NCBI RefSeq assembly: GCF_000144695.1 | Contig: NC_014378.1 | Location: 2,325,289 to 2,389,288 of the forward strand | Direction: 5' to 3' | DNA from: Acetohalobium arabaticum DSM 5501 | Lineage (GTDB): Bacteria > Bacillota > Halanaerobiia > Halobacteroidales > Acetohalobiaceae | Length of the DNA stretch: 64,000 nt | The notes under the pieces: model-generated | What the model was told of the DNA's origin: nothing | The model's input: the letters and a program-made list of their open reading frames with translations, nothing else | Databases searched by the model: none | Made by a program: the position numbers and the translations under genes | Part shown: positions 1 through 64,000 of the stretch, piece after piece | Position numbering within the stretch: position 1 is the first letter of the stretch | Layout: each line of letters starts with the position of its first letter

Positions 1-619
1 CCGGTACACCAACAGTTGGCCCTCCTGAAGCAGGAGTTTCAGCAAATAAATTCCGGCCAATACTCTTCAATCCAGCCGGATTGGAAAAGCGGGATAGCTC
101 AATCTGGCCTACTTCTGTTACCTCTTCATTCCCCGGTTGCTTAACCATTACTCTACCTTCAGCAGTGATACTCACATCAGTTGTATCTTCCGGAATTGTA
201 ATATCAGACGCAAGAGGATAACCATCTGAGGTAACTATTCGTCCATTGCTGTCCCGTTTAAATGAACCGTCGCGCGTATAGCCTACCTGTCCATTCGGCC
301 TTACCACCTGAAAGAAGCCGTCTCCTTCAATAGCCATATCAAGCGGATTTCCGGTCTGTTGAAAGCTGCCTTGAGCAAATAACTTCTGAGTAGCAGCCGG
401 ACGTACACCGTGACCTACTTCTATTCCTGCCGGCACCTGTGACCCCTGATTATTGGGAGTTCCTGCTTCCCGCAGTGATTGGTACATTAAATCCTGAAAA
501 TTTACTCTACTCTTCTTGAATCCATTTGTATTTACATTGGCTAAGTTATTAGAAATAGTATCTATATTCAACTGCTGGGCTTTCATTCCTGTTGCTGCCG
601 TCCATAAGGATCTAATCAT
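1..619 (-). CDS. flgG: Flagellar basal-body rod protein FlgG (3' end cut by window edge)
   Basis: The first 206 codons of a flagellar rod/hook protein, running off the left edge. FlgG forms the distal rod that joins the basal body to the hook outside the cytoplasmic membrane. The translation starts [16 protein letters not shown] and contains the N-terminal flagellar rod motif ([19 protein letters not shown], residues about 19-37), followed by the [16 protein letters not shown] stretch typical of the FlgE/F/G family. The ATG at 619 has an AGGAGG Shine-Dalgarno 10 bases upstream. It lies 101 bases after the stop of a paralogous rod gene, as flhP follows flhO in Bacillus subtilis. Family assignment is sure. 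FlgG versus another hook-basal-body paralogue is likely but not proven, because the C-terminus is missing. Confidence 0.9.
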
Positions 620-720
620 TAGCACATAACCTCCTTGCAAATAAGTGCATCCCATAGATTATAGAACCGCTTCTATCACTCCGCGGCTCAGGCTTCTTAT
701 CTTCTAAGTCCAGCCTATAA

Positions 721-1458
721 TTATAATCTACCTACAGAATTAACTGTCTTATCCAGACTCTGATCATAAGCTTTTACTACCCGCTGGTTTGACTCATAGT
801 GACGAGTTGCTTCAATCATATTGGTCATTGATTCAACTACATTTACATTTGATGACTCAAGATAGCCTTGATTAATCTTGCCAGTAGCCATAAATTGATT
901 ACCTACATCCGGAGTAGCCCGGTATAGATCATCTCCTTCTTTAACTAATCCATCATTTTCAGCAAAAGTCACTACTCTAACTTGATCCACTACCTGTCCA
1001 TCAACAACTAAATTATTCTGATTATCAACATTAACCTGCTCACCAACTACTTCCAAAGGTCCAGCTTGGCCTAAAACAAAATTACCATTTTGAGTAACTA
1101 CTTGTCCATCCTGATTTAAAGTAAAGTCTCCGCTTCTAGTATAGCGAATACCTTCCGGCGTCTGAACAGCAAAGAAACCTTCACCTTCAATTGCCCAATC
1201 AAATGGATTATCAGTCTTATGTACACTACCAGCACTAAAATCAGTTACTGTTTCATCTACTTTAGCTCCTAAACCGGCTGTACCAATAACTTCTTTATCC
1301 GGCATTCTTCTTAATAACATTTCAGAAAAAGACTTATTTACTGTCTGGTCCTTTTTATAACCGGGAGTAGTAGAGTTAGCTAAATTATTAGTAATTATAT
1401 TGGTTCTCTTCAATGATGCATTCATTCCAGAAGCGGCAGTATAAAGTCCTCTCAGCAT
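721..1458 (-). CDS. flgF: Flagellar hook-basal body protein, FlgF/FlhO type
   Basis: A 245-residue rod protein, paralogous to the gene downstream. The N-terminus MLRGLYTAASGMNASLKRTN leads into the rod motif NIITNNLANSTTPGYKKDQ. A central GEGFFAVQTPEGIRYTRSGDF segment and a C-terminal helix with ESNVNVVESMTNMIEATRHYE are the usual FlgE/F/G features for coiled-coil packing in the rod. A GAGGTGG ribosome site precedes the ATG. Its place downstream of spoIIID matches flhO in Bacillus, except that the mreB-like gene mbl, which lies between them there, is missing here. Proteins of this type are exported by the flagellar type III system and have no signal peptide, as seen here. The flgF/flhO label is by position and family; the two names cannot be separated from sequence alone. 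Confidence 0.85.
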   Translation of the reverse strand: MLRGLYTAASGMNASLKRTNIITNNLANSTTPGYKKDQTVNKSFSEMLLRRMPDKEVIGTAGLGAKVDETVTDFSAGSVHKTDNPFDWAIEGEGFFAVQTPEGIRYTRSGDFTLNQDGQVVTQNGNFVLGQAGPLEVVGEQVNVDNQNNLVVDGQVVDQVRVVTFAENDGLVKEGDDLYRATPDVGNQFMATGKINQGYLESSNVNVVESMTNMIEATRHYESNQRVVKAYDQSLDKTVNSVGRL

Positions 1459-1553
1459 AATTCCACCTCACTTTTAATCTACATACTTCTGCTTTCCTTA
1501 TTCTCTTATTCTAGACATAATTTGAATTTCCTGTTTAATAGCAAAAACAATAA

Positions 1554-1814
1554 TTAATCATTATTCTTCTCCGATAAATACTTCTCTTTAGTAGCCTGCC
1601 CGCCTCGAATATGCCGTTCGGCTTTATTATATTCTAATACCTTCTTTACTTTCTCAGCTAGTCTCTTATCAATCTTCTGTAATCTTTCTGTTGCATCTTT
1701 ATGGATTGTACTCTTACTTACTCCAAATACTTTTGCTGCCTGTCGAACGGTCGCTCTAGTTTCATATATGTAATTACTTACTTCTAATACCCTCTGGTAA
1801 ATATAATCTTTCAT
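1554..1814 (-). CDS. spoIIID: Sporulation transcription factor SpoIIID
   Basis: An 86-residue DNA-binding protein that in Bacillus and Clostridium controls mother-cell genes together with sigma E and sigma K. The sequence opens MKDYIYQRVLEVSNYIYETR. A helix-turn-helix covers about residues 20-45 (TVRQAAKVFGVSKSTIHKDA), and a basic C-terminal region (residues 45-80, HIRGGQATKEKY) matches the family's second DNA-contacting helix. Length is right for the family (about 80-93). The ATG is preceded by AGGAGGGAC. It is followed by flagellar rod genes and preceded by a terminator and spoIIQ, the sporulation neighbourhood seen in spore formers. It indicates a sporulating ancestry for the strain but does not prove that it forms spores. 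Confidence 0.93.
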   Translation of the reverse strand: MKDYIYQRVLEVSNYIYETRATVRQAAKVFGVSKSTIHKDATERLQKIDKRLAEKVKKVLEYNKAERHIRGGQATKEKYLSEKNND

Positions 1815-1895
1815 TGGTTTTGTCCCTCCTACCTATTCTTAATAAATATATATGTATATTTTTATAAAATATGTTTAAAATTAGGAGGGACTATA

Positions 1896-1930
1896 CAAAA
1901 AAGCAGAGAGATGAATTATCACCTCTCTGC
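1896..1930 (-). terminator. Intrinsic terminator after spoIIQ
   Basis: An eight-base-pair stem, GCAGAGAG (1903-1910) with CTCTCTGC (1923-1930), is followed on the minus strand by TTTTTTG. It lies 20 bases after the spoIIQ stop and separates that gene from spoIIID. Confidence 0.85.
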
Positions 1931-1950
1931 TAAATGATTCAAATGTGAAA

Positions 1951-2859
1951 TTATAGATTAAGATGTTCGGTCGGATCTACCGATTCCCCGTCTTTTATGA
2001 TACCAAAATGGAGAGTAGGCTCCATAACTAAACCTGAAGTTCCTACTTTCCCTATAGTTTGACCTCTATTGACTTGCTGGCCTTCCTTTAAATTAAATTC
2101 TTGGGCATGTCCGTAGATAGTCTGATGTCCACTCTTATGTTCGATAATTAAAACTAAACCTAAATAGTCATCTTCCTTAATTTTAGCTATCTTACCGGCA
2201 GTAGCAGCTCTAATTGGAGTTCCTTGGGCTGTTTGCAAATCAACTCCTTGATGGTATCGCCAATCTTCGAGCATCGGATGTTTACTCCAGCCATAAGAGC
2301 GGCTTACTTCAGCCCCTTTAACCGGCAGATTGAACTTAGGCTTTATATTTGCCTGTTGTACTACAGGTTCACTCTCAGCTTTCTCTTCACTCAATTCTTC
2401 TCTATTCTCTTTTTCACTTTCTTCTTTATTAGCTTCAACCTCTGTTTTTAAATCTGATTCTTGTTTCTCTTCTGCTATTGTTGGCTGTTTCTGTTCATCT
2501 CCTTTAATTTCCTGATCAGCTGGAATATGTTCGTAAGTTACAACCTCATCTTGTGATCGATCAGCTTCAGAAGCAGGCGGTTCAGACTGGGATGTTAAAT
2601 CATTTAATTGAGGTATCAAGATAATTCCGGCTAAAATTACCACTGCCAATCCAACTAAAAACTTTTTGTTAGTTACAAGCCTAGTTATAAACTGCTTCCA
2701 GGAGAATTTATCAGCCAGTTTATCAATACTCTCTTTTAACTTTAGTTTAATATCCTCTTTGTCCTTTTTAATTGAGAAAGGAAACCTATTCTTTTCTCTC
2801 TGATTATCAGTTTGGTTATCTTTTTTTCCCTTCTCTTCATTATTTATATCATCAGACAT
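1951..2859 (-). CDS. spoIIQ: SpoIIQ-like membrane-anchored M23 (LytM) domain protein
   Basis: 302 residues: a charged cytoplasmic N-terminus (1-65), one membrane helix (about 68-86, FLVGLAVVILAGIILIPQL), an acidic low-complexity linker (90-165, rich in Glu/Lys) and a C-terminal LytM/M23 domain (about 172-302). In sporulating Firmicutes SpoIIQ sits in the forespore membrane and forms the channel with SpoIIIAH that joins forespore and mother cell. Position beside spoIID and spoIIID supports this identity. The domain keeps the M23 zinc-ligand pattern: HQGVD (HxxxD), YGH and LHF are all present, so it may be a working endopeptidase, unlike the degenerate B. subtilis protein. A GGAGGTGAG ribosome site fixes the start. 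An M23 peptidase with a different role is the alternative. Confidence 0.82.
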   Translation of the reverse strand: MSDDINNEEKGKKDNQTDNQREKNRFPFSIKKDKEDIKLKLKESIDKLADKFSWKQFITRLVTNKKFLVGLAVVILAGIILIPQLNDLTSQSEPPASEADRSQDEVVTYEHIPADQEIKGDEQKQPTIAEEKQESDLKTEVEANKEESEKENREELSEEKAESEPVVQQANIKPKFNLPVKGAEVSRSYGWSKHPMLEDWRYHQGVDLQTAQGTPIRAATAGKIAKIKEDDYLGLVLIIEHKSGHQTIYGHAQEFNLKEGQQVNRGQTIGKVGTSGLVMEPTLHFGIIKDGESVDPTEHLNL

Positions 2860-2934
2860 CTATCTCACCTCCATCAATTAGTATCTCCAGAGGCGAGATA
2901 AATATACACTTATTTACTTGAATTCTATTTTTTA

Positions 2935-3822
2935 TTAATGATTTAATTTTTTAACACTTACTCCTGAATAGTAATGTTTTAAAATTTCCAGATAATTATA
3001 TCCTTCTTTAGCCATTCCATGGGCTCCATACTGGCTCATTCCTACTCCATGACCATTTCCAGTAGTAATAAACTTAATATAGTTATCTTTTATCTGATAC
3101 CTAAAATTAGTTGATTTTAAGCCTAATCTCTTTCTCAACTCCCGACCAGTCATAATTTGAGATCCAACCTGAAGCTTTAACACTCGACGACTGGGGCTTC
3201 TAGCTAAAATATCTATATCGTTTACTGAAGATATCCCACTATCTACTTTACGAGCAAATTCTCTAAATGAATATTTCTGCACAAAATGATTATAAGGCGA
3301 CTGCTCTTCATAATTACTGCTTACCGGCTGTAGATAAGGCACTTTTCTACCCCAGACATTTCTGGCTGCCGCTGTTATACTGCCGCTGGCAGAGTGATAA
3401 ACTGCTGTTACTATTTTACCGTTATAGGTTAAGAATATTCCCTTTGTAGACTCAACGGCTTCAGATATCTTAAACCAGTATTCTAAATTTCCCCACTCCT
3501 TAAGCAACTCTTCTTTACTAATCCAGGCCTGATCCATATTAATATCTGTTGTAATAGCAACTTCCTTCTTTTCTGTCCCCTGTAGGCGGGATAAGATATA
3601 ACTTCTTGCTGCTACAGCCTGAGCTTTCAATGCTTCTAACTCAAACTCAGCCGGCATTTCTGCGGCTACCACTCCTTTAATATATTCTTCTAACTCCAAT
3701 TCTATTATTCGACCATTTTCCATCGTTAATTTAACTGTAATCTTTTCACTTTCGAAATCAGGCATTAGCCTACTGCCTATAACCACTCCTGTTGGCAATA
3801 ACAGAATTAAAAACAGATTCAA
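2935..3822 (-). CDS. spoIID: Stage II sporulation protein D (SpoIID), lytic transglycosylase
   Basis: SpoIID degrades septal peptidoglycan during engulfment, with SpoIIP and SpoIIM. The protein has an N-terminal hydrophobic segment and a SpoIID/LytB domain from about residue 35. Family landmarks are EEYIKGVVAAEMPAEFELEA, the conserved ALKAQAVAARSYI, TAVYHSASGS and the C-terminal GHGVGMSQYGAHGMAKEGY. The start is a problem. The TTG at 3822 has no ribosome site and would leave a signal anchor without basic residues. The frame stays open up to a TAG at 3865-3867, and a run of six G (3860-3865) precedes ATT, ATA and CTG codons. These would add IKRLILVTII, a normal anchor with Lys-Arg. A non-AUG start near 3852-3858 is therefore likely. 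The next gene upstream is murA. Confidence 0.9.
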   Translation of the reverse strand: MNLFLILLLPTGVVIGSRLMPDFESEKITVKLTMENGRIIELELEEYIKGVVAAEMPAEFELEALKAQAVAARSYILSRLQGTEKKEVAITTDINMDQAWISKEELLKEWGNLEYWFKISEAVESTKGIFLTYNGKIVTAVYHSASGSITAAARNVWGRKVPYLQPVSSNYEEQSPYNHFVQKYSFREFARKVDSGISSVNDIDILARSPSRRVLKLQVGSQIMTGRELRKRLGLKSTNFRYQIKDNYIKFITTGNGHGVGMSQYGAHGMAKEGYNYLEILKHYYSGVSVKKLNH

Positions 3823-3892
3823 AATTATAGTAACTAAGATCAGTCTCTTTATTCCAATTCCCCCCTAAATTAGAACTCACTAAACTTCTATG

Positions 3893-5158
3893 TTAAGAGA
3901 GACAATTATATTCTTCAACCAACTCAATATTAGCTCCAATTCCTTTTAATTTATCAGTAATATCTTCATAACCGCGTTCAATATGATATATGTTCTGAAT
4001 TTCAGTCTGTCCTCCAGCTGTTAGACCAGCAATAATCAATGCTGCTCCAGCCCGCAAATCTGTAGCTTTAACTTGGGCACCTTCCAGATCTGTTCTAGCA
4101 ACTACTGCGCTTCTACCGTCTACCTTAATCTGAGCCCCCATTCTTCTTAATTCATCAACATGGCCGAATCTTCTTTCGAAGACTGTTTCAATTACTAGAT
4201 TCTCCTGGGTTGCTTGAGTCAATAAAGCCATAAATTGGGCCTGCATATCAGTCGGAAAGCCCGGATAAGGCATAGTCTTAATATCTGTCCCGGACAAACA
4301 CCCTTCTGATTTAACCCGCACCTGATCAATCCCCTCAATTATCTCTACTCCCATCTCTTTTAACTTAGCTATTAGAGGACGTACATGTTCTACTAACACA
4401 TTCTTAATTACAACATCTCCACCTACTGCTGCTACTGTCATCATATAGGTTCCTGCTTCAATGCGATCAGGAATAATAGTATAATCTGTACCGTTCAAAC
4501 TATTAACCCCTGTAATCTTGATTATATCAGTTCCTGCTCCAGTAATCTCAGCTCCCATAATATTTAAATAATTAGCTAAATCTATTATCTCCGGTTCTCT
4601 AGCAACATTCTCTATTACTGTTTCTCCATCAGCCAGAACAGCTGCCAACATAATATTTATTGTTGCTCCTACACTAGGATAATCGAGATAGATTTCAGTC
4701 CCTTTTAATCTATCAGCCTCCAGTTTTACTAGCCCATGGTCCAGTTCAACATCTGCTCCTAAAGCAGAAAATCCTTTTAGATGTAAGTCAATAGGCCGAT
4801 CTCCGATCTCACAGCCCCCTGGTAAAACAGTACAGGCCTGTCCATAACGGCCTAATAAAGCTCCTAAAGTATAATAGGAAGCACGCATCTTTCTGGCTAA
4901 ATCACTATCTGTACTGTATTTATCAATTCCATCTGTATTAAGCTCTAATTCACTATCAGTGAAATTAACTTCAGCTCCTAGATTGGACAGGATATTAATT
5001 AAATTATTGACATCTTTTAAGTCAGGTATTCTACTTAACTTACTGCCACCCTCCCCCAATAAAGCAGCAGTTATAATCGGTAAAGCTGCATTCTTGGCTC
5101 CACTGACACTTATATTTCCTTCTAAATAATCTGTTGCTTCAGCTATTAATCTACGCAC
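3893..5158 (-). CDS. murA: UDP-N-acetylglucosamine 1-carboxyvinyltransferase MurA
   Basis: A 421-residue enolpyruvyl transferase that catalyses the first committed step of peptidoglycan synthesis in the cytoplasm, adding enolpyruvate from PEP to UDP-GlcNAc. The substrate-binding Lys-Asn pair lies in SGAKNAALPI (residues about 16-25). The catalytic Cys loop is LPGGCEIGDRPIDLHL, the Cys that fosfomycin alkylates, so the active site looks intact. I place the start at the GTG at 5158, with GGAGGGGAG eight bases upstream. A longer reading from 5185 would bury this ribosome site. Position between the atp operon and spoIID matches murAA in B. subtilis. Confidence 0.95.
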   Translation of the reverse strand: MRRLIAEATDYLEGNISVSGAKNAALPIITAALLGEGGSKLSRIPDLKDVNNLINILSNLGAEVNFTDSELELNTDGIDKYSTDSDLARKMRASYYTLGALLGRYGQACTVLPGGCEIGDRPIDLHLKGFSALGADVELDHGLVKLEADRLKGTEIYLDYPSVGATINIMLAAVLADGETVIENVAREPEIIDLANYLNIMGAEITGAGTDIIKITGVNSLNGTDYTIIPDRIEAGTYMMTVAAVGGDVVIKNVLVEHVRPLIAKLKEMGVEIIEGIDQVRVKSEGCLSGTDIKTMPYPGFPTDMQAQFMALLTQATQENLVIETVFERRFGHVDELRRMGAQIKVDGRSAVVARTDLEGAQVKATDLRAGAALIIAGLTAGGQTEIQNIYHIERGYEDITDKLKGIGANIELVEEYNCLS

Positions 5159-5253
5159 TAGATAATCTCCCCTCCGAATCACCATTTATCTACTATACTT
5201 TAGTTCGCGTTTTAGTTCTAATGTCCTGCTTCAAAGTTAAATTCGTCATTTGG

Positions 5254-5844
5254 TTATTCTTTACAGAAACAAGAAGTCCCAAATAATTTATCAATCCAGC
5301 CCATCTTTTTGAAATTAATTAACTCTTCCGGTGCTTTATCAGCTATCTCTTCATAACATTCCGTACAGATCTTTTCACCGGCCTTATCCAGCAACTCCAG
5401 CGGCAGGTTTAACTCTTTAAATTTTTCTTTTTTATCAGGTACTCTTATCTCATCATTATTTACTGCTTTATCGCTAACTACTACTAAACCAATATCTCCT
5501 TTGAAATCATCTGATTCTACCTTCTTAAAAGAGAGTCCATTTTCACGGGCTAAATCAATATATTCTTTGGCTGCTTGCATATCAATCTGTCGGTTAATAA
5601 TCAACTTTTCAGCTTCTAAATCTTTAATTGCCTCTAATATTTCTGGATAAACTCCTGGTTCTATAATCTGACCAAAAGTTAAAGCCTTAATTACCCGCTC
5701 TTTAAACTCACCTAAAAACCGTCTTTTTTCACCCTTCTTTAACTCAAAACCGCCGTGGATACCGGCAGAAACTGTCTGTTCTAATTCATTCTTATCCTGA
5801 TTTGAAATTGCTTCTTTCTGTATTTCTTCATCTTTTGGTCCCAC
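5254..5844 (-). CDS. YueI-family (DUF1694) protein
   Basis: A 196-residue cytoplasmic protein of the DUF1694/YueI family, function unknown. The core runs from about residue 42: FLGEFKERVIKALTFGQI, then IYPE-like VYPEILEAI, and a central sheet ending in IGLVVVSDKAV. It has no signal peptide or membrane helix. The C-terminus holds four cysteines (ICTECYEE and TSCFCKE), which could bind a metal; this is an observation, not a family rule I can vouch for. The start is GTG at 5844 with AGGGGGT upstream. It sits between atpC and murA, in the same direction, and might be co-transcribed with the atp genes. The family call is from motif memory. Confidence 0.75.
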   Translation of the reverse strand: MGPKDEEIQKEAISNQDKNELEQTVSAGIHGGFELKKGEKRRFLGEFKERVIKALTFGQIIEPGVYPEILEAIKDLEAEKLIINRQIDMQAAKEYIDLARENGLSFKKVESDDFKGDIGLVVVSDKAVNNDEIRVPDKKEKFKELNLPLELLDKAGEKICTECYEEIADKAPEELINFKKMGWIDKLFGTSCFCKE

Positions 5845-5926
5845 TGTAGAATACCCCCTAACCTAAATATATAATATGTAAATTAATATTATAGAATACA
5901 AAAAAGGAGAATAAGAGATTTCTCCC

Positions 5927-6334
5927 TTACTCCCCTTGAACTACATCAATTCTATTAATAGCACGCTGCAACGCGGATTCAGCTCTAGTTTCATTTATTC
6001 TGGCTTCATCGCTTTTCTGCAGGCGCTCTTTAGCCCGTTTTTTAGCCCTTTTAGCTCGCTCTATATCAATCTCTTCGGGAAATTCTGCTGTATCAGCTAA
6101 AATATTTATCTGATCCGGCTTCACTTCTATAAAGCCACCGCTAGTAGCTAATTCTATCTCTTCTCCATCTTTTTTAATTCTAATCTGGCCTATCTGCAAA
6201 CCAGTAATTAATGGGGAATGATTAGGCAAAAAACCTAAATTTCCATCTATAGTAGGAACAATAACCATCTCTACTTCATCGCTATAAACAGTGCGCTCAG
6301 AAGTTAAGATGTCAACCTGAACGGTATTCGCCAT
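5927..6334 (-). CDS. atpC: F-type ATP synthase epsilon subunit
   Basis: A 135-residue epsilon subunit of the F1 central stalk, coupling rotation to catalysis and inhibiting ATP hydrolysis. It has the beta-sandwich N-terminal domain (residues 1-85, with DILTSERTVYSDEVEMV and the FLPNHSPLITGL loop) and a two-helix C-terminal domain (90-135). I set the start at the ATG at 6334, one base after the atpD stop. AGAAGGA lies about 11 bases upstream, and the earlier GTG at 6343 overlaps that site. It is the last gene of the atp operon. Confidence 0.96.
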   Translation of the reverse strand: MANTVQVDILTSERTVYSDEVEMVIVPTIDGNLGFLPNHSPLITGLQIGQIRIKKDGEEIELATSGGFIEVKPDQINILADTAEFPEEIDIERAKRAKKRAKERLQKSDEARINETRAESALQRAINRIDVVQGE

Positions 6335-6335
6335 C

Positions 6336-7775
<1,440 letters not shown>

Positions 7776-7787
7776 TCATTCAAACAA

Positions 7788-8660
7788 TTAATCTAACGCT
7801 TCTGCTCCAGCAGCAATCTCAGTAATTTCTTGAGTAATCTCAGCCTGCCTTGCTCGGTTAAAGGACCGAGTAAGATCTTCAATCATCTCTTTAGCATTTT
7901 CAGTTGCTGAATCCATAGCAGTCATCCGGGCTGCAAATTCACTTGCTTTTGCTTCTAATAACGAACCGTAGATTAGGTTCCGTAAGTATTTAGGTAGAAT
8001 TACATCTAATACTTCCCCTGGGGAAGGTTCATAAAGATAACCAGCATTTAATTCTTCCCCTTCTTCTTCATCCTTATCTTCTATCTTCTGAGGTTCAACC
8101 GGTAACAACTGTAATTTTTTAACTTCATGACTAAGCACAGAATTAAATTGAGTATAAATCAGATGTACTTCATCAAAAACTTCATCCTGATATAATTCAC
8201 TAGCCTCATTACTTATATTCTGTGCTAATCCTATTGATGGTTTATCTTCAAGGTCTAAATACTCAGAAAATATTTCTAAATCATTTCTCTTAAAGTGGTT
8301 CCTACCATTTCTACCGACTGCAATCATACCTACTTCACTCTTATCTTCAACTTCCTCATCAACTTTTCTAGTAACATTAGTGTTGTAAGGCCCACACAGT
8401 CCCCGATCAGCAGTAATTACTATATACCCAATTCTATTCATTTGATCTCTTTTCTCTAATAGCGGATGAACATCTTCCCTAATTCTCCTGAAAGCACCTA
8501 ATAAAGTTTGACGTGTCTTTTCAAAGAAAGGTTTGGCTGCTGTTGCACTTTCCTGAGCTCTTTGTAATTTAGCCGATGCTACCATATTCATGGCCCGCGT
8601 TATCTTTTTAGTATTTTCAACACTATTTATGCGCCGCTGAATCTCGCGCATAGTTGCCAT
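7788..8660 (-). CDS. atpG: F-type ATP synthase gamma subunit
   Basis: The rotating central shaft of F1, 290 residues. The N-terminal helix reads MATMREIQRRINSVENTKKITRAMNMVASAKL and the C-terminal helix ends SFNRARQAEITQEITEIAAGA; these form the coiled coil inside the alpha-beta hexamer. Between them is the Rossmann-like domain with ITADRGLCGPYN. The acidic insertion DKDEEEGEELNAGY near residue 200 fits a halophile. The start is ATG at 8660 after GAGGTGA; a GTG nine bases earlier overlaps that site and is less likely. Confidence 0.97.
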   Translation of the reverse strand: MATMREIQRRINSVENTKKITRAMNMVASAKLQRAQESATAAKPFFEKTRQTLLGAFRRIREDVHPLLEKRDQMNRIGYIVITADRGLCGPYNTNVTRKVDEEVEDKSEVGMIAVGRNGRNHFKRNDLEIFSEYLDLEDKPSIGLAQNISNEASELYQDEVFDEVHLIYTQFNSVLSHEVKKLQLLPVEPQKIEDKDEEEGEELNAGYLYEPSPGEVLDVILPKYLRNLIYGSLLEAKASEFAARMTAMDSATENAKEMIEDLTRSFNRARQAEITQEITEIAAGAEALD

Positions 8661-8732
8661 AGCAATCACCTCACTTCCTTAAAACACCTAAGCTTAAACA
8701 AAATATTCGCTTCCTTTTTAACTCTATTTAAA

Positions 8733-10262
8733 TTAAGCAGACTCTTTTTCAATTTCATCAACAAACATTGCTTTGAAATCTTCAATAGCAGCAATTAATT
8801 CTTCTTCTATTTCATCATCTAATTCTTCAGTCTCTTTGATAGTTTCTGGAACTTCAGCATAATTGCTATGAATAAAATCTATCATTTCTTCTTCAAATTC
8901 TTTAATATCATCAACTGGAATATCATCCATATACCCATTAGTTACAGCATAGATACTCAGTACCTGATTTTCTACTTCCATTGGATTATTTTCAGGCTGT
9001 TTTAATACTTCAATTATTCTATCTCCACGGGCTAATTTCTGCTGTGTTGCTTCATCAAGATCAGATCCAAACTGAGCAAAGGCCTCTAATTCTCGATACT
9101 GAGATAGATCCAAACGTAACGTACCTGCAACATCCTTCATGGCACTTACCTGAGCATCTCCACCAACTCGTGAGACAGAAATACCAACATTAATTGCTGG
9201 TCTTACACCAGAATGGAATAATTCACTTTCAAGATATATCTGTCCATCAGTGATAGAGATTACATTTGTTGGAATATAAGCAGAAACGTCTCCTGCTTGA
9301 GTCTCAATAATCGGTAATGCAGTTAAAGACCCACCACCCATATCGTCATTTAACTTAGCAGCTCTTTCTAAGAGACGAGAGTGTAAATAAAAGACATCAC
9401 CTGGATAAGCTTCACGTCCCGGTGGACGGCGTAAAAGTAAAGACATTTCACGATAAGCTACTGCATGCTTGGATAAATCATCATAAACAACTAATACATC
9501 TTTGCCATCATACATAAATTCTTCACCCATAGCACATCCAGCATAAGGTGCTATATACTGTAATGGTGCTGGATCGCTAGCATTAGCAGCAACAATAATT
9601 GTATGATCCATTGCTTGATTATTTTCTAATCTATCTACTACCTGAGCTACTGTAGATGCCTTCTGTCCAATTGCAACATAAATACAAATAACATCATTAT
9701 CTTTCTGATTAATGATTGTATCTATTCCAATTGATGTTTTACCAGTCTGACGGTCACCAATAATTAATTCTCGCTGACCACGACCAATAGGTACCAAAGA
9801 GTCAACCGCTTTAAGTCCAGTCTGAAGAGGAACCTCAACAGGGGTTCTCTCAATAACATTAGGCGCCTCTGATTCTATGGATCGCTTTTTATCAGTATTA
9901 ATTGGCCCCTTTCCATCAATAGGTTCTCCTAAAGCATTAACAACTCTTCCAATCATATCTTCTCCTACTGGTACATCAACTAGTTCTCCAGTTCGTTCAA
10001 CTCGATCCCCTTCTTCAATCTTTGTTTCGTCTCCTAAAATTACACAACCAATACTATCTTCTTCTAAGTTTAAAACCATACCATAAACACCGCTGGCAAA
10101 CTGCAGTAATTCTCCAGCCATTGCTTCTTCTAAACCATGAATTTGAGCAATACCATCACCAACACTTAAAACTGTTCCAACATCTTCCGTTTCCAATTTA
10201 ACATCATAATCTTCTATTCGTTTCTTAATTATTGAACTTATTTCGTCAGGCTTAAGATTCAT
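8733..10262 (-). CDS. atpA: F-type ATP synthase alpha subunit
   Basis: A 509-residue non-catalytic nucleotide-binding subunit of F1. The Walker A motif is GDRQTGKTS (about residue 170), followed by the [15 protein letters not shown] and [19 protein letters not shown] segments. The arginine-finger region [19 protein letters not shown] is intact. The C-terminus is unusually acidic ([20 protein letters not shown]), like the other soluble subunits here. The ATG at 10262 has a run of G (GGGGGGG) as its ribosome site. Confidence 0.98.
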
Positions 10263-10272
10263 CTTACCCCCC

Positions 10273-10821
10273 CTAACTTACTTGTAACTTTCTTAAATCA
10301 CGACTTAAATTCTCAATTTCTGTTGTTAAACTACCATCAATTACTTTATTACCAATTTTTAATACTAAACCGCCTATTAAATCTTGATTAATCTCTATTT
10401 GTAACTCAATATTTTTCTCTAATGCTTTTCCTAACTTTTCTTTCAACTTCTTTTTCTGTTGAGTAGTCAATTCTATGGGCGATCTTACTTCTACTTCTAA
10501 CTTATTCAATTCATCATTAACTGAATCCTTAAATTGCTGGTAGATAGTTTCTAATAAATTCGCTCGGTTTTTATCTATCAATAATTTAATAAAGTTAAAT
10601 AAATTAATTGATAACTCCTCAGCAAAGATTTCAGTTAAAATATCTTTTTTCTGCTCATAAGTAATTTCAACATGAGTTATTATTTTTCTCAATTCATCAC
10701 TCTGTTTTAAAAGAGTTATAAATTTTTCAAATTCATTTAATATCTCTTCTAATTTTTCATTTTCTTTTGCTAATTCAAATAAAGCTTGCGAATATCTCTT
10801 AGCAATTTCACTTTTTCTCAT
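10273..10821 (-). CDS. atpH: F-type ATP synthase delta subunit
   Basis: A 182-residue peripheral-stalk protein that clamps b to the top of the alpha-beta hexamer (OSCP-like). The N-terminal helical bundle opens [20 protein letters not shown]. The C-terminal part ends with [21 protein letters not shown], the hallmark of the family. Its ATG overlaps the atpF stop by four bases (ATGA), which suggests translational coupling. It is one of the few genes here ending in TAG (10273-10275), with a TAA two codons later. Confidence 0.95.
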
Positions 10822-11321
10822 TGTACTTGATCACCCAGCTTATCTTCATCAAGGTTTTCTAAATAATTATTGATAGTCTGTTCCTGTAATTCCTTATCAA
10901 TCATTTGATCCACTACTTTCTTAGTCATGTCAACTGAAAGATCAAGTGCTTCATCCTTTAATTTTTCTCTTGCTTTTTGCTTAGCTCTTTCAATTTCATC
11001 TTCCGCCTTTTGAATCTGTCTACTGGCCTCTTCTTTAGCTTCATTGATAATATCATTCTTCTTTCTTTGACCACGGCGGCGTCCTTCCTCAATTATCTCC
11101 TGGGCCTTCTGTTTAGCTTCCTTTAATTCTTGCTTATACTTACTCTTTAATTCTTCCGCCTTTGCTTCCTTCTTTTCTGCTTCCTCTATTTGGTCAGAAA
11201 TATCCTCACTTCGTTGATTCATAAAGTTCGTAATCGGTTCAAACAAAAAGTGACGCAGAATCAAAAATAAAGCTATGAAATTAATTACTTGAAAAAAGAA
11301 GGTCACATCCAAACTAATCAT
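10818..11321 (-). CDS. atpF: F-type ATP synthase b subunit
   Basis: A 167-residue b subunit of the peripheral stalk. One N-terminal membrane helix (about residues 5-25, TFFFQVINFIALFLILRHFLF) is followed by a long charged helix (40-150, continuous Glu/Lys/Ala/Gln) that dimerises and reaches up to delta. The sequence EPITNFMNQRSEDI after the helix is typical. There is a single b gene, so the stalk is expected to be a homodimer. The 120-base gap to atpE contains a perfect inverted repeat, listed separately. Confidence 0.94.
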   Translation of the reverse strand: MISLDVTFFFQVINFIALFLILRHFLFEPITNFMNQRSEDISDQIEEAEKKEAKAEELKSKYKQELKEAKQKAQEIIEEGRRRGQRKKNDIINEAKEEASRQIQKAEDEIERAKQKAREKLKDEALDLSVDMTKKVVDQMIDKELQEQTINNYLENLDEDKLGDQVQ

Positions 11322-11373
11322 TTACCTTCCCTCCTTCCAAAATCAACTTTAATAAAAAGTAATAAGCAAAAGA

Positions 11374-11415
11374 AAATTGAAGATGAATAATGCTAATATC
11401 ATTCATCTTCAATTT
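11374..11415 (-). promoter_or_regulatory. Intercistronic hairpin between atpE and atpF
   Basis: A perfect 15-base-pair inverted repeat, AAATTGAAGATGAAT (11374-11388) with its complement (11401-11415) around a 12-base loop, lies just after the atpE stop. The minus-strand RNA after the stem reads TCTTTTGC, so termination would be weak. A partial attenuator or RNA-stabilising structure fits the operon: the c-subunit genes come before it, and the single-copy stalk genes after it are needed in smaller amounts. Confidence 0.7.
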
Positions 11416-11441
11416 ATCTTAAAAAATGGTCCTACACTTAA

Positions 11442-12277
<836 letters not shown>

Positions 12278-12305
12278 TTAATACCCTCCTTTCTTGAGGG
12301 AGAAG

Positions 12306-13064
12306 TTACTCCATCTCCATTGAAATATAAGTCATAGTCAACATAGTAAAGATAAAGGCCTGTAATACTCCGGCAAATACATCAAAGTAAATACTAGCTA
12401 TCCCCGGAATTATAACAGCCATTACTGAATATAGCAGTCCCATGATAACTACACTTCCTATCATATTACCAAATAAACGAAAGGATAAAGAAACCGGGTC
12501 TGCCAGAGATCCAATTACATTTAGCGGAAACATAAATGGTAGTGGTTCGAAGTATCCTTTGAAATAAGAAGTAATTCCTTTAGATTTAATTCCAAAGAAG
12601 TGGATATTGACGAAAGTAATTGCTCCTAATGCAGCGGTAGTATTTAAATCTGCTGTCGGAGTATATAAATGAAACAAATCCTTACCAGGAATAATTCCTA
12701 CCAAGTTAGCTATAGTAAGATAAATCATTAAAGTACCAATATATGGTGTAAATTTCTTCATTTCTGGTCCCATTGTTGTTCCCACTAAGCCCCGCATTGA
12801 TTCTACAAAAGTTTCAGCCACATTCTGCAAGCTAGCTGTTTTAGGTTGCTCCTTTAAATTTCGCGTAGCTAGCCAAGAAAATATAGTTAAAGCGATTATA
12901 ATTACCCAAGTAGTAGTTACACTAGACTTTACTGGAGCATTAGCAATATGTAACATTCTAGTTAATGCTGTATTAGGAATTTTAAACATCACTTCAGGAG
13001 CAAAAGCATCAGAATTAACGGGATTTAAAAACATCCGTTCTATAAAACGCTGAAAAAAACTCAT
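12306..13064 (-). CDS. atpB: F-type ATP synthase a subunit
   Basis: A 252-residue membrane stator that guides ions past the c ring. It has several hydrophobic helices. The essential Arg lies in SFRLFGNMIGS (about residue 197), and a conserved C-terminal helix holds GVLQAFIFTMLTMTYISM. The amphipathic N-terminus extends past the first helix. It lies directly upstream of the two c genes. The start is the ATG at 13064 behind a GGGGGGGATAG run. Ion specificity cannot be read from this subunit alone. Confidence 0.96.
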   Translation of the reverse strand: MSFFQRFIERMFLNPVNSDAFAPEVMFKIPNTALTRMLHIANAPVKSSVTTTWVIIIALTIFSWLATRNLKEQPKTASLQNVAETFVESMRGLVGTTMGPEMKKFTPYIGTLMIYLTIANLVGIIPGKDLFHLYTPTADLNTTAALGAITFVNIHFFGIKSKGITSYFKGYFEPLPFMFPLNVIGSLADPVSLSFRLFGNMIGSVVIMGLLYSVMAVIIPGIASIYFDVFAGVLQAFIFTMLTMTYISMEME

Positions 13065-13095
13065 CTACTCTATCCCCCCCTTCCTTAAATTCACA

Positions 13096-13473
13096 TTACT
13101 GTTGTTCTTCAGGCCACCAGTTAAAAATATTGATAATTGTAATAACTATTTTAACTGTTAGCATCCCTAATACTGTAGTCAATAAATTCACATCTGGACG
13201 CTTTAAAGCAATATAGAATACAGCAAACCATAAAATATATCTTAATATATAGTTGATAAAAACATAAGCCCCAGCATTAATGGGCTTATATTTAACGGCT
13301 TTAGTTAGTGACAAAGCCAACAAATGAAAATTAATAATACTCATTACACTACCCACTATTAGACCGTATGCACTCCGCATATCAAAAAAGGCCGCCATTA
13401 AGACTAACAAAATTAGATCAATTATAAGTACCCACTTTATTACAAAAACTTTGGTAGCCTTCACTAGCTGCAT
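13096..13473 (-). CDS. atpI: ATP synthase subunit I (AtpI)
   Basis: A 125-residue membrane protein with four predicted helices (VFVIKWVLIIDLILLVLMAAFF, then YGLIVGSVMSIINFHLLALS and two more). AtpI helps assemble the c ring and has been linked to Mg/Ca uptake with AtpZ. Sequence conservation in the family is low. Assignment rests on helix pattern, size and its place between atpZ and atpB. The ATG at 13473 lies ten bases after AGGA; the GTG at 13482 is too close to that site. Confidence 0.8.
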   Translation of the reverse strand: MQLVKATKVFVIKWVLIIDLILLVLMAAFFDMRSAYGLIVGSVMSIINFHLLALSLTKAVKYKPINAGAYVFINYILRYILWFAVFYIALKRPDVNLLTTVLGMLTVKIVITIINIFNWWPEEQQ

Positions 13474-13541
13474 ATTTACCACTTCCTACTGAAATATTCT
13501 AGCCCATATATTCATTATCTTATTTTTTATTATTTATGTTA

Positions 13542-13760
13542 TTAATCACTACTTTGCTGACTTATAATTAACTTATAGGAAGTCCACATCCCAGAAAGAA
13601 CGCCAAGAATAACACCTAAGATCAAAAAAACCCATCCAGTACCAAACCATTTATCAAGTTTATTACCACACCAGACTCCAAAGAAAACGGGAATAATAAT
13701 AACAATCCCTATCTGAGATAACAAAGCTAAAGCTTGTAAAATTTTAAAATTTTCTTTCAT
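13542..13760 (-). CDS. atpZ: AtpZ/AtpI-family small membrane protein
   Basis: 72 residues with two membrane helices (about 10-30, ALLSQIGIVIIIPVFFGVWCG, and 45-62, VFLILGVILGVLSGMW). This is the F0F1-associated AtpZ protein that often opens atp operons. The charged turn NKLDKWFGTG between the helices is typical. It is the first gene after the consensus promoter at 13891-13919, with AGGAGC as ribosome site. Confidence 0.82.
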   Translation of the reverse strand: MKENFKILQALALLSQIGIVIIIPVFFGVWCGNKLDKWFGTGWVFLILGVILGVLSGMWTSYKLIISQQSSD

Positions 13761-13890
13761 TTTTAAGCTCCTAATATAGTCACTTGAATTTTATGACTAC
13801 CTGTCTAACATTATATGTATAATAAGCTTTTATTTATTATATCTAGCCTATTATTTGCTTATAGAAATAATATACTATTACTATCGATTC

Positions 13891-13919
13891 ATTATATCAA
13901 ATACTAATATCTATGTCAA
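13891..13919 (-). promoter_or_regulatory. Sigma-A promoter of the atp operon
   Basis: On the minus strand TTGACA (13914-13919) and TATAAT (13891-13896) are separated by exactly 17 bases, a perfect consensus. The predicted start near 13884 leaves a leader of about 120 bases before atpZ. No other feature is seen between this and the mnaA stop except AT-rich sequence. Confidence 0.9.
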
Positions 13920-14025
13920 GCATAAATTTTAACATTTAAATATCTCTTATTGATTTAAAGCTATGATTAAATAATAACTAATTATTATAATAACAAAAAA
14001 ATAAACACAAATCAAATATTTCCAA

Positions 14026-15162
14026 TTATTTGTTTATGTTATTAAAATATGTAATTAAGAGTTCTCTAATTCTAACAGCAGCTTGACCATCACCGTAAAG
14101 ATCTGTAACCACAGAAGATGATGACGTTATTGGTTGCTCGTGAAGAAGGTTTAATCCTGCTTTTACAATCCTAGTTTTATTAGTCCCCACTAATTGTACA
14201 CTGCCGCTTACAATAGCCTCAGGTCGTTCAGTAGTTTCTCTTAAAAGTAAAGTCGGTTTACCTAGAGAAGAAGCTTCCTCCTGAATTCCACCAGAATCAG
14301 TTAAAATTATATCTGCTCGAACCATTAAATTAATAAACTCTTTATAATTTAGCGGTTCTATTAAATGAACATTAGGAACATCGGATAAAACATTTTTAAC
14401 TATTTTGCTAATCTTGGGATTAGGATGTACGGGAAAAACAACTTCTGCTTGCGGGTAAGATACTACGAGTTCTTTTATTGCTCGACAGATATTAACTAAA
14501 GGCTGACCTAAATTTTCCCGTCGATGAGTCGTTACCAATATTAATTTTTCTTTCAGCAAATCTAAATCATTAATAACTCCTTTAGAAAATCTATAATCTT
14601 TCTCATAAATCTCTAACAGAGCATCCACAATAGTATTCCCTGTTATAAAAACCTGAGATTCATCTATCCCTTCCTGCAAAAGATTGTTTTTAGCTTGTTC
14701 AGTAGGAGCAAAGTGCATTTCTGTTAATACCCCGCATAAACGACGATTCATTTCTTCTGGAAAAGGGTCATACTTCTCATAAGTCCTTAATCCAGCTTCA
14801 ACATGTCCAATTGGAATTTGAGCATAAAAAGCTGCTAATGAACTGGTAAAAGTAGTTGTAGTATCGCCATGAACTAAGACTAAATCAGGTTCCTCCTGCT
14901 CAAACAGTGGTTTTAATTGCTGTAAAATTTTGATAGTAATTTGGCTTAAATTCTGTTTAGGCTTCATAATATCTAAATCATAATCAACCTCTAACTGGAA
15001 TAATTCTAATACCTGATCTAATAATTCACGGTGTTGAGCGGTAGTTATAACAACTGGATTTAAGTTTTGACTCTGCTTTAATTCTTTGACCACTGGTGCC
15101 ATCTTAATTGCTTCCGGTCTAGTTCCAAATATAATAGCTACTTTCTTAATCTCTTCCACCAC
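14026..15162 (-). CDS. mnaA: UDP-N-acetylglucosamine 2-epimerase
   Basis: A 378-residue non-hydrolysing epimerase interconverting UDP-GlcNAc and UDP-ManNAc for cell-wall or capsular glycans. Landmarks are IIFGTRPEAIKMAPVV near the N-terminus, VLVHGDTTTTFTSSLAAFY, GHVEAGLRT and ILTDSGGIQEEASSLGKPTL, which carry the substrate-binding residues. Length is normal. The start is a GTG (15162 or 15159) inside a GAGGTGGTGG ribosome region, so the exact first codon is uncertain. Neighbours are tagO-like upstream and the atp operon downstream, as in B. subtilis mnaA. Confidence 0.94.
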   Translation of the reverse strand: MVEEIKKVAIIFGTRPEAIKMAPVVKELKQSQNLNPVVITTAQHRELLDQVLELFQLEVDYDLDIMKPKQNLSQITIKILQQLKPLFEQEEPDLVLVHGDTTTTFTSSLAAFYAQIPIGHVEAGLRTYEKYDPFPEEMNRRLCGVLTEMHFAPTEQAKNNLLQEGIDESQVFITGNTIVDALLEIYEKDYRFSKGVINDLDLLKEKLILVTTHRRENLGQPLVNICRAIKELVVSYPQAEVVFPVHPNPKISKIVKNVLSDVPNVHLIEPLNYKEFINLMVRADIILTDSGGIQEEASSLGKPTLLLRETTERPEAIVSGSVQLVGTNKTRIVKAGLNLLHEQPITSSSSVVTDLYGDGQAAVRIRELLITYFNNINK

Positions 15163-15222
15163 CTCTAACTCAGATGATTTCCACTAATTATTATATTAAC
15201 TTTAACACCAATTATGCATAAA

Positions 15223-15252
15223 ACCGACTAGTTTAAACATAAACCAGTCGGT
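15223..15252 (-). terminator. Terminator-like hairpin after the tagO gene
   Basis: ACCGACTaGTTT (15223-15234) pairs with AAACcAGTCGGT (15241-15252). On the minus strand only TTTTATG follows, so the U-tract is short. It lies between the WecA/TagO gene and mnaA. Confidence 0.6.
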
Positions 15253-15270
15253 ATTTATAACTAATTGATG

Positions 15271-16317
15271 TTAGTTAATACTTTTATAATTTTCTTCTCT
15301 GGAATCTAAGTTTAATTCTATAACTCCTAACTTATAGGAACCATAAAACAGAATTACAGCTAGAATAGCCAACACTCCAAAGGCTTGGAGCTCCGAAACA
15401 CCATTGACAGCAATAGCTACTAATCCCAAAGATAAACTGATTAAATAAACTACTATTACCGTTTCTTTATGGCTTAAACCTAATTCTAATAATCGGTGGT
15501 GTAGATGGCCTCGATCAGCCTGAAATAAAGGTTCACCTTTCTGCCGGCGCCTAATAATAGCAAAGGCTGTATCAAAGATCGGAACACCTAAAGCTAAAAT
15601 AGGAACTACTAAGGTTGCTGCTGCTGCACTCTTCAATGCTCCCAGTGCCGAAATAGCAGCCAACAAAAATCCCAAAAATAAGGAACCGGTATCCCCCATG
15701 AATATCTGGGCCGGATTAAAATTATACTGTAGAAATCCTATACAGGCTCCAGCTACAGCAATCGTTAATATTATTACCAATAACTCGGCTTCCTGAATAG
15801 CTACTACTAAAAGTGTTACAGCAGCAATTGTTGATACTCCTGCTGCTAAACCGTCCAAACCATCAATTAAATTAACAGTATTGGTAATAGCCACTAACCA
15901 AAAAACAGTAAACGGAATACTTAAAGCCCCTAAATAGAACACTCCTCCCAAAGGATTAGTAATAAACTCTATCTTAATTCCAAAGGAGGTAACTAATAGA
16001 GCAGCTATAATCTGCCAGATAAATTTGCTGGTTGGAGATAGTCCTCTTAAATCATCAATTAAACCAATAACCAGCATTAATGTACTACTAATTATAATTC
16101 CTAATAATTTAGAATTAATACCAGCTGTAAACAAAACCGCAGCTATAACTCCTACATAGATTGCTAAACCGCCCAAATTGACAACTGGATGCTGATTAAC
16201 TCTGCGGGTATTAGGATAATCCACTGCTCCAACCTGCCGGGCTATCCTGCCAGCTACCGGAGTTGAAACATAAGTAAGAATTACAGCAATTAAGAAACAA
16301 AGAATATAGCTTTCCAC
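15271..16317 (-). CDS. tagO: Undecaprenyl-phosphate GlcNAc-1-phosphate transferase (WecA/TagO family)
   Basis: About 348 residues and roughly ten membrane helices. The enzyme moves GlcNAc-1-phosphate from UDP-GlcNAc to undecaprenyl phosphate, starting teichoic acid or polysaccharide synthesis at the inner face of the membrane. Motifs: GGLAIYVGV after PNTRRVNQHP, LIDDLRGLSPTSKFI, NTVNLIDGLDGLAAGV and FMGDTGSLFLGF. The Asp-rich motifs bind Mg. The cytoplasmic HLHHRLLELGLSH loop (HIHHRL-type) marks WecA/TagO rather than MraY. The preferred start is the GTG at 16317, eight bases after AAAGGA; the ATG at 16326 overlaps that site. mnaA next to it supports a wall-glycan role. Confidence 0.92.
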   Translation of the reverse strand: MESYILCFLIAVILTYVSTPVAGRIARQVGAVDYPNTRRVNQHPVVNLGGLAIYVGVIAAVLFTAGINSKLLGIIISSTLMLVIGLIDDLRGLSPTSKFIWQIIAALLVTSFGIKIEFITNPLGGVFYLGALSIPFTVFWLVAITNTVNLIDGLDGLAAGVSTIAAVTLLVVAIQEAELLVIILTIAVAGACIGFLQYNFNPAQIFMGDTGSLFLGFLLAAISALGALKSAAAATLVVPILALGVPIFDTAFAIIRRRQKGEPLFQADRGHLHHRLLELGLSHKETVIVVYLISLSLGLVAIAVNGVSELQAFGVLAILAVILFYGSYKLGVIELNLDSREENYKSIN

Positions 16318-16394
16318 TGCTTTCATCCTTTCTAATCAACACTTCTATCCCTTATTTTATAAAGTTTCTACCCAGTTGTCAATTCCATCTTATA

Positions 16395-16874
16395 TCATTT
16401 ATTAAACCTTTTAACTCCAACACCGGCTTCTTCCAGCATAGAGGCTGATAATTCATCCGGATAAGAGCCGCCAATTATTATCTCATCGATACCAGCATTA
16501 ATAATCATCTTAGCACAGACTACACAGGGCTGATGAGTACAGTAAAGAGTTGCCCCATCAATAGAAGTTCCATGTAAAGCAGCCTGAATAATAGCATTCT
16601 GTTCAGCATGCAGTCCGCGGCATAATTCATGTCGCTGGCCGGAAGGTATATTCCGTTCTTCTCTAATACAGCCGGTTTCGCTGCAGTGTTTTAGACCGCT
16701 GGGCGCACCGTTATAACCTGTAGCCAAAACTCTTCCTTCCTTCACCAACAAAGCCCCTACCTTTCTTCGCAAGCAAGTAGAACGTTTAGCCACAACTGAA
16801 GTAAGTTCCATAAAGTATTGGTCCCAGCTAGGTCTATCATCTACCTCTGGTTCTTCTATGCTATTTAGTTCCAT
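16395..16874 (-). CDS. comEB: Deoxycytidylate (dCMP) deaminase, ComEB family
   Basis: About 159 residues. It converts dCMP to dUMP, feeding dTMP synthesis. The zinc-binding deaminase motifs are HAEQNAI (His and the proton-carrying Glu) and [10 protein letters not shown] (two Cys ligands). The N-terminal [24 protein letters not shown] is family-typical. The proposed ATG at 16874 lies inside the end of upp (14-base overlap) with GGTGAT eight bases upstream; an ATG at 16892 is possible. It is co-transcribed with upp and glyA. Confidence 0.93.
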
Positions 16875-17490
16875 AGAGTCTATCACCAGCATCGCCTAAA
16901 CCAGGTACAATATAGGCATGATCATTTAACTTTTCATCTATTGCCGGAGTATAGATATCCACATCAGGATGTGCTTCCTGCAGTCTCTCTACTCCTTCAG
17001 GAGCTGCAATCAAACAGACAAACTTGATATTCTTACCGCCGCGGTCCTTAACAAACTGGATTCCAGCTTCAGCTGAACCGCCGGTTGCCAACATAGGGTC
17101 GACTACAAGCAATTCTCTATTCTCTATATCGGCTGGCATCTTACAGTAATACTCTACCGGTTCTAAAGTATCTGGATCTCGATAAAGACCAACATGTCCT
17201 ACCTTAGCTGCCGGAATTAATTTCAAAATACCATCTACCATACCTAAACCGGCCCGCAGAATAGGTACTATACCTAATTTCTTACCAGCAATAACCTGAG
17301 ATTCAGTCTTTGTTACCGGCGTTTCAACCTCAACATCACATAAAGGAAGATCACGAGTAACTTCATAAGCTAATAATGTAGAAACTTCTTCAACTAATTC
17401 CCTAAACATCTTAGATCCTGTGCTTTTATCGCGGATATGTGTTAATTTATGCTGGATTAATGGATGCTCAATAACATGGACTTCACTCAT
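16861..17490 (-). CDS. upp: Uracil phosphoribosyltransferase
   Basis: A 209-residue salvage enzyme making UMP from uracil and PRPP. The PRPP loop [12 protein letters not shown] is at about residue 127, and the uracil-binding C-terminus has [13 protein letters not shown]. Length and both motifs match the bacterial enzyme. AAGGGGGAAAT precedes the ATG. It lies between glyA and comEB, the order seen in B. subtilis (glyA-upp). Confidence 0.97.
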
Positions 17491-17509
17491 TATTTATTTC
17501 CCCCTTAGC

Positions 17510-18763
17510 CTATTTTTGGTGTAATGGAAACTTAGCTGTTAATTCTTTGACTTCCTCTTTTACTTCTGCTTTTATTTCTTCATCATCTATATTATTTAAA
17601 ACTTTAACAATTAAGCTACCGATCCTTTTCATCTCTTCTTCTTCCATTCCTCTAGTCGTTACTGCCGGGGTTCCGATTCTGATGCCGCTAGTTACTTTAG
17701 GACTTCTCTCTTCAAAAGGAACAGTATTCTTGTTAACTGTAATACCTACTTCATCCAATGCCTCTTCTGCTGCCAGGCCGGTAATCTCTTTGTCAGTTAG
17801 ATTAACTAATAATAGATGATTATCTGTACCATTAGATACTAACTTATAACCGCCGCTTTTGATCTCCTCAGCTAAAGCTTGGGCATTATCAATAATCTGC
17901 TGCTGATAATCATTAAATTCCGGCCGTAGAGCTTCCTTAAAGGCAACAGCCTTAGCAGCGATAATATGCATCAATGGACCGCCCTGAATTCCAGGAAATA
18001 TAGCTTTATCGATCTGTGAAGCAAACTCTTCTTGGCAGAGAATCATACCTGCTCTTGGTCCGCGCAGAGTCTTGTGTGTAGTAGTTGTTACAAATTCAGC
18101 ATATTCTACCGGATTAGAATGTAGGTCAGCAGCAATCAATCCAGCAATATGGGCCATATCAACCATCAAGTAAGCCCCTACTTCATCAGCTACCTCTCTG
18201 AACTTAGCAAAATCTATTTCCCGGGGATAGGCACTGGCTCCAGCAACAATAAGCTTGGGCTGATGCTCCTTAGCCAATTCAAGTAACTGGTCATAATCTA
18301 TCCTTTCTGTCTCTTTGTTAACACCATAACTTACAAAGTTAAACTGCTTACCAGAAAAGTTAACCTTGCTGCCGTGGGTTAAATGTCCGCCGTGGGTTAA
18401 ATCCATACCCAGAACTGTATCTCCATGTTCTAGGACTGCAAAGTAAACAGCAGCATTGGCCTGAGAACCAGAGTGAGGTTGGACATTGGCATGGTCAGCC
18501 CCAAATAATTCCTTAGCCCGACTGATAGCCAGCTTTTCAGCCTCATCTATAACTCCACAACCGCCGTAATACCGAGCATCCGGATATCCTTCAGCATACT
18601 TATTAGTCAAAACAGTTCCCATAGCTGCCAATACAGCTTCACTAACAAAGTTCTCCGAAGCAATTAATTCTATTGTCCCTTTCTGTCTTTCTTCTTCTTT
18701 GGCCACAACCTCTGCTATTTCAGAATCTATTTCTTCTAACTGTTTTACATTGTTTTCATTCAT
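17510..18763 (-). CDS. glyA: Serine hydroxymethyltransferase
   Basis: A 417-residue PLP enzyme interconverting serine and glycine with tetrahydrofolate. It is the main source of one-carbon units and links to glycine in an organism that also reduces betaine. [20 protein letters not shown] starts the fold, and the PLP lysine is in [15 protein letters not shown] (about residue 225). Start ATG at 18763 is nine bases after AGAAAGGA; an upstream TTG overlaps that site. No glycine riboswitch is visible in the short gap before it. Confidence 0.97.
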
Positions 18764-18787
18764 AAGTATCAATCCTTTCTATCATCA

Positions 18788-19222
18788 CTATTCAATCTCT
18801 TTAATCTTATTAATCCTTCTGGCATGTCTGCCGCCGTGGAATTCAGTATCCAGCCATACCTTGACTATTTCCAAAGCCAACTGTTTACCTATTACTCTAT
18901 CTCCCATTGTTAAGAGATTGGAGTCATTATGTTCTCTAGTAGCCTTAGCCGAAAATATATCATGGCATAAAGCAGCTCTGACACCTTTGAACTTATTGGC
19001 AGTGATTGACATTCCAATTCCGGTTCCACAGATTAAGATTCCGCGTTCATACTTACCTTCTGATACAGCTTCAGCTACTGGAATTGCAATATCAGGATAA
19101 TCAACTGAATCGGTAGAATAGGCTCCAAAGTCCTTATAATCTATTCTAGCTTCCTCTAAGTATCTCTTTACTTCTTCTTTTAATTCATACCCTCCGTGAT
19201 CACTTCCTAAAGCTACTTTCAT
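18788..19222 (-). CDS. rpiB: Ribose-5-phosphate isomerase B
   Basis: A 144-residue RpiB/LacAB-family isomerase interconverting ribose-5-P and ribulose-5-P. The start MKVALGSDHGGYELKEEV has the substrate Asp-His, and the active-site Cys lies in CGTGIGMSITANK. The His-Asn-Asp stretch REHNDSNLLTMGDRVIG is conserved. GGAGG lies eight bases before the ATG at 19222. It follows the ywlE-like gene, as in Bacillus. Confidence 0.95.
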   Translation of the reverse strand: MKVALGSDHGGYELKEEVKRYLEEARIDYKDFGAYSTDSVDYPDIAIPVAEAVSEGKYERGILICGTGIGMSITANKFKGVRAALCHDIFSAKATREHNDSNLLTMGDRVIGKQLALEIVKVWLDTEFHGGRHARRINKIKEIE

Positions 19223-19241
19223 AATTTCAACCTCCATGCAG

Positions 19242-19922
19242 TTATTCAATCTTCTCCAATAATAACTTGATATATTCCTCTAATTCTTCAGCACATTGCC
19301 GATAAACAGAAGCTGGTTGTCCAAATGGATCACTTATATCTAGATTCTGAACTTTACTCTGTAAAGTATTCAATCTTTCTTTATCCTCTGCTATCTCGTC
19401 GGATAATTCTCCTTCTAATCGGTTTAACTCATCCTCTACTTCTCCAATCTCCTGAATTAATTCTTGATGCCTCTTCCGTAACCGTTCAATCTTAGCTCCC
19501 TTTTCATCTAAAAACTTCTCCCGTTGATTGCTGATGCGTTTATAAATTTCATCTATCTCATCTGTTATCTCCTCTAACTCATCTATCTCCTCTACAAATT
19601 CTTTTAAGGTAAAGACTTTATTTTCACTGTCAGCAAACATATTAAGGATTGAATTCTTATGTTGATGGGTCATTGTCAATATTAAATCAGATGTTCTTAC
19701 TAAATCTTCAGTCAGTTTTTGGGATTGATGGTCTGAAATATCTATCCCCTTTTCGGACATTATCTGTTCTGCTTGTGGAGCAGCATTCTTACCGTTGACA
19801 GCTGAAACTCCTGCTGACATAACTTCATATTCTTCTGATTTATCTAGGTCTCTAAAGATATATTCTGCCATGCTACTGCGGCATGTATTCCCTGTACAGA
19901 CAAATAATATATTTACCCCCAT
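19242..19922 (-). CDS. ywlE: Low-molecular-weight protein phosphatase with coiled-coil insertion
   Basis: A 226-residue phosphatase of the LMW-PTP / arsenate reductase fold; the YwlE branch removes phosphate from arginine. The P-loop CTGNTCRS begins at Cys9 with Arg15, and the general-acid Asp is in DPFGQP (Asp198). Thr11 next to the P-loop Cys pair is the feature linked to phospho-Arg in YwlE, so arginine phosphatase is plausible. It is about 75 residues longer than usual. Residues about 110-193 form a Glu/Lys/Leu-rich predicted coiled coil inserted just before the acid loop. Conserved order with sua5 upstream and rpiB downstream. Confidence 0.87.
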   Translation of the reverse strand: MGVNILFVCTGNTCRSSMAEYIFRDLDKSEEYEVMSAGVSAVNGKNAAPQAEQIMSEKGIDISDHQSQKLTEDLVRTSDLILTMTHQHKNSILNMFADSENKVFTLKEFVEEIDELEEITDEIDEIYKRISNQREKFLDEKGAKIERLRKRHQELIQEIGEVEDELNRLEGELSDEIAEDKERLNTLQSKVQNLDISDPFGQPASVYRQCAEELEEYIKLLLEKIE

Positions 19923-19963
19923 TGCTCACCCCCCAATACTGTTAAAATCATAAAATAAGCAGC

Positions 19964-21019
19964 CTATACCCTAATCACCTGATAGCCAGCAGCTTTTCGT
20001 AATCTATTCATAATAGCTAAGCCTAATCCCTGGTTAGATACTCCTTCTATTAATATAATGTCTACTCCTGAGTCATCAAAGCTGCGCAAAAGCCTAAATA
20101 GATTAGCACTTATAACCGATAATTTATCTCTACTTCCCATAACCTGGACTTGGCCTGCAGTATAGAAGTTACTATTCTCCTCTGTAGCCATAATTCCAAC
20201 CTGATATCCTTCAGCCAAGTATTCATCGGCTAATTTAGTAATCTTGTGGGCTATTCTTTCAGCTTCTCCCTCTACTAAGATCACATCTGCTTCTGGCGAA
20301 TAATGTTTGTACTTCATGCCGGGAGCTAAAGCTGATTTATTTTCTGATTCTAGCTCGGCTTTAACAGCTGAATCAATATCAACCTCACCCAATACCTCTG
20401 TCAGTTCCTGATAGGTAATACCGCCAGGCCTAAGCAGAGTAGGTCGATCTTCAACTAAACTGATAACTGTAGATTCAACACCGACTCCAGTCTGTCCGCC
20501 GTCAATTATAGCTTCGATTCTACCACCCAGATCAGTAACAACATGCTGGGCTAAAGTCGGACTTGGACGGCCGGATAGATTAGCACTAGGAGCAGCTACT
20601 GGCAGTTGACAGCGATTCAATAAATCTAAGGCTACTTTATGATCAGGCAGTCTAACTGCTATCGTATCAAGACCGCCAGTAGTTATATCAGGAACTATCT
20701 CCTTCTTCTTTAAGACTAAAGTTAAAGGGCCCGGCCAGAATCTATCACTCAATAATTTAACCTGGTTCGGTACTTTTAATACTAATTTATCTAATTGTGA
20801 TAAAGAAGCTATATGTACTATTAATGGATTATCTGCCGGTCTTCCTTTAGCAGTAAAGATTTTATTCACTGCTTCAGCATCTAAAGCATTAGCCCCTAAT
20901 CCATAAACAGTCTCTGTTGGAAAGGCTACTAATCCTCCATCTGTCAAGATACTGCTGCATTCCGAAATAGCATTTCTATCATCTAAATTGAATAACCTTG
21001 TCCCCTTAATTACTTCCAT
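19964..21019 (-). CDS. ywlC: L-threonylcarbamoyladenylate synthase (Sua5/YwlC type)
   Basis: About 351 residues. It makes threonylcarbamoyl-AMP from threonine, bicarbonate and ATP for the t6A37 modification of tRNAs. The YrdC domain covers about 1-205 (GGLVAFPTETVYGLGANA, KGRPADNPLIVHI, LPVAAPSANLSGRPSPT, HYSPEA after the linker), and a Rossmann-like Sua5 domain follows (235-351). The ATG at 21019 overlaps the prmC stop by 14 bases. A longer reading from 21043 is open but less likely. The prfA-prmC-sua5 order is widely conserved. Confidence 0.94.
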   Translation of the reverse strand: MEVIKGTRLFNLDDRNAISECSSILTDGGLVAFPTETVYGLGANALDAEAVNKIFTAKGRPADNPLIVHIASLSQLDKLVLKVPNQVKLLSDRFWPGPLTLVLKKKEIVPDITTGGLDTIAVRLPDHKVALDLLNRCQLPVAAPSANLSGRPSPTLAQHVVTDLGGRIEAIIDGGQTGVGVESTVISLVEDRPTLLRPGGITYQELTEVLGEVDIDSAVKAELESENKSALAPGMKYKHYSPEADVILVEGEAERIAHKITKLADEYLAEGYQVGIMATEENSNFYTAGQVQVMGSRDKLSVISANLFRLLRSFDDSGVDIILIEGVSNQGLGLAIMNRLRKAAGYQVIRV

Positions 21020-21929
21020 TGAACCTACTACCCTTCCTTCCATCTAAAGCCTTTTCTCCTAAGATAACTCTAGGAACCTCAGCATAATCATCAATAACTG
21101 TTAAATTAATAAAATTATTTTCTTCAAGCAGTTGATAAACAGATTTTGACTGCTGATTTCCAACTTCAAATCCTATTATCCCTCCATCTGTCAGTAGCTG
21201 TTCGGTCTCAGAAATGATCTGACGGTAAAAGTCAATCCCATTTTCTCCAGCTTTAAGGGCAATCTCTGGTTCATACTGCAGTTCCGGCTCTAATTCCTGC
21301 AACTCTTTATCGGCTATATAAGGGGGATTAGAGATAATAATATCAGGCTTTAAATTCAGTTCTTTAACTGGATTTAAAAGATCTCCCACCAAAAACTGAA
21401 TTTGATTCTGAACCTGGTGTAATTTGGCATTATCTTTAGCTACTGCAAGAGCCTCTTGTGAAACATCAGTTCCAATATAATTAATCTCAAGCGGAACATC
21501 TGCTAATTCTTTGGCTAAACTGATAATAATAGCTCCGCTGCCGGTACAGAGATCAATAACTGTCAATTTTTCTCTTTTATCGGCTAATTTATTAACTCTT
21601 TGGATTACAGCTTCCACTAAGTGTTCTGTTTCCGGTCTTGGAATCAATACATCCTCATTAACCTTAAATTTCAATGACATAAATTCCTGATAACCGATTA
21701 TATAGGCTACCGGCATCCGCTTAGCCCGCTGAATCACCCGCTGGCGGTATTGATTGATCTCTACTTCAGTTAAAGGACGGTCGAAGTTAACATACAGCTT
21801 AATGCGCTCCATATCCAATAAATCTGCTAATAATACCTCAGCATCCAGGCGGGCTGTTTCAATCCCATGCTCTTTAAAGTAATCAGTAGTTTTCTTTAAA
21901 ATCTTCTTAATTGTCAACCGTTCTGTCAA
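21006..21929 (-). CDS. prmC: Release factor glutamine methyltransferase PrmC
   Basis: A 307-residue SAM-dependent enzyme that N5-methylates the Gln of the GGQ loop in RF1 and RF2. The SAM site is VIDLCTGSGAIIISLA (about residue 125), and the catalytic NPPY is in DIIISNPPYIADKEL (about residue 200). The helical N-terminal domain binds the release factor. The start is a TTG at 21929, six bases after AGGTGG. It directly follows its substrate gene prfA. Confidence 0.96.
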   Translation of the reverse strand: MTERLTIKKILKKTTDYFKEHGIETARLDAEVLLADLLDMERIKLYVNFDRPLTEVEINQYRQRVIQRAKRMPVAYIIGYQEFMSLKFKVNEDVLIPRPETEHLVEAVIQRVNKLADKREKLTVIDLCTGSGAIIISLAKELADVPLEINYIGTDVSQEALAVAKDNAKLHQVQNQIQFLVGDLLNPVKELNLKPDIIISNPPYIADKELQELEPELQYEPEIALKAGENGIDFYRQIISETEQLLTDGGIIGFEVGNQQSKSVYQLLEENNFINLTVIDDYAEVPRVILGEKALDGRKGSRFNGSN

Positions 21930-21947
21930 CCTATGCCACCTACTTCC

Positions 21948-23027
21948 TTAACTATACATCTGTTCTAACTTCTCAGTCTGATCGGCTGTTACTAATTCAT
22001 CTACCAGTTCATCGATCTCTCCATCAAGAATACTCTCCATCTGGTGAGTAGTTAAATTAATTCTGTGGTCTGTAATTCTTCCTTGAGGAAAGTTATAGGT
22101 TCTAATCCGTTCACTTCTACCGCCGCTTCCAATCTGCATCTTACGCTTTTCTGCCTCTTCAGCCTGCTTTTCTGCTTCTATCTTTTCCTGAATTCTGGAT
22201 CTTAAAACCCGCATTGCCTTTCTTTTATTCTTATGCTGGGACTTTTCATCCTGACAGGAAACTACAACCCCTGTCGGTTCATGAGTAATCCTGACAGCTG
22301 AATCAGTAGTATTTACACTCTGGCCGCCGGGACCGCTGGAACGATAGGTCTCAATCGTTAAGTCATTCTGATTAATCTCGATATCCACATCTTCTGCCTC
22401 CGGCAGTACAGCAACTGTTGCCGTAGAAGTATGGATCCGACCGCTTGATTCAGTCTCCGGTACTCGCTGTACACGATGTACACCGCTTTCATACTTCAGA
22501 CGGCTGTAGGCTCCTTTCCCTTCGACTACAAAGATCATCTCTTTAAAACCTCCTACCTCTGAAGAACTAGAACTCATTATATCCACATCCCAGTCCTGCT
22601 TTTCAGCATAACGAGAATACATCCGATAAAGCTCTCCAGCAAATAAGGCAGCTTCATCACCCCCGGTACCAGCTCTAATCTCAACAATAACATTCTTCTC
22701 ATCATTAGGATCTTCAGGAATTAACATTAGCGGTAGTTCTTCTTCTAATTTTTCCTGCTTAGGCTCTAATTCTGCTAATTCCATCTTTGCCAGCTCAACA
22801 GCTTCTTCATCATCTTCCATCTCTAACAGTTCTTTAGCTTCTTCAATTTCAGCCATTATCTCTTTATATTTTCTATACTTTTTTACTAATTTCTTAAGTT
22901 CAGCATGCTCTTTCGATAATTTTTGGAACTTACTCTGATTATTGATCACTTCTGGATCACTTAACATCTTCTGTAATTTTTCATATCTAGCTTCTGCATC
23001 ATCTAATGCTTCCTTACAATCAAGCAT
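21948..23027 (-). CDS. prfA: Peptide chain release factor 1
   Basis: A 359-residue class-I release factor that reads UAA and UAG. The GGQ motif is in [16 protein letters not shown] (about residue 230). The stop-recognition region and the C-terminal helix with [21 protein letters not shown] are intact. RF1 competes at UAG codons and leaves UGA to RF2 and to SelB/tRNA-Sec, which matters for the selenoprotein downstream in this window. The ATG at 23027 lacks a close strong ribosome site; the only good one is about 37 bases upstream, behind a hairpin (separate entry). Confidence 0.97.
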
Positions 23028-23033
23028 AAATCA

Positions 23034-23072
23034 ACCTGCTTATTAACTAAACTGGCAGGTCTTTTCACCTCC
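23034..23072 (-). promoter_or_regulatory. Displaced ribosome site and hairpin in the prfA leader
   Basis: GGAGGTGA (23065-23072) is 37 bases upstream of the prfA ATG, too far for normal use. Between them ACCTGC (23055-23060, minus reading) can pair with GCAGGT (23034-23039). Folding would bring the ribosome site to within about a dozen bases of the ATG. Alternatively the weak AGG in the right arm serves as ribosome site and the hairpin hides it. Inference only. Confidence 0.45.
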
Positions 23073-23118
23073 ATTATTAATTTTAAATCTCTGCTTACTT
23101 TTTACCCACTATTTATAT

Positions 23119-23147
23119 ATTTTATCATTACTCATTTAGTAATTCAA
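23119..23147 (-). promoter_or_regulatory. Promoter of the prfA operon
   Basis: TTGAAT (23142-23147) and TAAAAT (23119-23124) with a 17-base spacer and a TG one base before the -10. It lies between the DUF1385 gene and prfA on the minus strand. Confidence 0.75.
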
Positions 23148-23176
23148 AATTTAATCTAAGATAAAGAAGGGGGGGA

Positions 23177-24067
23177 TTATGATGATTCCTCTAATTCCAA
23201 AACCCCTTTTAGTGCCTTAATAGCTACTTCCAGCTGCTTATCATCCGGCTCTCTAGTAGTTAACTTCTGCAGCCAAAGACCCGGTGTAGCAATTAATTTA
23301 ATTATTGGATTAGCATCCTCTTTACCAGCCAATTTAATGATTTCATAAGAAAGTCCAGCTACCACTGGAAGTAAAGCGATATGGATTAGGATTCGATTTA
23401 GTAATGAAGGCCGTCCAAAAAAGGAGAATAATAGAACGCTTGTGATCATCACTATCAACAGAAAATTAGTTCCGCAGCGCGGATGAAGTGTGCTATACTG
23501 CCGGGCATTATCTATACTCAAAGGTAAGTCCGCCTCATAATTATAAATCACCTTATGCTCTGCTCCGTGGTACTGAAAAACGCGGTTAATATCATTTAAA
23601 CGAGAAATACCAATTATATACAGTAAAAAGACTGTAACTTTGATAACTCCTTCAATGAAATTTAAAACTAAATCAGATCCAACATACTGCTGAATAAACT
23701 TGATTGCCGTTGCTGGTAATACAACAAATAATAAAATAGCCAGTCCTAAAGCAGTACCGATAGTAAGAATCAACTCCCAGGTCGATAGTTCTTCTTCCTC
23801 TTCTTCTTCGGCTACCTGATTGGCAGAAAAAGTCAAAGCCTTCATTCCCATAATTAAGGATTCAAAAAGAGAAACAACTCCGCGAATAAAAGGCCTTTCC
23901 AAAATAGAATATCTATCACTGACAGAATCTACTTCTTCAGTATGAAGCACGATATCATCTTCATTCTTTCTAACAGCAATAGCCAAGTTATCGCTGCCAC
24001 GCATCATTACTCCTTCAATAACTGCCTGACCGCCGTATTGATGATTACACTGCTGCTTATCTGTCAT
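23177..24067 (-). CDS. DUF1385 (YqhQ-like) membrane protein
   Basis: A 296-residue protein with about four membrane helices (around residues 100-130, 135-160, 205-225 and 230-245). Conserved stretches are YGGQAVIEGVMMRG at the start, VVSLFESLIMGMKALTFSA, and FQYHGAEHKVIYNYEAD with HPRCGTNFL, which contains conserved His, Glu and Cys residues. The function is unknown; family members sit near prfA and rpmE in many Clostridia, as here. AAGGAGGAATAGG precedes the ATG. The protein probably sits in the cytoplasmic membrane with its conserved His/Cys loops on the cytosolic side, but this is not certain. Confidence 0.85.
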   Translation of the reverse strand: MTDKQQCNHQYGGQAVIEGVMMRGSDNLAIAVRKNEDDIVLHTEEVDSVSDRYSILERPFIRGVVSLFESLIMGMKALTFSANQVAEEEEEEELSTWELILTIGTALGLAILLFVVLPATAIKFIQQYVGSDLVLNFIEGVIKVTVFLLYIIGISRLNDINRVFQYHGAEHKVIYNYEADLPLSIDNARQYSTLHPRCGTNFLLIVMITSVLLFSFFGRPSLLNRILIHIALLPVVAGLSYEIIKLAGKEDANPIIKLIATPGLWLQKLTTREPDDKQLEVAIKALKGVLELEESS

Positions 24068-24093
24068 CCTATTCCTCCTTACCTAAAGAAAAT

Positions 24094-24113
24094 AGCAGAG
24101 CATAATGCTCTGC
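24094..24113 (-). terminator. Terminator-like hairpin after rpmE
   Basis: GCAGAGCAT and ATGCTCTGC form a tight nine-pair hairpin (24095-24113). On the minus strand TATTTTCTTT follows. It lies between the L31 stop and the DUF1385 start. Confidence 0.7.
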
Positions 24114-24125
24114 CGATTATCATTA

Positions 24126-24323
24126 TTAAAGATCATATTTTTCCTTGAATCTTTCAATCCTACCGCCGCGAGTATTCTGTTTCTGCTTGCCAGTATAGAA
24201 AGAATGACAATTAGAACAGACTTCTACCCTCAGATCACCTTTAGTACTCTTAGTTTTAAATGTTTCACCACAAGCACAAGTAATTGTTGCTTCCTTATAT
24301 TCTGGATGAATATCCTTCTGCAT
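24126..24323 (-). CDS. rpmE: Ribosomal protein L31, zinc-binding type
   Basis: A 65-residue protein of the large ribosomal subunit. It begins [19 protein letters not shown]. Four Cys (CAC at residues 16-18 and CSNC at 36-39) mark the zinc-containing C+ form, which can act as a zinc store. Typical ending HSFYTGKQK...GGRIERF. It is directly downstream of rho, as in B. subtilis, with its own promoter overlapping the rho stop. Confidence 0.97.
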
Positions 24324-24366
24324 CTTTCATCACCTCTTCCTTTTTTGCTCCAGTTTCGACTGTCAC

Positions 24367-24395
24367 ATTATAACATAGTTATTACCAAATTTCAA
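24367..24395 (-). promoter_or_regulatory. Promoter of rpmE
   Basis: TTGAAA (24390-24395), 17 bases, then TATAAT (24367-24372), with a TG extension (TGTTATAAT). The -35 touches the rho stop codon, so rpmE can be expressed independently of rho. Confidence 0.82.
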
Positions 24396-25652
24396 TTATT
24401 TCTTACCAAAGGCCTTCTGGAGGGAATTTAACATCTGCTGATTGGAATCAGTACTCTTGATATGTTTAATAAAGGAGCTGATTACCTCGGATTTGGAAAG
24501 ATCAGTAATCTCTCTACGCAGTGTCCACATAGTATTTAGCTCTGAATCTCCCAATAATAACTCTTCTTTTCTAGTTCCAGAAAGCTGAACATTTATAGCC
24601 GGGAAGAGTCTCTTTTCAGCCAAGGTTCGGTCTAAGTGAAGTTCCATATTTCCGGTACCCTTAAATTCTTCATAAATTACATCATCCATTCTGCTTCCTG
24701 TCTCCACTAAAGCAGTCGCCAGGATCGTCAAACTGCCGCCTTCCTCTATATTTCTAGCAGCTCCAAAGAAACGCTTCGGTTTATGAAGGGCTGTAGGATC
24801 TAAACCACCAGATAACGTACGGCCGCTGGAAGGTACATTTACATTATAAGCGCGAGCCAAACGCGTAATACTGTCTAAAAGAATAACTACATCCTTCTTC
24901 TGCTCTACTAACCTTTTGGCCTTCTTTAATACAAGTTCAGAAACTTTAATATGATTCTTCGGCGGCTCATCAAAAGTAGAACTAATTACCTCCGCATCCA
25001 CTGACCGCTTCATATCAGTTACTTCTTCTGGGCGTTCATCAATCAGCAGAATCATTAATTTAGATTCCGGTGATTCTTTAACAATGCTATTTGCTACCTT
25101 TTTTAGCAATACTGTCTTACCGGCCTTAGGAGGAGCAACGATTAATCCGCGCTGTCCTTTACCTACCGGAGCTATCAAATCCATTAATCGAGTCGATACA
25201 TCGCTGGGGTTGTCCTCTAATACAATTCTCTCCTGAGGATAGAGAGGAGTCAAATCTTCAAAATAAGCCCGCTCTGAAGCCAATTCTGGATCCTCGTAAT
25301 TAACAGCCTCTATTCGCAATAAAGCAAAATATCGCTCATTGTCTTTAGGTTTTCTAACCTGGCCGGAGACTACATCACCGGTCCTTAAATCAAACCGCTT
25401 TATCTGTGATGCAGAAATATAGATATCATCAGTACTCGGTAGATATTTAGAAGGACGTAAGAAACCATACCCGTCAGGCAGGATTTCTAAAACCCCTTCA
25501 GCAAAAATCAGACCTCCATTTTCAGTTTCAGCCTTTAAAATTTCAAAGATTAATTCCTTCTTCTTTAAGCGGGTATAACCACTAATTTCTAGATCTTTAG
25601 CTACTTCATGTAATTCAGTAATCGTCTTCTCTTGCAATTCAGCTATATTCAT
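24396..25652 (-). CDS. rho: Transcription termination factor Rho
   Basis: A 418-residue hexameric RNA helicase that ends transcription of untranslated RNA. The N-terminal Rho-N helical domain (1-45, [25 protein letters not shown]-like start) precedes the cold-shock-like RNA site (50-125, [14 protein letters not shown]). The ATPase has Walker A in [14 protein letters not shown] (about residue 180), the [13 protein letters not shown] segment, and the Q/R loops near [21 protein letters not shown]. The protein is compact, without a large N-terminal insertion. A leader of about 240 bases separates it from its promoter. Confidence 0.97.
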
Positions 25653-25899
25653 TCCTTAAACTGCCTCCCCTTACACTTCAAAAATATTTCCAATATTAAA
25701 AAATCTACACCAATAAATAAATGTTTTTCATTAATATACGAAGAATTAAATAGGACACTAACTCATATAGGCAAGCAAAATAATAATCCTTCCTAAGTTG
25801 ATACCAATAAGCTCGAGGTCATTAATAAGAAAATAACTATCTGAGATGCCAAAAGCATTATAAGTAGAGATCAACCTTGTACTGCGGATTTTACAGTAA

Positions 25900-25928
25900 A
25901 TTATATCCTAATTTTCTTTGAAAGTCAA
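25900..25928 (-). promoter_or_regulatory. Promoter of rho with a long leader
   Basis: TTGACT (25923-25928), 17-base spacer, TATAAT (25900-25905) on the minus strand. The predicted start near 25893 leaves about 240 untranslated bases before rho. That stretch holds an unsupported 21-codon frame (25793-25858) and no clear hairpin. Rho is autoregulated in other bacteria, so an attenuation leader is a reasonable guess. Confidence 0.82.
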
Positions 25929-25945
25929 CTATCATCAGTTAATAG

Positions 25946-25983
25946 AACAAAATTTAGGGACAGAATCATCTCCTGTCCCTAAA
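25946..25983 (-). terminator. Intrinsic terminator after fba
   Basis: TTTAGGGACAG (25953-25963) pairs with CTGTCCCTAAA (25973-25983), 11 perfect pairs around a nine-base loop. The minus strand then reads TTTTGTTC. It lies 18 bases after the aldolase stop. Confidence 0.82.
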
Positions 25984-26000
25984 TCCATTCCTATCTGTTA

Positions 26001-26852
26001 TTATGCTTTATTATGACTACCAAATAATCTAATCTTTTCTATTACTTTCTCTTTCATCGCTTCCCGGGATGGACCGCAGATCTTACGTGGATCATAGACA
26101 TCAGGATCCTCTAATACCTGGCGCGTCTTAGCAGTAAATGCCTGCTGAAAAGCTGTATTAACATTAATTTTATTAATTCCTAACTCAATAGCTTCAGCAA
26201 TATCCTCATCAGATACACCAGAAGCACCATGTAAAACCAGCGGAACCGCTACTTTTTGATTAATATTATCCAGACGTTCAAAATCCAACTCCGGCTCTCC
26301 TTTATAGACGCCGTGAGCAGTTCCAATAGCAACAGCTAAAGCATCTACTCCTGTCTTATCTACAAACTCTACTGCTTCCTCTGGATTTGTCAAAGTAGCA
26401 TCTTGATCTTCAACTTCTTTATCATCCTCAGCTCCACCGAGCATACCTAATTCTGCCTCAACACTGACTCCTACAGCAGAAGCAGCCTCAATAACTTTAT
26501 TGGTTAAAGCTATATTTTCTTCAAAAGGCAGTTCAGAACCATCAATCATTACCGAAGAAAAACCATTTCTAATACACTGGATTACCTTTTCAAAACTGCC
26601 GCCGTGGTCTAAATGAAAAGCTACCGGCACTGAAGCCTTTTCACCTGCTGCTTTAGCCATAGCTACAGCATATTCCATATCAATATAGCGAATTGCTCCT
26701 TCGCTGGCCTGTAAAATAACCGGTGAATTCTCTTCTTCGGCTGCTTCAATAATGGCCTGTAGGGCTTCTAGATTATTCATATTAAAACCACCAACAGCAT
26801 ATCCCTCTTCATTTGCCTTTGTTAGAATATCACTCATAGGTACTAATGACAT
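26001..26852 (-). CDS. fba: Class II fructose-1,6-bisphosphate aldolase
   Basis: A 283-residue zinc aldolase of the FbaA/GatY family, splitting fructose-1,6-bisphosphate into two triose phosphates in glycolysis and acting in reverse in gluconeogenesis. Zinc and catalytic residues are seen in VPVAFHLDHGGSFE (Asp-His) and in the GTAHGVYKG and LVLHGASGV loops with further His ligands; NVNTAFQQAFT binds phosphate. Start MSLVPMSDILTKANEEGYAVGGFN is typical of fructose-bisphosphate rather than tagatose enzymes, but the two cannot be fully separated. GGGAGGAAT precedes the ATG. Confidence 0.93.
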   Translation of the reverse strand: MSLVPMSDILTKANEEGYAVGGFNMNNLEALQAIIEAAEEENSPVILQASEGAIRYIDMEYAVAMAKAAGEKASVPVAFHLDHGGSFEKVIQCIRNGFSSVMIDGSELPFEENIALTNKVIEAASAVGVSVEAELGMLGGAEDDKEVEDQDATLTNPEEAVEFVDKTGVDALAVAIGTAHGVYKGEPELDFERLDNINQKVAVPLVLHGASGVSDEDIAEAIELGINKINVNTAFQQAFTAKTRQVLEDPDVYDPRKICGPSREAMKEKVIEKIRLFGSHNKA

Positions 26853-26888
26853 TTTTATTCCTCCCTCTATAGATTTATAGAGTTAAGC

Positions 26889-27521
26889 TTAATTCTTCTC
26901 TAAAGCACTGACTACTCCTTCTAACATCTCAATCTTTTTTATATTCTTTAAAAAGGTTAAGTCTTCCTCCGTTTCAGCATTAATAGTAATTAATCCATCA
27001 CATTCTCTGCAGAATAGCTCAATTCTGCCAGGAAACATATCTATTTCAATATCTCTATTGCCACATTGGCAGAACAGATCTCCACTATCAGCAATATCGT
27101 AGAGTGAATTCAATGCTAATAACATAATATCAGAATTACTAAAGTAATTTTCAATCCCTATTTCGGAAAAGATTGAACCTAACTGTTTTTCTTCATCAAT
27201 TAATTCTCGAATCTCTGCTTCAGATCCTAAATAACCAAGCTCTAAATCATTCTCCAGACAAGAAATTTCTTTTACTTCTGGACTCCATAATTCATTATTT
27301 CTATATGTAACTACATGTTCAGTTTCACAGACTAAACAAGCAAACTGCAGCCAATACTGTTTATAATTATTAGTTGTAATAGTCATTTTATTAAATCCAC
27401 AGCTGCATTTTATTTCCAAACTATCCTGCCCCGAAAAATCAAATACAGTAAAAGGATGTAATTCTAATTCACCACAGATAGGACACCTTAAGGCTAAAGT
27501 AACTTTGTAGTCAAATAGCAT
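26889..27521 (-). CDS. Uncharacterised protein with several Cys pairs (zinc ribbons)
   Basis: A 210-residue cytoplasmic protein of unknown function. It has at least four Cys pairs or near pairs: CPICG at residues 14-18, CSCG around 39, CLVC around 63, CQCG around 170 and CREC around 193. These would form two or more zinc ribbons, one near each end, with a Glu-rich middle (about 80-160). The first pair resembles the CpXC-type domain, but I cannot name the family with confidence. It precedes fba by 36 bases on the same strand and could share its transcript. GAGGTTGAAGAG precedes the ATG. There is no membrane segment. Confidence 0.65.
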   Translation of the reverse strand: MLFDYKVTLALRCPICGELELHPFTVFDFSGQDSLEIKCSCGFNKMTITTNNYKQYWLQFACLVCETEHVVTYRNNELWSPEVKEISCLENDLELGYLGSEAEIRELIDEEKQLGSIFSEIGIENYFSNSDIMLLALNSLYDIADSGDLFCQCGNRDIEIDMFPGRIELFCRECDGLITINAETEEDLTFLKNIKKIEMLEGVVSALEKN

Positions 27522-27588
27522 CTCTTCAACCTCCTCTAGTATTTTATTCTCTATTAGATGAAAAAATTCCTTTAGATAACTGAAGATA

Positions 27589-28143
27589 TTATTCAGCCTC
27601 TCCCCTATATTGATAATTTTTAACTTTAATTTTTCGGACTTTATCTTCCAATCCTAAAATAACTAATCCCTGATCTCCCGGCTGAAGTTCATCTATTTCA
27701 ATCTGACTTCCATTGCGGATTAAAATTATCTCTTCCTGATAAGTAATGTCTAATACCTTATTGGAATTCAGGATATTTACTTTTAAGTTAGCTTTATCCT
27801 TGCTGACGGATCTAATCTCTATAGGTAACGCATCATATTCTGCTCGTACCTCTATTAAGTTTCCCTGATTATTCAATTTTATTACCGCCGGTTGAAAGTC
27901 TTCTTCAGTAACCGGCCTTAAAGCCTTTAAATTTACCTGGGAACCATTTAAGGATAGCTTTGTATGTAAATTAACCTGATACTCTTTAAGATCTCCGCTG
28001 CTTTTAAATAAAAAGCTTCCCTGCTGACTATTAACAGCTACTATCTCTCCTTTTAATCTTTGCTGAACCTCAGCAGCAACACTAACCTGAAACATAAATA
28101 TTATTAATAAAGTAATAACTAATAACTTAATAAATAAGCGCAT
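27589..28143 (-). CDS. Uncharacterised secreted protein
   Basis: 184 residues starting MRLFIKLLVITLLIIFMFQV, a classic signal peptide that should be cut after VAA near residue 24. The exported part looks all-beta: two copies of a similar short pattern (LKGEIVAVNSQQGSFLF... and IRSVSKDKANLKVNIL...), with an EIDELQPGDQGLVILG ending that resembles small OB-like or DUF5666-type modules. No catalytic motif is seen. I chose the ATG at 28143, six bases after GGAGGGGA, over a longer frame to 28206. Its ribosome site lies in one arm of a long inverted repeat (separate entry), so translation may be controlled. It follows pyrG on the same strand. Confidence 0.7.
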   Translation of the reverse strand: MRLFIKLLVITLLIIFMFQVSVAAEVQQRLKGEIVAVNSQQGSFLFKSSGDLKEYQVNLHTKLSLNGSQVNLKALRPVTEEDFQPAVIKLNNQGNLIEVRAEYDALPIEIRSVSKDKANLKVNILNSNKVLDITYQEEIILIRNGSQIEIDELQPGDQGLVILGLEDKVRKIKVKNYQYRGEAE

Positions 28144-28150
28144 AGCAAGT

Positions 28151-28213
28151 CCCCTCCATTTCTCTGGTTTATTACTATGGTTTCCAAAAATAACCAGAAT
28201 ATACATGGAGGGG
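28151..28213 (-). promoter_or_regulatory. Long inverted repeat covering the ribosome site of the secreted-protein gene
   Basis: On the minus strand CCCCTCCAT (28205-28213) pairs with ATGGAGGGG (28151-28159), which is the ribosome site of the gene starting at 28143. Inside, TCTGGTT-ATT (28189-28198) pairs with AATaAACCAGA (28163-28173). Folded, the ribosome site is hidden. It could be a translational switch or a pyrG transcript end; no U-run follows, so simple termination is less likely. Confidence 0.6.
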
Positions 28214-28251
28214 CTTATTAATTAATCTTTATTTTTGATAGATCCTCATCA

Positions 28252-29856
<1,605 letters not shown>

Positions 29857-29890
29857 TTATTTTCCTAATTTAGATTATTAGATTAATGAA

Positions 29891-31576
29891 TTACATACTT
29901 TCTGGAGCAGAAACTCCTAATATATTCAATAGATTAGATAATACCTGCTTTACAGCTAAGACTAGCTGGAGTCTAGCCTGCATCACTTCTTCATCCTGGA
30001 TTAAAACATGGCATTTATTATAAAAACTATGAAACTGGGCTGCTAATTCATAAGCATACCGCGCCATATGATGGGGTTCTCTACTTTTAGCACTTTCAGC
30101 TAGTTCTTCAGGATAATCTCCTAACTTCTGGATTAAGTCCAACTCTACTTCAGTATCGAGTCTTTCTAAATCTACTCCTGATACATCTTCTATCTTGATC
30201 TCTTCTTTTTTAATCTGATCTAAAATACTGCAGATTCTAGCATGGGCATACTGAATATAATAGACAGGATTTTCAGCAGACTCTTCTTTAGCTAAATCGA
30301 GATCAAAATCTAGATGGCTGTCAGTACTACGCATTACATAAAAATAGCGGGCAGCATCACATCCTACTTCATCAACTACATCCCTTAAAGTAATAAAGTC
30401 TCCAGCCCGTTTGGACATTGAAACCTGTTTACCGTCCCGCAGCAAAGTAACCATCTGAACTATAATCACCTTCAACATTTCAGGGCTATATCCTAAGGCT
30501 TCAACTGCTGCCTTCATTCGGGCAATATAGCCGTGGTGGTCTGCTCCCCAGACATTGATTACTTCCTCAAACCCTCGCTGATACTTATTATCATGATAGG
30601 CTATATCGGCAGCTAAATAAGTAGGAACACCATTATCTTTGATAACAACTCGATCTTTATCATCACCAAAGTCTGTGGACTTAAGCCATAAAGCTCCTTC
30701 TTCTTCATATAAATAACCGTCTTCTTTTAATTGGGCAACTACTTCTCCAATCTTATCTTCTTGATGCAACTTTCGTTCACTAAACCAGTTATCAAACTCA
30801 ATTCCAAAAGCCTGTAGATCAGCTTTAATATTGGCCAACAGCTGCTCATAGGCAAATTCTCTAAAGAATTCATAATTCCCATCTTGAACATCAGTTAAAT
30901 ACTTATCACCATATTCAGTTTCAATTTTAGCTGCTATCTTCTCAATATAGTCTCCTTGATAGGAATTTTCCGGCATTGTGATATCGGCTCCTAATAATTC
31001 TTGGTAGCGTAAAGCAACTGACTTTCCTAATAGCTCCATCTGATTACCGGCATCATTGATATAATACTCTTTAGCTACATCAAAACCAGCTGCTGACATA
31101 ATATTCCCTAACACATCACCAGCAACTGCCCCGCGGCCGTGTCCTACATGCAAAGGACCGGTAGGGTTAGCACTGACAAATTCTATCTGCACCTTCTTTC
31201 CATTACCAAAATTACTTTTACCATAATCCTCTTTTTCATTTAAAACCGTTTCAATGATCTGGTATAACCATTCATCAACCAAGTAAAAATTAATAAAGCC
31301 CGGGCCGGCTATCTCTACCTTAGAAACTAACTCAAGCTCAGCTAAATTATCAACTATAACCTGAGCAATATCTCTAGGCGCCATCCCGGCTTGTCCAGCC
31401 AATACCATAGCAATATTAGTAGCATAATCACCGTGACCCTCTTCCCGCGGAACTTCCAGCATAACATCATCCGGCGGATTATCTAAATTCAAAATTTCCT
31501 CATCTACAGCTCGTCTAATTGCATCCTTAATCTCTATAATTAAATCATCTCTAATCTCACTGACTATATTAGACAT
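29891..31576 (-). CDS. argS: Arginyl-tRNA synthetase
   Basis: A 561-residue class-I synthetase charging tRNA-Arg. The N-terminal Add-1 domain covers 1-115. The HIGH-type signature is in ANPTGPLHVGHGRGAVAG (about residue 130), the KMSKS-like VSMSKRAGDFITL (about residue 350), and an all-helical DALR anticodon domain ends near SNLLNILGVSAPESM. It overlaps the upstream YwiB-like gene by eight bases. No T-box is visible upstream. Confidence 0.98.
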   Translation of the reverse strand: MSNIVSEIRDDLIIEIKDAIRRAVDEEILNLDNPPDDVMLEVPREEGHGDYATNIAMVLAGQAGMAPRDIAQVIVDNLAELELVSKVEIAGPGFINFYLVDEWLYQIIETVLNEKEDYGKSNFGNGKKVQIEFVSANPTGPLHVGHGRGAVAGDVLGNIMSAAGFDVAKEYYINDAGNQMELLGKSVALRYQELLGADITMPENSYQGDYIEKIAAKIETEYGDKYLTDVQDGNYEFFREFAYEQLLANIKADLQAFGIEFDNWFSERKLHQEDKIGEVVAQLKEDGYLYEEEGALWLKSTDFGDDKDRVVIKDNGVPTYLAADIAYHDNKYQRGFEEVINVWGADHHGYIARMKAAVEALGYSPEMLKVIIVQMVTLLRDGKQVSMSKRAGDFITLRDVVDEVGCDAARYFYVMRSTDSHLDFDLDLAKEESAENPVYYIQYAHARICSILDQIKKEEIKIEDVSGVDLERLDTEVELDLIQKLGDYPEELAESAKSREPHHMARYAYELAAQFHSFYNKCHVLIQDEEVMQARLQLVLAVKQVLSNLLNILGVSAPESM

Positions 31577-31994
31577 TCAAACCCTCCTTATAAGTAATAA
31601 GTAACTGATTCTGACTAACCAATTTATCTCTATCTTTTAAAGTATATTTTAATTCAATCCTGCCCTGCTTAGCTGCTGTTTCAATATAAACCTGCTCTAC
31701 TGTTAGGTTAAACTCTAATTTGCCATAAGGAGTTTGATAGCTAAAAGAACCAGTCTCTCCTGCTACAAAGTCCTGTTTCATTCGAACAGCACCATCACGA
31801 ATCAAAGTTAAGACATCATCCTTAATCTTCAGCGTAGTAGTCACTGCTTGATCAGTTCCTAATTCTTCTTCATACCGTAAGTAATAACTAAACTTTTTCT
31901 GATAAAGACTGCCTTTAGTTGTAAAAGAGATCTCTTCTTTCTTACCTGTTTCATCAATTTGAATACTTTCAACATTAACTACTACCGACTCCAA
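31569..31994 (-). CDS. DUF1934 (YwiB-like) beta-barrel protein
   Basis: About 141 residues, predicted all-beta. The family forms a small lipocalin-like barrel and lies immediately before argS in many Firmicutes, as here. Seen: VNVESIQIDETGKKEEISFTT, YYLRYEEE, and LTLIRDGAVRMKQDFVAGETGSF with TPYGKLEFNL, the conserved core. The function is unknown. Two starts are possible: an ATG at 32009 and a TTG at 31994. I prefer the TTG because GGAGGT lies seven bases before it. Confidence 0.8.
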   Translation of the reverse strand: MESVVVNVESIQIDETGKKEEISFTTKGSLYQKKFSYYLRYEEELGTDQAVTTTLKIKDDVLTLIRDGAVRMKQDFVAGETGSFSYQTPYGKLEFNLTVEQVYIETAAKQGRIELKYTLKDRDKLVSQNQLLITYKEGLNV

Positions 31995-32029
31995 AGTATC
32001 TACCTCCATCTTAGCTCCAACATTATTAC

Positions 32030-32058
32030 ATTATATCTGGTCAATTATCTTTTTGCAA
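32030..32058 (-). promoter_or_regulatory. Promoter of the ywiB-argS-pyrG operon
   Basis: TTGCAA (32053-32058), 17 bases, TATAAT (32030-32035) on the minus strand, placing the RNA start near 32023, close to the DUF1934 gene. Confidence 0.75.
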
Positions 32059-32080
32059 GCAATTTATCAAATTTCACCAC

Positions 32081-32536
32081 CTAACTTAAGAATCTAAAAA
32101 TCTTAATTAAAAAAGCTGTAATACCGCTGGCAATTATAGGGCCGCTGGGTACTCCACCGAAGAAAGCAATGCCCAGAATAATTCCTACAACTAAATTAGG
32201 CACTACTTCTGGAGTAGTATTCATCAGATTAAGCCCATCTCTAGTAAGTAAAGTAACTATAATTCCCATTCCAACTCCGATCACACCTAAAGGAGTCTTA
32301 ATAGTCTCTTTAATCTGTAGTAAATCTAATTCTCCAGTGGCTACCGGAGTTAAAATTCCTAACATAATTAACATAATGCCTACCTTGACACTATACTGTT
32401 CAACTACCGGCAGCCAATGATCCAATTTTAAATTTTTTAAGCCAAATAAGATAAGAGCAGAAATAATTAAGGCATGGTCCTTGGATAATAAACCCAAAAT
32501 AAATAAAATAATCAGTATTAAATTGGTCTGTGACAT
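32081..32536 (-). CDS. DUF441 family membrane protein
   Basis: 151 residues with about four to five membrane helices (TNLILIILFILGLLS near the start, KVGIMLIMLGILTP, a central VIGVGMGIIVTLLTR, and LVVGIILGIAFFGGVP). The family (YeaL/YtwI-like) is conserved in sequence, but its role is unknown. GVPSGPIIASGITA near the C-terminus is its most conserved part. GGGAGC precedes the ATG. It follows the activase cluster in transcription direction, but a terminator-like hairpin stands between. Confidence 0.85.
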   Translation of the reverse strand: MSQTNLILIILFILGLLSKDHALIISALILFGLKNLKLDHWLPVVEQYSVKVGIMLIMLGILTPVATGELDLLQIKETIKTPLGVIGVGMGIIVTLLTRDGLNLMNTTPEVVPNLVVGIILGIAFFGGVPSGPIIASGITAFLIKIFRFLS

Positions 32537-32582
32537 TGTTAAGCTCCCTTCTCATTTAAGAAATTTCATAAATAACAGAATT

Positions 32583-32613
32583 AAAACATTCCTCATTATA
32601 TCAGGAATGCTTT
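32583..32613 (-). terminator. Terminator-like hairpin at the end of the activase cluster
   Basis: AAAgCATTCCT and AGGAATGtTTT pair around GATATAATG, overlapping the stop codon at 32612. TTTTAATTC follows on the minus strand. The loop also contains TATAAT, so a promoter for the DUF441 gene is an alternative reading. Confidence 0.55.
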
Positions 32614-33691
32614 AATTAGAAATAGTATTCTGTTTTCTGCGCTGTAATAAATCAACAAAAGCCTCTAACCGCGTCTGTACTCCAGCAGCACTGGAATGTT
32701 CATCCACAACTAAAGTCAAAGTAGGAATTCCTAAATCCTGTTCAATTTCTGTTAAAGCACTTTGAGCAACAATTTCAGGCATACAGCCAAAAGGAGCCAG
32801 CTGCAATACGCCATCATAATCCTGGTGACTATATAATACTGTTTCACCTACTGTTTCAAGACCCAACCCGCCAACTCCTATTTTAAGATAATCTCGAGCT
32901 GCTTTATTTACTTTACGATTTTTATTTAGACCTAATCCTCCATAGATTAAATTTTCCTTTATCCAGTTACTTAAAAAAACCCCGCGGTTAACTACAGCAC
33001 CTAGCTGATTCAATCTTCGTTCTATATCCAGATTAGCAAAAGGTTCTAATACTGTATAGATATCACCGACTAAGCCTATCTTTACATTAGCAGAATCCCT
33101 TTCTGAAACCAGGCTATTTAATTCTGATTTAAATTTCCTTTTAATTCCGGTTAATTCTTTATTAGCTTCAGCCTCTGCAACCAGCTGTAGATACTTATTA
33201 TCTAGCCTACGGCTTCTTTCTCTACTCAATCCGACACCTAATTGTAGCCTATACTTTTTTAACTTTTCAATTATAATTAACTTATTCCAGGCCAACCGCA
33301 GAGCAGATAAAGCCTTCAACCAGCTGAAATCAGAAGATAATTCAGTTATAGTCTCCAGAATGGAACTTATAGGCGGCTCTAAAATATAAAGTTTGAACTC
33401 ATAACCTAAATCCTTCAAAATTTCTTCAGCTAATTCTCCAAAATGACCAAAACGACAGGGCCCATTTCCTCCAGCTATCATTAACACTTCGGCACCTTCT
33501 TCTAAAGCTTCAATGAAATTGCCTAACACCAGCTTAAATGGTAAGCAGGATGATTCAGGAGCATACCGAACCCCTAAATTAAGAGTCCTTTCCGTTAAAG
33601 GCGGCGGTGATAAAGTATCTATTCCAAGCTTATCAAATAAACTTTCCAGCGGAATATTCAAATCCCCCATCTGGGGAAAGGTTACTAGCAT
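32612..33691 (-). CDS. Acyl-CoA dehydratase activase-related protein (DUF2229/COG3581-like)
   Basis: A 359-residue soluble protein, paralogous to the gene at 34708-35793. Shared marks with conserved Cys are LGVRYAPESSCLPFKLVLG (Cys near 54), GGNGPCRFGHFGELAEEI (Cys near 82) and LAPFGCMPEIVAQSAL (Cys near 305). Three invariant Cys could bind a 4Fe-4S cluster, as in the dehydratase halves of the 2-hydroxyacyl-CoA dehydratase / benzoyl-CoA reductase superfamily. It lies 63 bases after the ATPase gene. No substrate-specific enzyme is nearby, so the reaction is unknown. An AGGAG ribosome site is very close to the ATG. Confidence 0.7.
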   Translation of the reverse strand: MLVTFPQMGDLNIPLESLFDKLGIDTLSPPPLTERTLNLGVRYAPESSCLPFKLVLGNFIEALEEGAEVLMIAGGNGPCRFGHFGELAEEILKDLGYEFKLYILEPPISSILETITELSSDFSWLKALSALRLAWNKLIIIEKLKKYRLQLGVGLSRERSRRLDNKYLQLVAEAEANKELTGIKRKFKSELNSLVSERDSANVKIGLVGDIYTVLEPFANLDIERRLNQLGAVVNRGVFLSNWIKENLIYGGLGLNKNRKVNKAARDYLKIGVGGLGLETVGETVLYSHQDYDGVLQLAPFGCMPEIVAQSALTEIEQDLGIPTLTLVVDEHSSAAGVQTRLEAFVDLLQRRKQNTISN

Positions 33692-33754
33692 TCTCCTCTT
33701 CCTCCAATTAATTTTTTCTTTATTATTAACAATTAATTGGAGGAATATGTACCT

Positions 33755-34711
33755 TTAAATCAAATCCCACTTATTACATTTATAACCCCAGCGGGCAATT
33801 AACTCCCCCTCCATTCTGATCTCAATTACTTCACATAAATTTGAACAGCCGTCACACTCAAAACTGAAAGGAGTATAATCTACATCGGTTATCTTCAAAC
33901 CTTCAAAGTTAGTCTCTTTATTACTGTAATTCACTTCTTCCTTAGCTAAAAGGCCTGCTCCAATGGCTCCCATGACCTCATGATGCTCCGGAACCGTTAC
34001 TTCAGTTTCTAGAGCCTCTTCAAATGCCTGTTTAATGCCATCATTGGCAGCGACCCCTCCCTGAAAGATAATTGGTTCTCGAATCTCTTTACCCTGTCCT
34101 ACATTATTCAAGTAATTTCTAACTAAAGCTTCACATAATCCAGCAATAATATCCTCTACATTATGTCCCATCTGCTGTTTATGAATCATATCGGATTCAG
34201 CAAAGACAGAACAGCGGCCGGCAATCCGGACTTTATTATTTGATTTAAGGGCTAATTTACCAAAGTCTTCAATAGGAATTCCCAACCTGGAGGCCTGCTG
34301 GTCTAAGAAAGAACCGGTTCCTGCTGCACAGACAGTATTCATCGCAAAATCAACCACTATTCCATCTCTCAAAATAGTTAATTTAGAATCCTGCCCGCCA
34401 ATCTCCAGTACTGTCCGCACCTCAGGTAGAATATGGGAAGCAGCAACAGCATGGGCTGTAATTTCATTCTTAATTGTATCTGCTCCCACAATAACACCGA
34501 TTAAATTCCGCCCGCTACCGGTAGTTCCTACACCTGCAATCTCTAAATCATCCGGCAGACTCTGGCTCAAATCTTTCAACCCCTGCTGTACCACTTCAAT
34601 AGGTTGTCCTTTAGTCCGTAAATATGATTTCTTAATTACCTCACCATCAGTATCAAGGATTACTATATTGATACTAACTGAACCAACATCTATTCCTAAA
34701 TAACCCTTCAT
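33755..34711 (-). CDS. BadF/BcrA/HgdC-type ATPase (acyl-CoA dehydratase activase)
   Basis: A 318-residue ASKHA-fold ATPase. In its relatives the homodimer holds a 4Fe-4S cluster at the interface and uses ATP to push one electron at very low potential into a partner. Motifs: LGIDVGSVSINIVILD (phosphate 1), EIGGQDSKLTILRDG, AMNTVCAAGTGSFLDQQASRLG (cluster Cys), GRCSVFAESDMIHKQQMG (second cluster Cys), and FQGGVAANDGI. The C-terminus is extended by a Cys-rich tail (FECDGCSNLCEVIEI) not found in HgdC as I recall it. Its start overlaps the upstream gene by four bases, so the pair are likely partners. Confidence 0.85.
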   Translation of the reverse strand: MKGYLGIDVGSVSINIVILDTDGEVIKKSYLRTKGQPIEVVQQGLKDLSQSLPDDLEIAGVGTTGSGRNLIGVIVGADTIKNEITAHAVAASHILPEVRTVLEIGGQDSKLTILRDGIVVDFAMNTVCAAGTGSFLDQQASRLGIPIEDFGKLALKSNNKVRIAGRCSVFAESDMIHKQQMGHNVEDIIAGLCEALVRNYLNNVGQGKEIREPIIFQGGVAANDGIKQAFEEALETEVTVPEHHEVMGAIGAGLLAKEEVNYSNKETNFEGLKITDVDYTPFSFECDGCSNLCEVIEIRMEGELIARWGYKCNKWDLI

Positions 34712-35793
34712 GGAAGCTCCCTCCTATTTCTATCTCTTTTTCTAGCTAATAGATCTACAAAAGCCTCAAGCCGAGTAACAGTTCCAGCTTTACCTGTCTT
34801 TTCATCTAGAAAAAGAGTCAAAAATGGAATATTATAATCTTTGCTTACCTGAGGCAGAATACTTTTAGCAACAATTTCCGGAATACAGGTGAAGGGGGCT
34901 AGCTGAATTACACCATCAAAACCATTCTTGGCATACAGTACAGTATTGCCGATAGATTCCTGGCCGTGGCCTCCTACTAACTGATCTAAGTAAGGCTTGG
35001 CAGCCTCTTCTACCGTTTCTTCAGCAGGCATGAAGAAGGTGTGCTCCTTTGTCCAGTCTGTTAAATAAATAGAACTGTCAACTTCAACTCCCATCTCTCC
35101 TAGTGTTTCTTCTATCTCTAAATTAGCTGACGGTTCAAGCACAACATATATCTCACCTACAAGTCCGATCTTTAATGGTTCGTAATCTTCCTCCTGCTCA
35201 ACATTCTGAAGTAGCCTGATCCCTTCTTCTTTAGCCTCTTTAATCTCAGCTACTGTTGCTGCTGTTCTGATTATCTCTTTAGCTTTATCAAAGGCCTCTG
35301 TAGCAGCACCTTGATCCAATTCTCTAGGCCGCACTTTATGGCTTAACCTTTCTATTTCATCCAGTGCTTTTAGCCGAGTCCAGCCCTTTCTTATTAGTTT
35401 CAGTATCTGCCACCAGGAGAGATCAGGCCCAGCTACCCGTCGAATATTAGTAATGAAATCACTGAAACCATCTGCCAGCGATTCAAAGACTACCATCTCA
35501 AAATCATAACCTAAATCACGCAAGATCTTCTCATGCAGCTGTCCATAATGGCCTGCTCTACAAGGGCCGTGACCACCGGAAGTAATAATCATTTCTGCTC
35601 CTTCTTCTAATGATTCTATATAAGTACCCAATAAAATCTTAAAGGGAATACAGGCAAATTCTGGAGCATACTTGGTTCCTAAAGTTAATGTTCGTTTACC
35701 CGGCGGTTTAACAACCGCCTTATGGCCTAACTCATCCATCAACGCCTTAAATACAATCTGGGAAGTTCCCATATACGGAAAGGTCACTTTCAC
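34708..35793 (-). CDS. Acyl-CoA dehydratase activase-related protein (DUF2229/COG3581-like)
   Basis: A 361-residue protein and close relative of 32612-33691. It begins VTFPYMGTSQIVFKALMDEL and keeps the three Cys sites: YAPEFACIPFKILLG, TSGGHGPCRAGHYGQLHEKI and LAPFTCIPEIVAKSIL. Four-base overlaps with both neighbours (35790-35793 and 34708-34711) show tight coupling. The GTG start at 35793 has GGGGGAG upstream. In other Firmicutes such regions occur fused into one very large protein with the ATPase; here they are separate genes. Electron transfer or radical-type reduction is likely, substrate unknown. Confidence 0.72.
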   Translation of the reverse strand: MKVTFPYMGTSQIVFKALMDELGHKAVVKPPGKRTLTLGTKYAPEFACIPFKILLGTYIESLEEGAEMIITSGGHGPCRAGHYGQLHEKILRDLGYDFEMVVFESLADGFSDFITNIRRVAGPDLSWWQILKLIRKGWTRLKALDEIERLSHKVRPRELDQGAATEAFDKAKEIIRTAATVAEIKEAKEEGIRLLQNVEQEEDYEPLKIGLVGEIYVVLEPSANLEIEETLGEMGVEVDSSIYLTDWTKEHTFFMPAEETVEEAAKPYLDQLVGGHGQESIGNTVLYAKNGFDGVIQLAPFTCIPEIVAKSILPQVSKDYNIPFLTLFLDEKTGKAGTVTRLEAFVDLLARKRDRNRRELP

Positions 35794-36767
35794 TGCTTTC
35801 TCCCCCTTAAGTCTAACATATCAATAAACGCCTCTAATCTAGTAACTATTCCGGCCTCACCAGTATGTTCATCAACTGTCAAAGTCATAAAAGAAATATC
35901 ATCCTTGTTCTTAGCTGCCAACTCAAGCAGTTCATCTACCATAAAGTCAGGACCACAACCAAAAGCGGTAACATGAATTAATCCATCTATTTCCCCTGCT
36001 TCATAATAATGATAACCGGCTTTAATCTTTTTATCACTCAAAGTCCAGAAGAGATCCTTCTTTAATTTTGGACTCTGTGCTGCTAATTCTTCTGCAGAAA
36101 CCATATCCCCTGTAACTACTTCTACTCCTAAATCACGCAGTTTTCCAATCATATTAACTGAAATATGAGGATCATAAATAATATAGGGATAGCCTAGAAC
36201 TGCAACCTTCAGCTTAGCCTGATTATTATCCAGCTCCACTTCTTCTCCCCTTAAACCTCTGATTGCTTCATCTACAGTATAGCCCTGCTGTAATAGGGAT
36301 TGGAAATCACTAAAGTAGTGTCTGGCTTTAGAAAAAGCAGAATATATTTTAAAGGGGTTCTTAGTTAATCTAGCCCCTACCTGATAGAGCATTTTAATAA
36401 ATTTAAATCTTCCTTGCCTAATATCCACCCGAGGAGAAATTATCTCTGGCAGCCCATCTAAGGTATTACGAACCATATCCGGTAGTCCTAAAAACTTAGG
36501 ACAATAAACCTGTTCACCATTGGTGCTGACTAACCGAGGTAAAAAGAGATAATCAACTCTATCCTTCAGATTTAAAACATGCCCATGGAATAATTTGATA
36601 GGCACACAGGCATCATTAACCGTCTCTTTAACTCCATCATCAACTATATAGCGCGAAGTATTATCAGAAGTTATTACCTGAGCCCCTAATTCAGTAAAAA
36701 ATTTCTCCCATAACGGATAATAGACATAATAAGATAAAGCTTTGGGGATGCCTATCTTAGCTGACAT
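35790..36767 (-). CDS. DUF2229 domain protein (COG3580-like), first gene of the activase cluster
   Basis: 325 residues. The start IGIPKALSYYVYYPLWEKFF and following TELGAQVITSD are the DUF2229 signature. Cys lie in VNDACVPIKLFHGHV (near 54), GEQVYCPKFLGLP and VTAFGCGPDFMVDELLE (near 269), the same spacing logic as in the two COG3581-like paralogues. It ends four bases inside the next gene. The ribosome site GGGGGTAGG and a promoter at 36831-36859 show that it starts the operon. Function unknown; see the cluster finding. Confidence 0.75.
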   Translation of the reverse strand: MSAKIGIPKALSYYVYYPLWEKFFTELGAQVITSDNTSRYIVDDGVKETVNDACVPIKLFHGHVLNLKDRVDYLFLPRLVSTNGEQVYCPKFLGLPDMVRNTLDGLPEIISPRVDIRQGRFKFIKMLYQVGARLTKNPFKIYSAFSKARHYFSDFQSLLQQGYTVDEAIRGLRGEEVELDNNQAKLKVAVLGYPYIIYDPHISVNMIGKLRDLGVEVVTGDMVSAEELAAQSPKLKKDLFWTLSDKKIKAGYHYYEAGEIDGLIHVTAFGCGPDFMVDELLELAAKNKDDISFMTLTVDEHTGEAGIVTRLEAFIDMLDLRGRKQ

Positions 36768-36830
36768 CTATCCTACCCCCTTTTAAATTAAAAAAATTTC
36801 ATATTTGGGATAAACTTCGTTACTAACTAT

Positions 36831-36859
36831 ATAATATGCTTTTCAGTATTAATTATCAA
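36831..36859 (-). promoter_or_regulatory. Promoter of the activase cluster
   Basis: TTGATA (36854-36859), 17 bases, TATTAT (36831-36836) on the minus strand, about 65 bases before the first gene of the cluster. Confidence 0.72.
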
Positions 36860-36902
36860 TTTTCCTGCCGATAAGATTAATATTTTTTCGATTAAACAAA
36901 TT

Positions 36903-36936
36903 AAAACCAGACATTTAAAATTAAATGCCTGGTTTT
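36903..36936 (-). terminator. Terminator after glnA
   Basis: AAAACCAGaCATTT (36903-36916) pairs with AAATGcCTGGTTTT (36923-36936). On the minus strand the stem ends in GGTTTTAATTTG. It is 29 bases after the glnA stop. Confidence 0.78.
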
Positions 36937-36964
36937 GGTAAAGATATAATTTAAATTGTTAAAC

Positions 36965-38296
36965 TTAAAATGTTTCTAAGTACTGGTCCAATTCCCATTG
37001 ATGGACTTGATTACGGTAAACATTCCACTCAATTGTCTTTCCTTTGACAAAGTGAGTATAGGCATGCTCTCCTAAAGCAGACTTAATTACTTCATCCTGC
37101 TTTAATTGTCCCAAAGCAGACATTAAATCTCCCGGTAGACTATCGATTCCAGCTTCTTTCCTCTCAGCATCTGTCATATCATAAATATTATCCAATGTTT
37201 CTTCCCCAGGATCAATCTCATTCTTAATTCCATCTAATCCAGCCTTTAACATAACTGCCATGGCTAAATAAGGATTAGCTGCTGGATCAGGATTTCTCAT
37301 TTCAACTCTAGTTCCTTCTCCTCTAGAAGCAGGAATTCTAACTAAAGCACTACGGTTAGCACTTGACCAAGCCATATAAACTGGAGCCTCATAGCCAGGT
37401 ACTAATCGTTTATAAGAATTAATTGTTGGATTAGTAATTGCAGCAATAGCTTTGGCATGCTTCATTAATCCTCCAATATAGTGATAAGCTATTTTGCTTA
37501 ATCCTAGCTCATCATCAGGATCATAAAAAGCATTTTCGCCATCTTTAAATAATGATTGATTCATATGCATTCCGGAACCATTTTCACCAAAGATCGGTTT
37601 CGGCATAAATGTAGCATGTAAACCATGCTCTTTAGCAATTGCCTTAGTTACAAATTTAAAGGTTGCTATATTATCAGCAGTCTTTAAAGCATCAGCATAC
37701 TTAAAATCAATCTCATGTTGGCCAGGAGCAACTTCATGGTGGGAAGCTTCCACTTCAAAGCCCATTTCCTCTAAAGCCAATGAAATATCACGGCGAGTAT
37801 TATAACCTAAATCTACTGGTGATAAATCAAAATAACCGCCCTTATCATGAGTTATAGTAGTTGGTTCTCCATTCTCATCTGTTTCAAATAAGAAAAACTC
37901 CGGTTCTGGACCAGCATACATCTCATAACCCATTTCTGCTGCTTCCTTAATTACTTTCTTAAGAATATTTCTAGGTCCTCCGGAGAATGGATTACCATCC
38001 GCATCATATACATCACAGATCAACCGAGCAACTGTTCCGCCTTCATTCGGACGCCAGGGAAAGATTGTAAATGTATCATAATCAGGTTCTAAATACATAT
38101 CAGATTCTTGAATTCTAGTAAAGCCTTCAATCGATGATCCATCAAACATAGTATTACCCTCTAGTGCCTCTTCTAGCTGTTCTACTGTAATAGCTACATT
38201 CTTAGTAATCCCCAAAATATCTGTAAACTGCATTCTAATAAACTTTACATCTAACTCCTCTGCTTGCTGTAGAATATCTTCTTTAGTCAATGACAT
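36965..38296 (-). CDS. glnA: Glutamine synthetase, type I
   Basis: A 443-residue ammonia-assimilating enzyme, length typical of the Firmicute I-alpha form. Motifs: [29 protein letters not shown] (metal-binding Glu), the ATP site [17 protein letters not shown], and [16 protein letters not shown]. The adenylylation Tyr region of the I-beta form is absent, so feedback control without adenylylation is expected. GGAGGAAT precedes the ATG; a promoter with a small GATTTA...TAAATC repeat (38311-38327) lies upstream. No GlnR-type TGTTA-N7-TAACA site was recognised. Confidence 0.97.
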
Positions 38297-38328
38297 ATTT
38301 ATTCCTCCTAGATTTATATGCTAAATCT

Positions 38329-38357
38329 ATTTTAACAGAGAAAAGATTGTATGTCAA
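38329..38357 (-). promoter_or_regulatory. Promoter of glnA
   Basis: TTGACA (38352-38357), 17-base spacer, TAAAAT (38329-38334) on the minus strand. The -35 is part of a direct repeat ATGTCA...ATGTCA (38351 and 38362), which might bind a regulator. Confidence 0.75.
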
Positions 38358-38477
38358 ATATATGTCAGGTTCTTTTACATATAATTTACACTAAATCTGC
38401 TAGCAGTTTAACTAAAGCCGGAGTTAAGTCTGTTAAATCATTAATTAAATCATTAATTCTATCCTTGCCAGCCCCAA

Positions 38478-39203
38478 TTAAAATTCAGGTGTCGGCGGAT
38501 ATCCTAATTTATGCTCATTCTGGGCTACTAAATTTTCTATTCTTTCTTTAACTTCTGGTTCAGCTTCCCCCGTTAGAATATACCGGTCTAATTCTTCATA
38601 AGTAATTCCTAATTCAGCTTCATCAGTCTGGTCAGACCAGAGTCCAGCTGTCGGCGGTTTAGTAATTATTCTTTCTGGAATTTCTAAATACTTAGCCAGC
38701 TGACGCACTTCTGTTTTAACTAAGTTACCTAACGGAGCAATATCGACTCCGCCGTCGCCGTGTTTAGTAAAATAGCCCACTTCTAATTCACTCCGGTTAT
38801 CAGTACCAACTACTAAACGATTTAAATTAGCAGCATAATAATAAAGCACAGTCATCCGCAGTCGAGGCTTGATATTGGCAACTGCCATATTATCCTCTGC
38901 TCTATCATCATCCTCTAATTCTGCATAGAGAATATCAAAGGTCTGATTTAAATCTACTGTTTCAACCTCAATCCCAAATTTATCAGCCACTAACTCAGCA
39001 TCCTCTGAATCCTCTGGGCTGCTATAACAAGGCATAATCAAGCCTAAAGTAGAATCAGGAAAGGCTTGCTTACACAAAACTGCTGTTACTGCCGAATCTA
39101 TTCCGCCGCTTAAACCGACTACAGCTCCTTTACATCCAGCTTCTAAAATCTGCTCTTTTATCCACTGACTCAACTTTTCACTTAACTCATCGTAATACCT
39201 CAT
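38478..39203 (-). CDS. nadE: Ammonia-dependent NAD+ synthetase (first copy)
   Basis: A 241-residue enzyme amidating nicotinate adenine dinucleotide to NAD+ with ammonia. The PP-loop is VGLSGGIDSAVTAVL (about residues 28-41). The synthetase part is complete, with NRLVVGTDNRSELEVGYFTKHGDGGVD and ITKPPTAGLWSDQTDEAELG. There is no glutaminase domain, so it is the short form. It lies upstream of glnA in the same direction. A second, diverged nadE is at 51416-52195. AAAGGGGGATTTTC precedes the ATG; TGATATAAT (extended -10, TATAAT at 39229-39234) lies just upstream. Confidence 0.95.
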   Translation of the reverse strand: MRYYDELSEKLSQWIKEQILEAGCKGAVVGLSGGIDSAVTAVLCKQAFPDSTLGLIMPCYSSPEDSEDAELVADKFGIEVETVDLNQTFDILYAELEDDDRAEDNMAVANIKPRLRMTVLYYYAANLNRLVVGTDNRSELEVGYFTKHGDGGVDIAPLGNLVKTEVRQLAKYLEIPERIITKPPTAGLWSDQTDEAELGITYEELDRYILTGEAEPEVKERIENLVAQNEHKLGYPPTPEF

Positions 39204-39272
39204 GAAAATCCCCCTTTCTTTACTGCCTATTATATCACAAATCCCTTTAACTTAAAGATTCCTCACTAACTA

Positions 39273-39301
39273 TTTTAATATTAACCTAATTATGGTATAC
39301 T
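39273..39301 (+). promoter_or_regulatory. Extended -10 promoter of the M24 peptidase gene
   Basis: TGGTATACT with TATACT at 39296-39301 is an extended -10. The -35 region (39273-39278, TTTTAA) is poor. It starts RNA about 30 bases before the plus-strand gene. Confidence 0.5.
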
Positions 39302-39334
39302 ACATTTAAAATATTATGTTAAGGAGGCAGAATA

Positions 39335-40522
39335 ATGAATAACATATCCAAAGAGGAGTTGAATTCACGAATATCAGAGTTGCAGCAGAAATTAAAAAAA
39401 CAGAATATAGACTCAGCCGTGATTATACAGAATGCAGACTTATTCTATTTTACAGGTACTGTCCAGGCTGAATATCTATACATTCCAGACAGCGGTGAAG
39501 CAGTATTATTAGTCCGCAGAGGTAATAAGAGGGCTGAGAAAGAAACAGCTCTAGAAAAGATTGTTGAATTCAAAAGATCAGCAGAAATACCTGAAATTAT
39601 TAAGAAAGAAGACCTCGATTCGCCTGACGAATTAGGATTAGAACTGGATATTCTCCCCTATAAAACAGCAAATAAACTCCAACAGATATTTGCAGCTGAT
39701 AAAATCACCAATATCACTACTCTTATCCGCCAGGTCAGAATGGTTAAATCAGATTCTGAAATTCAATTAATTAAACGTGCTGCCAATAAGTTAAAAGCAG
39801 TTCCACAGCTGACTAAAGAACATTTAACAGCTGATATGAACGAACTAGAATTATCAGCTATAATAGAACAGGATCTCCGCCAGAAGGGCCATACCGGTTT
39901 TGTCAGAATGCGGGGTTTGAATAATGAACTGCCCTTAGGCGTTTGTACAGCCGGAAAGAAGTCTACAGCCGAGGTACAGGTGGACTCCATCTGTGCTGGA
40001 GCAGGTGTTCATCCTAGCGCCGGTGTTGGAGCTTCAAAGAGTAGACTTAAAGATAGTGAACCTATTATACTGGACTATGTTGCTACCCACCAAGGTTATA
40101 TTGCTGACCAGACTCGCATGGCTGTGCTTGGTAAACCTAGTGCCTATCTACAGAAAACATACGACAAGATGGTTCAGTTACAGACTGAATTAAGCAAATA
40201 TCTAACTCCTGACTACAGCTGGCAGGAAATCTATGAAGAAGGAAAGAGATTAGCCGAAGAACTAGAAGTGACTGATTATTATCTCGGTTATGGTGATAAT
40301 AAAGAAAAGTTTGTCGGCCACGGAGTCGGAGTCGAACTGAATGAATTTCCCTTTTTAGCTACAGGGTTGGACTTTAAGCTAAAACCAGGTATGACAATCG
40401 CCTTAGAACCTAAATTAGTAGTTCCTGATATTGGTGCCATTGGAATTGAAAACACATACTTAGTTACTGAAAATCAACCTAAAAAATTAACTACTGCCTC
40501 TGAAGAATTAATTAAAGTTTAA
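39335..40522 (+). CDS. M24 family peptidase (Xaa-Pro dipeptidase-like)
   Basis: A 395-residue protein with a creatinase-like N-terminal domain (1-155) and a pita-bread M24 catalytic domain (about 160-395). Candidate metal ligands are in ILDYVATHQGYIADQTR (two Asp), KFVGHGVGVELNEFP (His), MTIALEPKLVVPDIG (Glu) and GAIGIENTYLV (Glu), so it looks active. Substrates are likely proline-containing peptides, but related proteins also act on other amides. It is one of few plus-strand genes. AAGGAGG precedes the ATG, and a bidirectional terminator follows. No signal peptide. Confidence 0.88.
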   Translation: MNNISKEELNSRISELQQKLKKQNIDSAVIIQNADLFYFTGTVQAEYLYIPDSGEAVLLVRRGNKRAEKETALEKIVEFKRSAEIPEIIKKEDLDSPDELGLELDILPYKTANKLQQIFAADKITNITTLIRQVRMVKSDSEIQLIKRAANKLKAVPQLTKEHLTADMNELELSAIIEQDLRQKGHTGFVRMRGLNNELPLGVCTAGKKSTAEVQVDSICAGAGVHPSAGVGASKSRLKDSEPIILDYVATHQGYIADQTRMAVLGKPSAYLQKTYDKMVQLQTELSKYLTPDYSWQEIYEEGKRLAEELEVTDYYLGYGDNKEKFVGHGVGVELNEFPFLATGLDFKLKPGMTIALEPKLVVPDIGAIGIENTYLVTENQPKKLTTASEELIKV

Positions 40523-40547
40523 AGAGCCTGGCCTTATTTCAGGCTCT
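40523..40547. terminator. Bidirectional terminator between converging genes
   Basis: AGAGCCTG (40523-40530) pairs with CAGGCTCT (40540-40547). It lies between the converging M24 peptidase (plus) and response regulator (minus), which ends five bases away. T-rich sequence follows on the plus side (TATTTAATTATTCTTTTT). Confidence 0.8.
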
Positions 40548-40551
40548 CTAT

Positions 40552-41643
40552 TTAATTATTCTTTTTACGATACTGCGTTGGTGTTAAATTGAATTTTTTC
40601 TTAAATACTTGACTAAAATAATTAGCATTCTTATAGCCGACTTGATTAGCAATAACAGTAACATTCTGATTAGAGTTTCTCAGTAGTTCCTGAGCTTTAT
40701 CTAATCTGATCTCTGTTAAATAATCAGTAAATCCGCACCCCATTTCCTCCTTAAATACATGGCTTAAATAGGAAGAGTTTAGATGAACTTCTTTAGCTAC
40801 CTCTTCTAGAGTTAGATCTTGATGAAAATTCTGTTTAATATAATTAGTTGCTCTTTTTACTACATCATTATCTATTTCATCATAAGCATCTTCTACCTTC
40901 TTTATTACTTCTTTGAGCTTATCCTTTAACCAAGTAATAAACTGTAAAGCTGTATTTAATTCTGCTGACTCACTCAACAATTCCTCAAAATAAAAATGGC
41001 AGATATCTATCTCTGCTTCCTGATTAATAGTCCGGGAGAGGGAAACTAAAAATTCTATAATTCTTATCTTTAATTTAACTAACGAATAATCCCCTTTTCT
41101 TCTAATCAGTGATAAAGAACGATCTATAAAATTTTCAACTTCCTGCACATTGCCTTCCTTCACCAATTCATATAATTTCTTTTCTTTATCGAAAAATTCC
41201 TGATGGAACTTAATACTCTCCTCGGAATCATCATAACAGTGGCTTAATAATTGATTATAAAGTCTTTCCTCTTCTATTTCAGTTATTAATTCCTCCAAAA
41301 TTCCAATTATCTTATCCGGTTTAACCGGCTTTAACAGATAATCCACTGCCCCATACTTAATTGCCTGTTGGGCATAATCAAATTCATTATAGGCTGTAAT
41401 TATTATTATTTTGGTCCCTGGATATAAATCAATAATCTCTTTAGTCGCCTCTAAACCATCAACTTTCGGCATCTTGATATCCATCAAGACTATATCCGGA
41501 TTCTCCTCTTTTGTAATCTCAATCCCTTCTTCTCCATTAGTAGCTTCACCGATTAACCGGAGTTCTTGAACCTGTTCGGTAATTAATCTCCTCATGGCCT
41601 GTCTTTCCAGCGATTCATCATCCACAATTAATATTTTATACAT
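40552..41643 (-). CDS. Response regulator with AraC-type DNA-binding domain
   Basis: About 363 residues. The receiver domain covers 1-120, with the phospho-acceptor Asp in DIVLMDIKMPKVDG (near 57) and Lys in DYLLKPVKP. A helical linker follows (125-260). The C-terminal AraC/XylS helix-turn-helix pair (about 262-363) carries LTLEEVAKEVHLNSSYLSHVFKEE and VTVIANQVGYKNANYFSQVFKK. This is the YesN-type partner of a YesM/LytS-like kinase. It overlaps the upstream kinase gene by eight bases. Of three adjacent ATG codons the third (41643) has the best spacing from GGGGGGG. Target genes are unknown. Confidence 0.92.
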   Translation of the reverse strand: MYKILIVDDESLERQAMRRLITEQVQELRLIGEATNGEEGIEITKEENPDIVLMDIKMPKVDGLEATKEIIDLYPGTKIIIITAYNEFDYAQQAIKYGAVDYLLKPVKPDKIIGILEELITEIEEERLYNQLLSHCYDDSEESIKFHQEFFDKEKKLYELVKEGNVQEVENFIDRSLSLIRRKGDYSLVKLKIRIIEFLVSLSRTINQEAEIDICHFYFEELLSESAELNTALQFITWLKDKLKEVIKKVEDAYDEIDNDVVKRATNYIKQNFHQDLTLEEVAKEVHLNSSYLSHVFKEEMGCGFTDYLTEIRLDKAQELLRNSNQNVTVIANQVGYKNANYFSQVFKKKFNLTPTQYRKKNN

Positions 41644-42901
41644 CATCATCCCCCCCTGATTCTAATTTTGGGAATGAAATTCTAACTTCTGTTCCCTCAC
41701 CTTTAGTACTATAAATCTGTACCCCATACTTCGATCCATAGTAATGTTTCAATCTCTGGTGAACATTATTAATTCCCATGCTGGAAGTATGAGTTTCTGT
41801 TACTGTTCTCTCTCGAGCTTCAATAATTTCTCTAATCTTCTCCTGCTTAATTCCAATTCCATCATCAACCACTTTAATAATTAACTTATCTTCTGCTTCT
41901 TCACTTAAAATCTCAATCTTTCCTGATTCATCTTTAGGCTCCAAACCATGGATGATACCATTCTCTACCAGCGGCTGCAAACTCATAAAAGGAATCTTAT
42001 AACTCAATAAATCCTCATCTACATCAATAACAAATTCTATTCGCTCTCCAAACCTAGCCTTCTGAATCTTAATATAGTCCTTAATATAATTCAGTTCCTC
42101 ACCTAAAGTAACTATCTCTTCTTTTCGCAAGCTATAACGGAGTAAATCAGATAGGGAATGAATCATCTCTTCTGTCTGGTCTGCCCCCTCTAAAAAAGCT
42201 AAACGGGCTATAATATTTAAACTATTAAATAAAAAATGGGGATTCATCTGCGACTGTAAGGCCTTTAACTCTGCCTGCTGTAAGTTCTTCTCTACTTCCA
42301 TTCTATTATTAACTTCCTGCATTAATTGATAATTCTTAAAATGCAGCTGTTTTTGAATTAAAGTAGTAGCACTCATTTCTACAATATAATTAGCCAATAA
42401 GGATAATAAAGTAGCTGCAGCATTAATCTTAGGCCGAGGAATCTGTTTCATCTGCTGAAGTAACCCCTCAACTTCTACATTGCTAATGTTTAAATTATTT
42501 AAACGCTTCTTTACTTTATTAACAATTTCATCCTCAGACTCTTTAGGCAGAATCTGGCCGCACTTTACTACTCCGAAACACTCATCGGCTACAATAATGG
42601 GAATTACAAGATCCACAAACCCCATATGGCAGTGAAAGACTACCGGGTCTTCCTTAGATTCAAAATCATCTTTAGAAAAATTATAATTAAAACAGCTCTT
42701 CTTTCCCTCGTCAGTGGATAGAACCAATGAACAGATATCAGAAAAATTACTGGGCTCAGTCACCGGATCTCCTTGGTCATCAACTATAATAGCTGCTAAA
42801 CCAGTAGCCTCAGCAAATCTATCCTGAATCTGCTGTAGAATATCAACATCTATTAAATCCGTTAAATTTAAATCCTGATCAATATTTAAAAAAGAAGGCA
42901 T
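41636..42901 (-). CDS. PocR-domain sensor histidine kinase (LytS/YesM-type)
   Basis: About 421 residues, soluble, without membrane helices. An N-terminal PocR sensory domain (about 20-185) reads DVDILQQIQDRFAEATGLAA, then CSLVLSTDEGKKSC and FHCHMGFVDLVIPIIV; its Cys/His set may bind a metal or small ligand. A short coiled coil leads to the His_kinase domain with the acceptor in LQSQMNPHFLFNSLNI, followed by an HATPase (LVENGIIHGLEPK, VDDGIGI). The kinase must sense a cytoplasmic signal; PocR domains are linked to propanediol and corrinoid metabolism, but the ligand here is unknown. I chose the ATG at 42901, eight bases after AAAGGAG. The frame is open further upstream to 43096. Confidence 0.85.
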   Translation of the reverse strand: MPSFLNIDQDLNLTDLIDVDILQQIQDRFAEATGLAAIIVDDQGDPVTEPSNFSDICSLVLSTDEGKKSCFNYNFSKDDFESKEDPVVFHCHMGFVDLVIPIIVADECFGVVKCGQILPKESEDEIVNKVKKRLNNLNISNVEVEGLLQQMKQIPRPKINAAATLLSLLANYIVEMSATTLIQKQLHFKNYQLMQEVNNRMEVEKNLQQAELKALQSQMNPHFLFNSLNIIARLAFLEGADQTEEMIHSLSDLLRYSLRKEEIVTLGEELNYIKDYIKIQKARFGERIEFVIDVDEDLLSYKIPFMSLQPLVENGIIHGLEPKDESGKIEILSEEAEDKLIIKVVDDGIGIKQEKIREIIEARERTVTETHTSSMGINNVHQRLKHYYGSKYGVQIYSTKGEGTEVRISFPKLESGGDDDV

Positions 42902-43058
42902 GTTCACAGCTCCTTTCAGTCTCGATACTATTGGGATACCGTCATCTATCTGAGTTTGCAGACAAACACTGGTACCATTCTTTTTAATCTTTATCTTTTC
43001 CAAATCATTATCAGATAATTTATAATTAATATAATCCAAAACTTCTTTAATATTCATC

Positions 43059-43273
43059 TCACCTGAGTGAAGCATCCAACTCAGCAGACTCTCCATCCAA
43101 ATAATAGCAAGGCATAAGTTCTATCTGCCGGCCATTAGCAGTTATCTCTTTACTCTCCAGTGTTGGTACTACATCTGCTATAGTGCCGTTACCTGCCTCT
43201 CCCTTTTCACCAAAATCAACTATAATCTCATCACCATTACTAAAGCAAAGATCAAGTCTTGATTATCCTCCAC
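43059..43273 (-). pseudogene. Small frame-disrupted gene upstream of the sensor kinase
   Basis: A GTG at 43273 has a near-perfect ribosome site (AAGGAGGA, seven bases upstream), but its frame stops after 17 codons. One base back (-1 frame, at about 43256) the frame stays open for 64 more codons: FSNGDEIIVDFGEKG, then VVPTLESKEITANG and a TGA at 43059-43061. The start of the second frame has no start codon of its own. So either one base has been lost, or a -1 frameshift is used. The stop is followed at once by an ATG (43055-43057) in the frame that runs on into the kinase (51 codons, MNIKEVLDYINYKLSDND). I cannot name the product. Confidence 0.45.
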
Positions 43274-43430
43274 GATACTTCCTCCTTATATATTAACGGC
43301 TTATTATAATCATTCAATTTAGACTTAAAATTTCCTTTAAAGAATCATTATTTAGGTTAAAGACTATAAATATCTTACAAACATATATATGTTATTGACA
43401 ATAAGCAGATTAGTATGAAATTATGACTTT

Positions 43431-43725
43431 ATTGATATATTGTGTCACCTGCAATATTTTCGTATATACCTCTTATTTGTAATTGCCTAGTATAATCAAT
43501 ATGAGTTCATTCATGACATTGCAGGAATAGTCAACATTTCTCTGGAGCGACTCTTAAAAAGAACTTGGAGCCATGGACGGCGGAAAGTTCTTTTTTGAGA
43601 GTGAGTGAGACAGGACGTCGAGCGAATGGCAAGCGTAAGAGATTTGTTGACTATAATCTGCAATATCTCAAACGAACGGTAAACGTTTGCAAGATATCAA
43701 CTCTAAACTGCAACAATATATCAAT
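43431..43725. repeat. Nested inverted-repeat element, candidate structured RNA or MITE
   Basis: This stretch holds no gene but has three nested inverted repeats. Outer: ATTGATATATTG (43431-43442) with its exact complement (43714-43725). Middle: GACATTGCAGGAATAGTCAAC (43515-43535), about 17 of 21 bases complementary to 43646-43667. Inner: a 17-pair stem (43550-43566 with 43585-43602) whose 18-base loop folds again as GCC-ATGGAC-GGC. Two more hairpins follow (43609-43619, and 43663-43697 with CAAACG...CGTTTG). The plus strand carries six GGA triplets between 43523 and 43615. It may be a mobile-element remnant, a regulatory RNA, or partly a bidirectional terminator for rlmH. Confidence 0.6.
43498..43596 (+). 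ncRNA. Candidate GGA-rich small RNA (CsrA-sponge-like)
   Basis: TATAAT at 43491-43496 could serve as a -10 (no good -35), giving RNA from about 43503. The RNA would contain the GCAGGAATAG block shared with 57778-57816, then a long hairpin with GGA-GCC-AUGGAC-GGC-GGA in its apex, ending in TTTTTT (43591-43596). Further on, GACAGGACGTC (43609-43619) resembles a CsrA site with GGA in a hairpin loop. Sequence pattern only; no expression evidence. Confidence 0.4.
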
Positions 43726-43735
43726 ATAGCAAAAT

Positions 43736-44215
43736 TTAACGATGATACTCTTCACCATTTAGAATCTTAAAAGCACGATATATCTGTTCTAACAGAATCA
43801 ATCGGGCCATTTCATGGGTGAAGGTCATATTTGAAAGAGACAATACATGATCAGCTGCATCTTTAACCTGACTATGTAAGCCTAAGGTGCCGCCGATGAT
43901 AAAATCCAGTTCACTATAACCTTGCAGTTGTAAGTTATTGATAGACTTCGCCAATCCTTTGGAAGTCATATGTTTGCCCTGGTAATCTAAAGCTATACTA
44001 TAAGCAGTATTACTCATCTTCTTCAAAATCCGTTCTGCTTCCTGTTTTTTAATCTTATCTTTCTCAGCATCACTGAGATTACTCCTTAACTTTTCAGCTT
44101 TAATCTCTATTATCTCCAAATCAGTATATCTACTTAATCGTTTGCTAAATTCGTCACTTCCGCGTTGAATATAATCCGCCTTCAAACTACCAATAGTTAT
44201 CAGATTAACCTGCAT
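43736..44215 (-). CDS. rlmH: 23S rRNA (pseudouridine-1915-N3) methyltransferase RlmH
   Basis: A 159-residue SPOUT-family enzyme that methylates pseudouridine 1915 in helix 69 of 23S rRNA. The trefoil-knot SAM site is formed by LDYQGKHMTSKGLAKSI, DFIIGGTLGLHSQV and LSLSNMTFTHEMARLIL. It ends FKILNGEEYHR, the typical C-terminus. Length is exact for the family. It follows the htrA-like gene by 20 bases, as yydA follows htrC in B. subtilis. Confidence 0.97.
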   Translation of the reverse strand: MQVNLITIGSLKADYIQRGSDEFSKRLSRYTDLEIIEIKAEKLRSNLSDAEKDKIKKQEAERILKKMSNTAYSIALDYQGKHMTSKGLAKSINNLQLQGYSELDFIIGGTLGLHSQVKDAADHVLSLSNMTFTHEMARLILLEQIYRAFKILNGEEYHR

Positions 44216-44235
44216 CTTATTTACTCCTTATCTGC

Positions 44236-45393
44236 TTATTTTATCGTTTTAGGCTGTGATTCTAACTCCACAGTAGTCTTCTTTAAGTTTTCTTCTCGAT
44301 AAAATTCTATCTGAATCTTCTCTCCTATTTCTAATTCCTTCAAATGATTACGCAGCTTTGTCATAGTTTCAACTGGTTTTCCACCGATTTTAGAGATTAT
44401 ATCCCCCTGCCTAAGTCCTCCTTTATAGGCAGGACTATTCTTAATTACTTCAGCAATGAAGACTCCTTTCTGCTGGGAAAGATCATATTCTCTGGCTAAA
44501 TTAGAATTAAGTGTTATACCGTAGATTCCAAGCCAGGGTCTAATGACCCTTCCCTTCTCAATTATCTCTTCAGCTACATTCTGAGCAGTATTAATCGGAA
44601 TTGCAAAGCCGAGTCCTTGTGCTCCCTGAACAATAGCAGTATTAATTCCAATTACTTTTCCTTCGCTATCCAACAGTGCTCCTCCACTATTACCAGGATT
44701 AATAGCAGCATCAGTCTGAATCATATCAGTCAATTCAGTACCCTGTTGAATCTCTAACTTTCTACCGACAGCACTAATTACACCGGTAGTTACTGTATTA
44801 GAAAGGCCAAAGGGATTTCCAATAGCAATAGTCAGCTGGCCTACTTGCAAATTATCGGAATCACCTAATTCTGCTACCGGCAGTTTATCCGCTTCTATCT
44901 TAACTACCGCCAGATCCGTTACTGGATCTCTACCTACTACTTCTCCGCTAAATTCCTGCTGCTTATTCTGGTCCAAAGTCAATAATACTTTAATTCGATC
45001 TGCCTCTGCTACTACATGATTATTAGTTAATATGTAACCGCGTTTATCAAAGATAACTCCTGATCCTTCTCCGGTTACCTGTTTATTTCTGCGCCCATAA
45101 AAGAAGTCATAAATCAACCTGTTCTCAACAGTAGTAATCTTAACTACAGCCGGTCCTACTTTATTAACAACCTCGGTTACAGAAGTATTAGAATTTGAAT
45201 TTCGGCTTTTAGATTGGTCTATCTGCTGTGGAGAAGACTTAGTCTCTAATCTATGCTGGTCAGTCTCATCAACTAAGCCCGGTACTAAAAAGGCTACCAA
45301 TAACCCTCCGATAACTGCTCCAATTAAAGCTACTAAGAAATAAGAAAATAAACTTGATTCCCGATATCCATTATCATCAAAAAAAGGACTCAT
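44236..45393 (-). CDS. htrA: HtrA/DegP-like membrane-anchored serine protease
   Basis: 385 residues. A membrane anchor lies at about 16-38 (FSYFLVALIGAVIGGLLVAF), followed by a trypsin-like domain (80-275) and one PDZ domain (285-378). The triad is seen: His126 in TNNHVVAEA, Asp160 in PVTDLAVVK and Ser236 in NPGNSGGALL. These proteases degrade or refold damaged exported proteins outside the membrane. The linker after the anchor is polar, with Ser/Asn repeats. AAGGAGG precedes the ATG. Synteny with walJ and rlmH matches Bacillus HtrC. Confidence 0.94.
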   Translation of the reverse strand: MSPFFDDNGYRESSLFSYFLVALIGAVIGGLLVAFLVPGLVDETDQHRLETKSSPQQIDQSKSRNSNSNTSVTEVVNKVGPAVVKITTVENRLIYDFFYGRRNKQVTGEGSGVIFDKRGYILTNNHVVAEADRIKVLLTLDQNKQQEFSGEVVGRDPVTDLAVVKIEADKLPVAELGDSDNLQVGQLTIAIGNPFGLSNTVTTGVISAVGRKLEIQQGTELTDMIQTDAAINPGNSGGALLDSEGKVIGINTAIVQGAQGLGFAIPINTAQNVAEEIIEKGRVIRPWLGIYGITLNSNLAREYDLSQQKGVFIAEVIKNSPAYKGGLRQGDIISKIGGKPVETMTKLRNHLKELEIGEKIQIEFYREENLKKTTVELESQPKTIK

Positions 45394-45411
45394 CTTTTAG
45401 CTGCCTCCTTT

Positions 45412-46215
45412 TTAGCCTACTTGAAATAAGTTACTAACTTCATTCCGATAAGCAAAATCCAACTGCAGATCACGGCCTAATTCCATTCCAGCATCTACTA
45501 TCATATTCTTAACAGTCAAATGAGCCAGCTGTGGTACATTATTATCTTTGCTTAGATGGGCTAACAATATACGCTCTACTGAATTCTTCACTAATTCCAC
45601 TACTGTTGCCGCTGCATCATCATTGGAAAGGTGGCCTTCCCTACTCATAATCCTCTTTTTTAATGACCAAGGATAAGGACCTGCTTTCAACATCTCCAGA
45701 TCATGATTTGATTCTAAGATAACTAAGTTGGACTCCTTCAAATTAGCCATTATTTCTTCTGTCATATAGCCAATATCAGTAGCAATCGAAACTTTTTTAT
45801 TCTTATTTCTAAGAGTAAAACCCACAGGATCTACAGCATCATGAGGAATCTCAAAGGATTCTAACTCTAAATCCCCTAGGCTTAAGCCTTCTTTATTAAT
45901 TATACATATATACTCTGGTTTTATTTTTCCCAGATCTTCTTTAGCTGCTGCCCAGGTTTTTTCAGTAGCATAGATAGGAAGATTAAACCGACGGGATAGA
46001 ATTCCAACCCCCTTAATATGATCTCCGTGTTCATGAGTAACTAATATAGCATCCAGCTCACTACCATCTACATTTATTTCAGCCAATCTCTCTGAAACTC
46101 TTTTACCGCTCAAACCAGCATCTACTAATACCTTCTTTTTATCAGTGGCAACATAAATAGAATTTCCTGAACTGCCGCTAGCTAAAGAACAGACTTCTAA
46201 AGTAATCTTGATCAT
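45412..46215 (-). CDS. walJ: WalJ/YycJ-like metallo-beta-lactamase-fold hydrolase
   Basis: A 267-residue MBL-fold protein. The metal site is VTHEHGDHIKGVG (HxHxDH), and SLASGSSGNSIYV is the family's start. Later ligands are in IATDIGYMTEE and EGHLSNDDAA. In Bacillus the gene belongs to the walRKHIJ operon and has been linked to cell-wall and DNA-repair phenotypes; the exact substrate is unsettled. The walRKHI genes are absent here, so only the walJ-htrA-rlmH tail remains. The ATG at 46215 abuts AAGGGG, an unusually short spacing, so a slightly later start is possible. Confidence 0.88.
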   Translation of the reverse strand: MIKITLEVCSLASGSSGNSIYVATDKKKVLVDAGLSGKRVSERLAEINVDGSELDAILVTHEHGDHIKGVGILSRRFNLPIYATEKTWAAAKEDLGKIKPEYICIINKEGLSLGDLELESFEIPHDAVDPVGFTLRNKNKKVSIATDIGYMTEEIMANLKESNLVILESNHDLEMLKAGPYPWSLKKRIMSREGHLSNDDAAATVVELVKNSVERILLAHLSKDNNVPQLAHLTVKNMIVDAGMELGRDLQLDFAYRNEVSNLFQVG

Positions 46216-46329
46216 CCCCTTATTAAAAACATTTACTTCCAGCTTTTACTTTTATGCAGGACTTTTATAACAGAAGTGGAATTATCATATATATATAATA
46301 ATCTAAGTTAAAGAGAAAGGAGCAGGTTT

Positions 46330-47103
46330 ATGACGCTTAATTTTACTGAATTCAGAAAGAGAGCCTCTCGCAATATAAATATTGATCTCAGCAGCTATAA
46401 AACTAAACGAGTCAAAAGACGTATCAATAGCTTAATGGATAAGAATGATATCAAAGATTATAATGAATGTTTAGATCTCTTAAAGACCGATAAAGACTTT
46501 AAAAAAGAATTCTTGGACCACTTTACTATTAACACTTCTGAATTCTTCCGGAATCCCAAAAACTTCAATTACTTAAAGGAAGAAGTATTCCCAGAACTAT
46601 TTGAACATAATAATAAAGTTAAGATCTGGAGTGCAGCCTGTTCGGATGGTTCCGAACCGTATACCCTAGCAATTATATTAAATGAATTAGGAATTAACCC
46701 CAGAAGATTTGAAATTCTAGCCACAGATATAGATCACCAGATTCTGAAAACAGCTAAGAAGGGTATCTATAATGAAAACTCAGTAAAAAAAACAGAAACA
46801 GCTATTCTCAATAAATACTTTACAGAACAGAATGATAGATACGTTCTCGACCCCAAAATCAAAAACAAGGTCAACTTTAAACAGCATAACCTTTTAACTG
46901 ACTCTTATCGCTCCAAGTGGAATCTAATTCTGTGCCGTAATGTCTTTATCTACTTTACTAAAGAAACCAAAAAGAAAATCACTCAAAAATTGAGTAATGC
47001 TTTGATTAAAGACGGCTTCCTCTTTTTAGGTAATACTGAATATCTCCTAAAACCTGATAGTTATGGTTTAACAAAAGAATATACTTCCTTCTACCGCCGA
47101 TAA
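46330..47103 (+). CDS. cheR: CheR-type chemotaxis methyltransferase
   Basis: A 257-residue SAM-dependent enzyme that methylates glutamates of chemoreceptors. The N-terminal helical domain covers 1-70 (TEFRKRASRNINIDLSSYKTKRVKRRI), and the catalytic Rossmann domain starts at about 75. KIWSAACSDGSEPYTLAIIL is the SAM loop (usually CSTGEEPYS), followed by EILATDIDHQILKTAKKG and NLILCRNVFIYF. It stands alone on the plus strand, without cheB or other che genes. AAAGGAGCAGG precedes the ATG; TATAAT (46294-46299) lies upstream without a clear -35. Confidence 0.92.
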   Translation: MTLNFTEFRKRASRNINIDLSSYKTKRVKRRINSLMDKNDIKDYNECLDLLKTDKDFKKEFLDHFTINTSEFFRNPKNFNYLKEEVFPELFEHNNKVKIWSAACSDGSEPYTLAIILNELGINPRRFEILATDIDHQILKTAKKGIYNENSVKKTETAILNKYFTEQNDRYVLDPKIKNKVNFKQHNLLTDSYRSKWNLILCRNVFIYFTKETKKKITQKLSNALIKDGFLFLGNTEYLLKPDSYGLTKEYTSFYRR

Positions 47104-47113
47104 AAATAAGAAA

Positions 47114-48934
47114 TCAAGCCAACGATCTTCGGAAAATAATATAATCTTCATCAACTTGGTTAGCCATCTGCTGGCTAATTCTTGCTTTGATGGAGATTCC
47201 CTCATTACTATATTCCTCTCTTAATACTTTGCCGCGCTGGTGTATCAGCTCTAAAGCTCCAGCATCAGAATACGGCAACAATAGCTCCAATTCCACCATT
47301 GTATCCAGTAAAAGATTTGATATCTCATCCAGTAATCTATCTACTCCCTGACCCTCTTTAGCTGATATAACTAAAGAATTTTTCAGATTCTGCTGGATTA
47401 ATTCAACCTGTTTCTGGTCTTTAAGCAAATCTATCTTATTTAAAATAGTAATTATTGGTTTATCCAGCACATTCAGCTCAGATAAGACTTCCACTACAGC
47501 ATCCATCTTGGCTTTATAATCAGCTTCAGTAACATCAACTACATGTAACAAAATATCTGCTTCAGTAACTTCTTCTAGAGTAGCTCTAAAAGCAGCAATT
47601 AATTGATGAGGCAGTTTGCGGATAAAGCCAACAGTATCACTGATTAACACTTTTCTTCCTACCGGCAGTTTGAGCCGGCAGGTATTAGAATCCAGAGTAG
47701 CAAATAATTCATCCTTCGTTACCGCAGTAGCCTCAGTTAATCTATTGAGTAAGGTAGATTTACCGGCATTAGTATAACCTACCAATGATATAGTCGGTAG
47801 TTTGCGCCGAGACCGCTGTGTAGCCCGAGTCTGCTGTACCCGGTTAATCTCAGCCTCTAGATTATCAATCCTTTTTCTTATTCTCCGGCGGTCAATCTCT
47901 AATTTACTTTCTCCAGGTCCTCTAGTACCGATTCCGCCTGCCAATCTTGATAAGTCTTCTCCTTTACCTGTCAACCGGGGAAGAAGATAATGCAGCTGAG
48001 CTAATTCCACCTGCAGTTTTCCTTCTTTACTATTGGCATGTTGGGCAAAGATATCCAAAATCACCTCTGTTCGGTCAATTACCTTAACCCCTAACTCATC
48101 TTCTAAATTACGCTGCTGGGCTGGACTTAATTCCTCATCAAAGATAATAACATTAATTCCTAATCGATATTTTAATTCCTTCAGTTCCTGTACTTTCCCA
48201 TAACCTATATAATAACTGTGATCAGGATCTTTACGATATTGAATTTCTTTCCCCTTTACTTCTATACCTGCTGTCTGTACCAAATTCTCTAATTCAGCTA
48301 GCGGTTCTTCTTGATTATATCCAGTATCATCTTCGGTTATTAAGCAGACTAAAACTGCTGCTTCCGATTCAGCTTCTGTTACTTTAACTGTTTCAGTCTC
48401 CTGTAGTTTATCTTCAATATCCTCTATTTCAGTTGAATAATCAGTTTCGGTTAACTCTGTTAGAGAAAAGGGGCCTTTTAGTTCGCTACCTACTACTAAT
48501 TGGCCATTATCAACTTTAGGATAATGTACTAAAGCTTCAAGTTTAGACTGCCTATCAGCCAAGGAAAGATGGACCAATAGATCCAACCTATATTCTTTTA
48601 AGAAGATTTTATTCTTTCGATTTAACTGTGAATTGAATGTAAGATAGATACATCTCAATCCGCTTAAACGTTTAACACTTCGGCGCTGCTTAGCTCCAGC
48701 AAAAAAATCATTGGTTAGTTCTCCCACTTTAATCCGTAAAACCTCACCACGGCGATTAATTAAGACTGCTATTTTATCCTCAATCTCAGAAGCAATATTA
48801 ATAATCTGATATAAAAAATCAATAGCTACTAATTCTCCGCTAGAAAAAATACTACTTGACATCATTTCCAGTTCTTCAATATAACGGTCTTTTATCCCTG
48901 ACAAATCTCCTCTTAAATCGGTAATTAAAACCAC
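47114..48934 (-). CDS. hflX: GTPase HflX (long form)
   Basis: 606 residues, about 180 longer than the E. coli protein. HflX splits stalled or hibernating 70S ribosomes. An N-terminal extension (1-190) of unknown role precedes the HflX domain (195-385, with DDTGYNQEEPLAELENLV, IIFDEELSPAQQRNLE and RLAGGIGTRGPGESKLE). The G domain (about 390-550) carries LVGYTNAGKSTLLNRL (G1), DTVGFIRKLPHQ (G3) and NKIDLL (G4). The extension is common in Clostridia. The start is a GTG at 48934 with a weak ribosome site, so it may lie further in. An inverted repeat CTTTATCT/AGATAAAG (48953-48991) spans the promoter region. Confidence 0.92.
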   Translation of the reverse strand: MVLITDLRGDLSGIKDRYIEELEMMSSSIFSSGELVAIDFLYQIINIASEIEDKIAVLINRRGEVLRIKVGELTNDFFAGAKQRRSVKRLSGLRCIYLTFNSQLNRKNKIFLKEYRLDLLVHLSLADRQSKLEALVHYPKVDNGQLVVGSELKGPFSLTELTETDYSTEIEDIEDKLQETETVKVTEAESEAAVLVCLITEDDTGYNQEEPLAELENLVQTAGIEVKGKEIQYRKDPDHSYYIGYGKVQELKELKYRLGINVIIFDEELSPAQQRNLEDELGVKVIDRTEVILDIFAQHANSKEGKLQVELAQLHYLLPRLTGKGEDLSRLAGGIGTRGPGESKLEIDRRRIRKRIDNLEAEINRVQQTRATQRSRRKLPTISLVGYTNAGKSTLLNRLTEATAVTKDELFATLDSNTCRLKLPVGRKVLISDTVGFIRKLPHQLIAAFRATLEEVTEADILLHVVDVTEADYKAKMDAVVEVLSELNVLDKPIITILNKIDLLKDQKQVELIQQNLKNSLVISAKEGQGVDRLLDEISNLLLDTMVELELLLPYSDAGALELIHQRGKVLREEYSNEGISIKARISQQMANQVDEDYIIFRRSLA

Positions 48935-49012
48935 CTCGGTTAATTAACAAGTCTTTATCTTATTGTATCACGAGTTAACTTTTAGATAAAGTATTAATAA
49001 TACATTCTTTCT

Positions 49013-49486
49013 TTACTCTAAGGCTGTTGTTAAAAGCCTAACCAGAATCAATGCCAGAAAGCCTCCTGCTAATGCTGTCAATAGCTGTGGCACCTGCATT
49101 AACTGAGCTATTTTAGGCGGCAGCTCAACTAAGAACCTTACTCCTGATGATAGAACAGCAAACTTTAATAACGCTGCCAGTCCAATACCTAAATAATTAT
49201 TACGCCCTAACATGAAATAATAAACAGATACTAAAATAATATTCCCAGCAATAATAAAAGGAATCATAGGAGCTAACGGCGGTGGTAAAATCCCCCTCAT
49301 TAAAGCAATCCATGGTGTTACACCTCCAACCAAACTAGCTCCTAACCAGCCAACTAAATGCACAGTAGTAAAGAGCATCATATTCACCAAAGGCCCGGTT
49401 ACAAAGGGAGGAAATCCCAGCATCTGAATTACTAAAGTTAAAGCTAACAATAATCCTGTTCTTGTTAGCCACTCTGTATACTTCAT
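49013..49486 (-). CDS. Membrane protein, probable ECF transporter S component
   Basis: 157 residues with about five hydrophobic helices. Notable stretches are LLLALTLVIQMLGFPPFVTG, PLVNMMLFTTVHLVGWLGA and a conserved RGILPPPLAPMIPFIIAGN loop. These fit a small S-component-like family that binds a vitamin or metal and borrows a shared energising module. The energising ATPases are not in this window. Ligand unknown. It lies 31 bases after the metallo-hydrolase gene and could be co-transcribed. The family call is moderate; an unassigned integral membrane protein is the fallback. Confidence 0.6.
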   Translation of the reverse strand: MKYTEWLTRTGLLLALTLVIQMLGFPPFVTGPLVNMMLFTTVHLVGWLGASLVGGVTPWIALMRGILPPPLAPMIPFIIAGNIILVSVYYFMLGRNNYLGIGLAALLKFAVLSSGVRFLVELPPKIAQLMQVPQLLTALAGGFLALILVRLLTTALE

Positions 49487-49516
49487 CCTTTAGCCTCCTG
49501 TTCAAAAATATATTTT

Positions 49517-50341
49517 CTAGTCAGCAATTTCTAATTTATGACCTGTCTGCTGAATTAAGACTCGCTCACCAAATGCTTCTTTCATAGCTTTAACTGCTGT
49601 AAAACCTGTACAGTGGAGAGGAACCAACAAATCAAAGTCCAATGTAGCCAGATAATCAACCGTTTTTTTGATTCTCCCTTCATCAGCTGAAATAAGATGC
49701 ATGCCCCCAATAATTGCATGAATCTTTTGACCGTTAGTAAACTCTTTTATATACTCTAAAATATTCACCACTCCAGCATGGCTGCAACCTAACAGAATTA
49801 CCAATCCCTGGGAAGTCTCAAAGAATACCGTCTGATCATCTTTAAATTCATCAGTTATCAAATCAGTATCTCTTTTATTTATATGGCGTTTATAATCCGG
49901 ATTAAACTTTTCAAACTCGGAACTGTTAGGTACTTCACCGATAATCCAAACTCCTTCAGTAACCTCAACAGTCTCTGTTACAGGAGTGAAGTTCTTAATA
50001 TCACTTTTAGCTATTTCACTTCCTTTCTTACTTAATTCTCCATTCTGATTACTATACTTTGGAATAAAAAGTTCCGGGTGGCCATAAACATGGACTTCAG
50101 AATTAACACTTAATACCTTCTCTAATCCCCCAGTATGATCATAATGTCCATGACTTAGAAAAACTTTAGTTATAGAGTCTAAATTAACATTTAACTTTTC
50201 AGCATTATGTAATATAACTTTTCCTTGACCAGTATCAAATAAGAATGTTTCTTCATTATATTCTACCCATAAAGCAAGACCATGCTCCGCTAATAGCTCT
50301 GATCTGTAAACAGTATCTTCTACAAGCAGCTTAATCTTCAA
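49517..50341 (-). CDS. Metallo-beta-lactamase-fold hydrolase (COG1237-like)
   Basis: About 274 residues. The metal motif is VFLSHGHYDHTGGLEKV (residues near 65-81), with later ligands in LLGCSHAGVVNI and LVPLHCTGF. The combination SHGHYDHTGG...GCSHAG is that of the family named after the methanopterin-pathway dihydropterin synthase, but most bacterial members have no proven substrate. The start is a TTG at 50341, eight bases after AAAGGAG; TGTTATACT (extended -10) lies just upstream. A strong terminator separates it from the betaine-binding protein gene. Confidence 0.82.
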   Translation of the reverse strand: MKIKLLVEDTVYRSELLAEHGLALWVEYNEETFLFDTGQGKVILHNAEKLNVNLDSITKVFLSHGHYDHTGGLEKVLSVNSEVHVYGHPELFIPKYSNQNGELSKKGSEIAKSDIKNFTPVTETVEVTEGVWIIGEVPNSSEFEKFNPDYKRHINKRDTDLITDEFKDDQTVFFETSQGLVILLGCSHAGVVNILEYIKEFTNGQKIHAIIGGMHLISADEGRIKKTVDYLATLDFDLLVPLHCTGFTAVKAMKEAFGERVLIQQTGHKLEIAD

Positions 50342-50380
50342 TATAAACACTCCTTTTTATTCTTAGTATAACATAAAAAC

Positions 50381-50425
50381 CAAAAATAAAAAAAGCCTAT
50401 CAAATCTTTTAAAGATTTGATAGGC
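50381..50425 (-). terminator. Strong intrinsic terminator after the ProX-like gene
   Basis: GCCTATCAAATCTTT (50395-50409) pairs with AAAGATTTGATAGGC (50411-50425) and is followed on the minus strand by TTTTTTTATTTTT. It lies 19 bases after the stop. Confidence 0.93.
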
Positions 50426-50443
50426 AAACTGCTTTAAATTTAA

Positions 50444-51376
50444 TTATTCAGTAAGCTTTTCTTCTAAAACTTCAGCCGCTTTCTTACCATTCTGGGCTTT
50501 AACTCCTTCTAACCAGCCTTTTACTACATCCATATTTTCTGTAATCCATTCCCGCGCTACCTCTTTAGAATCTCTACTGTTCTTTCCTACTTCATAGATC
50601 CATTTATCATTGGCTTCAACATCGACCTTAAACTGCTTCAAGAATTTATTTACTTCCGGATGATCTTCCTTAAATCCTGTTCTAGTTATAGTATCCACCC
50701 AGGATTCTGGACTTACCCATAAGCCCTTTGGATCCTTTAGATACTTAATATCTAAAATATAATTCATCCAGTGAGGCTGCCAACCGATAAAGACAATCCA
50801 TTCTTCTCTTCTTACCGATCTCTTTACTTGTGCCATCATAGCTGATTGGCTGCTATTTACTGCTTGCCAGTCTCCCAGACCATAAATATCTTTCTTTACT
50901 GCTTTAGCCATAGTCTTTGATGAAGCCCAACCAGCAGGTCCAACATACATTTTATGGTTGAACTTATCTGCATGCTTATCCAAGTCAGCATAACTTCTAA
51001 CGCCGGCTTCCCAGACATACTCAGGAACTGCCATAGTATAAATCCCTTCATCCATATTAGTAGCCACAACATTGATTTTATCCTTCAATTCTTTTCTAGT
51101 ATTCTCCATTGATGGCATCCAAGAACCTAAATATGCATCTATATCACCCTGAGCTAATCCCTGATACATAATAGGATCTGCTCCAGTCTGTGTTTCTACA
51201 CTATAGCCAATTGTTTCTAAAACATGAACTGCAACTGCATTCTTAGCTCTAATTCCAGGCCAATCAGCTTCACCTAAAATTATCATATCATTTGACTCAG
51301 CTAATGCCTGACCCGAAACCAAACTAGCAGCACTAATTACAACCAACAAAAACACAGCTATGTACTTTTTCTCCAC
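50444..51376 (-). CDS. Glycine betaine/choline ABC transporter substrate-binding protein (ProX/OpuAC type)
   Basis: A 310-residue exported binding protein. A signal peptide (1-27, KKYIAVFLLVVISAASLVSG, cut after ALA) lacks a lipobox Cys. Aromatic residues that could build the betaine cage lie in GEADWPGIRAKNAVAVHVLE, AYLGSWMPSME, VGPAGWASSKTM and FIGWQPHWMNYI. No ATPase or permease gene is adjacent, so it is an orphan here and must use a transporter encoded elsewhere. It is 39 bases after nadE on the same strand, an odd partner. Betaine serves as osmolyte and as reductase substrate, so the gene fits the theme of the right end. Confidence 0.86.
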   Translation of the reverse strand: MEKKYIAVFLLVVISAASLVSGQALAESNDMIILGEADWPGIRAKNAVAVHVLETIGYSVETQTGADPIMYQGLAQGDIDAYLGSWMPSMENTRKELKDKINVVATNMDEGIYTMAVPEYVWEAGVRSYADLDKHADKFNHKMYVGPAGWASSKTMAKAVKKDIYGLGDWQAVNSSQSAMMAQVKRSVRREEWIVFIGWQPHWMNYILDIKYLKDPKGLWVSPESWVDTITRTGFKEDHPEVNKFLKQFKVDVEANDKWIYEVGKNSRDSKEVAREWITENMDVVKGWLEGVKAQNGKKAAEVLEEKLTE

Positions 51377-51415
51377 TTATCTCACTCCTTTAAAGTTGAT
51401 AATAGATCTAAAATA

Positions 51416-52195
51416 CTACTTTTCAAATACAGGAACTTCTTCCTTATCTTTAGCAGCATTAACTAATTCCTGTACTCGCTTAACCTTTTCAGTTTCAAAT
51501 TTACTTAGATCTTTATCATCTTTAAGAGCTTTATAAATAGCATCTAACTTTTTATAGCTAATCCCAATCTCATCTTCATCGGCCTCTCCTTCTCGCAAAC
51601 CAGCTGAAGGAGGACGCTCAATAATCTCTTCTGGTACTCCTACTTCCCGGGCTAACTCCCAGACTTCTGTCTTTAATAAATCTCCTAGTGGACGAAGGTC
51701 TGTAGCATTATCACCGTTATTTGTATAGTAACCAGTGATAACTTCGCTCTTATTACTAGTTCCCATTACAACATAATTCATCTTTTCTGCTAAGTAATGT
51801 AGACTAACCATTCTAAGCCGCGGCTTCATATTATCTCCAGCCCGATTTCCAGTTCCACTGGCATCCAGTTTAGTCTGCGGCCAATGGCTTACATCAGCTT
51901 CCTCTACATCTGCTTCAGATAATTTACCTTCAAATACATCATATACTTCCCCAAGATTAACTGTAACTGTCTCTAAATTAAACTCATCAGCAACTAACTT
52001 GGCATATTCTGTATCTTTATCAATACTACCATCAGTAGGTAGCAAAACTCCCAAAGTATTATCACCGAATGCTTCTTTAATCAAACCAGCAACTACTGAA
52101 GAGTCAACTCCTCCACTAAGTCCTAATATTGCCCCATTAGCTCCCCGCTTCTCTACTTCTTTCTGCATCCATTCTACAATCCTATCAGACAACAT
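51416..52195 (-). CDS. nadE: Ammonia-dependent NAD+ synthetase (second copy)
   Basis: 259 residues. The PP-loop is AILGLSGGVDSSVVAGLI, with MNYVVMGTSNKSEVITGYYTNNGDNATD, and IERPPSAGLREGEADEDEIG matches the synthetase C-terminus. Compared with the 38478-39203 copy it has an extra acidic insertion (VEEADVSHWPQTKLDASGTG, about residues 98-117), which might alter regulation or salt tolerance. It has its own consensus promoter and heads a transcript with the ProX-like gene. AGGAGGGATAG precedes the ATG. Confidence 0.94.
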   Translation of the reverse strand: MLSDRIVEWMQKEVEKRGANGAILGLSGGVDSSVVAGLIKEAFGDNTLGVLLPTDGSIDKDTEYAKLVADEFNLETVTVNLGEVYDVFEGKLSEADVEEADVSHWPQTKLDASGTGNRAGDNMKPRLRMVSLHYLAEKMNYVVMGTSNKSEVITGYYTNNGDNATDLRPLGDLLKTEVWELAREVGVPEEIIERPPSAGLREGEADEDEIGISYKKLDAIYKALKDDKDLSKFETEKVKRVQELVNAAKDKEEVPVFEK

Positions 52196-52256
52196 TGATT
52201 AACTATCCCTCCTGGAAAGTAATTATAAGTCAATTACCTCTTCTTTATCGGATAGT

Positions 52257-52285
52257 ATTATAATTAAAATCTATCACTTTGTCAA
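52257..52285 (-). promoter_or_regulatory. Consensus promoter of the second nadE and the ProX-like gene
   Basis: TTGACA (52280-52285), 17-base spacer, TATAAT (52257-52262): a perfect sigma-A promoter on the minus strand, about 55 bases before the nadE start. The rest of the gap to 52436 shows only AT-rich sequence. Confidence 0.9.
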
Positions 52286-52436
52286 GCTATTTATAAGGAT
52301 GAGATAGAATGACATCAAATTATCTCTTGAAAGTAATTTTTTATTCAAATTTAGACTTAATTCCTGCCTCATAAACTAGTTGCAAGTAAAAAATATTTTC
52401 TTAAATAATAAATGAAAATAATTTTCAAATTCAAAA

Positions 52437-53444
52437 TTAAAAATTAACACCTAATCTAAATAATAAATAAGCTCCAAAAAGATAAGTAATTGAAATTGCT
52501 ACAGAATCCCAGCCTATAGTTATGAAGGTCTTCTTTGAACGGTAAAAGAGTCCTATTACTGCAATACTGCTTAAAATCACTCCTAATACAGCCGTAACAG
52601 CATGTGATAGAGAAACAGCAGCCAATACAGAACCTTCTCTATAAGAGAGATCGATAATAGAAATAATCACCATATTGAAAATATTACTGCCGAAGACATT
52701 TCCTACAGCCATATCATAAGCATTGATCCTAATTGCCGCTAAAGCAGCTACCATCTCCGGCAGGGAAGTTGCAGCAGCTACCAGTATAGTTCCCATGAAA
52801 CTTTCATCTAAACCGCTAAGTTCAGCAATCTTATCTGCTGTTGAGGATAAATAAATACCTGAAATGATAATTACTACTGCAGCTATAGTAAAGGCCAAGA
52901 CTGCTTTATTTAAAGAAATATCTAAATCTAATAATTCTTCTTCCTCCTCCTCAACATTATTCTTCTTTTCATAACGAAAAATCAATCTAGTTCCAATCAA
53001 ATAGACTGCTACAATAAGAACTGGACCTAGCCCTATTCCCAAAAATTCAATATTTAATTCACTTAGATAGCCTACTAATATAAATAAAGTTGCAAAGACT
53101 GATAATAAGATTCCCAATAAAGCAGATAAAATATGCTTTGAATGCACCTTTAACATAAATGGACCCGAACCATGAACCAAATCTACCAAAGCTAAAACCA
53201 TCAAATTAAAGGTATTACTTCCAAAAACATTACCTATTGCAATATTAGGCGCTCCAATAATAGCAGCAGTAGAACTAGTCATTACTTCCGGTAAAGAAGT
53301 TGCACCTGCCATTAGAATACTACCTACTAAAGCCTGACCTAATCCAGTCTTAATAGCTATTATATCTCCATATTTAGATAATTTAGTACCTGCTATAATA
53401 ATAAAAACTGCAGCTAATAAAAATATAAGCCATAATTTTAACAA
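52437..53444 (-). CDS. Calcium/sodium antiporter (YrbG family)
   Basis: A 335-residue CaCA-superfamily exchanger with about ten membrane helices in two inverted halves. Both ion-binding alpha repeats are present: GATSLPEVMTSSTAA with GNVFGSNTFNLMVLA, and AAATSLPEMVAALAAI with AVGNVFGSNIFNM. The acidic loop KKNNVEEEEEELLDLD separates the halves. It would use the Na+ gradient to expel Ca2+ or the reverse, sensible in a salt-loving cell. The start is a TTG at 53444, eight bases after GGGAGG; the ATG at 53468 leaves this ribosome site inside the gene. Confidence 0.9.
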   Translation of the reverse strand: MLKLWLIFLLAAVFIIIAGTKLSKYGDIIAIKTGLGQALVGSILMAGATSLPEVMTSSTAAIIGAPNIAIGNVFGSNTFNLMVLALVDLVHGSGPFMLKVHSKHILSALLGILLSVFATLFILVGYLSELNIEFLGIGLGPVLIVAVYLIGTRLIFRYEKKNNVEEEEEELLDLDISLNKAVLAFTIAAVVIIISGIYLSSTADKIAELSGLDESFMGTILVAAATSLPEMVAALAAIRINAYDMAVGNVFGSNIFNMVIISIIDLSYREGSVLAAVSLSHAVTAVLGVILSSIAVIGLFYRSKKTFITIGWDSVAISITYLFGAYLLFRLGVNF

Positions 53445-53554
53445 TTTAATTTCCTCCCTACATCTCAATTAAATATTATTCATTCTAAGTCCCTTACTTT
53501 TAAATTGACTATTAAAAAGTATCTACACTCTACAAAAAGTATAATTTTCTATAC

Positions 53555-53619
53555 AATAAAAAAGAGACTTTTAACATAATAAGATCATAATAATATAATC
53601 TCATTATGTTAAAAGTCTC
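53555..53619 (-). terminator. Long-stem terminator downstream of tRNA-Sec
   Basis: GAGACTTTTAACATAAT (53564-53580) pairs perfectly over 17 bases with ATTATGTTAAAAGTCTC (53603-53619). The minus strand then reads TTTTTTATT. It lies about 115 bases after the tRNA-Sec gene and before the antiporter. Confidence 0.9.
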
Positions 53620-53737
53620 ACTTAACTAGATAAAATATAGTTATGATAAAACCAGATCAATTGATCAAGATGTTGATTTTATCTCCTTACTAAAAGTAAG
53701 GTAGCTACTCCCCTTTAACAATTTAGATTTATTTTGG

Positions 53738-53835
53738 CGGGAATGTGTAGGAATCGAACCTACCGCGGACAGCTCAAGGCTGGCCCGCCGCCGGATTTGA
53801 AGTCCGGGGTGCCCACCAGGGGCACAGCCATTCCC
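53738..53835 (-). tRNA. selC: tRNA-Sec (anticodon UCA)
   Basis: A 98-nt selenocysteine tRNA, plus encoded CCA at 53735-53737. Seen: acceptor GGGAATG paired with CATTCCC, discriminator G, a six-pair D stem (GTGCCC/GGGCAC) that distinguishes tRNA-Sec from tRNA-Ser, anticodon arm CCGGA-CTTCAAA-TCCGG with UCA, a long variable arm (GCGGgCCAGC/GCTGtCCGC) and T loop TTCGATT. The eighth acceptor pair looks mismatched. It is charged with serine, converted by SelA and brought to UGA by SelB. The only UGA-Sec gene seen in the window is grdH. Confidence 0.96.
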
Positions 53836-53862
53836 ATATTTAATTATTAAATTACAACAATT

Positions 53863-53891
53863 ATTATATACTCTCCATATAGATTTGTCAA
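53863..53891 (-). promoter_or_regulatory. Consensus promoter of tRNA-Sec
   Basis: TTGACA (53886-53891), 17-base spacer, TATAAT (53863-53868) on the minus strand. The start near 53856 leaves a leader of about 20 bases before the tRNA. Confidence 0.9.
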
Positions 53892-53935
53892 GAGTAAAAA
53901 ATCAGATATAATCTCTAAAACTGAAACATAGAACC

Positions 53936-53964
53936 TTGACTTTAAAATTAATTTACGATATATT
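53936..53964 (+). promoter_or_regulatory. Promoter of the TetR regulator gene
   Basis: TTGACT (53936-53941), 17 bases, TATATT (53959-53964) on the plus strand, about 40 bases before the TetR start and divergent from the tRNA-Sec promoter. Confidence 0.78.
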
Positions 53965-54003
53965 TAAATAACGTAGAAACAAGATAAAGGGTGGATAATT
54001 CAA

Positions 54004-54675
54004 ATGATTGAAATACAAAATAACGATATCAAAAAAATAAGGATCGCAAAACTTTTTATTGAAGCAACTGCTCAAATTATTGATGAAGAAGGAATTGAAG
54101 AAGTTACTATTAGAAAGATAGCTAAAATCACTGGATATAATAGTGCTACTATCTATAATTACTTTGATAACTGTAACCAATTAATTTCTTTTGCTGCTAT
54201 GAAATTCATTAATGATTATGTACAAGCTTTACCTGACTACATAGATGAAGTTAGTAATCCACTAGAGCGAACTATATCAGTCTGGCAATGCTTCTGTGAA
54301 TACTGTTTTAAAAAACCACAAATTTATTATGCAATTTTTACCGCCAATATCGGTGATAAACCTGAAAATTTAATTTGCAACTACTATACCCTCTTTCCTG
54401 AAGAATTAGGTGATCCCCCTCAAGATTTAGTTCCTATGTTAATGGAGTCTAACTTCTCTAAACGGTGTGAAAAATTACTTCAGCCGTGCATTCAGGAAGG
54501 ATATTTTACACCAGAAAAAGCTAAAGAAATTAATGAACTAATTAGATTGGTTTATCAGGGAATGCTCTCTTTAATAATCAATAATAGACTAAATTACTCT
54601 ACAGAAGAAGCTGTACAACGAACTATGCAGCATATTAAAACAATCTTAAAGAAAAGAGCAAATACTTCTAAATAG
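54004..54675 (+). CDS. TetR-family transcriptional regulator
   Basis: A 223-residue one-component repressor-type protein. The N-terminal helix-turn-helix (about 20-65) reads IDEEGIEEVTIRKIAKITGYN and SATIYNYFDN, the typical TetR recognition helix. The C-terminal helical domain (70-223) is ligand-binding and has no close resemblance I can name. It is divergent from tRNA-Sec and convergent with the grd operon, so it could control betaine reduction or itself; this is a guess from position. GGGTGG precedes the ATG. Confidence 0.88.
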   Translation: MIEIQNNDIKKIRIAKLFIEATAQIIDEEGIEEVTIRKIAKITGYNSATIYNYFDNCNQLISFAAMKFINDYVQALPDYIDEVSNPLERTISVWQCFCEYCFKKPQIYYAIFTANIGDKPENLICNYYTLFPEELGDPPQDLVPMLMESNFSKRCEKLLQPCIQEGYFTPEKAKEINELIRLVYQGMLSLIINNRLNYSTEEAVQRTMQHIKTILKKRANTSK

Positions 54676-54690
54676 AATATGATCTCATAG

Positions 54691-54718
54691 ATAGAATCAG
54701 CCCAAGGGCTGATTCTAT
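54691..54718 (+). terminator. Palindromic hairpin after the TetR gene
   Basis: ATAGAATCAGCCC (54691-54703) pairs fully with GGGCTGATTCTAT (54706-54718). The U-run is poor (TATTAAAC), so it may terminate only partly or be an operator-like palindrome. Confidence 0.6.
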
Positions 54719-54774
54719 TAAACATTAAAACCAATTATATAGTAGAAAAAATGATTCTTTTATCTTTAAGAATA

Positions 54775-54870
54775 TTAGATAGTGAAAATTTTATTCTCTA
54801 TAGTCTTAAAACAATGTACTCCACCACATTCTTCTTCAGTTTGTAAGTATCTGATTAATCCTATTTTCAT
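54775..54870 (-). pseudogene. Remnant of a CGGC-domain protein (N-terminal fragment)
   Basis: A 31-codon frame, MKIGLIRYLQTEEECGGVHC followed by FKTIENKIFTI, then TAA. It resembles the first 30 residues of CGGC-domain proteins, which begin MKIGIIRCMQTEDMCPGTTDF-like and are over 100 residues long; the metal-binding CGGC part is missing. No continuation is seen in other frames downstream. A weak AGGAT ribosome site precedes it. The match is from memory; the short length makes chance similarity possible, though the spacing of IR, QTE and C fits well. Confidence 0.5.
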
Positions 54871-54907
54871 TATTTAACATCCTATAATTGATTTTTTATG
54901 CTAATAG

Positions 54908-54945
54908 TAAAAAAAGCCGCTCCCGTTTAAAAGAGCGACTTTTTA
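54908..54945 (-). terminator. Terminator of the grdCD genes
   Basis: On the minus strand AAAAAGtCGCTC pairs with GAGCGgCTTTTT and continues in TTTT (54908-54945). It follows the grdD stop by four bases. Confidence 0.88.
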
Positions 54946-54948
54946 ATA

Positions 54949-56109
54949 TTAACCAATAAATCCTTCATCAGTAAGAATCTCCATAGCTTCTTCTTCATCT
55001 TCACTAGCTACCATTACTACAGGTCCTGTACAGCCCATGCCTGTCTCGGCATAGATTCCTTCTTTCCAGAGGGCTGCCTTGGCATCATCTAAGGTTAAGA
55101 TATCTATTCCTGAAATCTCTTCATCTACCGTTTTAGCTGGCGGAGCTGAAACTTCTTCTTCAGCTGCCGAATTACTGCTTTCTATATCTTCAATAATCTC
55201 TTCTAGGCCTGCATCCTTGGCTGCTTTAAATTCTTGTTGGGCTACTTTAGTAAGTTCTCCCTGAGCTGCGTCGGCTGCATAGCGAATGGCTCCGGCAATT
55301 ACTGGTGCTCCGGAGGCTCGGGAAATGATGTTGATAATCTGATCATAGTCTTCGCCTACTCCCGGACCATAACCGTAGCCTAATGATTCGTAGCTGCCTC
55401 CAGTGGTGAAGGCTCCAAATACTTTCATCAATAGATTACCGGTTAAAGTATCTGTTACCATTATATCGGCTGAACCCTGTAAGAGATCATTTCCGCGCAT
55501 TACACAGCCGCCGTCGGCACGAACTGTTTCACTGAAGTTGATTTCATAACCATTATCTTTTAATTCCTTAAGAGCCTGTTCTACCTGTCGAGCGCCGTCA
55601 ACATTCAAAATTCCTACACTTGGATTCTCATTACCTAATGCTTTAGCGGCAGTGATACCGTAAATTGCATTCTTCACCATGGCTGTAATCCGATTAGTAG
55701 CTGAACTACCTGTCGAAGTAGCCAACAGCATCTCTCTTCCTAAACCGGGTGTTACGACTCTTCCTACTGTGGAGACGCCGATGGGAAAGTTAAAGTGATT
55801 GGTTACACAGGCATCTATCTTACCTGCCTGCAGCAATTCTTCCATCTTATCATGGGCTGTCTCTTCACAGTCTGTTTCATAAATTACTGATAGTTCTGTA
55901 TCTACATCAGGACCTATTAACTTTACTTCAAGGTCTTGATGCTTATTATGGGCCATCTCTGCCCCCTTGACTATCTCTTCTACTCCGTGTTCACTACCTA
56001 AAGTGGTAATCCCTACTTTAGTTTTAGCTCCAAACTGACCGGTCTCTATAGCATCTGCCACTTGATTAAAGACATTAGCTACTTTCTTTTTTGCTTCTTT
56101 GTTGGCCAT
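54949..56109 (-). CDS. grdD: Glycine/betaine reductase component C, subunit alpha (GrdD)
   Basis: A 386-residue PlsX-like protein of component C. Together with GrdC it takes the carboxymethyl group from the selenoprotein A of the reductase and releases acetyl phosphate, which yields ATP through acetate kinase. Seen: VGITTLGSEHGVEEIVKGAE, ATSTGSSATNRITAMVKN, GSADIMVTDTLTGNLLMKVFGAFTTGGSYES (PlsX-type core) and the C-terminal TGMGCTGPVVMVASEDEE with a conserved Cys. The start is ATG at 56109 after AAGGAGGTGG; a longer frame to 56133 overlaps grdC and ignores this site. It is the last gene of the reductase region before its terminator. Confidence 0.94.
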   Translation of the reverse strand: MANKEAKKKVANVFNQVADAIETGQFGAKTKVGITTLGSEHGVEEIVKGAEMAHNKHQDLEVKLIGPDVDTELSVIYETDCEETAHDKMEELLQAGKIDACVTNHFNFPIGVSTVGRVVTPGLGREMLLATSTGSSATNRITAMVKNAIYGITAAKALGNENPSVGILNVDGARQVEQALKELKDNGYEINFSETVRADGGCVMRGNDLLQGSADIMVTDTLTGNLLMKVFGAFTTGGSYESLGYGYGPGVGEDYDQIINIISRASGAPVIAGAIRYAADAAQGELTKVAQQEFKAAKDAGLEEIIEDIESSNSAAEEEVSAPPAKTVDEEISGIDILTLDDAKAALWKEGIYAETGMGCTGPVVMVASEDEEEAMEILTDEGFIG

Positions 56110-56122
56110 TTTTCCACCTCCT

Positions 56123-57661
56123 TTATTCTTCATCAGCTAGTAAGGAATCAGATAGGTTACGCATTGCCTTAGCTACGATACCTTTAATCTCGTCTTCACT
56201 GACTCCTGTCTCGTTGCTATCCTGTCCTTCATTTGCTTCCATAATAAAGGATACACCATCAAATAAGTTAGTCATTCTACCTAAAAATAGACTTCCTTTA
56301 CCGATAATCATGCTCCGCTCCATCTCGCCTGCTAACATCTCACGGCGAGCATGGCCAATAAAGGGTACTCCCGATGGAATGTGTCCCTGTGTTGGTGCAA
56401 AGCCGGGCATACCGTGTTCATCTACAAAATTAGGTAGCTCTTTTTTCTCTAAATCTCCCCGCTTAACTCCCAGGGCAGCAATCATCTTATAGTTAGATTC
56501 TGGTACATTACCTGCACCTGCTGGTTCTGTAATATCTGGATTCTGCATTTCTACTGAATATTTATCGATATCTGTAATTCCTAGGTCTATGTTATCCAAC
56601 GGTTCAGTTACTAAAGAAGAGATTACTGCTTGTGGAGAAGACCCTGTATCCACTGTATGACGACCTACAGCATCTGTTCTGATAACTGGACTCTTACCGT
56701 CATCTTCACTGACCAAGACAGCAAAGCCGCCTAAACAGTCTTCTAAAATAGGCATTTCATTCTTAACGTGGTCTTTTCCATTCATACCTAACTTAGCTGT
56801 CGAACCACCGGCTACTACTACTACATTATCAAACATACCTGATTTAACTAAACCAGCAGCATGGATTAAACCATGAGCAGGTCCAGCACAGAAGCTTCTA
56901 GTATCTGAACCAGTAGCCTGCTTACAGCCGGCCATTTCTGCTATTGATTTAGCAAAGTTGCCTCCGCCGCGCTGATTAATATCACCGCAGGCTTCCTCGG
57001 ATACTTCGATTACATAGTCTACCTCGGCTAAATCGATTTCTTCCTGCTTACCTAAGTGGAGCATAGAAAGTATTCCTGAAGCCTTAACTACTGTATTCTC
57101 TAACATAGTATGGGCATTGAGGTTAACATCTGTATCATGGGCCTGTTTAACACAGCCGATTAATTCTCCATCTAAGTATAGAGGTTCAGCAGTATGTTCA
57201 TCTACCATCTCTTGAATGGAATCAACAGCTGTACCTTCTATTTGATCTAAATTATCTTCTAATAAACTATGATCTGCTAATTTATCTTTTACATCTTTGG
57301 CAAAGTCTTCACTTAGTTGTACTAAATCAAAGCTGTCAGCCATCTTCATTACTCCATAAAATTCATCTTCAGGCATAATCTCGCCCCAGTCACTGAACCG
57401 GCTGGCATCATCAACATTATTCTCATACCAAGGACGTTCAATATCCTCTAAATCTTTTATTGACATATTTCCAATATAGGACTGGTTTGGACCATAACTT
57501 ACTACCTCTTCATAACTTCTTAAAAATTCTGGTGCTTGCTTTAGATATTCACTATCTGGATTCTGTGCTCTCTCTGATGTTTGTGTGGATCCATGTTCTA
57601 ATAAAGTATTAGCAGCATGAACTAATACATAACTGCTTCCTTTTAATACTGCTTCACTCAT
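56123..57661 (-). CDS. grdC: Glycine/betaine reductase component C, subunit beta (GrdC)
   Basis: A 512-residue protein with a thiolase/FabH-like fold, partner of GrdD. Seen: SYVLVHAANTLLEHGSTQT near the start, VIEVSEEACGDINQRGGGNFAKSIAEMAG in the centre with TGSDTRSFCAGPAHGLIHAAGLV, whose Cys is the likely acyl acceptor, and FAPTQGHIPSGVPFIGHAR near the C-terminus. Length agrees with known GrdC proteins (about 510). Start ATG at 57661 is six bases after GGAGGTG. It lies 13 bases before grdD. A 413-base gap with a terminator separates it from the thioredoxin genes. Confidence 0.95.
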   Translation of the reverse strand: MSEAVLKGSSYVLVHAANTLLEHGSTQTSERAQNPDSEYLKQAPEFLRSYEEVVSYGPNQSYIGNMSIKDLEDIERPWYENNVDDASRFSDWGEIMPEDEFYGVMKMADSFDLVQLSEDFAKDVKDKLADHSLLEDNLDQIEGTAVDSIQEMVDEHTAEPLYLDGELIGCVKQAHDTDVNLNAHTMLENTVVKASGILSMLHLGKQEEIDLAEVDYVIEVSEEACGDINQRGGGNFAKSIAEMAGCKQATGSDTRSFCAGPAHGLIHAAGLVKSGMFDNVVVVAGGSTAKLGMNGKDHVKNEMPILEDCLGGFAVLVSEDDGKSPVIRTDAVGRHTVDTGSSPQAVISSLVTEPLDNIDLGITDIDKYSVEMQNPDITEPAGAGNVPESNYKMIAALGVKRGDLEKKELPNFVDEHGMPGFAPTQGHIPSGVPFIGHARREMLAGEMERSMIIGKGSLFLGRMTNLFDGVSFIMEANEGQDSNETGVSEDEIKGIVAKAMRNLSDSLLADEE

Positions 57662-57777
57662 ACTTGGCACCTCCATTATTTTATTAATTGATAATATATT
57701 TAAGATTTTCATTAAAATTAACTTTTGGACGCAGACTTACACAAGACTAAAATTGACTAAAGCTTCAAAACATAATT

Positions 57778-57866
57778 AATATGATCATTCAAGATATTGC
57801 AGGAATAGTAAATATTATGTTATAATTTCAGTCTGGGTTGTTTCAGAGTGAAATCTAAATTTTTTC
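57778..57866 (+). ncRNA. Candidate small RNA sharing a leader with the 43498 locus
   Basis: The sequence 57778-57816 (ATATGATCATTCAAGATATT, then GCAGGAATAGTAAATATT) matches 43498-43538 at about 30 of 38 aligned bases. It is preceded by TTGACT (57753-57758) and TAATAT (57777-57782, spacing 18). Downstream ATTTCA-g-TCTG (57825-57835) pairs with CAGA-g-TGAAAT (57844-57854), and ATTTTTTCG follows at once. Promoter, shared leader, hairpin and T6 together would give an RNA of about 75 nt opposite to the grd genes. Confidence 0.4.
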
Positions 57867-57944
57867 GTCACAGTTATTGACTGCTTTCAAAATAGCTTAT
57901 TCAAACCATGAGAGTTTAAATTATTTACAATTAGCAGCAAGAGA

Positions 57945-57976
57945 GAAAAAAGATCTGGAAAGGAGAAACTTCCCAG
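57945..57976 (-). terminator. Terminator after the thioredoxin gene
   Basis: CTGGGAAG (57969-57976, minus reading) pairs with CTTTCCAG (57955-57962) with one G-U pair, followed by ATCTTTTTTCTC. A second hairpin with ATTAAGC arms (58016-58065) lies between the trxA stop and this site. Together they could end the grdI-grdH-BCCT-trxB-trxA transcript before grdC. Confidence 0.72.
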
Positions 57977-58074
57977 GCTGGATTATGCACTGTAACTACA
58001 TAATAATTAGATATCGATTAAGCAGCTCCACCCTATTAGGTGAAATTAGATGAAGCCGCTTAATCCATCAATAC

Positions 58075-58392
58075 TTAAATATGCTGCTTAATCTCTTCCT
58101 CAATCTCTTCAATTGTTAAGTCGTCGCCACTTAAGTGTTCTACCTTTTCTCCATCAACATAGAATACCATTGATGGTAAGCCCATAACCTGCTGGCTCAT
58201 AGCTAAACGGCGGTTACCTTTAATATTTAACTTACAGAACTTCATATCATCGCCATACTTTTCAGCTAAGTCCTCAACTCCAGGCATTAATTCTAAACAG
58301 TGGTCACAACCTTCTCCCCAGTAATCTACCATTACTGGTCCTTCTACTTCTAATACTTCCTCTTCATAATTCTCCTTGTCTACTTCAATCAT
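58075..58392 (-). CDS. trxA: Thioredoxin of the betaine reductase system, GCxxC type
   Basis: A 105-residue thioredoxin. The active site is DYWGEGCDHCLELMP (Cys near residues 29 and 32), not the usual WCGPC. Glycine-reductase-linked thioredoxins are known to have unusual sites, so this fits delivery of electrons to the selenoprotein. The cis-Pro loop MGLPSMVFY is retained. Two acidic patches and the C-terminal EEIEEEIKQHI helix suit a halophile. It is 36 bases after trxB, with GGGGCTG upstream. Confidence 0.92.
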   Translation of the reverse strand: MIEVDKENYEEEVLEVEGPVMVDYWGEGCDHCLELMPGVEDLAEKYGDDMKFCKLNIKGNRRLAMSQQVMGLPSMVFYVDGEKVEHLSGDDLTIEEIEEEIKQHI

Positions 58393-58428
58393 TATTTTCA
58401 GCCCCTTTCAAGTTTATTTTAGTTTGGT

Positions 58429-59622
58429 TTAAATAATCTCTTCTAATTCATCAACTGTAGGTTGAATAAGCTTTTCTACAACTTCGCCATCCTGCAGCTT
58501 AAGCAGAGTTGGAATCTCTGTTACTTCATAACGATTAGAAATTCTCATATTCTTATAAGTATCTATCTTAACTAACTTAGCATCTAAATCCATATTCTCT
58601 AACTTATTTGTCATGTCCATGCTTTCCTCATTAGTAGGACTCCAGAAAGCTACTAATACGTCTTCATCTGCCTCTAATACATTCTCCTGCCAGTATTCTT
58701 CTTCCTCAATATAGCCTCCGGCAGCTGTAGCTGTTGTTGCTCCATCGGCTGCGGCTGTTACTACCTGACGTAGATATTTCTCTCTTACATCTCCGGCAGC
58801 AAAGACGCCTGGTTTACTAGTTTCTAATGTATCATCAACTTTAATATAGCCATTATCTGTTAGTTCCACTGTATCCTCTACAAAGTCTGTGCTGGGAACC
58901 CGACCGATGAAGATAAAGATACCATCACATTCAAAATCAGTTAAGTCACCTGTTTTGATATTCTTAAGGACTGCTTTATCTACTAAGCCGTCGCCTTCGA
59001 TTCTATCTACAGTTGAATTCCAGACAAACTCTATCTTATCATTCTCATAAGCTCTCTCTTGATAAATCTTGTCGGCATCCATAGTTCCTTCCTCATGGAT
59101 GACAATAACTGTTACTTTGCTGGCAAACTTAGTTAAATATAGAGCTTCTTCGATAGCTGAATTACCATTACCTACGACAGCTACTTCTAGATCAACAAAG
59201 AAGTCGGCATCACAGGTTGCACAGTAAGATACTCCTTTACCTTTAAATTCTTCTTCGCCTTCGACGCCTAATCTTCTTGGCTCAGCTCCAGTAGCTAGGA
59301 TTATACTCTTGGCCTTGTACTCAACTCCCTCTTTAGTAGTTACAGTTTTAACAAAGCCATCTGCATCTATCTCTTTTACTTCGCCTTCTTTTATCTCAGT
59401 TCCAAATTTTTCGGCATGTTCTTTAAAATTGTCCATTAACTCAGGAGCGCTAGCATCAAGCACACCAGGATAATTTTCCATCTCTTCATAACTTTTTGGC
59501 TGCCCGCCTACATCGCCTGTTTCTAACAGTAATGTATCTAACTTGGAACGAGAAGCATACATCCCAGCTGATAGACCTGCTGGTCCGCCGCCAATAATTA
59601 ATACATCATATTCTTTATTCAT
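58429..59622 (-). CDS. trxB: Thioredoxin reductase fused to a cysteine-free thioredoxin-like domain
   Basis: 397 residues. The flavoprotein part (1-303) has the FAD site VLIIGGGPAGLSAGMYAS, redox pair in GVSYCATCDADFF (near residue 136), NADPH loop VAVVGNGNSAIEEALYL, and GVFAAGDVREKYLRQVVTAAADGA. Residues 306-397 form a thioredoxin-like domain in which the usual WCxxC position reads FWSPTNEESMDM, with no Cys at all, while the cis-Pro loop TEIPTLLK remains. The domain may act as a docking module. The partner thioredoxin gene is directly downstream. AAAGGAGGCAG precedes the ATG. Confidence 0.93.
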   Translation of the reverse strand: MNKEYDVLIIGGGPAGLSAGMYASRSKLDTLLLETGDVGGQPKSYEEMENYPGVLDASAPELMDNFKEHAEKFGTEIKEGEVKEIDADGFVKTVTTKEGVEYKAKSIILATGAEPRRLGVEGEEEFKGKGVSYCATCDADFFVDLEVAVVGNGNSAIEEALYLTKFASKVTVIVIHEEGTMDADKIYQERAYENDKIEFVWNSTVDRIEGDGLVDKAVLKNIKTGDLTDFECDGIFIFIGRVPSTDFVEDTVELTDNGYIKVDDTLETSKPGVFAAGDVREKYLRQVVTAAADGATTATAAGGYIEEEEYWQENVLEADEDVLVAFWSPTNEESMDMTNKLENMDLDAKLVKIDTYKNMRISNRYEVTEIPTLLKLQDGEVVEKLIQPTVDELEEII

Positions 59623-59692
59623 TTGACTGCCTCCTTTATAACAGAATAAGCATATTTTAAACTTGTACTTATATTTAGTCTCTATATCAAAA

Positions 59693-61177
59693 TTAACTAT
59701 TTAATTCCTCTTCCCTTAATGATTTATAAAGTGAAACACACATCAAAATCATGATAATTGCAAAAGGAAATGCCCCTGCAATAGAAGCAATTTGTAAAGC
59801 TTCTAATCCACCAGAAATCAATAAACCAATAGCTAAACCGGCTTGTACAACTCCCCAAACACTTTTAACTTTATTAGTTGGATTTAAATCTCCTTTAGAT
59901 GAAATCATAGCTAATACAAAAGTAGCTGAGTTGGCTGATGTAATAAAGAAAGTAAATACTAAGAAAATAGTTACTACTGAAATCCAAAAACCTAATGGAT
60001 AATGAGCAAAAATTTCAAATAATGCAGTAGAAACATTCTTGGAAGCAGCTTCAACTACTTTTTCGGAACCAGTAAAATTCAAATTAATAGCTGAAGTACC
60101 AAATGCAGCAAACCAAATCATACTTGCTAAACTAGGAACTGCTAAAACTCCTCCTACAAACTCTCTGATTGTTCTTCCTCTTGAAATTCGAGCAATAAAA
60201 GTACCTACGAAAGGAGCCCAAGCAATCCACCAAGCTAAATAAAAGATCGTCCAACTTCCCATCCAATCAGGATTAGTGTAAATACGAGTATTAAATCCTA
60301 AATTAAATAAATTACTCAAATAACCTCCTATTCCAGAAGTCAACATATTGAAAATTTTAGCTGTCGGCCCAATTATTATAACAGTTACCAGTAGGATAAG
60401 AGCAACTCTTAAGTTCAAATTAGCAATTGCCTTAATTCCCTTATCCAAACCACTTATTGCAGTCACAATATAAATTACAGTAATTAATAAAATGATTCCA
60501 ACTTGTACCAAAGAACTAATAGGAATACCAAATAAATAATTGAGTCCACCATTAATCTGAATTGTACCTAATCCTAAAGAAGTAGCAACTCCTGCTACTG
60601 TAGCCAAAACTGTTAATATATCAATTGTTTTTCCCAAAGGACCATTAATTTTGTCACCAAGCAATGGCTTAAAAGTTTTACTTATTAAGGCTGGCGTTTC
60701 CTTTCTAAATTGAAAGTAAGCTAAGGTCATAGCTAAAATACTATAACATCCCCAGGCATGAAATCCCCAATGAAAAAAGGAATAAGTCATTGCCTTCTCA
60801 GCTGCTTTAGCAGTTCCACCTGCACCTACTGGTGGATGCAAAAAATGAGAAATTGGTTCAGCAACTCCCCAAAAAACTAGTCCAATTCCCATCCCGGCAC
60901 TGAATAACATAGCAAACCAAGAAAGTGTATCATATTCTGGTTCTTCATCATCCTTTCCTAACTTAACTTTACCGTACCTACTACTAGCCAATGCTATACC
61001 AAAAAACACAAAACTTGAAGCTGCTAATAAATACAACCATCCAAAATTAGTAGTTAAAAAATGAAAAATACTATTAGCTACTTTTTCAAAATGAACTGGA
61101 GCAAATATTCCCCAACTAGCAACAATTAAAGTAATAATTAATGAAATATAAAAAACTGTACCTATTTTTTTATTCAT
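59693..61177 (-). CDS. BCCT-family betaine transporter
   Basis: 494 residues with 12 membrane helices. The carrier takes up betaine, choline or carnitine. The betaine signature regions are present: FSAGMGIGLVFWGVAEPISH (helix 3, Gly-Met-Gly) and TIFYLAWWIAWAPFVGTFIA with ARISRGRTIREFV (helix 8, Trp cage). Na+ coupling is likely, as for BetP, but depends on residues I cannot judge. The long basic or acidic tails used by BetP to sense osmolarity are absent, so it may serve catabolism rather than osmotic stress. The start is ATG at 61177, after AGAGGAG. It sits inside the betaine reductase operon. Confidence 0.94.
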   Translation of the reverse strand: MNKKIGTVFYISLIITLIVASWGIFAPVHFEKVANSIFHFLTTNFGWLYLLAASSFVFFGIALASSRYGKVKLGKDDEEPEYDTLSWFAMLFSAGMGIGLVFWGVAEPISHFLHPPVGAGGTAKAAEKAMTYSFFHWGFHAWGCYSILAMTLAYFQFRKETPALISKTFKPLLGDKINGPLGKTIDILTVLATVAGVATSLGLGTIQINGGLNYLFGIPISSLVQVGIILLITVIYIVTAISGLDKGIKAIANLNLRVALILLVTVIIIGPTAKIFNMLTSGIGGYLSNLFNLGFNTRIYTNPDWMGSWTIFYLAWWIAWAPFVGTFIARISRGRTIREFVGGVLAVPSLASMIWFAAFGTSAINLNFTGSEKVVEAASKNVSTALFEIFAHYPLGFWISVVTIFLVFTFFITSANSATFVLAMISSKGDLNPTNKVKSVWGVVQAGLAIGLLISGGLEALQIASIAGAFPFAIIMILMCVSLYKSLREEELNS

Positions 61178-61222
61178 AGTTTTCTCCTCTCTAGTAATTA
61201 TTTCATCCCAATCCATTTAACT

Positions 61223-61266
61223 GATTTTGGCCTACCTAAATTATATAATTTTGGTAGGCCAAAATC
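61223..61266 (-). promoter_or_regulatory. Intercistronic hairpin between grdH and the BCCT gene
   Basis: GATTTTGGCCTACC (61223-61236) pairs perfectly over 14 bases with GGTAGGCCAAAATC (61253-61266). On the minus strand CAGTTAAATGG follows, so it is not a typical terminator. It lies eight bases after the grdH stop and could protect the upstream RNA or lower expression of the genes after it. On the plus strand the following sequence is CATTTTTTC. Confidence 0.75.
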
Positions 61267-61273
61267 ATTTTTT

Positions 61274-62599
61274 CTAAATTTCTACATTAAATACAGTCTG
61301 ATCTTCAATATCTGTTTCTAAAGCATCTAAAGCTACACCGACTCTATGATAACGTAATTTCCATTGATCATCTTCAGAATCAGCTGGGTCGCCTAGTGGA
61401 TAAGGAATAGAAATAGTTGGTACCATTCTATTTGCTCCTACAGATTCAGCTACTGGAATTAAGTTAGCCATTTGAACAATTGTAATTCCTGTCTTTTCAA
61501 TCTCTTTATATATCGTTGCACCGCAACGAGTACAAGTTCCTCATGTAGAAGTTAATATTACTGCCTGAACATCAGCCTCTAATAGCTCTTCTGCTATTTC
61601 AGCACCCATTCTAGAAGCTTCAGCTTCAGTAGTACCTGTTCCTACTGTTGTGTAGAAATAACCATGCAGCTTTCCAATTCTATCTTCCTCTTCATACTTC
61701 CGCATTGCATCAAGAGGAACTACTCGGTCAGGAACTGCATCAGCAGCTGCTGGGTCATATCCTGCATGGATAGTTCTATATCCTTCTTCTTCTTCTCTGC
61801 TAGGGAATTCATCTAAATCAGAGATATCATACTTACCCCAACGAGTAGCAGATGCAGACTGAATATTATCCGGATTACCTACAGGTACAATACCACCAGA
61901 AGTAACTAGAGCAACTTTAGCTTCACTTAAATCTTCAATTGGATCAGCAATTTCTACTCCCATATTCTCCGGCATAGGTAATTCAGTTTCGAATTCTTCT
62001 CCATTTAACTTTTTAAGCAGCATATCCACTGCCCGTTCAGCCGCTGGAGTTTCATCTTCTAACCAGACTTGATGTCTCTTCCCTCGTAGGAAATAGCCTT
62101 CTTCTTCAGCTGAAAGTAACTCTTCACCATTTAAAATTTTGTTTCCAAAGTCAGCTACCTTCTTCATGTCATCTCTCATTTTAGCTGCACTTGCTCCACC
62201 AGGAAAGATATGCAAATCCTTCTTAAACATGTCTACCCCAGGATTTTCTTCATTCATACAGGTAATTACTGGAACCTCAAATCTTTCCTTAACTGCTTTA
62301 CCTATTGTTCCACAGGCAGATCCATATCTACCTGCTTGAAAGGCTGGACCAGCAATGAAGATATCAAAGTCTATATCTTCTAGAGCCTCTAAGATAGTTT
62401 CTACTGCATCTTCCTCATTAGACCCCATGTAATTATCTCCGCAGATAACTGTATGAGTCACTTCAGCATCCAATAAATTATCTAATAAATTTGCCGGGCC
62501 AACTGTACCTTCTTCAATGCTCGGTGGATAATCTGCTTCTTCCTCACCACCGATTTGCCCAAAGAACTGATTTATATAATGAACTGCTTTTTTACTCAT
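61274..62599 (-). CDS. grdH: Betaine reductase component B, selenocysteine subunit GrdH (UGA at 61541-61543 = Sec)
   Basis: 441 residues when the in-frame UGA at 61541-61543 is read as selenocysteine (Sec353). The segment across it reads ILTST-U-GTCTRCGATIYKEI, the UxxCxxC pattern of GrdB-type proteins. Reading through continues cleanly for 88 codons to a TAA at 61274. Component B binds betaine, splits off trimethylamine and passes a carboxymethyl group to the selenoprotein A. A SECIS-like hairpin starts 11 bases after the UGA. The start is ATG at 62599 after AAGGAGGTGC. GrdH rather than GrdB (glycine) or GrdF (sarcosine) is chosen from context with a BCCT betaine carrier; sequence alone does not decide this for me. 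Confidence 0.93.
61513..61540 (-). promoter_or_regulatory. Bacterial SECIS-like element of grdH
   Basis: Eleven bases after the UGA, TCGTTGC-GGT-GCAACGA (61513-61529, minus reading) forms a seven-pair stem with a GGU apical loop. Distance and loop resemble SelB-binding SECIS hairpins. Confidence 0.8.
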
Positions 62600-62627
62600 T
62601 TTTTGCACCTCCTTAAATATTAATTTA

Positions 62628-63959
62628 TTAAAATTCTTTCATTGTCTTAGTAGACCATCCAATAATCTGATCTCCACAGAACATAGAGTTATTCTCCATA
62701 ATAATTGAACCATCTTCTTTCACTGAAGAACCTAATTCATCATCATCCGGCCAACCACCAGCTAAACCATCGCGAGCTAATGCTTCTAACTCTCCAATCA
62801 CTGTCTCCATTGGAGGCAATTCAATCAAAGCTGATACATTACCAGTAGAAACAATAGCATCTGCTTTATCATCTAAAGCTACTAATGGCTGTGACTTACC
62901 ATCTCTACCAGTACATTCATTAGTTAATCCTACTGTTTTAACGCCAGCATCTTCTAATGCTTCAAAGCATCCAATAAAGTCAGCATCAGGATTACCATAA
63001 CCTTCTTCAGTTAAAATAGCACCGTCAGCTCCTAGAGATTTAGCTATCTGTGCTACAAAGATAGCTGATCTTTCTTTCTCCTCTAGATTAACATTTAGAT
63101 TAGACATAATTACACCCAAAAAGTTAATTGTTTCTCCATGCTGTTCATATAATTTTTTAATAGTCGGACAATTTTGAAAGTCGTAAGTTGCCCACTTAGA
63201 AGAACAAGGCATGAAGCTTCCTGAAATCATTGCACCATCCAAAATTTCATTAGGATGCATGAAAGTAGGTACTACATGATTCATATCCCAGCCGTAAACC
63301 AAATCATTATATCCCATTTCTTCCATTTGTGATTGCGGCTGCATTACATAAACTACAGACGGAAGGTCAGATGTCTTATCATCACGCTTAGTAATAGGAG
63401 CTAACTCAAACTCCTCTACGCTTTCTTCCTCTGCTTCAAGATCCTTTACAGCAGTAGCTAAGTATTTAGCTAATCTGTGAGTAGCCCATCTGATAGCATG
63501 ATTCTTCTTCTGCTGTTCATGCCGTTCAAATTCTTCATCTGTATCTGCTACTAAACAGATATTATTCAGTCCAGAAAAATAAGTATACTTAGCACCTTCA
63601 CCGCTCATATCTATTAAACCATCACCAAAGCTACCCCAATGTTTACCAACACCTAATACACTACAATTTTTTAGGGCCTTTGTTTTACCGCTACCTACAC
63701 TTTCTACATCATCTGTTACTCCTGGAAAGACAGCACCTTCATCTTCTTTATATCTTGGCTCTACTGCTTCTTTAACTGGAACAATTCGCTTATCTTCTCC
63801 TGGACGAGCAAATACTATATCAGCTTCTGTAATATGCTCATCCTTTTTGACAACCTCTAAAGCTTCTTCTTTATTAATAGTCAATAAGCCGTCATTATAA
63901 GAGGTTTCATCTCCAAACTGCATTTCTTCTACAGGAAAATTATCTATTTCTAAACGCAC
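62628..63959 (-). CDS. grdI: Betaine reductase component B, proprotein subunit GrdI
   Basis: 443 residues, the partner of GrdH in substrate-specific component B. Relatives (GrdE/GrdG) are made as a proprotein that splits itself at a Cys to leave a pyruvoyl group on the C-terminal fragment. A conserved Cys in ISGSFMPCSSKWATYDFQN (near residue 252) is a plausible cut site; another is DFQNCPT about 12 residues on. GLNNICLVADTDEEFERHEQ and VGLTNECTGRDGKSQP are family stretches. The start is the GTG at 63959, eight bases after GGGGTGG; the GTG at 63971 overlaps that site. It precedes grdH by 28 bases. Betaine versus glycine specificity is inferred from the neighbouring BCCT gene. Confidence 0.9.
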   Translation of the reverse strand: MRLEIDNFPVEEMQFGDETSYNDGLLTINKEEALEVVKKDEHITEADIVFARPGEDKRIVPVKEAVEPRYKEDEGAVFPGVTDDVESVGSGKTKALKNCSVLGVGKHWGSFGDGLIDMSGEGAKYTYFSGLNNICLVADTDEEFERHEQQKKNHAIRWATHRLAKYLATAVKDLEAEEESVEEFELAPITKRDDKTSDLPSVVYVMQPQSQMEEMGYNDLVYGWDMNHVVPTFMHPNEILDGAMISGSFMPCSSKWATYDFQNCPTIKKLYEQHGETINFLGVIMSNLNVNLEEKERSAIFVAQIAKSLGADGAILTEEGYGNPDADFIGCFEALEDAGVKTVGLTNECTGRDGKSQPLVALDDKADAIVSTGNVSALIELPPMETVIGELEALARDGLAGGWPDDDELGSSVKEDGSIIMENNSMFCGDQIIGWSTKTMKEF

Positions 63960-64000
63960 TGCTATCTCCACCCCTTTCTTTTTAGTGTTAAAATAGATAC

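Follow-up and report, generated by a model that had tools for sequence, protein, structure and literature searches.

Small mobile repeats are common and their folds have seldom been tested. The bcr1 repeats of the Bacillus cereus group are chromosomal MITE-like elements, not known outside that one species group, for which a conserved secondary structure has been described. Enterobacterial ERIC/IRU sequences (127 bp) and pneumococcal RUP (107 bp) are non-autonomous imperfect palindromes lying between genes (PMC2229807). REP sequences measure 20-40 bp, carry a GTAG or CGTC tag and, in REP/REPIN systems with RAYT, are thought to be moved by a Y1 transposase (PMC3733652). GGA hairpins characterize the CsrB/RsmZ-type RNAs: the CsrB repeat reads CAGGA(U/A/C)G, and the site recovered by SELEX, RUACARGGAUGU, lies on short stems (PMC7652899).

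The window, that is, the whole stretch of 64,000 nucleotides of Acetohalobium arabaticum DNA analysed here, contains two distant loci that an earlier note had read as possible members of a small-RNA family, each composed of a promoter, a shared leader of about 35 nt and a hairpin followed by six T. The results presented below point to a different kind of object, probably non-autonomous mobile repeats, palindromic and located between genes, that form a family with a constant 125-nt folded core whose folded strand is recognised by a protein. The relevant features are the following (window positions, unless preceded by a contig name).

43431-43725, no strand: whole outer palindromic repeat (ATTGATATATTGT ... 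ACAATATATCAAT) between a PocR-type histidine kinase gene and rlmH, with terminal repeats and flanks tabulated over several copies.
43498-43527, no strand: worn inner arm left by an older layer of the repeat, corresponding to the leader minus its last bases; identified from 24 genomic copies and the likeness of arm and core.
43528-43652, plus strand (the structured strand here): 125-nt core element; 138.3 bits, E 2.9e-33, over positions 1-125 of covariance model CM R1, the training set of which includes this copy.
43529-43543, plus strand: 5' arm of terminal stem P1, pairing with 43638-43652 (15 pairs, 96% of cells paired, 10/15 changed on both sides).
43552-43598, plus strand: hairpin P2, holding the first T6; apical 3-bp stem 43570-43572/43579-43581, loop AUGGAC at 43573-43578.
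43601-43627, plus strand: hairpin P3, interrupted by two tandem G.A mismatches; its loop, AGGAC, is at 43612-43616, and 6/7 pairs are changed on both sides.
43638-43652, plus strand: 3' arm of P1, on the same evidence as the 5' arm.
43653-43702, no strand: right-hand arm of the older layer (CTGCAATATCTCAAACGAACGGTAAACGTTTGCAAGATATCAACT), also worn; its score with the core consensus is 26, the highest among 2000 shuffles being 22.
57778-57808, no strand: second copy of the leader, a worn arm only, without core, as read from the sequence and from the lack of a covariance model match.
57830-57979, no strand: a different palindromic unit (AGTCTGGG ... CCCAGGCT) containing the second T6, delimited by reading; related units at C1:404240 and C1:1798016.
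C1:71308-71543, 432906-433141, 565141-565376, 740440-740676, 805216-805454 and 1668294-1668533: long form of the core in A. arabaticum.
G003:C28:26818-27048 and L189: further long forms of the core, the former in G003.

In the genome of A. arabaticum Z-7288 (2,469,596 bp in one contig; PMC3035264), the DNA search returned 56 core matches, partial ones included, and the covariance model at least 59. Four other members of the taxonomic family gave 1, 10, 7 and 4 DNA matches, the single one being in G001, a genome of the same genus. CM R1 detected cores in 13 of 398 genomes of the phylum; run over class and phylum, it revealed a patchy distribution with matches in other classes. The G030 genome (3.9 Mb, one contig) holds at least 59 cores, with outer arms specific to that lineage. 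A full-length match (E 8e-17) occupies positions 6026-6152 of L202, on a contig labelled as a Nitrospirae MAG, possibly through a binning error. No match was obtained on scanning IMG/VR with the P3 pattern. Rfam left the core without a match when the window was searched at the gathering threshold and, when three core-bearing loci were searched up to E 1, returned only 16S rRNA and a plant miRNA below threshold, neither of them credible. Gathering-threshold matches in the window included a manganese riboswitch (53623-53725), a tRNA-Sec (53739-53835) and a SECIS_4 element (61503-61540). We found the repeat described nowhere in the literature, which was covered incompletely.

The two look-alike stretches from which the small-RNA proposal originated do exist and match. 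A 13-mer, ATTGCAGGAATAG, is identical at 43518-43530 and 57796-57808 and has no third site in the window; allowing up to two mismatches, ATTCANGANATTGCAGGAATAG matches the A. arabaticum genome 24 times as compared with none for the reversed control. At the same stringency the pattern gave no match in the four other family members, the exception being a related arm that adjoins the single core of G001. Nearly every leader copy, when read in context, is followed by the 125-nt palindromic element AGTCAATATGT...ACATATTGACT. At the first locus the leader overlaps the core: its final ~10 nt, starting at 43528, already belong to the first core arm. The arm copy at C1:2284825 reads AGTCAATATGTTTCTTTCGCTTGCCATTCATT, the first 32 nt of which are identical to a core arm at 29 positions (counted by eye), and four arms, including the right arm in the window, align with the core consensus at scores that none of 2000 shuffles reached. 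Judged from these alignments, the leader is the worn arm of an older layer in a nested palindromic repeat and not the part that defines the family. The presumed terminator is the P2 hairpin of the core.

Other elements of the early description fared unevenly. The TATAAT at 43491-43496 and the T6 at 43591-43596 lie where they had been placed, and minus-strand genes do flank both gaps; the T6 of the second locus is also present, at 57860-57865 instead of 57859-57864. A hairpin had been reported after each leader. The first is P2, but the second is weak (z -1.25; 23/200 shuffles fold at least as well), and the covariance search of the window gave 43528-43652 as its sole core match, with none at the second locus. 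Since the second hairpin is weak and is not matched by the core model, the two are not homologous. Relative to the leader, the core of the first locus is oriented opposite to most copies. In the majority of copies, the leader and the structured core strand point in opposite directions; thus, promoter, leader and terminator do not constitute a conserved unit. What survives of the proposal is a genuine repeat family to which the first hairpin belongs; the second locus lacks the core. At the paralogous locus C1:1148874 a core is present after the same GCAGGAATA that is found at 57778. That locus is part of a ~4.4-kb duplicate of the reductase region with the thioredoxin gene (C1:1147088-1151500 versus 55259-59639 in the window), in which the core follows the same GCAGGAATA.

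Because the arms resemble the core, and because diverged older cores match weakly within the outer units (covariance model, E 5e-5 to 9e-5), units of ~300-700 bp have the look of cores that landed in earlier members of their own family, presumably in that order. The second palindromic unit, AGCCTGGG...CCCAGGCT (57830-57979 in the window; C1:404240 and 1798016), is also repeated in the genome and also occurs nested inside outer units. At L092 (C1:2130745-2132099), an IS3-type element with two transposase-like ORFs, recognised by reading, splits an outer arm.

Covariance modelling, one of the checks suggested in the earlier note, brought out a strong structure. The core folds into a three-way junction made of terminal stem P1 and hairpins P2 and P3, the latter with its two tandem G.A mismatches. 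Folded alone, the window core has a predicted RNA MFE of -48.5 kcal/mol (z -6.16) and the same P1, P2 and P3. In a first alignment (A1; 43 cores aligned by MAFFT without structure, the structure being subsequently derived from it), 96.5% of the cells of 39 pairs are paired and 27 pairs show double changes; the double-change cells number 246, against 78 in shuffles and 5-35 when slid. A second alignment (A2) comprises 54 matches from 16 genomes fitted to the covariance model, so that its counts lean toward the model; long or worn copies account for four of the 54 rows and align poorly. Here, 95.6% of the cells are paired and 37/39 pairs show double changes, which amount to 518 cells where shuffles give 132; slid controls lie at 34-45%. 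In A1, changes on both sides affect 8/12 stem pairs and 2/3 apical pairs of P2. At the four mismatch positions of P3, G.A or A.G is found in 43, 42, 41 and 37 of 43 cores (86-100%). A longer form of the core, of ~236-241 nt, accommodates an extra ~110-nt domain in the apical loop of P2, including a ~13-bp hairpin (CCATAGCCAGCAT...ATGCTGGCTATGG); cores of G030 carry a different insert in the same loop.

Deviations from pairing are not distributed evenly. Among the column pairs of P1, P3 and the junction pair, 11 contain G-U but not one contains A-C; cells with A-C are confined to P2, mostly beside indels. The tandem G.A of P3 would read as C.T mismatches on the other strand. Since G-U is allowed where A-C is absent, and since the tandem G.A is kept, one strand is constrained. 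Such a constraint fits RNA or single-stranded DNA, and an end read as duplex gives no reason for it; on comparative grounds the argument for selection is strong, if not absolute, because template-switch correction between the arms could add to the covariation. An elaborate single-strand fold kept across classes while its stems change freely points to a structure-reading protein, candidates for which are an ssDNA transposase or CsrA.

The gap beside rlmH measures 386 bp in A. arabaticum versus 36 bp at the orthologous position in G001, where the sequence reads through without the element. A MAFFT pair alignment of two grd paralogues misplaced the gap and was left out of the empty-site evidence. 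All 51 copies examined are intergenic, as would be those of a non-coding MITE: none lies inside a convincing gene, and the four found within ORFs of 91-138 aa were judged to lie in spurious ones. P1 itself supplies terminal inverted repeats of the MITE kind (15 pairs, 96% of cells paired). Strand B is sense to the neighbouring genes in 15 cases, antisense in 20, convergent in 5 and divergent in 5, which reveals no orientation bias. The flanks of the outer units are mostly WA...TW; TA is found on both sides in some copies only, AA/TA and TA/TT being common, and the G001 empty site is compatible with TA duplication or with none. Gene contexts, named by reading, include the interval between obg- and yhbY-like genes in G025, the vicinity of truB-ribF-rpsO-like genes in G094 and that of a sugar ABC transporter in G032, G035 and G023. 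Since these contexts differ, the cores have no common neighbour gene, and a link to a single gene context was rejected. In G032 and G035 the core is close to csrA, apparently at a single orthologous site. Two other members of the family have cores 0.4 and 1.7 kb from rlmH (G002:C32:5223 and 5756; G004:C11:24590 and 22445), closer than copy numbers suggest by chance; rlmH also adjoins the window copy.

The family is multi-copy and patchy, is absent at the orthologous site of G001, is surrounded by worn arms that resemble its own and is constrained in its fold on one strand. In the mobile-repeat interpretation that we favour, a trans-acting enzyme would spread the copies, which would often land in older ones and thereby generate the ~300-700-bp nested units and the leftover leader arms. 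The folded single strand, RNA or ssDNA, would be recognised by a protein via two GGA-loop hairpins on short stems.

How the element moves may be viewed in other ways. It could be a REP/REPIN-like ssDNA element, with an HUH (Y1) transposase reading the folded strand and leaving no target duplication. We consider this rather unlikely, even if the one-strand structure with its conserved mismatches and the lack of a clear target duplication at the flanks of outer units agree with it, as does the fact that 13 of the 16 element-bearing genomes carry Y1, A. arabaticum with 9 matches. Y1 is not a universal partner, however: it is missing from G001, G094 and G133, all of which bear cores, and the intact A. 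arabaticum Y1 frames, 135-146 aa, are of IS200-like length. Moreover, the foot of the core lacks a GTAG tag, its ends being TAGTC...GACTA or lineage-specific, and in length the core far exceeds a REP (PMC3733652). A Y1 gene of G030, with an open frame of 254 aa, is 2.4 kb away from one core (3694995 versus 3692515), as would happen by chance roughly once in 14 cases. Still more doubtful is an IS630/Tc1-type MITE like pneumococcal RUP, for which terminal inverted repeats and a TA target duplication would be decisive and the fold a by-product. The terminal inverted repeats, the TA at both core ends, the intergenic location and the length of ~126 bp speak for it. Yet none of the 16 element-bearing genomes has a DDE_3 transposase over the cut-off, whereas control genomes do give matches; only G300 shows two weak adjacent DDE_3 pieces, perhaps from a broken gene. 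Deviations limited to G-U, along with tandem G.A, are also unexpected for ends read as duplex.

The fold could alternatively serve an RNA. The stand-alone small RNA proposed at the outset would possess a promoter, a ~35-nt leader and an intrinsic terminator of its own; its 5' end would be near 43503 and its 3' end at the T-run. The first copy does combine a TATAAT at 43491, a hairpin with T6 at 43591 and a structured plus strand. This reading is nevertheless very improbable: the structured strand opposes the leader in most copies, the T-run, a part of P2, is missing from the G030 and G300 copies, and the second locus has no core. Orientation and the loss of the T-run in distant copies were the grounds for rejecting the promoter-leader-terminator unit; a bidirectional terminator as conserved function was likewise rejected, as the G030 and G300 copies lack the A-run and T-run. 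To our knowledge, no CsrB-like RNA has been established in Firmicutes-type bacteria. A mobile CsrA-binding RNA, whose two C-A(N)GGA(N)-G hairpins on 3-bp stems would bind a CsrA dimer and act as a sponge or a portable UTR site, is a tentative and rather improbable reading. Both hairpins have a C-G closing pair and an A(N)GGA(N) loop. By script count, GGA is present in the P2 loop of 49/54 aligned rows and the P3 loop of 52/54, the P2 loops of two long forms being misaligned; two of the P3 rows are junk, and dropping them leaves 49/52 and 50/52. The loops match the CsrB repeat and SELEX site (PMC7652899), and 14 of the 17 element-bearing genomes have CsrA above the cut-off. G094, G133 and G054 do not, however, although G094, in most of its copies, and G133 keep the GGA loops, so CsrA binding can be taken as a lead and not as a result. 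The sole weak CsrA match of G094 falls in what reads as an S1-domain protein, CsrA is equally common in genomes without the element, and the copies have no orientation bias to genes. The Rfam searches of the window and of three core loci gave no CsrB or RsmZ match. A transposon-like repeat carrying a conserved CsrA-binding RNA module, the spread of which would titrate or rewire a global post-transcriptional regulator in Firmicutes-type bacteria, is an unlikely extension of the same lead.

Altogether, the element works like a small mobile repeat of MITE or REP type; the features tested exclude it from the GTAG REPs, and a place among the IS630-type MITEs is unproven. By description, bcr1 is comparable as a MITE-like chromosomal repeat and constitutes only a lead. 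As in CsrB/RsmZ-type RNAs, GGA hairpin loops are closed by C-G on short stems with more than one site per molecule (PMC7652899); the core differs in being a mobile multi-copy repeat, present also in genomes without CsrA over the cut-off. Compared by description, ERIC/IRU and RUP resemble it in size, imperfect palindromy, intergenic location, TA ends, copy number and lack of autonomy (PMC2229807), but the core has no IS630-type partner over the cut-off and displays, across classes, a one-strand three-way fold that combines tandem G.A with a pair of GGA loops. Unlike the tagged, 20-40-bp REPs, the core is a tagless three-way structure of 125 nt without a consistent Y1 partner; what it shares with REP/REPIN systems and their RAYT, thought to be moved by Y1, is a strand-specific imperfect hairpin in a mostly intergenic setting (PMC3733652).
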